From: a virus
IMG/VR virus record: IMGVR_UViG_3300042560_001600
Span: 1-22,490 of that record
Reading direction: 5' to 3' (one strand)
Length of the DNA: 22,490 nucleotides
Of the stretch, positions 1 to 22,490 are shown piece after piece (positions within the stretch are counted from its first letter, which is position 1; each line of letters starts with the position of its first letter). The notes beneath the pieces were generated by a model. The model did no database searches and was not told the DNA's origin. It was given only the letters and a program-made list of their open reading frames with translations. The translations under genes and the position numbers were made by a program.

Positions 1-251
1 ACTTTTACAACCTTGACGAAAAAGAGCTCAGAGCGGCCGCCGAGAGAGAGTTGCCTCGGCTTGTTTATGAGGGTTACCGGGGGACGTTTACAACGTTCGG
101 CGAGCCGGTTGTAAAACACGGCGACGGTGTGACGCTTACCGACCTCAAGTTTCCCGAGCGAGAGGGTACATATATCGTTGACCAGGTTACAACCAGGCAA
201 TCGGTGAGCGGCGGTTATCGCCAGGAAATAAAACTCGGCCCAAAAATATGA
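1..251 (+). CDS. Baseplate hub / late control D-like protein, C-terminal end (5' truncated)
   Basis: The reading frame is open from the window edge (codons in phase from base 3), so the gene starts upstream and only about 82 C-terminal residues are visible. The segment RAAAERELPRLVYEGYRGTF, then a Gly-rich stretch with VVKHGDGVTL, and a terminal YRQEIKLGPKI follow the pattern at the end of P2 gpD/Mu gp44-type hub proteins, where a small beta domain ends in an 'ixLG' strand. The hub forms the ring at the centre of the baseplate on which the spike sits. The stop TGA overlaps the ATG of the spike gene (ATGA at 248-251), which fits the D-then-V order of contractile tails. The family call rests on a short fragment plus context, so it is moderately sure; a VgrG-like hub is the nearest alternative. 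Confidence 0.65.
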   Translation, partial: FYNLDEKELRAAAERELPRLVYEGYRGTFTTFGEPVVKHGDGVTLTDLKFPEREGTYIVDQVTTRQSVSGGYRQEIKLGPKI

Positions 252-799
252 GCGACGCAAAAATAAAATCGGCAATCAAAAAGCTCGCAAGCGACCCAAA
301 CGCCGAGCTTTACTCGAAACCTTGCGAGGTCGTTTCGGTGAGTAATTCGAAACGAACTTGTGTCGTGCAACCTTTCGACGGCTCGGCGAAAATTTACAAC
401 GTTCGCTTGCAAGCGGCCGAGGCAAACGAGACCGGTTTGTTTTTAAAACCAAAGGTCGGCTCGTCGGTGATTGTGACCTTTTTGAGCAAAAATTTCGCTT
501 TCGTCTCACTTACAACAGACATCGACGAGGTTGTTTTGAAGTGTGACAAGGTTACAATCAACGACGGCACCCTCGGGGGTGTGCCGATAAGTGGAAAAAT
601 CGCCGAAAGATTGTTAAGGCTTGAGGTACAATTACAGGCTCTTTGTGCTTTATTTGACGCTCATACTCATTTGGTAATTTTACCCGTACCGAGTACACCG
701 TCAGCGCCGCCGTTACCTCTTGCGAGCCCTATTATTACGCCGCAATTGCAACCGCCGACGACGCCGGTTTACCTTGAGGACACGAAAGTAAAACATTGA
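248..799 (+). CDS. Baseplate central spike / assembly protein (gpV-like)
   Basis: The 183-residue protein has an OB-like N-terminal half (about residues 25-95), a short glycine-containing stretch (NDGTLGGVPISGKI, about 105-118), a helix, and then FDAHTHLV at 137-144. An HxH motif near the C-terminus is characteristic of spike proteins such as P2 gpV and phi92 gp138, where trimerised histidines hold a metal ion at the membrane-piercing tip. Here a Pro/Ser/Thr-rich segment follows the motif, as in several spike families. The gene overlaps the hub gene by ATGA and is followed five bases later by the gp25-like wedge gene, which is the expected baseplate order. The call is firm from motif plus context, but the tip fold and metal are inferred. 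Confidence 0.75.
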   Translation: MSDAKIKSAIKKLASDPNAELYSKPCEVVSVSNSKRTCVVQPFDGSAKIYNVRLQAAEANETGLFLKPKVGSSVIVTFLSKNFAFVSLTTDIDEVVLKCDKVTINDGTLGGVPISGKIAERLLRLEVQLQALCALFDAHTHLVILPVPSTPSAPPLPLASPIITPQLQPPTTPVYLEDTKVKH

Positions 800-803
800 C
801 GCA

Positions 804-1112
804 ATGGCAAAGGAAAAGGCTCAAGATTTCATTTTCACCGACGACCTCGTAATTCAAAACGGGGACTTTCTCGTTGACGAAAGCGATACAATGCACATTG
901 AGCACATTTTAAAGGCCGACAAGGGTCAATTTCGTCAATGGCCGCTCATTGGTGTCGGCGCTTTGAGGTTGAAGGGGGCGTCTGTTGATCGGGTGGCGAT
1001 TTCCCAGGCGATAAGGGTGCAACTTATGGCCGATAATTTCCTCGTGAAATCGGTAAAGGTTTCCTCGGGTGATCAAATGAGGGTACAAATTGACGCAAAA
1101 CGACGCAAATAA
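804..1112 (+). CDS. Baseplate wedge protein, gp25/gpW-like
   Basis: The 102-residue protein matches the T4 gp25 / P2 gpW layout. An N-terminal strand pair (DDLVIQNGDFLVDES) is followed by IEHILKADKGQFRQWPLIGV at 31-50, resembling the 'ILxTxxGerxxxPxxG' core of the family, then a helix (AISQAIRVQLMADN) and C-terminal strands. Members are structural wedge subunits in the inner baseplate that link the hub to the sheath. The spacing of four bases after the spike gene and the TAATG overlap with the next gene indicate one late operon. Bacteroidota homologues of this family are sometimes labelled 'oxidase' in databases; nothing here supports an enzyme. Confidence 0.8.
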   Translation: MAKEKAQDFIFTDDLVIQNGDFLVDESDTMHIEHILKADKGQFRQWPLIGVGALRLKGASVDRVAISQAIRVQLMADNFLVKSVKVSSGDQMRVQIDAKRRK

Positions 1113-1432
1113 TGGGGTTCGTAAAGGTTAATATGACAAGGGTCGCAACGTTGCAAAACATTCTCGACGTTGCCGTTCAAGAGTACGGTTCAATCGAGGG
1201 CCTTTTTAAGGTTATCGACCAAAACCCCGACCTTGACCTTTCAATTGACGCGGCCTTACTTGGCGGCCCGTATATCGGCGACCTTATCAACGCCGACAAC
1301 CGGACCGAGCAAGAGATTGAACTCGTAACAAAATTTTTTCTCGACGATCAAATTGTCGTCAATGAAGATATGAACGTTTTTTTTGGTGGCGCTTATTCTG
1401 ACGGTTATTCTGAGGGGTACGTTATCGACTAA
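1112..1432 (+). CDS. Small tail protein, LysM/gpX-like (tentative)
   Basis: A 106-residue acidic protein whose N-terminal half (RVATLQNILDVAVQEYGSIE, then GLFKVIDQNPDLDL) resembles the LysM-like pattern of small tail proteins such as P2 gpX: threonine/leucine, 'D.A..yGs...l..l...N..l'. Such proteins help to join the hub and tube. The C-terminal part is Gly/Tyr/Asp-rich (GGAYSDGYSEGYVID) and unfamiliar. The first ATG overlaps the previous stop (TAATG). A second ATG at 1133 would give a protein seven residues shorter that begins directly at MTRVATLQ and is equally plausible. The placement between gp25-like and fibre genes supports a structural role. The family assignment is weak. Confidence 0.5.
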   Translation: MGFVKVNMTRVATLQNILDVAVQEYGSIEGLFKVIDQNPDLDLSIDAALLGGPYIGDLINADNRTEQEIELVTKFFLDDQIVVNEDMNVFFGGAYSDGYSEGYVID

Positions 1433-1443
1433 CAAATAAAACA

Positions 1444-3426
1444 ATGACAAGAGCCGAACTCAATGCTTTTATTCTCGAGAAATTGCCCGACAATATTCTC
1501 AAACTTATCACGCCGGAAAAACACCGCCAAGTTGAGGCGGCAATACTCGATTACGTCGACCAATTGGGCGACGATATGAGCGACGCCCTCTCGACGGGTC
1601 TTTCGACAAAGGTTTCAAACTCGACGTATAACTCGGGCCTCGCCTCTCAAGCGGCGGTCAATAGTAATTTTTCGGTAATCATTGGGACCTTGTTCGAGGG
1701 CTTGACTTACCGAGGTACTTACGAGACTTTCGAGGAACTCGAGACGGCTTTGCCTGGCCCCCCTGGTGACGATTACGCCTCGGGCGATTACGCGGTTGTC
1801 GATAACGGCGCCGACCCGGCGGTCGTTTACATTTGGGACACCGTCGACGGTTGGGTGATTGGCTCGCCGCCGGTCGCGGTCAGTTATGTAACCGGAACGA
1901 GGGACGAGATCGACGAGCTTGTTGACGACGGCTTGTTAAAACCAAGGGCGACGTATTTTATCACAGAGGCAAGCTCGGGGTCACTCAGGTCTTTACTTTT
2001 GAGAGCAATATCGACCAACTCTTTCGATAAACAAGGGGTCGGTTTTTTTGAGGTGCCGAGTTTTTCGATTGGCGACATATCGGCCGACTCAAGTTTCTCG
2101 GGGTGCCCCATACCGGCGAACGATTTCAAAGGGGTTTGGACGATTGCGCTCGAGAGCTCACTCGTAAACGGCGACGTTGTGCAATTGGGCGGGAAGCACT
2201 TTCAAGTTACATCGGCCGCGTCAATGGACGGAACGGGCCCGGACCCCGACGCAATTGCTAACGGTTTCACACCTCTCGAATTTGGGGCGGCAAACGTTGG
2301 TTATACGCTCGAGGGTGACGTTATCGAGTACGACTACCAATTTGGACAAAATACCCTCAGGATTGACAAGAGAAACAACGTCGTAAGAGGTCAAGAGGCA
2401 ATCGACTCTTTTCAATGGGGCAATAACGAGGTTTTCGAAAACGTTGTTTTCCCCGGCGCAACCTGGACTTGTATCGACCAACGAGGAACAATAAAAAACA
2501 ACCAGGTCACCGGTGAGGTAAACGTTCAAACGGGTTCAAGACACGCCGGCACGATTGAAAGAACATTTTTCGGCGGCGGCGGTTACGATATCGTTGCCCA
2601 AAAAACAGACGCCAACGAGCGAGTTTCGGGTTGTCACATTTTGCCGCCCGACGATTACGGGGACATATCTCTCAGGGAGGCCGACGACGATATCGGTAAA
2701 ACGATCACCCCTTTCTTTTCGAATTTTTCGGGCGTTATCGGTGCGGTCGGTGACGAAATTAGTTTCGAGAGCGCTTTTTTTTCTCATTTGGGCGTAATTG
2801 TGGCTCAAGAGAGCGCCGGTACAATTGTCAACAAAATAAAACCGTTGACACCCTCAAACCCAAGTTTCGAAATGATTTTTGAAATGAGGGCCGACATTGG
2901 TCAGGTTTTAAGATTTCGGCCAACTCAACCCGTCGACGTTGCTGACAATTACTTTATTTTGTTTCCCGGTAACTCGAACGCAATTTTAACCCTTGACGGC
3001 GATAAACAACACTTTGCCAAATTTCGGGCTCGAATTATGAGTTTACCCGGCGGGCTCTTTTTTGTCAACGAGCTCGTCGAAACAAACGCTCAGGTAATAG
3101 GGCCCGCAAGATACAAAGCGACATTGACCCAAACCGGGACCGACGCGCCGGTTGCTTCAGTTATCGAAAACACGCTCGACCCTGACGTTTACTCGCCGGC
3201 TCTTTCTTACGTTAGCGTCGGAAATTACGAGCTTGACTTTGGGGCGGCAATCACCCCCTCAAAGGTGGCGATAAGAGGCGCCGGTCGTTCGGTGAACAAT
3301 ATCGCGAAAGAGGTTCACTATGAATTTACCGGCTCGACGATAAATATTTACACCCAAGACGGCGCCTCGGTTAACATTAACGACGTGCTCACAAACCAAC
3401 TTATTGAGTTTGAAATTTACCCTTAA
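1444..3426 (+). CDS. Large tail fibre / receptor-binding protein candidate
   Basis: The 660-residue protein starts with a helical N-terminus (about 1-75, MTRAELNAFILEKLPDNILK), a common virion-attachment feature. From about residue 85 there is a small domain (YRGTYETFEELETALPGPPG, then GDYAVVDN and YIWDTVDGWVIG) of a kind repeated in many phage tail fibres. The middle (about 320-400) has short Gly/Asn-rich strands such as RGTIKNNQVTGEVNV, suggesting a parallel beta-helix shaft. The C-terminal 250 residues are beta-rich and have no recognisable motif. It sits inside the baseplate cluster rather than after the gpI-like gene. The role in adsorption is inferred from composition and position. No chaperone was recognised, and no enzymatic (depolymerase) residues can be pointed to. 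Confidence 0.6.
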   Translation: MTRAELNAFILEKLPDNILKLITPEKHRQVEAAILDYVDQLGDDMSDALSTGLSTKVSNSTYNSGLASQAAVNSNFSVIIGTLFEGLTYRGTYETFEELETALPGPPGDDYASGDYAVVDNGADPAVVYIWDTVDGWVIGSPPVAVSYVTGTRDEIDELVDDGLLKPRATYFITEASSGSLRSLLLRAISTNSFDKQGVGFFEVPSFSIGDISADSSFSGCPIPANDFKGVWTIALESSLVNGDVVQLGGKHFQVTSAASMDGTGPDPDAIANGFTPLEFGAANVGYTLEGDVIEYDYQFGQNTLRIDKRNNVVRGQEAIDSFQWGNNEVFENVVFPGATWTCIDQRGTIKNNQVTGEVNVQTGSRHAGTIERTFFGGGGYDIVAQKTDANERVSGCHILPPDDYGDISLREADDDIGKTITPFFSNFSGVIGAVGDEISFESAFFSHLGVIVAQESAGTIVNKIKPLTPSNPSFEMIFEMRADIGQVLRFRPTQPVDVADNYFILFPGNSNAILTLDGDKQHFAKFRARIMSLPGGLFFVNELVETNAQVIGPARYKATLTQTGTDAPVASVIENTLDPDVYSPALSYVSVGNYELDFGAAITPSKVAIRGAGRSVNNIAKEVHYEFTGSTINIYTQDGASVNINDVLTNQLIEFEIYP

Positions 3427-3428
3427 AA

Positions 3429-4298
3429 ATGGCTCGGACAATTACGGAAATATACGACGCGCTTATCTCGGAAAAAGAGAACCTTGACGCCCTGAGCGGC
3501 CTGGTTCCGGCGCCCGATAATCACCAAACATTTTTACAAGACCTCACCTCGACGAGCAAGGTCGCAATTTGGCGCCTTTTCCTTTGGATTGTTGCCGTTG
3601 CAATATGGGCTCACGAAACCCTTTTCGATCGTTATGAGGCAAAAATTATCGACTTAAAATATAAATTGATCACTCACACCCCGCTTTGGTGGCAACAACG
3701 AGCTCTCGAGTTTCAATTCGGTTACACCCTGACTTGGAACGGCGCTCAATTTGTTTACACAACAATCGACGAGGTCGCGAAAATCGTGAAACGCTCGGCG
3801 GTCGTTGTTTCCCAAGGCGTCGTGAGAATAAAGGTCGCCAAGCTCGACGGCGGCGGTTTGCCGGTACCCCTTTCGGGTCCCGAACTTACCGCTTTCACCG
3901 CTTTCGCAAACGAACAAGCCCCGGCCGGTATTAACGTCATTGTAATATCGGCCGACGCCGACCTTTTAAAACTTGGTTACCTTGTTTATTACGACCCGCT
4001 CGTTTTGGCCCCCGACGGCTCTCTTTTGACGAGCCCCGCCGTTTTCCCCGTCGAGGACGCAATCAACGGTTACATTCAAAACTTACCGTTTAACGGCGTT
4101 TTAAACCTCACCGCTCTCACCGACGCAATTCAACAGGCTCTCGGGGTTGTTGACCCGGTAATTCAATCGGCTCAAGCGAAATACGGCCTCACGGCTTACG
4201 TCGACGTTGTTGATAATTACACCTCATACGCCGGTCATATGAAAGTCGACCCGAGCTTTCCTTTGAGCGGCTCAATAACTTATCAAATTGCACCGTAA
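3429..4298 (+). CDS. Baseplate wedge protein, gpJ-like
   Basis: The 289-residue protein begins with MARTITEIYDALISEKENL, resembling the 'I...l...K.n...L.gL' start of Bacteroidota J-like proteins. It has a hydrophobic segment near 47-60 (IWRLFLWIVAVAIW) that is probably buried helix rather than a transmembrane span. The second half alternates strands and helices, including VFPVEDAINGYIQNLPFNGV and a closing strand SGSITYQIAP. The family (Mu gp47 / P2 gpJ / T4 gp6 type) forms the ring of wedge dimers that opens when the sheath contracts. The gene begins 3 bases after the fibre stop in a TAAAAATG-type junction and is followed by the gpI-like gene, the standard J-I order. Confidence 0.7.
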   Translation: MARTITEIYDALISEKENLDALSGLVPAPDNHQTFLQDLTSTSKVAIWRLFLWIVAVAIWAHETLFDRYEAKIIDLKYKLITHTPLWWQQRALEFQFGYTLTWNGAQFVYTTIDEVAKIVKRSAVVVSQGVVRIKVAKLDGGGLPVPLSGPELTAFTAFANEQAPAGINVIVISADADLLKLGYLVYYDPLVLAPDGSLLTSPAVFPVEDAINGYIQNLPFNGVLNLTALTDAIQQALGVVDPVIQSAQAKYGLTAYVDVVDNYTSYAGHMKVDPSFPLSGSITYQIAP

Positions 4299-4301
4299 AA
4301 A

Positions 4302-4778
4302 ATGGGTTTCAACGTTTACAATTTCATGCTCAGGCTCACGCCTTGGTTTCTGAGAAAGAAACGGTTTTGTTCCTGGCTTTACGTTTTGGCCCAGGAAATA
4401 CAACCGGTCGTTGACTTGTTCTCAGAGCTCGCCGAGGCGACCGATTACGCTTTACTTTTTAGTTGCGAGACCCAATACCTCGAGCAAGTTTTAAACGAGA
4501 CTTTTCCGGCCGGCGGCGGCGATATTTATATCGAGACCCTATACCTGACTCAATTTTTTCTTTATAACAAAATCGAGGCGAGGCCCCCGGTTTACCTTAA
4601 TAACACCTCAGAGGCCGCCGACCCGGTTTATTTGCATAACACCTCGGAAAATTACGGGCTCAATACTTTTATCGTTTGGATACCGGCGGCCCTGGCCGGC
4701 GACGAAATTGCAATCGCGGCCCTGGTCGACACTTATAACCTGGCGGGTTGTTTTTACACAATTCAAATAATACCCTAA
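4302..4778 (+). CDS. Tail protein I-like baseplate wedge
   Basis: The 158-residue protein has the helical N-terminus seen in P2 gpI relatives from Bacteroidota: LTPWFLRKKRFCSWLYVLAQ, then a helix ending in SCETQYLEQVLNETFPAG, similar to the 'tgQ..sLE..LN..F' pattern. This is followed by a beta hairpin (DIYIETLYL). Two near-identical peptides occur in tandem, PVYLNNTSE and PVYLHNTSE (about 97-118), each probably one blade-like strand-turn. The C-terminal strand is YTIQIIP. It lies directly downstream of the gpJ-like gene and upstream of a fibre-like gene, matching the J-I-fibre order of contractile tails. In P2, gpI links the wedge to the tail fibre. Confidence 0.65.
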   Translation: MGFNVYNFMLRLTPWFLRKKRFCSWLYVLAQEIQPVVDLFSELAEATDYALLFSCETQYLEQVLNETFPAGGGDIYIETLYLTQFFLYNKIEARPPVYLNNTSEAADPVYLHNTSENYGLNTFIVWIPAALAGDEIAIAALVDTYNLAGCFYTIQIIP

Positions 4779-4782
4779 AAAT

Positions 4783-5628
4783 ATGAACTTTTGGAAAAAT
4801 GACATTGACGGCGGTCAACCGGTAGTTTTCGACGACTTTCGTTTTATGGACGCGGCCGTTCGTGACGCTCTTACGAAAATCGTGATCGGCTTAAACAATG
4901 GCGGCCTCAATTGTATCGTTCAAGGTTGCGAGTTTCTCGGCCAGGTTGGGACAAATGACCAATTTTCGGCGGGCCTCTTGCTTGTCGACGGTGAGCTCGT
5001 TGTTCTCGATGCTCAAAACGCCCTTACAACTGACCTTTGCGACGCTCAAACCCTGAGTATCACCGAAACGGCCGAGCCGGCCGGAAATAAAACCTTTGAG
5101 GACGCCGGCGTTCACGATACATATATCAAACGCCGGGCGATAATTACCGGCGAATACGCGCCCCTTTCGGGTGACCCTGTACTCAGAACCTCGGGAACCT
5201 TTTTGTTCAATCGCCTGAGTAACGTCATTCTCGGCGACCTTATCGAGTTCGCGAAAGATTGGCAATTTCGACCGCTTGCGGCGATAACGGTAACAACCGC
5301 CGACACGACTTTTTTTGGCGCCGGTGGTGGTGAGTATCGAAAAAAAGTCGGAAAAACTTGCCGAATAAATTTCGACGGTGACTTTTTGATTGCCTCAGGC
5401 TCACCGAGTACGCTGACATGGAACGCGCCCGCCGGCCTGGTAAGTTACGGCGCAACAACCCGCCTCGTTGGTATGGGTCAGGCGTCGGGTGGTACCGAAG
5501 GACCCGTAAACGTTTGGATAACCAACGACAACAAGTTTTTCGTGAGAATGAGCGACGGGTCAGATTTCCCCTCAGGGCCGCCCGTTCGTATTCGATTCAA
5601 TACCGGCGACTTTCCCGTAAACCTTTAA
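4783..5628 (+). CDS. Tail fibre / collar-type structural protein
   Basis: This 281-residue protein follows the gpI-like gene, where tail fibre genes usually sit. The N-terminus (MNFWKNDIDGGQPVVFDDFR) and the following helix (DAAVRDALTKIVIGLNNGG) look like an attachment domain. Next comes a beta region in which a 'VDGELVVLD' turn resembles fibre shaft proteins (about 65-85). The C-terminal third (KVGKTCRINFDGDFLIASGS to RIRFNTGDFPVNL) is beta-sandwich-like and could be the receptor-binding tip. No catalytic motif is visible. It could instead be a baseplate-decorating protein; the structural role is reasonably sure but receptor binding is inference. The ATG follows the previous stop in a TAAAAATATG junction. 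Confidence 0.55.
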   Translation: MNFWKNDIDGGQPVVFDDFRFMDAAVRDALTKIVIGLNNGGLNCIVQGCEFLGQVGTNDQFSAGLLLVDGELVVLDAQNALTTDLCDAQTLSITETAEPAGNKTFEDAGVHDTYIKRRAIITGEYAPLSGDPVLRTSGTFLFNRLSNVILGDLIEFAKDWQFRPLAAITVTTADTTFFGAGGGEYRKKVGKTCRINFDGDFLIASGSPSTLTWNAPAGLVSYGATTRLVGMGQASGGTEGPVNVWITNDNKFFVRMSDGSDFPSGPPVRIRFNTGDFPVNL

Positions 5629-5633
5629 ATTTT

Positions 5634-6026
5634 ATGACCGAGGACGAAATCAAATTTTTCCGCGACATGAAACAAGAGCTCGACGCTCAAAGAAACAACA
5701 GACGAAACCCTGGCCCCTGGGTGTCTGTTGTTGTTGGGCTCTCAATTGCCGTTGTCGGCAATTTTGTCGGGTGGTTCGCGAACAAGTCTCAAGGCGATAT
5801 CGAGAGCGTTACCAAAATAACGCAATCGCTCGAATATCTAAGGGTCGACTTACAAGAAATGAAAGCCGACCTTACCAAACGCGACGAGGAAATCAACCAC
5901 AAGCTCGACGCCTCTTTCAGTCGTGACGAGTTCGAAAGAGAAATGCAATACAGAGACGCCGATTTTACCCGAATGAGGCAACAGATCGACGCTATATATA
6001 TCGAAATTGACAAAAGAGGAAAATGA
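5634..6026 (+). CDS. Single-span membrane protein with coiled coil, lysis-region (spanin-like or holin accessory)
   Basis: The start is placed at the ATG at 5634, five bases after the fibre-like gene's stop; the open frame continues upstream but there it only overlaps that gene out of phase. The 130-residue product has a charged N-terminus (about 1-25), one hydrophobic span (VSVVVGLSIAVVGNFVGWFA, about 29-48), then a long charged heptad-like helix (about 55-128: SLEYLRVDLQEMKADLTKRD and onward). A positively charged N-terminus suggests N-in topology with a periplasmic coiled coil, the layout of an inner-membrane spanin. No outer-membrane lipoprotein partner was found nested or downstream. The TGA overlaps the endolysin ATG (ATGA), supporting a lysis role. 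No family is recognised. Confidence 0.55.
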   Translation: MTEDEIKFFRDMKQELDAQRNNRRNPGPWVSVVVGLSIAVVGNFVGWFANKSQGDIESVTKITQSLEYLRVDLQEMKADLTKRDEEINHKLDASFSRDEFEREMQYRDADFTRMRQQIDAIYIEIDKRGK

Positions 6027-6475
6027 ACACAAATGAACGCATTCTCGCCGTCGCCTTTTCTCAAATTGGCGTTTCGGAAATTGTCGGGGCTGATCACAAC
6101 CCCCAGGTCGTTCGGTATTTTGCCGAGACCGGTCACTCTTGGGTAAAAGACGACGAAACGGCTTGGTGTGCGGCCTTTGCTAATTGGGTTTGCCTTATGG
6201 CAAAGGTTGAGGCAACGAAAAAGCTCAACGCCCGATCGTTTCTCGATATCGGCACCCCGGTCGAGTTTGACCAGGCCGAACCGGGTGACGTTGTGATTTT
6301 GTGGCGAAACTCACCGACCGCGTCGACGGGTCACGTCACTTTTTTCGTTCAACACAATTTAAAAAAGACCCGCTTTCGGGGTATCGGCGGCAACCAAACA
6401 AACCGCGTCGAAACCGGTGAGTTCTCGAGAGATCGGGTTCTCGGCGTGAGACGATTAAATTCAACACCTTTTTAA
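6023..6475 (+). CDS. Endolysin, TIGR02594/NlpC-P60-like cysteine peptidase or amidase
   Basis: The 150-residue protein carries the papain-like catalytic pattern of the TIGR02594 family: ETAWCAAFANWV with the nucleophile Cys49, and TGHVTFFV with His104 of the dyad. The motif EPGDVVILW (86-94) and the GGNQTN segment near 118-123 are also typical. This family cleaves peptide crosslinks or amide bonds in peptidoglycan and is a common endolysin of Bacteroidota phages. There is no signal peptide, so export through the holin is expected. The gene overlaps the upstream membrane-protein gene by ATGA and is followed two bases later by the holin, giving a compact lysis cassette. The substrate bond cannot be told from sequence. 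Confidence 0.85.
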   Translation: MNTNERILAVAFSQIGVSEIVGADHNPQVVRYFAETGHSWVKDDETAWCAAFANWVCLMAKVEATKKLNARSFLDIGTPVEFDQAEPGDVVILWRNSPTASTGHVTFFVQHNLKKTRFRGIGGNQTNRVETGEFSRDRVLGVRRLNSTPF

Positions 6476-6477
6476 AA

Positions 6478-6966
6478 ATGGCTCTCAATTGGCTAAAAGA
6501 CGTATTTGCCGGTAAGGCAATCGAGGAAACCGGCAAGATTATCGACAACCTTTCGACCTCGTCAGAGGAAAAAGCGAAAGCAAAAAATGAGATCACTCAA
6601 ACCGTTCTCAAGGCGCTCGAGGGCGTCGTAAACGCTCAACGCGACGTTTTACTCGCCGAGCTCGGCGGTTCGAAAATCCAAAGGCTTTGGCGCCCGGTGG
6701 TGATGCTTGCTTTCGCCCTGGTTGTTTTCTTTCATTACTTTATTTACCCGCTTTCGAAATCGTTCAACTCAGGGTTGCCCGAGTTACCCTTGTTAGACTC
6801 AAGATTTTGGGACTTACTCGAGATCGGTCTCGGCGGTTATGTAATCGGTCGCTCGGTCGAAAAGATTGCCGACACGGTCACGAAAAACGCCGACTTGCCC
6901 TTTCTGAGGAAAAAGGAAAGGCGCCAAGCAATGAACGACACGCCGACCGATACACCAACCGACTAA
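6478..6966 (+). CDS. Holin, 3TM/GTA-type
   Basis: The 162-residue protein resembles the 'holin of 3TMs' family (PF11351 type). It has an amphipathic N-terminus, a lysine/glutamate-rich helix (about 25-62), then GGSKIQRLWRPVVMLAFALV, where the WRP motif enters the first membrane span (about 71-90). A second hydrophobic segment (FWDLLEIGLGGYVIGRSVEK) follows at about 110-129. The tail is basic and ends in a short repeat, TPTDTPTD. Holins permeabilise the inner membrane to time release of the endolysin, whose gene ends two bases upstream. The order membrane protein, endolysin, holin is consistent across this cassette. A shared terminator follows at once, so this is the last gene of the late transcript. 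Confidence 0.75.
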   Translation: MALNWLKDVFAGKAIEETGKIIDNLSTSSEEKAKAKNEITQTVLKALEGVVNAQRDVLLAELGGSKIQRLWRPVVMLAFALVVFFHYFIYPLSKSFNSGLPELPLLDSRFWDLLEIGLGGYVIGRSVEKIADTVTKNADLPFLRKKERRQAMNDTPTDTPTD

Positions 6967-6971
6967 AATGA

Positions 6972-6997
6972 AAAAGGGGCTCAAATGGGCCCCTTTT
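6972..6997. terminator. Bidirectional hairpin terminator between convergent operons
   Basis: A perfect 9-bp stem, AAAAGGGGC paired with GCCCCTTTT, with an 8-nt loop lies in the 36-base gap between the holin stop (6966) and the stop of the leftward 48-residue gene (7003). The stem reads as A-run, GC core, T-run on both strands, so it can end transcription from either side. Confidence 0.8.
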
Positions 6998-7002
6998 CAA
7001 TT

Positions 7003-7149
7003 TCAGACTTTCGCGTCTCGTTGCAAATACACCCAGGGAAACGGCGCCCCGGAAACAACGGCGGCGGCCTTTATTTCCCAACCTTGGGCGCTGAGTTCGA
7101 CCAACCTCTCAGGTTTGGCGCTCTTTTCGAGTAAAAATTCAAAGCTCAT
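7003..7149 (-). CDS. Micro-gene, 48 residues, DUF4177-like fold candidate
   Basis: A short leftward reading frame of 48 codons that starts at ATG 7149 and ends at TGA 7003, just before the shared terminator. The peptide begins MSFEFLLEKSAKPERLVELS, continues AQGWEIKAAAVVSG, and ends in WVYLQRDAKV. The layout 'L..L...GWE......' followed by a hydrophobic strand ending in 'YLQR' is like small DUF4177-type proteins ('lnelg.eGWelv....... yylkr'), so a two-strand/one-helix fold is likely. The start ATG overlaps the upstream gene's TGA (ATGA), implying coupled translation. Function unknown; it is the last gene of the leftward operon. Codon use matches the neighbours. Confidence 0.7.
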   Translation of the reverse strand: MSFEFLLEKSAKPERLVELSAQGWEIKAAAVVSGAPFPWVYLQRDAKV

Positions 7150-7289
7150 TTTTTAAAGTGTTTTTTGATTATTCGAATTTTTGAAGCGACCCAACGCCAA
7201 ACAATGACCAGGGCCGCGAGCACAAACACACCGGCGAACAAAAGCTCGCCGGCGTAATTGTGGCCGTTTAGGGTGACAAACTCTTTCAC
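7146..7289 (-). CDS. Micro-gene, 47-residue single-span membrane protein (GTG start)
   Basis: A leftward frame of 47 codons starting at GTG 7289. That start forms a GTGA overlap with the TGA of the upstream 164-residue gene, and the stop forms an ATGA overlap with the next gene; these two overlaps are the main evidence for the model. The peptide has a short polar N-terminus (MKEFVTLNGHNYAG), one hydrophobic span (ELLFAGVFVLAALVIVWRWV, residues 15-34), and a basic tail ending in IKKHFKK. By the positive-inside rule the C-terminus is cytoplasmic, so topology is N-out/C-in. Possible roles include superinfection exclusion, antiholin or membrane targeting of the early complex; none can be chosen from the sequence. 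Confidence 0.7.
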   Translation of the reverse strand: MKEFVTLNGHNYAGELLFAGVFVLAALVIVWRWVASKIRIIKKHFKK

Positions 7290-7780
7290 GGTCTTTTGGT
7301 TTTAAAGTGTACCCCGTACTTGAGCAAATTCGCAATTTCGGTAAAGATATCGTCAGTCGAAAGCGACCCTTTTTCGTCGTTTGTGATACGTTGCCAAAAG
7401 GCCAGGGCGACGGCGTTGAAATCGTTTTCCCAAAAATCGGCGACCTGGTGCAAGGCAATCTCGACGCTCGAGCCGTAAGTCTTACCGTCACGGTAAGCGA
7501 AAAGATCGAAAACACGAGAGCGGCCCGAGAACCCGCCAACGTCGACGACGAGAATGATCGACCCGTCGGGCATTGGTACCGGCTTAAAAAAGTCGGTTGT
7601 GTTGGTCCCGTCGCCGGCGACCGGTGTAAGCTCGTCGATTGCCTTTCGGGTGAGGGTGATCGTTTCGGCGACCTGGTCGATTGCCGCCGGTGAAAGGGGC
7701 TCTTTTTTAAGAACCTCTCTCAGATTGTCGAGGTTAACCCTGAGGGCCCCTAACAATGTAAAAACTTGAGTTTTGCTCAT
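7286..7780 (-). CDS. Unknown 164-residue early phage protein
   Basis: The protein has a helical N-terminal third (MSKTQVFTLLGALRVNLDNL to about residue 50) and a central region with PMPDGSIILVVDVGGFSGRS (69-88), which looks like a strand-turn-strand. A helical C-terminal half follows, with the aromatic segment FWENDFNAVALAFWQRITND. No catalytic motif or family is recognised. The start at 7780 is supported by an AAAACCCATTTTTCACA leader shared with two other genes of this operon. The end overlaps the downstream GTG-started micro-gene by 4 bases, and the 5' end overlaps the preceding four-cysteine gene by 47 bases. It belongs to the leftward early operon with the ATPase and SSB-like protein, so a role in DNA metabolism or host takeover is possible but unproven. 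Confidence 0.75.
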   Translation of the reverse strand: MSKTQVFTLLGALRVNLDNLREVLKKEPLSPAAIDQVAETITLTRKAIDELTPVAGDGTNTTDFFKPVPMPDGSIILVVDVGGFSGRSRVFDLFAYRDGKTYGSSVEIALHQVADFWENDFNAVALAFWQRITNDEKGSLSTDDIFTEIANLLKYGVHFKTKRP

Positions 7781-7919
7781 TGTGAAAAATGGGTTTTGAT
7801 TGGTTTGAGTAATTGTTGCACCCGCCGTTTCGGTGAGTAATTTTCGGCAACCGGCCCCGGTTACAAAGCGGGTCGCCGCCTCGGTTGGCGAGGAAAAAGA
7901 TACAAGAGTTGCAATTCAT
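7734..7919 (-). CDS. Small four-cysteine (probable metal-binding) protein
   Basis: A 61-codon leftward frame. The ATG at 7919 follows the ATPase stop (TGA at 7927-7925) after five bases; an in-frame TTG at 7928 overlapping that stop is an alternative start. The peptide has Cys at positions 3, 6, 19 and 34 (C-x2-C-x12-C-x14-C), in MNCNSCIFFLANRGGDPLC and later GGCNNY. A closely similar spacing occurs in the small protein at 20424-20588, which also ends the motif with Cys then an aromatic residue. This suggests one zinc (or Fe-S) site in a knuckle-like mini-domain. After residue 37 the sequence is polar and may be disordered. The last 47 bases overlap the next gene. Function unknown. Confidence 0.65.
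   Translation of the reverse strand: MNCNSCIFFLANRGGDPLCNRGRLPKITHRNGGCNNYSNQSKPIFHNEQNSSFYIVRGPQG
7781..7797 (-). promoter_or_regulatory. Conserved start-leader AAAACCCATTTTTCACA
   Basis: This sequence lies immediately upstream of the ATG at 7780 and inside the end of the four-cysteine gene. The same AAAACCCA core, at a similar distance from the start, occurs before the SSB-like gene (9999-10014) and the ATPase gene (9143-9155). It has no Shine-Dalgarno character, so it may be a translation-initiation signal or a binding site for a phage regulator. Confidence 0.5.
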
Positions 7920-7924
7920 TGGGC

Positions 7925-9142
7925 TCAATTTTCGATTATTTCAACGGTAACACCCTCGCGGTTACCCTCGCGGTCAACGAGCTCAACAAAGAGTTGCAAG
8001 TCGTTCTCTTTCGCCCATTGCTCAACAGACGACAAATGTTCGGTGTCGAGTAAAGAACCGTCAAAGCGAGCGATACGAACCTCGCCCAACATTTTGAGAC
8101 CGATACCAAGGCCGGCGATAATTTGCGAGCTTGTGTTGTTTTGGTTGAGCTCAAAAGGTAAACCGTCGAGTAAAAATTGATCACCGTCAAAGGTTACGCC
8201 AGGGACACCCTCGAGCGCCTGATTGATAAGCGACTCTTTCTCGGTTCTAAGTTCGACGTTTCTCGCCTCGGCGAGCTCGATACTCTTTTGAATTTTTTCG
8301 CGGCGCTCATTGCCCTCTTTTGCGGCCCTGGCCTCGCGAATTTTCCGGTTGTTCTCGTCGAGCTCGGTGACGGCTTTATTGAGCGGCTCGAGTTCGACCC
8401 TGGTTTGTTTTGAAACCCAGGCTTGACCCTTTTCGATTTCGTCGACGATCGTCGAGAGTTCTTTTTCAAGCTCGGCAATTTTGTCCCTGAGCTCTTTGCC
8501 CTTTTGAACCTTTTCGCCGAGTTTTTTCTCAAAGTCGTCAATTGCCCGGTTTTTCTCTTTGGCCTTATCGAGCTCGGCGACGGCCTGAGCGGCCGATTTT
8601 TCCTCGAGAGCGGCGAGTTTCTCGTCAAAAGGCAAAAGCTCAACCCTGACGAGCTCTTTTTTCTCAATAGTGATAAGCTCGTTGTTCTCTTTATACTCTT
8701 GGTCGATTGCGACGGTATTGATACCGCAAACTTTGAGGAAATAATCGAGTTTTTCTTTCGGGCTCTTTTGCATAAACTCGAAAGGGTTAAAATCGACGGT
8801 TCCGACCAGGGCGTTGAGACGCGCACGGGGCGACTCTTTCACCTCGACGCCGTCCTCGACAAAGGTGAGGGTCTGTTTTACCTTGCCTTTCGAGTCGCGT
8901 TTATAGTTCACGATCACACCGACGCCGCCGCCGAGATCGACCTCGACCTTGCCCTCTTTGGCGTCTTTTTTTAGCGGTTCCGACGGGGTATTTTTACCCG
9001 TCAAAGCGGTAAACACCGCGTCAATAAACGAGGTCTTGCCTGAGCCGTTTTTTCCCAGGACATAAACCGAATGACCGTCGAGGGTATGCGATACACCCGA
9101 GAGGCCCTTGAAATTTACGATTTCGATACGTTCAACTTTCAT
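7925..9142 (-). CDS. Rad50/SMC-like phage ATPase
   Basis: The 405-residue protein is an ABC-type coiled-coil ATPase. The N-terminal lobe has IEIVNFKGL (an SMC/Rad50 'i.nFkg' opening) and Walker A GKNGSGKT at 30-37. A Q-loop-like segment NPFEFMQKSP lies near 119-128. Residues about 150-310 form a charged coiled coil (KIAELEKELSTIVDEIEK and similar). The C-terminal lobe has a signature-like NTSSQIIAGLGIGL (336-349) and a Walker B position ending in DGSLLD (361-366), where the usual catalytic Glu is Gly. To my knowledge 'DGSLLD' recurs in small phage ATPases of this type, so the change may be family-specific rather than a loss. There is no zinc hook and no adjacent Mre11-like nuclease. It probably acts on DNA ends with the SSB-like protein encoded upstream in the same operon. 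Confidence 0.8.
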   Translation of the reverse strand: MKVERIEIVNFKGLSGVSHTLDGHSVYVLGKNGSGKTSFIDAVFTALTGKNTPSEPLKKDAKEGKVEVDLGGGVGVIVNYKRDSKGKVKQTLTFVEDGVEVKESPRARLNALVGTVDFNPFEFMQKSPKEKLDYFLKVCGINTVAIDQEYKENNELITIEKKELVRVELLPFDEKLAALEEKSAAQAVAELDKAKEKNRAIDDFEKKLGEKVQKGKELRDKIAELEKELSTIVDEIEKGQAWVSKQTRVELEPLNKAVTELDENNRKIREARAAKEGNERREKIQKSIELAEARNVELRTEKESLINQALEGVPGVTFDGDQFLLDGLPFELNQNNTSSQIIAGLGIGLKMLGEVRIARFDGSLLDTEHLSSVEQWAKENDLQLFVELVDREGNREGVTVEIIEN

Positions 9143-9155
9143 TTGATTGGGTTTT
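9143..9155 (-). promoter_or_regulatory. Conserved start-leader AAAACCCAATCAA
   Basis: Directly upstream of the ATPase ATG (9142) and a short distance downstream of the tRNA-like gene. It shares AAAACCCA with the leaders at 7781-7797 and 9999-10014 but has a shorter spacer to the ATG. Confidence 0.45.
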
Positions 9156-9163
9156 GAAATTAG

Positions 9164-9235
9164 ACCAGGCGGCGAGATTCGAACTCGCGACTTAACGGCT
9201 TTTTACCGTCGGCTTTACCACTTAGCTACGCCCGG
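9164..9235 (-). tRNA. tRNA-like gene, anomalous anticodon loop (AAA at 34-36 if functional)
   Basis: The reverse strand folds as a 72-nt cloverleaf. The acceptor stem is CCGGGCG with CGCCTGG (one G-U), followed by U73. The D-arm is GCT-AAGTGGTAA-AGC, the anticodon stem GACGG/CCGTT, the variable loop AAGTC, and the T-arm GCGAG-TTCGAAT-CTCGC. D-loop GG and T-loop TTCGAAT are canonical. The anticodon loop is TAAAAAG: position 33 is A instead of the near-universal U, and the formal anticodon would be AAA (Phe), an unusual choice in bacteria. CCA is not encoded. It lies within the leftward operon between the SSB-like gene and the ATPase gene. It may be a diverged tRNA, a decoy, or a tRNA with altered decoding; the amino acid is not assignable. 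Confidence 0.7.
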
Positions 9236-9289
9236 AAAATACCCCGACGACATTCGCCGCCGGGGCCTTTACCTATTTAACCAAAACTC

Positions 9290-9308
9290 GGGCGGTAACC
9301 GGCCGCCC
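9290..9308 (-). terminator. Possible hairpin terminator or processing signal after the SSB-like gene
   Basis: A 6-bp stem GGGCGG/CCGCCC with a 7-nt loop sits six bases beyond the SSB-like gene's stop. On the leftward strand it is followed by GAGTTTTGG, a weak T-tract. It could attenuate transcription into the tRNA-like and ATPase genes or mark the 5' side of tRNA processing. Evidence is limited to the fold. Confidence 0.35.
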
Positions 9309-9314
9309 AAAGCC

Positions 9315-9998
9315 TTAAAATGGTGGCTTGTCCTCAGAGTCGTCGTCGCTTGCGGCGCTCACCTCGTCGGCCGGGGTTTCGTCCTCGGCCTCAGCAACCG
9401 GGCGCTCAATTTTGAGCTCTTTCCATTCGACCGAGGTGACAACCGAGTCTTGCACGAACTCGGGCAACTTGAGAAACTCTTTTTTGAGGTCCTCTTTGTC
9501 GAGAGCGTAAGCGAAAACAACCGTTTCAGTGTCCTCGTGCAGTTTGCCGATTTTCATACCTTTCGGGGGCTTGCTCACCGACGCGACGCTCGCGTAAGTG
9601 TTTTTTGTTGTCTCGCTCGTCTTGTTGGTGATTGACAACATACACTCGACACCAACGACGCCGGTGATATCGAAAGCCTCGAGCTCGTCTTTCGTGAACG
9701 CCTTACCGCGCCAAGCCTCGAGGTCTTTTTTGAGGTTTGCTTTGTCGCTGAGGCTGAGGGTGTACTCTTTCGAGATATGGCGAGGCTTCATTACGCCGTC
9801 AATTTCGATAAACTCGTCGGGCAATTCCCAAAAAATACGAACCCGGTTCACTTTGATTTTTTTACCCTGGTAACTGTCCTCGACGGTTCCAATGTGGGCC
9901 ATACCGTAACAACGAGCACCGTATGAGCCGGGCTCAATTGCGGGCGTTCCTGAGCCCTTTGAACTTGCGACAATTGCCGCTTTTGGTTTTGTTGACAT
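9315..9998 (-). CDS. Single-stranded DNA-binding (OB-fold) phage protein with SSB-type C-terminal tail
   Basis: The 227-residue protein has a beta-rich core resembling a phage family used as SSB in replication/recombination modules. A leading 'PGSYGARCYGMAHIGTVEDS', VNRVRIFWELPDEF, KPRHISKEYTLSLSDKANLK, then WRGKAFTKDELEAFDITGVV and VECMLSITNK occur in that order. The last 40 residues are acidic and low-complexity and end SDDDSEDKPPF, the form of the SSB C-terminal peptide (acidic, then a terminal P-x-F or PF) that recruits repair and replication proteins. The gene follows the 91-residue gene closely and has an AAAACCCATTTTTCAA leader that overlaps that gene's stop. Operon partnership with the Rad50-like ATPase suggests recombination or replication-end processing. 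The OB-fold is inferred, not demonstrated. Confidence 0.7.
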   Translation of the reverse strand: MSTKPKAAIVASSKGSGTPAIEPGSYGARCYGMAHIGTVEDSYQGKKIKVNRVRIFWELPDEFIEIDGVMKPRHISKEYTLSLSDKANLKKDLEAWRGKAFTKDELEAFDITGVVGVECMLSITNKTSETTKNTYASVASVSKPPKGMKIGKLHEDTETVVFAYALDKEDLKKEFLKLPEFVQDSVVTSVEWKELKIERPVAEAEDETPADEVSAASDDDSEDKPPF

Positions 9999-10014
9999 TT
10001 GAAAAATGGGTTTT
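9999..10014 (-). promoter_or_regulatory. Conserved start-leader AAAACCCATTTTTCAA
   Basis: Immediately upstream of the SSB-like ATG (9998). It is almost identical over 15 bases to the leader at 7781-7797 in front of the 164-residue gene. The upstream gene's TAA (10015-10013) overlaps its first bases. Confidence 0.5.
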
Positions 10015-10288
10015 AAAAGATTTTTTCGCCTTTTTGATTTCGCGACTCATACTCGACGGCGAGGTTTTCGAGTAAGTCGGTGATTTCCTCGTCAACAATT
10101 CGCAAGGTGAGCACGTTGTTGACGCGAGAGCTTTTTTTGTAAGTGTTGAACTCGGGAAACCTCGAGACGAACAAAGAGATCACCCCAGGGGGTAACCGTT
10201 TTTTCACCTCGAGAACGCGAGCCTTGAGAGCGTCAACCTCAACGGTCGAGCGCCTCTCTCTTTCGGGTTCTTTTTTTTGTTGTGACAT
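10013..10288 (-). CDS. Small basic protein, first gene of the leftward operon, unknown
   Basis: The start is set at ATG 10288 (MSQQKKEPERERRSTVEVDA). The open frame extends 27 codons further upstream, but that part covers the promoter and has no phage-like codon use. The 91-residue product has a charged, probably disordered N-terminus, a helix (about 15-35, VDALKARVLEVKKRLPPGV), and a C-terminal part with RVNNVLTLRIVDEEITDLLE. The centre (SLFVSRFPEFNTYKKSSRVN) is basic and could contact nucleic acid. As the first gene behind an early promoter and divergent from the methyltransferase gene, it is a candidate regulator of the control region at 10289-10417. No helix-turn-helix can be confirmed by eye, and no family is recognised. 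Confidence 0.7.
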   Translation of the reverse strand: MSQQKKEPERERRSTVEVDALKARVLEVKKRLPPGVISLFVSRFPEFNTYKKSSRVNNVLTLRIVDEEITDLLENLAVEYESRNQKGEKIF

Positions 10289-10308
10289 TTTCGATTGAAT
10301 TATTTCGG

Positions 10309-10341
10309 CAAATATAAGCTCAAGGTCATTGAGTTTACAAA
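10309..10341 (-). promoter_or_regulatory. Bacteroidota-type promoter for the leftward operon
   Basis: On the reverse strand TTTG (10341-10338), a 21-nt spacer and TATATTTG (10316-10309) match the Bacteroidota consensus TTTG / TAnnTTTG in sequence and spacing. Transcription would start around 10302, about 14 bases before the ATG at 10288. Confidence 0.7.
10321..10337. repeat. Operator-like direct repeat, copy 1
   Basis: CAAGGTCATTGAGTTTA, matched at 16 of 17 positions by copy 2 at 10377-10393. This copy lies inside the spacer between the two boxes of the leftward promoter, so a protein bound here would block it. Confidence 0.6.
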
Positions 10342-10376
10342 CCCGAATAAATTTAACTTTTTTTAACAAATAAACA

Positions 10377-10393
10377 CAAGGTCGTTGAGTTTA
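10377..10393. repeat. Operator-like direct repeat, copy 2
   Basis: CAAGGTCGTTGAGTTTA, 56 bases from copy 1 in the same orientation. Its last two bases are the TA of the rightward TATGTTTG box, so the repeat abuts or overlaps that promoter element. Confidence 0.6.
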
Positions 10394-10399
10394 TGTTTG
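10392..10399 (+). promoter_or_regulatory. Possible rightward -7 box for the methyltransferase gene
   Basis: TATGTTTG fits TAnnTTTG exactly and lies 18 bases before the methyltransferase ATG. No TTTG or TTG is found at the expected -33 distance, so the promoter may be activator-dependent. Confidence 0.45.
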
Positions 10400-10417
10400 C
10401 AAAAATTTATTTATTGT

Positions 10418-11542
10418 ATGAATGTTCTTTCTCTTTTTGACGGCATGAGTTGCGGGCAAGTCGCGCTCAGTCGTCTCGGTGTAAAACCTGAAAAGTATTT
10501 CGCGTCTGAAATTGACAAGTACGCGATACAAGTGACTCAAAAAAACTTTCCCGAAACCGTTCAACTCGGCGACGTTCAACAAATTGACGTTTCCAAATTG
10601 CCAAAAATTGACCTTTTGATCGGCGGCTCACCTTGTCAAGGCTTTAGCGTCGCCGGAAAAGGTTTAAATTTTGAGGACCTCCGGAGCAAGTTGTTTTTCG
10701 ATTTTGTGCGAATAAAAAACGAATTGCAAGAGCTCAACCCTGACCTTTTCTTTTTGCTCGAAAACGTAAAAATGAAAACCGAATGGGTCGATATTATCTC
10801 TCAACACTTGGGCGTTAAACCGATTTCAATAAACTCAAGCCTTGTATCGGCTCAAAACAGGGTTCGGCTTTATTGGACCAATATACCGAACGTAACACAG
10901 CCCGAGGACAAGGGTATTTTTACGAAAGACATTCTCGAGGAAAATGTGAGCTCAAAGTACGAGATCACCCCGAAAAATTACGAATACATAAAAGCCAAAA
11001 ATCGAGAGGCAAAAAAGCACGTCGGCGTTGACCTTGATAAAGCGATATGTTTGACCGCTCGGTCGGCCGACTCTTGGAATCAAAACTATGTTACAATAGA
11101 CCGAAAAGGCAACCTAAAGAAAAACCAAACGAAAGCGGCTTATTTACAGGTTGGCGGTCATGGTGCCGGTAATCATTCAGACATGGACCTTATCGCTGAA
11201 AAAAAGCGTTTTTTGATACCAATACCAAAAGAAAACGACTCTCGCGAAATCATTCAGATCAATGAGTCAACCGAAAGCAACGGTCGACAACCGTTTCAGC
11301 AAAATAGAGTTTACCACGCTGAGGGTTTGTCGCCTCAAGTTTCAACAACAGAACAAATGAACGTTTTCGTTTATGATAAAATTCGTAGATACACCCCCGT
11401 TGAATGCGAAAGGCTTCAAACTTTACCGGATAATTACACCGACGGCGTTTCTGATACTCAACGTTACCGAATGCTCGGCAACGGTTGGACCGTTGATGTT
11501 ATCGTTCATATTTTAGGAAATTTACCAAGCTCAATAATATGA
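10418..11542 (+). CDS. Orphan C5-cytosine DNA methyltransferase
   Basis: The start is set at ATG 10418, which gives the canonical opening MNVLSLFDGMSCGQVALSRL; the frame upstream of it overlaps the promoter. The 374-residue enzyme shows motif I (FDGMSCGQ), motif II-like FASEIDKYA, motif IV GGSPCQGFS with the catalytic Cys73, motif VI ENV (115-117), motif VIII QNRVR (146-150) and motif X LGNGWTVDVI near the C-terminus. It transfers a methyl group from S-adenosylmethionine to cytosine C5; target sequence unknown. No restriction endonuclease is adjacent, so it probably protects phage DNA from host restriction or alters regulation. Its codon choices differ from those of its neighbours (CAG in varied contexts, no CCWGG sites seen), suggesting recent transfer. 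It overlaps the next gene by ATGA. Confidence 0.92.
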   Translation: MNVLSLFDGMSCGQVALSRLGVKPEKYFASEIDKYAIQVTQKNFPETVQLGDVQQIDVSKLPKIDLLIGGSPCQGFSVAGKGLNFEDLRSKLFFDFVRIKNELQELNPDLFFLLENVKMKTEWVDIISQHLGVKPISINSSLVSAQNRVRLYWTNIPNVTQPEDKGIFTKDILEENVSSKYEITPKNYEYIKAKNREAKKHVGVDLDKAICLTARSADSWNQNYVTIDRKGNLKKNQTKAAYLQVGGHGAGNHSDMDLIAEKKRFLIPIPKENDSREIIQINESTESNGRQPFQQNRVYHAEGLSPQVSTTEQMNVFVYDKIRRYTPVECERLQTLPDNYTDGVSDTQRYRMLGNGWTVDVIVHILGNLPSSII

Positions 11543-11970
11543 CCCCAATCGAAAAAACCCTCAACGACCTCATTCTCGCCTCGAGAGAGGTCGTCAAGTC
11601 AATCAAAAAAAACGAGATACCAAGCGGCTCGAGTTACGACCGCCTAAAAATCGCGCTCGAAACCCTTGACACCCAACCAACAGACGAGAGAACCGCCCCC
11701 TTGCGTCTGTTGTGGACGCCTGGCGGTGTGCTCTCGAATTTTTCCGTTGAGTTTGGCTCTCGATACCACAACCCGAGAAACCCGAGCGATACGATCGTAA
11801 GAAAAACCGTCGACGCAATCGCTCACGGCTCGAGTTCTTACGAAATGCTTGAGGCCCTGGTTGACGTGATCGACAAACAACAAGCCCAACTTGCCGAGGT
11901 CCTCTCGACCTTGCCCGTTGGTCACGGCTCACCTGGTACCCGTACAATCGTAATAAAGTCGGAACAATGA
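11539..11970 (+). CDS. Unknown 143-residue protein
   Basis: The N-terminus is helical (MTPIEKTLNDLILASREVVK), followed by a polar middle with RLLWTPGGVLSNFSVEFGSR (57-76). A long helix follows (about 95-125: SSYEMLEALVDVIDKQQAQL) and a short tail ends in TRTIVIKSEQ. No motif or family is recognised. It is linked by 4-base ATGA overlaps to the methyltransferase gene upstream and to the 88-residue gene downstream. Codon use is that of the phage core genes, not of the methyltransferase, so the overlap with the latter must have formed when that gene arrived or been kept since. A role in early replication or host interaction is only a guess from position. Confidence 0.7.
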   Translation: MTPIEKTLNDLILASREVVKSIKKNEIPSGSSYDRLKIALETLDTQPTDERTAPLRLLWTPGGVLSNFSVEFGSRYHNPRNPSDTIVRKTVDAIAHGSSSYEMLEALVDVIDKQQAQLAEVLSTLPVGHGSPGTRTIVIKSEQ

Positions 11971-12233
11971 AAAGCAAGTCTCAAATAAAAATCGGCGCCG
12001 TTTACACAATGAAACGCCGCCGGGGCGATATGGCCGAACGGGTGACCGCCCTCGAGTTTTTACCCGGCTCTCATACCGTCGTAAAGGTTCGGGTCAACGA
12101 TATCGACCCCCAGGTTTGGGGCAAAGAGAACGCATTTGTTGACGTTCATATCTCGCACCTGACCGCCGAGCTCTTGCCCAGGTTTCACGATATGGTGATC
12201 AACGACCGCACCCCCGTAAAATTCGACCAATGA
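11967..12233 (+). CDS. Unknown 88-residue protein, small beta-barrel candidate
   Basis: The peptide starts MKSKSQIKIGAVYTMKRRRG and alternates basic and hydrophobic residues in several probable strands (ERVTALEFLPGSHTVVKVRV, then FVDVHISHLTAELL). This pattern suggests a small SH3- or OB-like barrel, possibly nucleic-acid binding given the KRRRGD turn. No family is recognised. It overlaps the preceding gene (ATGA at 11967-11970) and the RNase H gene (ATGA at 12230-12233), so it is translated as part of this tightly packed replication cluster. Confidence 0.7.
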   Translation: MKSKSQIKIGAVYTMKRRRGDMAERVTALEFLPGSHTVVKVRVNDIDPQVWGKENAFVDVHISHLTAELLPRFHDMVINDRTPVKFDQ

Positions 12234-12754
12234 CCGAGCTCAAGATTATCACCGTAAACACCGACGCGAGTTTTCACCCCCGGCACAAAGTCGGGGGTTG
12301 GGCTTTTTGGATTGTTTGCGACGCCTTTCGTTGGCGCAAACACGGGCCTTTGAAATCTCGGCCCGCCCATTGTCACGACGCCGAGCTTATGGCCCTGGGA
12401 AACGCTTTTTTTTACCTTGGCAAGGTGCCGGGCTTTTCGGTTCGTAAGGTCGTCGTCAATTGCGACTCAAAGGCCGCAATTCATTCGCTCGAGAACTCAA
12501 GCGATACACCGGTCGCCCGCCGGGTCAAAAAGCTCGTTGACCAGGCGCTCAAACACCTGGGCGCCGAGATTGAGTTTCGTCACGTCCGGGCTCACTCAGG
12601 CGAGACCGACGCCCGCTCAATCGTCAACGCCTGGTGTGACGAGAAAGCAAAGGCGGCAATGTGGGCGAAATTTCACGGTAAGAAAAAGCAAAAGCAAAAG
12701 CCAAAACCCAAACGCAAGGCGCCCGTCGAGGTTCGCTTGCCTTACAAAGATTGA
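12230..12754 (+). CDS. rnhA: Ribonuclease HI
   Basis: The 174-residue protein keeps the four acidic residues of RNase HI: Asp12 in VNTDASF, Glu52 in HDAELMAL, Asp79 in VNCDSKAA and Asp137 in NAWCDEKAK. The active-site His122 is present in FRHVRAHSGETDA. It cleaves the RNA strand of RNA-DNA hybrids, fitting primer removal or R-loop processing during phage replication. The basic-protrusion helix of the E. coli enzyme is short or absent. Instead the C-terminus carries a lysine-rich extension (about 149-165) that may bind nucleic acid. It overlaps the upstream gene by ATGA and is two genes upstream of the SF2 helicase. A GC hairpin followed by a T-run lies near its 5' end (12276-12298) but is probably only coding sequence. 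Confidence 0.9.
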   Translation: MTELKIITVNTDASFHPRHKVGGWAFWIVCDAFRWRKHGPLKSRPAHCHDAELMALGNAFFYLGKVPGFSVRKVVVNCDSKAAIHSLENSSDTPVARRVKKLVDQALKHLGAEIEFRHVRAHSGETDARSIVNAWCDEKAKAAMWAKFHGKKKQKQKPKPKRKAPVEVRLPYKD

Positions 12755-12755
12755 A

Positions 12756-13080
12756 ATGAGAATACTCAAAACCAAAATCGACGACCCTTTCGTAACGGGG
12801 CGAAATATTTCACGCAACCCTGACCCTTTCGGTAAAAGAGGGCCGAGCTCAGGCCCTCAAGACGTTCGACGTTTTGCTCGTCGGTTTCGACCTGGCCGAT
12901 ATAAAGGAACGAGCCGAGTCGCCCGAGTACATAAAAGCCTCGCTTTGGCCGTATCGAAAAAATTTCGATACCTCGAAAGTCGTAAGCGTTCAAAAAATAG
13001 AGATCACAAAGAGCGCCGGGTTTACCGTGCACCCGCTCGACCCTGTAATCGAAACAACCGGCGAAATTTCCTTTCATTAA
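12756..13080 (+). pseudogene. Small gene interrupted by a +1 frameshift at a GGGG run
   Basis: Reading starts at ATG 12756, one base after the RNase H stop, with a coding-like segment MRILKTKIDDPFVTG. The frame then loses phage-like codon use after GGGG at 12797-12800. Removing one G continues into GEIFHATLTLSVKEGRAQAL, DVLLVGFDLADIKERAESPE and a sensible end at TAA 13080, for a total of about 107 residues. The restored protein is mixed helix/strand, rich in Lys/Glu/Asp like its neighbours, and unrecognised. The downstream frame has no good ATG or GTG of its own before TTG 12874. Explanations are a sequencing error in the homopolymer, a real inactivating insertion, or programmed +1 frameshifting. 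The opposite strand has a long open frame here, judged a shadow. Confidence 0.6.
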
Positions 13081-13160
13081 AAACTTGTTGAAAAAGGGCC
13101 CGTCGACCAGGTTGACACCGGCTTGATTTATGGGCACCTTGCAACCGCAATTTTCACCTT
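13081..13160. other. Gap before the helicase with coding-like in-frame continuation
   Basis: The 80 bases between the interrupted gene's TAA and the helicase ATG read, in the same frame as that gene, as LVEKGPVDQVDTGLIYGHLA without any start codon of the usual kind. Codon choice is phage-like. Either the interrupted gene once ran longer, past a TAA that is new or suppressed, or this is coincidence. No promoter or hairpin was seen. Confidence 0.4.
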
Positions 13161-14636
13161 ATGCAATTACGTCCTTATCAACACGAGGCGAAAGACTCAA
13201 TTCGAGAGCACTTTCGCAACAAACGCCGTCGGGTTGTGTTATGCCAACCAACCGGCTCGGGTAAAACCGTAACGTTCGCCTCAATCGCTCAAGACGCCGT
13301 CAAAATGGGCTCGACGGTAATGATTGCGGTCGACCGGAAAGAGTTGCTTGAGCAAGCCGTCGACAAACTCAAGGCTTACGGGGTTCACGCGACGGTGATC
13401 ACCGGCGGCCGTCGCCCGAGTTATGCGGGAAAGACGGCGTTTGTCGCGACGGTGCAAACCCTGGTCAATCGCCCGCAACCAAAAATTGACCTCTTAATCA
13501 TTGACGAGGCTCACAAACAAACCTTTGACAAATTACTCTCGAGACCCGAATACTCGCGTTGTTTCGTAATTGGGGCGACGGCGACACCGGTAAGAACCGG
13601 AAAAATGACTCAGCTCGTGCACCTTTACGACGAGCTCGTTGAGTCGGTAACGATACCTCAATTGATCGACGAGGGCTTTCTCGTTCCGGCCCTGACTTAC
13701 GCGGCGAAAGACGTCGACGTTTCCAAAATCAAAACCGTCGCCGGCGATTACGACGTTCGCGGCCTTTTCCAGGCTTTCGACAAAATGCCCCTTTACGACG
13801 GCGTCGTCGACAAATACGAAAATCACGCCCCAGGTTCGAAAGCAATTGTTTTCAATATCAACGTCGAGCACTCAATGAAAACGGCCGAGGCTTTCAAGAG
13901 AGCCGGACACAAGGCCGCGCACGTCGACGGCTCAATGAGCAAGGCCGAACGCGAGTCGATACTCGCTCAATTCAAATACGGTATCGTCAAAATTTTGTGC
14001 AATTGTGACCTTTTTACAACCGGATACGACGAGCCGAGTATTGAAACGGTGATCGTCAACCGTGCAACGAAATCGCTCACTCTTTGGCTCCAAATGTGCG
14101 GGCGAGGCTCTCGCCCATACGCCGGGAAAAATGAGTTTACTATTCTCGACATGGGCGGCAACGTTTTCCGTCTCGGGTTTTGGGAACAAGACCGGGTTTA
14201 TTCGCTCGAGCACAAATACAAAGAGACCGCCGGCGTTGCCCCGGTGAAAGAATGCGACGAAACGAAAAAAGACGAAAAAGACCGGCCAGGTTGCGGGGCA
14301 ATCGTTCACGCCTCGGTTATGACTTGCCCTTATTGCGCTTTCATTTTCCCCAAGACTGAAAAGAAAACCGTCAAGGCTGAGTTTGCCCTCATTCTTAATA
14401 AAACCGTGAGTATTTTACCCGACCACTTAAAAGGTGATCAGTCTCGAATGAGTCTCGCCGAGCTTGAGGAAATTCGAGTTTTAAAAAAGTATTCGATCGG
14501 TTGGCTCGTCAACCAGGTCGCCCGTCGTAAAGATATCACCCTCGACGAGCTCGCGGCCTTTAAAGGGTACAAAAGGAATTGGGTCGAGATCACAAGACAA
14601 CGACTCGAGGCAAACGCTCAAAAAGTTACCGAATGA
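13161..14636 (+). CDS. Superfamily 2 DEAH-box DNA/RNA helicase with zinc finger
   Basis: The 491-residue protein has the full SF2 set: LRPYQHEA at the Q-like N-terminus, motif I QPTGSGKT (29-36), motif II DEAH (115-118), motif III GATATP (138-143), and motif VI QMCGRGSR (311-318), giving two RecA-like lobes similar to RecG/UvrB/type III Res helicases (PF04851 type). After the helicase core four cysteines (C365, C378, C389, C392; the last pair as CPYC) form a probable zinc finger. A helical C-terminal domain follows, with WLVNQVARRKDITLDELAAF. ATP-driven unwinding or translocation in phage replication is the expected role. The ATG at 13161 gives MQLRPYQHEA, a natural family start. The stop overlaps the next gene's ATG (ATGA). 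Confidence 0.92.
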   Translation: MQLRPYQHEAKDSIREHFRNKRRRVVLCQPTGSGKTVTFASIAQDAVKMGSTVMIAVDRKELLEQAVDKLKAYGVHATVITGGRRPSYAGKTAFVATVQTLVNRPQPKIDLLIIDEAHKQTFDKLLSRPEYSRCFVIGATATPVRTGKMTQLVHLYDELVESVTIPQLIDEGFLVPALTYAAKDVDVSKIKTVAGDYDVRGLFQAFDKMPLYDGVVDKYENHAPGSKAIVFNINVEHSMKTAEAFKRAGHKAAHVDGSMSKAERESILAQFKYGIVKILCNCDLFTTGYDEPSIETVIVNRATKSLTLWLQMCGRGSRPYAGKNEFTILDMGGNVFRLGFWEQDRVYSLEHKYKETAGVAPVKECDETKKDEKDRPGCGAIVHASVMTCPYCAFIFPKTEKKTVKAEFALILNKTVSILPDHLKGDQSRMSLAELEEIRVLKKYSIGWLVNQVARRKDITLDELAAFKGYKRNWVEITRQRLEANAQKVTE

Positions 14637-14890
14637 AATACTTTCTTATTTACAATGACCTGGTTTTGCACCCCCGGGCCGTTTTAAGGGTGCCCGAGGT
14701 TGTTGATAATGACTTACTCGAAAAATACCTCGAGCGTCGAAATTTGAGGGCCCTGAGTATTCCTTGCGCGGTTTTATCGCTCAACCGAAAACTCGGCTCA
14801 ACCTCAGCTCGTGAAATTCAAATAAAAACCGACTCAGTTTTCAAATATGAAATTGCCCCTTTCCATACAAGAGAACCTTTTCAAGGTTGA
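14633..14890 (+). CDS. Unknown 85-residue protein
   Basis: The start is placed at ATG 14633, which overlaps the helicase TGA (ATGA); the frame is open further upstream but only as a shadow of the helicase. The peptide reads MKYFLIYNDLVLHPRAVLRV, then a helix VVDNDLLEKYLERRNLRALS, and later LSLNRKLGSTSAREIQIKTD. Alternating strands and a helix suggest a compact alpha/beta fold, but no family is recognised. Its last 44 bases overlap the start of the HNH-like gene in another frame, an unusually long overlap for this genome. Confidence 0.65.
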   Translation: MKYFLIYNDLVLHPRAVLRVPEVVDNDLLEKYLERRNLRALSIPCAVLSLNRKLGSTSAREIQIKTDSVFKYEIAPFHTREPFQG

Positions 14891-15257
14891 CCCCAAAAAA
14901 CCAAAACCGGGGCTTTGCGCCGTTAGGTTTTGCCGCAAAACAAAAGCGAAAAAAGACTCACTTTGCCCTTGTTGCCGAAAGCGACGGCAAAAGATAACCG
15001 ACCCGGTGAGGTACACTTTCAACGCCCTAAAAAACAACGCCAAAAGGCGAGGCAAAGAGTTCTCGATTTCGCTCGAGTATTTTAAAGGGTTTTGTATCGA
15101 AACCGGATACATTGAAAGCAAAGGCCGCCGCTTTGACTCAATGACGATTGACCGGATTGACTCGAGGCGAGGTTATGTTGAGGGAAATATTCGCGTCCTC
15201 AGCAATTCGGCAAACGCGAGCAAAGGAAACAATGACAACAACGACTTACCTTTTTAA
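14847..15257 (+). CDS. HNH-like endonuclease-fold protein with zinc ribbon and SSB-type tail
   Basis: The 136-residue protein begins with a cysteine cluster (C24, C29, C40, C42/C43; CAVRFCRK and SLCPCCRKRR), then a basic helical segment (about 44-75). From 97 it has SMTIDRIDSRRGYVEGNIRV and NSANASKG, the 'DRiDs..GYv.gNi.v.s..aN..Kg' pattern of phage HNH-fold proteins. In this variant the first catalytic His of classic HNH enzymes is replaced (DR rather than DH), so nuclease activity is uncertain. The C-terminus NNDNNDLPF resembles the Bacteroidota SSB tail (DDLPF). There is no ATG later than 14847 that would preserve the cysteine cluster, so the 44-base overlap with the previous gene is accepted. 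It precedes the primase-helicase by 3 bases. Confidence 0.75.
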   Translation: MKLPLSIQENLFKVDPKKPKPGLCAVRFCRKTKAKKDSLCPCCRKRRQKITDPVRYTFNALKNNAKRRGKEFSISLEYFKGFCIETGYIESKGRRFDSMTIDRIDSRRGYVEGNIRVLSNSANASKGNNDNNDLPF

Positions 15258-15260
15258 CTT

Positions 15261-17567
15261 ATGACAAAAGTCACTTTTTACGATAATATTCGCCAGGCGA
15301 AAAACGGGGTCGATATAGAGCTCGACGCGATAATGACGTCAATACATATTGGCGAATGGAAAAACCAGGTCGAAAAGGTCCGGTCGGCGGCCGACAAAAA
15401 AGAACGCGACGGGCTCAAAAAGAAACTCTTGCCGTACTTTACCGGCTCGGGCACCTTTGGCGTCAGGAATAAAAACAACCTCAAAGAGCACAACGGTCGT
15501 ATCATTATCGACGTCGACGGTGTTGACGATATCAACGAGGTAAAGTCTCGCGTTGGCGCCGACCCTTTCCTCGAGTATTGTTTTACCTCGTGCTCAGGCA
15601 ATGGGCTCGCCCTGGTCTTTCGTATTGACCCAGGAAAACACGACCAAAGTTTCGACGCCCTGGCCGGTTACTTGCGGGCCGAGTACGATATCGAGGTCGA
15701 CGAGCCGGTCAGGGACGTAAGCCGGGCCCGGTTTGTTTCTTATGACCCTGACCTCATTTTCAACCCAAACGCGAGGGTTTTCGAGGTCAAAAGCGGCGAC
15801 CTTTTGGTCAAAATACCAAACGGCAAGGGTATCGGCGGCGGCAATGCTTACGACGTTGAGCGAATAAAACACATTGTCGATAAACATATCAGCGAGGCCG
15901 TTGACGGCCAAAAGCACTACCGAGTTTTAAGAACGGCCGGGCTCATGGGCGGGTTTATTGCCGGGGGTTTGATCAACGAAAGCGAGGGTCGAGATTGGCT
16001 CAGAGAATGCGTTCGGAAATACCTCAACCCCTCAGCTTTCGCCTCTCACTTTAAAACGATCGACGACGGTATCGAGCACGGTAAACGTAAGCCGATCACC
16101 CCCGAGGCCGCCGCTCAGTATGACGAGGACCACAAAAAACACTTTGAGGGTATTCGCAACGTTTACGCTTTCGCTTTCTCTCAAAACCGAGAGGGTCGCC
16201 AATGGGGCGAGGCTGACGTCAAGCAAGTCGGTCTCACTTACGGCGTCGACGGTGATAAGGTGAGAGAGATATTCAAAGAGGTATTTGCCGAAAACGCTGA
16301 CGATTTCGGTATCGCTGAGGCGCCCGAGATCGTTAAGGTCGAAAAGTTTCTCGAGAAAAATTTCGAGTTTTATCACAATGAGGTAACCGGAACGCGAGAG
16401 CTCAGGCCCAGGGGCTCGAGCGGGCACCTGGAAAAAATAAATTACGAAACCGTTTGGCGGTTCCTTTGCCGGAACGGTTTCAAGTTTCCGATCGACAAAG
16501 TCAAGGCGCTCTTGCGCTCGGATTTTGTACCGACTTACAACCCTTTCCTCGCATACTTTGAGAGCTTGCCTCGTTGGTCAGAGGCCGACGGTGATCACAT
16601 TGACAAACTCGCCGGGTATGTAAACACAACTCACAACGAATTTTGGCGGTTGCAATTCAAAAAGGCCCTCGTTCGTTCGATACATTGCGCCCTCGATCAT
16701 TACGTCAACCGTATCGTGATCGTTTTAGTTTCTGAAACCCAGGCGTCGGGTAAGTCGACCTTTATTCGATTTTTGAACCCTTTCGGTCGAGATTACTATA
16801 CCGAGAGCCCTCTCGCCCCTGGTAAAGATACCGAGTTCGCGTTTGCTGAAAATTTTATTTACAACCTTGAGGAACTCTCGAGTTTGACAAATACCGACGT
16901 CAACAGGCTCAAAGCGATAATCTCAAAGAGTTCGATCAAAGAGCGGCGCCCATACGCAACCGACGCCGAATCGTTACCTCGCCGGTGCACCTTTTGGGGC
17001 TCAACCAACAAGCTCGAGTTTCTGACCGACTCGCACAACACCCGTTGGCTTTGTTTTACCGTTGACTCGATAAATTGGGCTTATTCAAACGAAATGGACA
17101 TTCACCAGGTTATGAGCCAGGCTTACGCTCTTTATAAGACACCGAGCTTTGAGCACGAACTCACAACAGACGAGGCCGAAAAGCGAGATTTCATAAACAA
17201 GGGGTTCGAGGTTACCGATCACGAGAAAGAACTCATTGCCCTCAATTTCCGGCGGGCGTCGAAAGAGGAACCGGCGGCCTCGTTCCTGAGCAACTCGGAA
17301 ATTTTCGAGCTACTTTCAGAGGTCTCGCCGGCCGCCAGGCTCAAGCAAACCTTTATTTCAAAGTCAATGGTACAACTCGGGTTTGTTCGGGACGTGAGAA
17401 AGGTAAACGGTCACACCGTTCGGGGCTTTTGGGTGCACGTTTCGAAAAACCAAAACCCGGTGAGGGACCTCGAGAGCGAAAAGCCCCTCGAGATACAAGT
17501 CGGAAAATATAAAGAGCGAGAAAATTCACAAGGTAAACTTTTCGAGGGTGACAACCCGCCGTTTTGA
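15261..17567 (+). CDS. VirE/BT4734-type primase-helicase
   Basis: The 768-residue protein combines an N-terminal BT4734-like domain with a C-terminal virulence-associated E (VirE) type ATPase. In the first, IIIDVDGVDD at 81-90 and TSCSGNGLALVFRID at about 109-123 match the acidic and SxSGxG motifs of primase-polymerase-like domains. In the second, Walker A QASGKST lies at 494-500 and Walker B FIYNLEEL at 532-539. The polar sensor segment CTFWGSTNK (576-584) and an arginine-finger-like NTRWLCF follow. It is expected to prime and unwind DNA at the phage origin. The protein ends GKLFEGDNPPF, again like an SSB C-terminal peptide. The noncoding repeat array at 17584-17867 lies just downstream and could be its binding site. 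Confidence 0.88.
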   Translation: MTKVTFYDNIRQAKNGVDIELDAIMTSIHIGEWKNQVEKVRSAADKKERDGLKKKLLPYFTGSGTFGVRNKNNLKEHNGRIIIDVDGVDDINEVKSRVGADPFLEYCFTSCSGNGLALVFRIDPGKHDQSFDALAGYLRAEYDIEVDEPVRDVSRARFVSYDPDLIFNPNARVFEVKSGDLLVKIPNGKGIGGGNAYDVERIKHIVDKHISEAVDGQKHYRVLRTAGLMGGFIAGGLINESEGRDWLRECVRKYLNPSAFASHFKTIDDGIEHGKRKPITPEAAAQYDEDHKKHFEGIRNVYAFAFSQNREGRQWGEADVKQVGLTYGVDGDKVREIFKEVFAENADDFGIAEAPEIVKVEKFLEKNFEFYHNEVTGTRELRPRGSSGHLEKINYETVWRFLCRNGFKFPIDKVKALLRSDFVPTYNPFLAYFESLPRWSEADGDHIDKLAGYVNTTHNEFWRLQFKKALVRSIHCALDHYVNRIVIVLVSETQASGKSTFIRFLNPFGRDYYTESPLAPGKDTEFAFAENFIYNLEELSSLTNTDVNRLKAIISKSSIKERRPYATDAESLPRRCTFWGSTNKLEFLTDSHNTRWLCFTVDSINWAYSNEMDIHQVMSQAYALYKTPSFEHELTTDEAEKRDFINKGFEVTDHEKELIALNFRRASKEEPAASFLSNSEIFELLSEVSPAARLKQTFISKSMVQLGFVRDVRKVNGHTVRGFWVHVSKNQNPVRDLESEKPLEIQVGKYKERENSQGKLFEGDNPPF

Positions 17568-17583
17568 CCCTCGGGCGTCTGTT

Positions 17584-17867
17584 GGTTACACTTGGCGAGG
17601 CCCTGAGTCTCGCTCGTGTAACCGTATGAGCGTCAGCGAAAAAGGGGTCGTTTTGAGTGGTCCGGTTACACCGGTTACACTTACCCCCTATATTGTTTTT
17701 TTTCTTACTGCACGGGGACCGGCGCCGCTTTGGTCCCTTATAAATATAAACTCTTTCTCAATTTTGGGTTTTAAGTGTAACCGTAACAATGAAACGCCCA
17801 AAAATAAAGAGCTCGAGAGGTTACACTCAAAGTGTAACCGAGGTGTAACTCAAGTGTAACCGTAACC
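17584..17867. repeat. Nine-copy GTGTAACC iteron-like array; candidate origin or operator
   Basis: Positions 17568-17872 hold no convincing gene but carry GTGTAACC or its reverse complement GGTTACAC nine times. Copies on the + strand as GGTTACAC: 17584, 17664, 17673, 17819. As GTGTAACC: 17616, 17775, 17832, 17843 (last base T), 17854. The last three are spaced exactly 11 bases apart, about one helical turn, and those at 17664 and 17673 are nine apart. Three copies extend to GTGTAACCGTA. Between the two clusters lies a T-run (17696-17704), a GGGACC/GGTCCC inverted repeat (17715-17737) and an AT-rich stretch (17738-17765). Iterons plus an AT-rich segment next to the primase gene suggest a replication origin; an operator array for the downstream genes is the alternative. 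Confidence 0.7.
17819..17839. repeat. Perfect inverted repeat within the array
   Basis: GGTTACACT, loop CAA, AGTGTAACC: a 9-bp perfect hairpin formed by two array copies of opposite orientation. There is no T-tract after it, so it is not a terminator; a dimer binding site or cruciform is more likely. Confidence 0.65.
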
Positions 17868-17872
17868 GACAA

Positions 17873-18199
17873 ATGAAAGTCAGCGAGGCAAAAATTCAAG
17901 CCGAAATTGTGGCTTATATGAGAAACGAGCTCAAGGTTCCCCGGGGTTTGTTTTTCGCTATACCCAACGACGGGGCTTTTTCGAATAAGTTTTTATCAAC
18001 CGGCACCGTCTCGGGTATGCCTGACCTTTGTTTTTTGAATGGCAAAACCGCCGTATTTTTTGAAACGAAAACCGACGTCGGCCGGCTCTCAGCAAAACAG
18101 GAACTTGTTCACAAAAATTTGACCGGCGCCGGTTATGAGGTGCACGTTGTTCGTAATCTTGAGGCTTTCAAACAAATAATTCAAATTTACACCCAATGA
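17873..18199 (+). CDS. VRR-NUC domain nuclease
   Basis: The 108-residue protein is a minimal VRR-NUC (PD-D/ExK) nuclease. Glu11 lies in the first helix (KIQAEIVAYM), GMPDLCFL holds Asp51, and AVFFETKTDVGRLSAKQEL provides the E-x-K pair (Glu64, Lys66). A closing strand GYEVHVVRN precedes the last helix. Stand-alone phage VRR-NUC proteins cleave branched DNA such as Holliday junctions or flaps, suiting recombination and packaging of concatemers. It begins six bases after the repeat array, so the array may hold its promoter or operator. Its stop overlaps the next gene's ATG (ATGA at 18196-18199). Confidence 0.88.
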   Translation: MKVSEAKIQAEIVAYMRNELKVPRGLFFAIPNDGAFSNKFLSTGTVSGMPDLCFLNGKTAVFFETKTDVGRLSAKQELVHKNLTGAGYEVHVVRNLEAFKQIIQIYTQ

Positions 18200-19461
18200 A
18201 AAAAACTCTTTTCTCACTCATTGCGGCCCTCTTTGTTGCGGTCGCTTTCTCACAGACAAGCACGACGCCGACCGTGCTCAGAACGCTCGGCTTGCCGCCT
18301 GAGTACGGTATTATCGACGGCTATATCAGCGACTACAAAATAAGCCGTAAGCTCGTGATCACGAAAACCGTCGACAATTCGAAAAGCGTCAAGGTGACCT
18401 CGCCAACGGGTCGCGTGACGTATCAAAACGCGCCGACGACCTGGGGTTATGAGATAACCCAAACCAGGGACGAGCTTACCAACTCGGGGACGTATTTGCC
18501 GAACCTTATCTCGATGAAATTCGGCTCGCCGGCGGTTTACATAAACCCGAACGACGTTTTCGAGATCAAAAAAGACCGAATAAACCCGACAAGCTCGGGC
18601 GGTTGGATTGGTTACGAAACGAACAAAATTCAAGAGTTGCAACCTGGTCTTGTCGTTATTTCGACAATCAACGAGCTCGGTAGCGATAAGAATGTAATAC
18701 CGAGAGTTTTCGTCAAAAGAGTCAACGGCGTCAATCATTATAAAAACCCGGTCGATTACTTGGGCCGTCCTATTGTTGGCGATACTATTTTCAACAACGG
18801 CGTCCCCTCGACCTCGATGAGGGTAAATTACAACAACCGCGTCGTTTCGGTTAGTCAAGTAACCAAAACCTTACAAGGTTCGGGCTCTTGGTCAACAAAT
18901 AACCCGGTTTGGTCCGGCGGTGTTAAGACATACACAACAACCGCCTCGGTTTACGTTCCGGTCGCTGACTTGCCCTCGTTGTTTGCTTACTCGATCGACG
19001 AGCTCACCCAGGAAATGAGGACCGAGACGTATTGCACCGTAATAAGCCAAAACCCGCCGAGAATAACCTCGACCTCGACCGAGATCATTGTCAACGGTAA
19101 CCAATACAAGGGCGTCACTTATTACAATGGTATCGACGCGAGTATAAGTCGGCCAACGGGACAAATTACCTCTTACGGTAAGAGTTACCCCGGCCATGTT
19201 CAACGTTGGTTTTTAAAGCAATGGAACCAAGACGGGACCGTTGCGACCGGTTCGGGTTCTTACGGTCAGGTTTTGACGGTGCAATTTGCCTCGGGTGATG
19301 ATAGCACGATTAACTTGGTCGCCGGGAACTCGAACTCGTACAACTCAGTAACGAAAACGCTCACTTACGACGCCTCGAAACTTAACGAGCTTTGGTACAC
19401 TTTCGAGGAATTACCGGCCCAGGGTAAAAATTGGACCGGTGAGACGATCATAAAACTTTAA
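18196..19461 (+). CDS. Secreted protein of unknown function (421 residues, Sec signal peptide)
   Basis: A standard signal peptide is visible: basic MKKT, hydrophobic core LFSLIAALFVAVAF, probable cleavage after AFS or AFSQ. No lipobox cysteine is present. The mature protein is Ser/Thr/Asn/Tyr-rich and beta-like, with repeated short strands (KLVITKTVDNSKSVKVTS, TTTASVYVPVADLPSLFAYS, TSTSTEIIVNGNQYKGVTYY). It has one cysteine (YCTVIS) and no enzymatic motif recognised. Phage genes with Sec signals that are neither lysis nor superinfection genes are unusual. This one is coupled to the VRR-NUC gene by an ATGA overlap and closed by a hairpin at 19477-19505. It may act in the periplasm or at the cell surface (host exclusion or biofilm change), but function is unknown. 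Confidence 0.75.
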   Translation: MKKTLFSLIAALFVAVAFSQTSTTPTVLRTLGLPPEYGIIDGYISDYKISRKLVITKTVDNSKSVKVTSPTGRVTYQNAPTTWGYEITQTRDELTNSGTYLPNLISMKFGSPAVYINPNDVFEIKKDRINPTSSGGWIGYETNKIQELQPGLVVISTINELGSDKNVIPRVFVKRVNGVNHYKNPVDYLGRPIVGDTIFNNGVPSTSMRVNYNNRVVSVSQVTKTLQGSGSWSTNNPVWSGGVKTYTTTASVYVPVADLPSLFAYSIDELTQEMRTETYCTVISQNPPRITSTSTEIIVNGNQYKGVTYYNGIDASISRPTGQITSYGKSYPGHVQRWFLKQWNQDGTVATGSGSYGQVLTVQFASGDDSTINLVAGNSNSYNSVTKTLTYDASKLNELWYTFEELPAQGKNWTGETIIKL

Positions 19462-19476
19462 TATTTGCAACAATTA

Positions 19477-19505
19477 CCTCGGCGGCCTTGCAATTGCCGC
19501 CGGGG
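19477..19505 (+). terminator. Hairpin terminator after the secreted-protein gene
   Basis: A 10-bp stem CCTCGGCGGC/GCCGCCGGGG (one T-G wobble) with a 9-nt loop, followed by TTCTT. It lies 16 bases after the stop at 19461 and separates the replication/accessory transcript from the packaging genes. Confidence 0.6.
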
Positions 19506-19523
19506 TTCTTAAAACGTCCGAAA

Positions 19524-19889
19524 ATGAAGATCACACAAAAAGGGCTCAAAACCCTCCAATCAATTGAATTTTACCTCTTTTTCTCAATGAAGATTGACGA
19601 GGTTAAAACAATTAAAAGCCTGGCGAGCGAGTCGACTCGTGACGCCCTGGTCGCCTACCTCAAGTATTTCATTCGAGGCAATCGCGGCTTTTTGGGCGGT
19701 TTTCAAATTCGCTTTGTCGATGAGCAATGTACCGAAATCAAAAAGGTCGTTCACTCTTTTATTGATAGAAAAAAAGAGGACGGCGATTTCGTGATCGACG
19801 TCGAGAGGTACACAATAAACAAAACCTCAGGCTTGCCAAATACAGGAATAAACGACTTTAAAGAGGCGCTCAAATATGGCAACACCTAA
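19524..19889 (+). CDS. Unknown 121-residue protein before the small terminase
   Basis: The start is placed at ATG 19524 (MKITQKGLKTLQSIEFYLFF); the frame is open upstream only across the terminator hairpin. The product is helical at first (EVKTIKSLASESTRDALVAY), then has a basic centre (YFIRGNRGFLGGFQIRFVDE) and a helix-strand end (HSFIDRKKEDGDFVIDVERY). No family is recognised; the basic middle suggests nucleic-acid or protein contact. It overlaps the small terminase start by 14 bases, so it belongs to the packaging transcript. Confidence 0.7.
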   Translation: MKITQKGLKTLQSIEFYLFFSMKIDEVKTIKSLASESTRDALVAYLKYFIRGNRGFLGGFQIRFVDEQCTEIKKVVHSFIDRKKEDGDFVIDVERYTINKTSGLPNTGINDFKEALKYGNT

Positions 19890-20424
19890 ACGTTCGAAAA
19901 GTTACCTCGCCGAGCTTTACCGGTCCGGTGTCGGCACCGGTCGACCTCCAAAATACAGGACGCCCGAGGCAATGAGAGACCGCATAAACGAGTATTTCGC
20001 TCAATTGTCACCCGTTGAGGTGCACCTCGAGAAAGAAAACGTCAAAGGTAAAGGTCTCAATCAAAAGACTCAGGTACCTGAGGAATATGAAACGACCACG
20101 ACGAAAGAGATCGTTTCGGTCAGGTACGACCAGGGTGAGCCGGTGCCGACGGTCAACGGCCTCGCTTTGTTCCTGGGGTTCGCCGGACGAAAAAGCCTTA
20201 ACGAATACCTCAACACAAAGCCCGAGTTTAGTTACACTATACGCGCAGCCCTCGCCGTTATTGAGAGATACCACGAAATAAAGGTCGCAACGAGCGATAA
20301 ACCTCAAGGCTCGATTTTCCTTTTGCAAGGTATGGGTTGGACCACAAAAGCCGAGCTCGAGGTCAACTCGAACCACCCCCAACAGACGTTTGTAATCGGC
20401 GGTAAAACGATAACTTTCGAATAA
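19876..20424 (+). CDS. Terminase small subunit (P22 gp3-like)
   Basis: The 182-residue protein has the GTGRPPKYRTPEAMRDRINE segment (20-39), and PVPTVNGLALFLGFAGRKSL (about 93-112) followed by YTIRAALAVIERYHEI, matching the 'GRPpky.tpE', 'p.TvnGLAl.LGf' and 'rA..viE.y.e' pattern of gp3-like small terminases. It recognises the packaging site and recruits the large subunit. The centre (about 50-80) holds a charged insertion (KENVKGKGLNQKTQVPEEYE). The gene is followed by the four-cysteine gene (TAATG overlap) and then the large terminase. The pac site itself cannot be located by eye. Confidence 0.85.
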   Translation: MATPKRSKSYLAELYRSGVGTGRPPKYRTPEAMRDRINEYFAQLSPVEVHLEKENVKGKGLNQKTQVPEEYETTTTKEIVSVRYDQGEPVPTVNGLALFLGFAGRKSLNEYLNTKPEFSYTIRAALAVIERYHEIKVATSDKPQGSIFLLQGMGWTTKAELEVNSNHPQQTFVIGGKTITFE

Positions 20425-20588
20425 TGGACAAGCTCAAAATTCAAGAGAGTAAAAACGTCGCCGATTGCGGCAATTGCGGCTTATACGAACCCAATGAGCC
20501 CGCCGACGGGCTCGGCGTTTGTCACCTGAGGCGCCCCCGGCGGGTCAGGGTTTACGATTATTGTGAGCAATTTGTCCTTTCGTTATGA
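20424..20588 (+). CDS. Small four-cysteine protein between the terminase genes
   Basis: A 54-residue frame from ATG 20424 to TGA 20588, overlapping the small terminase stop (TAATG) and the large terminase start (ATGA), which strongly supports it as a real gene. Cys15, Cys18, Cys33 and Cys47 lie in ADCGNCGLYEP, GVCHLRRP and DYCEQF (C-x2-C-x14-C-x13-C), a probable one-metal knuckle. The spacing is close to that of the leftward protein at 7734-7919, suggesting the same fold. Position between terminase subunits hints at a packaging accessory, but small Cys4 proteins occur in many phage contexts, so the function is unknown. Confidence 0.8.
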   Translation: MDKLKIQESKNVADCGNCGLYEPNEPADGLGVCHLRRPRRVRVYDYCEQFVLSL

Positions 20589-22006
20589 GCGAGGTCGTTA
20601 AGTTATTCGAGCCTTTCCCTAAACAACAAGAGTTTATCGAGGCCGCCCTCGGTGACGAGTTCGATTTTATTTTATACGGCGGCGCAATCCGGGGCGGTAA
20701 AACGTTCGGCGGCCTTGCGGCGCTCATATTGCTCTCGCGTTTCTTTAAAGGTTCACGTTGGGCCGTCGTTCGGAAAGACTTGCCGACTCTCAAGAGGACA
20801 ACGATACCGTCTTTTAAGAAAATCGTGCCGACGAACTTTTTGCTTGGCGGTTCCCTGGCGACCGGATACAACCAAACCGACCAGGTCGTCACCTTTAAAA
20901 ACGGCTCTCAAATTATTTTTTTTCCCGAAAATTTTGTCGAGGACAAAGAGCTCAACCGTTGGAAAGGTCTCGAGGTAAACGGTTTTTTGCTCGAGGAAAT
21001 CAATGAACTGCACGAGGACTCGTTTACCAAGGCTCAAGAGAGGGCCGGGACCTGGTTAATACGGGACGCGGCCGTTCAACCGCCGATCAAAATACTCGCG
21101 ACGTGCAACCCGGCCCAAAATTGGGTGAAATCGAAAATTTACGACGCATGGAAAGGCGCCCGTTTGCCCCAGGGTTGGAAATACATACCGAGCCGGATAT
21201 TTGACAACCCTCATATTCCGAAAGAGTACGTCGACGGCCTCAAGAGGTTACCTCGATATCAATACGAGGTTTTCGTTCTCGGAAATTGGGAAGTGAAACT
21301 CAGGACCGGCCTCGAGTTTTATAAGTCATTCAACCCCGACGTTCACGTCAAGGTTACCCGGTACGACCGAAACTTGCCCTTACATATTTCGTTTGACGAG
21401 AACTCAAACCCTTATTTGCCTTGTACGATATGGCAAGGCCAGGGGCTTAAATTATGGCAAATTGACGAGATTACTTGCCCGCCGCCCAACAACACGCTCG
21501 CCGATATTTGCGCCGAGATTTCCAGGCGATACAAGTTTCACAACTCGGGTGTTTATATATACGGCGACGCGACCTCAAAAAAATCGGACACAAAAATCGA
21601 AAAGGGCTCGAATTTCTTTAAATTGGCCGCGAAAAATTTGTCTCGCTTTGCCCCAACTTTGAGGGTACCAAAAGCGAACCCGCCGGTTGCAATGCGAGCG
21701 AGTTTTATCAACGCAATATTTGAGGTAAAGGCCGAGGGTTGTGAGGTTGTTGTTGCCTCTCATTGCCGAAAGACGGTTAACGACTTGCTCGCGATATATG
21801 AAACGAGCGAGGGGACAAAGCTAAAGGTGAAAGAGAAAGACCCTAAAACGGGCGTAACCTTTGAGCCGTTCGGTCACCTGAGCGACTCTCTCGATTACGT
21901 CGTTTGTGAGTATTTCAAAAGTGAATTTAGGGCTTACCAGGGCTCGCCGGTTATTGACGCCGAGCGCCGCTCTTTGGGCCAACGTAAAATAAAAAGATCG
22001 TACTAA
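20585..22006 (+). CDS. terL: Terminase large subunit
   Basis: The 473-residue protein has the ATPase motifs of packaging motors. Walker A is GGAIRGGKT (32-40), the Walker B and catalytic carboxylate are VNGFLLEE (131-138), and the coupling-type segment LATCNPAQ is at 171-178. The C-terminal nuclease has the three acidic positions of the RNase H-like fold: HISFDENSNP (Asp271), VYIYGDATSKKSD (Asp328) and GHLSDSLDYV (Asp434/Asp437). It cuts concatemeric DNA and drives it into the prohead. The ATG overlaps the four-cysteine gene (ATGA). A gp36-like gene follows after three bases. Confidence 0.93.
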   Translation: MSEVVKLFEPFPKQQEFIEAALGDEFDFILYGGAIRGGKTFGGLAALILLSRFFKGSRWAVVRKDLPTLKRTTIPSFKKIVPTNFLLGGSLATGYNQTDQVVTFKNGSQIIFFPENFVEDKELNRWKGLEVNGFLLEEINELHEDSFTKAQERAGTWLIRDAAVQPPIKILATCNPAQNWVKSKIYDAWKGARLPQGWKYIPSRIFDNPHIPKEYVDGLKRLPRYQYEVFVLGNWEVKLRTGLEFYKSFNPDVHVKVTRYDRNLPLHISFDENSNPYLPCTIWQGQGLKLWQIDEITCPPPNNTLADICAEISRRYKFHNSGVYIYGDATSKKSDTKIEKGSNFFKLAAKNLSRFAPTLRVPKANPPVAMRASFINAIFEVKAEGCEVVVASHCRKTVNDLLAIYETSEGTKLKVKEKDPKTGVTFEPFGHLSDSLDYVVCEYFKSEFRAYQGSPVIDAERRSLGQRKIKRSY

Positions 22007-22008
22007 AA

Positions 22009-22490
22009 ATGAGCTTTCTCGTAAAAAATGACCTTTACTCAGCGATAAAAGTCGACGAGCTTGAGGTTTTGATTGAGGACTCACCAAACGGTGAGGCTGA
22101 CCTCGAGGCAACAATCGCGGCCGTAATGGCTGAGATTGGTTCTTATATCGGGCACCGTTACGACACGGCTCTCGCCTTTATTGACGTCAAGGTTTACGCG
22201 ACCGGGGACGAGTACAACACCGACGAGGTGATCGTCCTCATTGCTGATAATTGGCAAGCTCTCGAGTACGGGACCGGCGACCTGGTGAGCCGAAACGGCA
22301 AAATTTGGAACGCGACCGGCGACACCGAGACAACAGACGAGCCAGGGGTTGCCGCCGTATGGGCCGAGGCCGGTGACGCGAAAGCGTTTTATAAGTCTCT
22401 CGACGATACAAATATCGAGTTACCCGTCGACGGGTTGGCCTGGGAAAAGATTGCCGACCCGAGAAACCCTCTTTTGTTTCGTATGGCCGT
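22009..22490 (+). CDS. Gp36-like head-tail connector protein (3' truncated by window edge)
   Basis: The frame opens at ATG 22009, in a TAAAAATG junction after the large terminase, and runs off the window at 22490 with about 160 residues visible. It begins MSFLVKNDLYSAIKVDELEV and continues with AVMAEIGSYIGHRYDTALAF, the 'A..EI.sYL..RYD....F' pattern of Mu gp36/DUF1320-type proteins, which cap the filled head. A later segment WQALEYGTGDLVSRNGKIWN resembles the 'g.vv...g..y' insertion common in Bacteroidota members of this group. The C-terminus cannot be judged. Finding it next to TerL, with no portal gene between, is unusual. Confidence 0.75.
   Translation, partial: MSFLVKNDLYSAIKVDELEVLIEDSPNGEADLEATIAAVMAEIGSYIGHRYDTALAFIDVKVYATGDEYNTDEVIVLIADNWQALEYGTGDLVSRNGKIWNATGDTETTDEPGVAAVWAEAGDAKAFYKSLDDTNIELPVDGLAWEKIADPRNPLLFRMA

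Follow-up and report, generated by a model that had tools for sequence, protein, structure and literature searches.

The stretch of DNA analysed here (the window) is a 22,490-bp contig, an IMG/VR fragment, and carries on its plus strand a gene for a 768-aa primase-helicase (15261-17567; PF08800, E 4e-17; PF05272, E 7e-28). The protein, which is our initiator candidate, combines a BT4734/VirE-N prim-pol-like N-terminal domain, a VapE-type AAA+ helicase and a C-terminal winged helix, and the similarity of its N-terminal part to PrimPol type B lies under the cut-off of that family. Next on the same strand comes a VRR-NUC nuclease gene (17873-18199; PF08774, E 4.5e-6), a replication-module neighbour that usually comes next after the putative origin described below. 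Between this gene and the terminase genes lies a 421-aa protein with a signal-peptide-like start (18196-19461), for which no match was found in Pfam, PHROG or NCBIfam. Further, the window includes a terminase small subunit as well as ORFs resembling a terminase large subunit and tail proteins, and its relatives in the Winoviridae are complete tailed phages. With structural and packaging genes present and such relatives, a reading of the window as a phage-inducible chromosomal island (PICI) was rejected in favour of a phage.

An array of iterons fills the 305 bp that separate the end of the primase-helicase gene (17567) from the beginning of the VRR-NUC gene (17873). It consists of eight exact copies of GTGTAACC and one copy with one mismatch (GTGTAACT), lying in both orientations between 17584 and 17861, with the first copy 17 bp past the primase stop. 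The original prediction of nine copies, eight of them perfect, is thus correct in counts and coordinates. The left cluster consists of exact iterons at 17584-17591 (minus strand) and 17616-17623 (plus strand), followed by an inner pair on the minus strand with its outer member at 17664-17671 and its inner member at 17673-17680, both exact. Across the spacer (17681-17774), which is the proposed melting region, the inner right pair on the plus strand (17775-17787) comprises an exact iteron at 17775-17782 and, directly after it, a degenerate GTAAC at 17783-17787 that was absent from the earlier account; a full second right site, 9 bp on, is present in five relatives (L020, L021, L023, L025 and L032). 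Members of a pair are separated by just 1-2 bases. The array closes with a lone inverted, exact iteron (17819-17826, minus strand) and a terminal direct run of three on the plus strand (17832-17861), for which the 11-base spacing reported earlier holds with starts at 17832, 17843 and 17854, the copy at 17843 being the one with the mismatch.

A count of the word elsewhere had been proposed as a check, and the word proved rare: the contig holds one exact GTGTAACC outside the array, at 3720 in a tail-gene region. When the contig was shuffled 200 times (order 2), the maximum for any 8-mer was four copies per 305 bp, against the eight observed. A mechanically called 103-aa ORF with a GTG start (17548-17859) overlaps the array, and the underlying DNA, as judged by eye, is not conserved in the relatives.

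The other elements that had been described in the gap are all present. The 9-bp hairpin with a CAA loop occupies 17819-17839, with the lone inverted iteron as one arm, and its DNA fold reaches -8 kcal/mol (z -5.3). Within the spacer there are a T-run (17696-17703), a GGGACC/GGTCCC inverted repeat (17715-17737) and an AT-rich stretch (17737-17774), and the 40-mer with the lowest GC content (9/40) is found at 17737. As a whole the spacer is only moderately AT-rich (61%), with the GC-rich inverted repeat inside it, and it is spanned by a perfect 12-bp inverted repeat, one arm of which takes in the inner left iteron at 17673-17680 while the other lies at 17772-17783. The GGGACC/GGTCCC repeat was considered as a terminator and rejected, since no T-tract stands behind it and its stability is not above that of shuffles (z -0.75); as a conserved element it was rejected because it is missing from AT-rich relatives. 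No DnaA box was found near the array, and an Rfam search returned nothing.

For the full AlphaFold2 model of the primase-helicase, the best structural match was the staphylococcal initiator PriRep1 with double-stranded DNA (7PDS; VIA Z 24.8, rmsd 4.5 over 368 residues), followed by NrS-1 (Z 15), the ASFV PrimPol (Z 14) and the SaPI5 primase-helicase (Z 13). The winged-helix domain (residues 654-727; 17220-17441, plus strand) was modelled in two AlphaFold predictions with a pLDDT of about 80-93, and is the proposed reader of the repeats. Taken alone, it matched an RFX DNA-binding domain (VIA Z 9.1; DNA complex, 7.0) and the origin-binding domain of phage P4 (1ka8; Z 6.5, rmsd 2.8, 76 residues), where a Z below 8 may be due simply to the arrangement that winged helices have in common. 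The Z values of these models indicate a common fold, not a common function. The evidence points to the C-terminal winged helix, not the N-terminal domain, as the predicted reader.

Repeat arrays at related primase-helicase loci

A wider search yielded VapE loci, 42 of them viral and 19 chromosomal. For repeats, 59 loci were searched de novo, with no preset motif and with the densest cluster of a repeated 7-mer compared with 40 shuffles per locus. The cluster exceeded all 40 shuffles in 38 of the 59 loci. Of these 38 clusters, 32 fell within the interval from -60 to +1300 relative to the VapE stop, against an expectation of 16% (binomial p 3e-20, uncorrected for kinship); such p-values are optimistic because the loci are related. 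Repeat arrays thus stand at the same place in related primase-helicase loci, a comparison that the original prediction had put forward and that came out in its favour. No cluster above shuffles was found in the remaining 21 of the 59 loci. Weak arrays lie at the expected place, though below the shuffle criterion, in six of them (L029, L034, L035, L043, L044 and L067), others have no array at all, and the most distant VapE lineages may rely on different origins.

Several loci illustrate how the array accompanies the gene. Three loci with 52% identical proteins (L010-L012) carry an array of the same kind, with the word GTGTAAC, in one case with two genes between primase and array. Flavobacterium phage FPSV-S1 has nine copies of GTGTAAC in the corresponding gap, and pippi8-1 has seven copies of TGGAACA (the reverse of TGTTCCA) there; both of these relatives are complete, and outside the array they have no more than scattered copies of their word. 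The VRR-NUC gene is not required for the array.

Other loci differ in word or place. Among phages of Gram-positive hosts, arrays of other words occupy the gap between VapE and VRR-NUC, with TGTTGCAG in Paenibacillus phage Bob (L087), TGATGCAACA in Staphylococcus phage 47 (L084) and GGGACAACC in Corynebacterium phage SamW (L089). Downstream of the array and VRR-NUC, phages Bob and SamW have a helicase, not packaging genes. In one locus the array, twelve copies of ATGTAAT (L048:2306-2589), occupies the gap ahead of the primase operon, on the 5' side of the primase, instead of following VapE. By the same criteria, no array was found in the gap of about 290 bp behind VapE in the streptococcal satellite phages Javan154 and Javan21. 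The strongest repeat of L028 (TGAAGAA) lies outside the VapE gap. So does that of L047 (CAGCGGC, sixteen copies, AACAGCGGC-type, 6665-6896), which was set aside as coding, being inside a 311-aa ORF. Cellulophaga phage phi38:2 (L082:4967-5303) has at least twelve AGCTAC/AAGAAGC words in an annotated hypothetical gene, and these are probably coding repeats.

Across lineages the words differ, including GTGTAAC, ATGTAAC, TGTTCCA, GTTCACA and CTGTTACC, and the order of the sites is kept: a pair of inverted sites is followed by the spacer, which in nearly all relatives measures about 80-95 bp, and then by a pair of direct sites, a single inverted one and a direct run. Counted from the first right-hand site, the inverted pair, whose 9-bp spacing is kept, stands at about -111/-102 to -89/-81 and the right-hand sites at 0 and +8/+9. 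In most relatives the lone inverted site follows at +42 to +53, and the direct run, which has a site every 10-11 bp, extends from about +57 to +95. The window matches this layout, with its inner left pair close to -111/-102, except for the degenerate second right-hand site. Spacer AT content is above the locus mean in nearly all loci, and both arms flanking the spacer change together between lineages. Searching phage genomes with the nucleotide sequence of the array gave no match, as is expected if words and spacers drift.

The history of the word was followed on a tree built from the helicase part only, leaving out the winged helix, with 12 word classes. The tree needs 13 word changes for the 12 states, against at least 18 (mean 22) in 1000 label shuffles, which indicates that word and initiator are inherited together and that the word rarely changes. 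Lineages with TGTTCCA form one group on the tree, including one row of unknown word. Additionally, GTTCACA and GGCAAC-type words share layout positions within single origins in L042, L043, L044 and L050, and judging from these sequences the mixture looks like a word in transition.

Starting instead from the motif, we scanned IMG/VR for a triple GTGTAAC or for facing GTTACAT/ATGTAAC pairs and obtained at least 238 stretches. Among the matches listed, the array lay within -25 to +850 of the 3' end of VapE in 32 of the 35 stretches that have this gene, and 170 stretches had at least seven TGTAAC sites per 350 bp. Of the 170 listed arrays, 74 closely followed an ORF of 400 aa or longer (11 expected), and 13 preceded one (11.6 expected). 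Sampled ORFs ahead of these TGTAAC-type arrays were of D5 type (L138, L133), DUF3987 (L093, L320) or Toprim with AAA_25 (L286), and the DUF3987 primase-helicases of L093 and L320 have a C-terminal HTH. Because the word was chosen beforehand, arrays behind primase-helicases other than VapE are a lead only. We regard it as evenly balanced whether short-word iteron arrays behind a primase-helicase are a general, unrecognised origin design of many tailed phages across unrelated helicase families (VapE, D5-type, DUF3987, Toprim-AAA_25), with the fixed layout and drifting words of the VapE loci as a natural series for working out the recognition code between winged helix and iteron.

A putative replication origin and rival explanations

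From the sequence comparisons, the region is very probably an iteron-type phage replication origin read by the adjacent primase-helicase. This was also the best guess of the original prediction, and it gains support from the rarity of the word elsewhere and from the arrays kept beside related primase-helicases. As to its kind, the candidate is a SaPI/PICI-like iteron origin in a new replicon group, the tailed phages mainly of Bacteroidota.

We propose that the VapE-type primase-helicase would bind the words through its C-terminal winged helix, and that the pairs facing each other across the spacer would position two oppositely oriented helicase assemblies. Remodelling driven by ATP would melt the AT-rich spacer, the helicases would self-load in both orientations, and replication in both directions would start from first primers made by the N-terminal prim-pol domain. 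The phased run at 10-11 bp and the lone inverted site may be extra nucleation or copy-control sites, and the changing word in a constant layout would reflect coevolution of winged helix and site. The GC-skew check was uninformative because skew follows coding direction: neither the window nor FPSV-S1 nor phi12:1 showed a switch where the array lies, and a detrended skew minimum near the array of pippi8-1 was not convincing.

Three other readings of the array were weighed. The inner inverted sites could form a stem-loop or cruciform (arms of 12-20 bp, loop of about 80-90 nt) whose structure, not the words, is recognised by the primase-helicase. In favour of this reading are the perfect inverted repeat across the window spacer and the arms that change together, and ORF904 of plasmid pRN1, with the same three-domain plan, has a stem-loop origin of about 100 nt just 3' of its gene, a model that its authors carry over to similar proteins (PMC4234260). 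A stem-loop has no need, however, of the further copies of the words that lie beyond the inner pair, as single sites and as direct runs in helical phase, and the 131-nt core folds only slightly in excess of shuffles (z -1.95), which makes recognition of structure unlikely here.

That the array is an operator or promoter for the VRR-NUC/secreted-protein/terminase transcript, the alternative originally offered, is suggested by its position immediately ahead of VRR-NUC in the window and in most phage relatives, and by two weak sigma-70-like matches, a consensus from which Bacteroidota promoters differ. This reading has been weakened because the array follows VapE even where VRR-NUC is not nearby: about a dozen array-bearing loci behind VapE have no VRR-NUC found nearby, in phi12:1 other genes lie between the repeats and VRR-NUC, and in Bacteroides phage BF503P2, where VRR-NUC comes directly after VapE, there is no array. 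The words also track the helicase tree, and we consider an operator very improbable. The array may serve as both origin and regulator. The proximity of terminase genes, in the window and in the Winoviridae relatives, would also fit a packaging site (cos or pac) for the terminase small subunit encoded a few genes downstream. We give this reading almost no credence, as the array stays with VapE where its neighbours are non-packaging genes (phi12:1, Paenibacillus phage Bob and chromosomal contigs), and in phi12:1 other genes separate the repeats from the terminase as well. To our knowledge, cos sites are not built as two facing sets with an AT-rich spacer between them. Taken together, the locus comparisons speak more for a cis element belonging to the initiator than for a VRR-NUC operator or a packaging site.

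For most environmental phages the replication origins are unknown. With the array as a marker of where the initiator gene ends, dozens of putative origins could be located here by sequence alone. The constant layout with a changed word is a natural experiment on the coevolution of initiator and origin, and the words predict possible cross-replication between phages, or exploitation by satellites with the same words. No description of these phage origins was found in the open-access literature.

Comparison with known replication systems

The candidate resembles the alpha protein of phage P4 in being a primase-helicase with a C-terminal winged helix, which in P4 binds the origin (1ka8 Z 6.5, a level that, as noted above, may mean no more than the general winged-helix arrangement). 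The P4 type I iteron GGTGAACAG resembles the TGTTCACA word of L043, L044 and L050. P4 needs two separated cis regions (ori1 and crr), whereas the complete relatives FPSV-S1 and pippi8-1 have one array; in these two genomes no second, crr-like array was found, only scattered single copies.

The likeness to pRN1 ORF904 lies in the combination of prim-pol, helicase and winged helix and in the place of the putative origin, as in pRN1 an origin that is essential adjoins the 3' end of the gene (PMC4234260), but the pRN1 origin is a stem-loop and no iteron words were found serving there. In SCCmec, the Cch2 helicase uses its C-terminal domain to bind direct repeats that lie shortly after the operon encoding it (PMC7581432). 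The arrangement of helicase and downstream repeats is shared, with binding known for Cch2 and predicted here, whereas the Cch2 system has only three iterons and a separate CCPol-MP primase.

The closest description is that of the SaPI and PICI islands, which were compared by their published accounts. The SaPI Rep protein reads iterons just downstream of its own gene through its C-terminal domain (PMC7581432), and PICI origins always have two iteron sets around an AT-rich region 3' of rep, an organisation that, according to the same paper, was known from no other bacterial replicon (PMC6092414). The array likewise lies immediately 3' of the initiator gene, with two iteron sets around an AT-rich region. 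Pfam, the 7PDS fold and the model identify a VapE/D5-like AAA+ helicase with a C-terminal winged helix, as in SaPI/PICI initiators; the self-loading of the helicase and the reading of iterons by its C-terminal domain, described for the islands (PMC6092414, PMC7581432), are predicted roles here. Unlike the islands, the replicons here are entire tailed phages, most of them from Bacteroidota; the N-terminal domain of the initiator candidate is of the BT4734/VirE-N prim-pol type, and the origin would have a fixed asymmetric layout, lineage-specific words and usually VRR-NUC as the next gene. An origin organisation described as unique to PICIs would thereby be extended to complete tailed phages.
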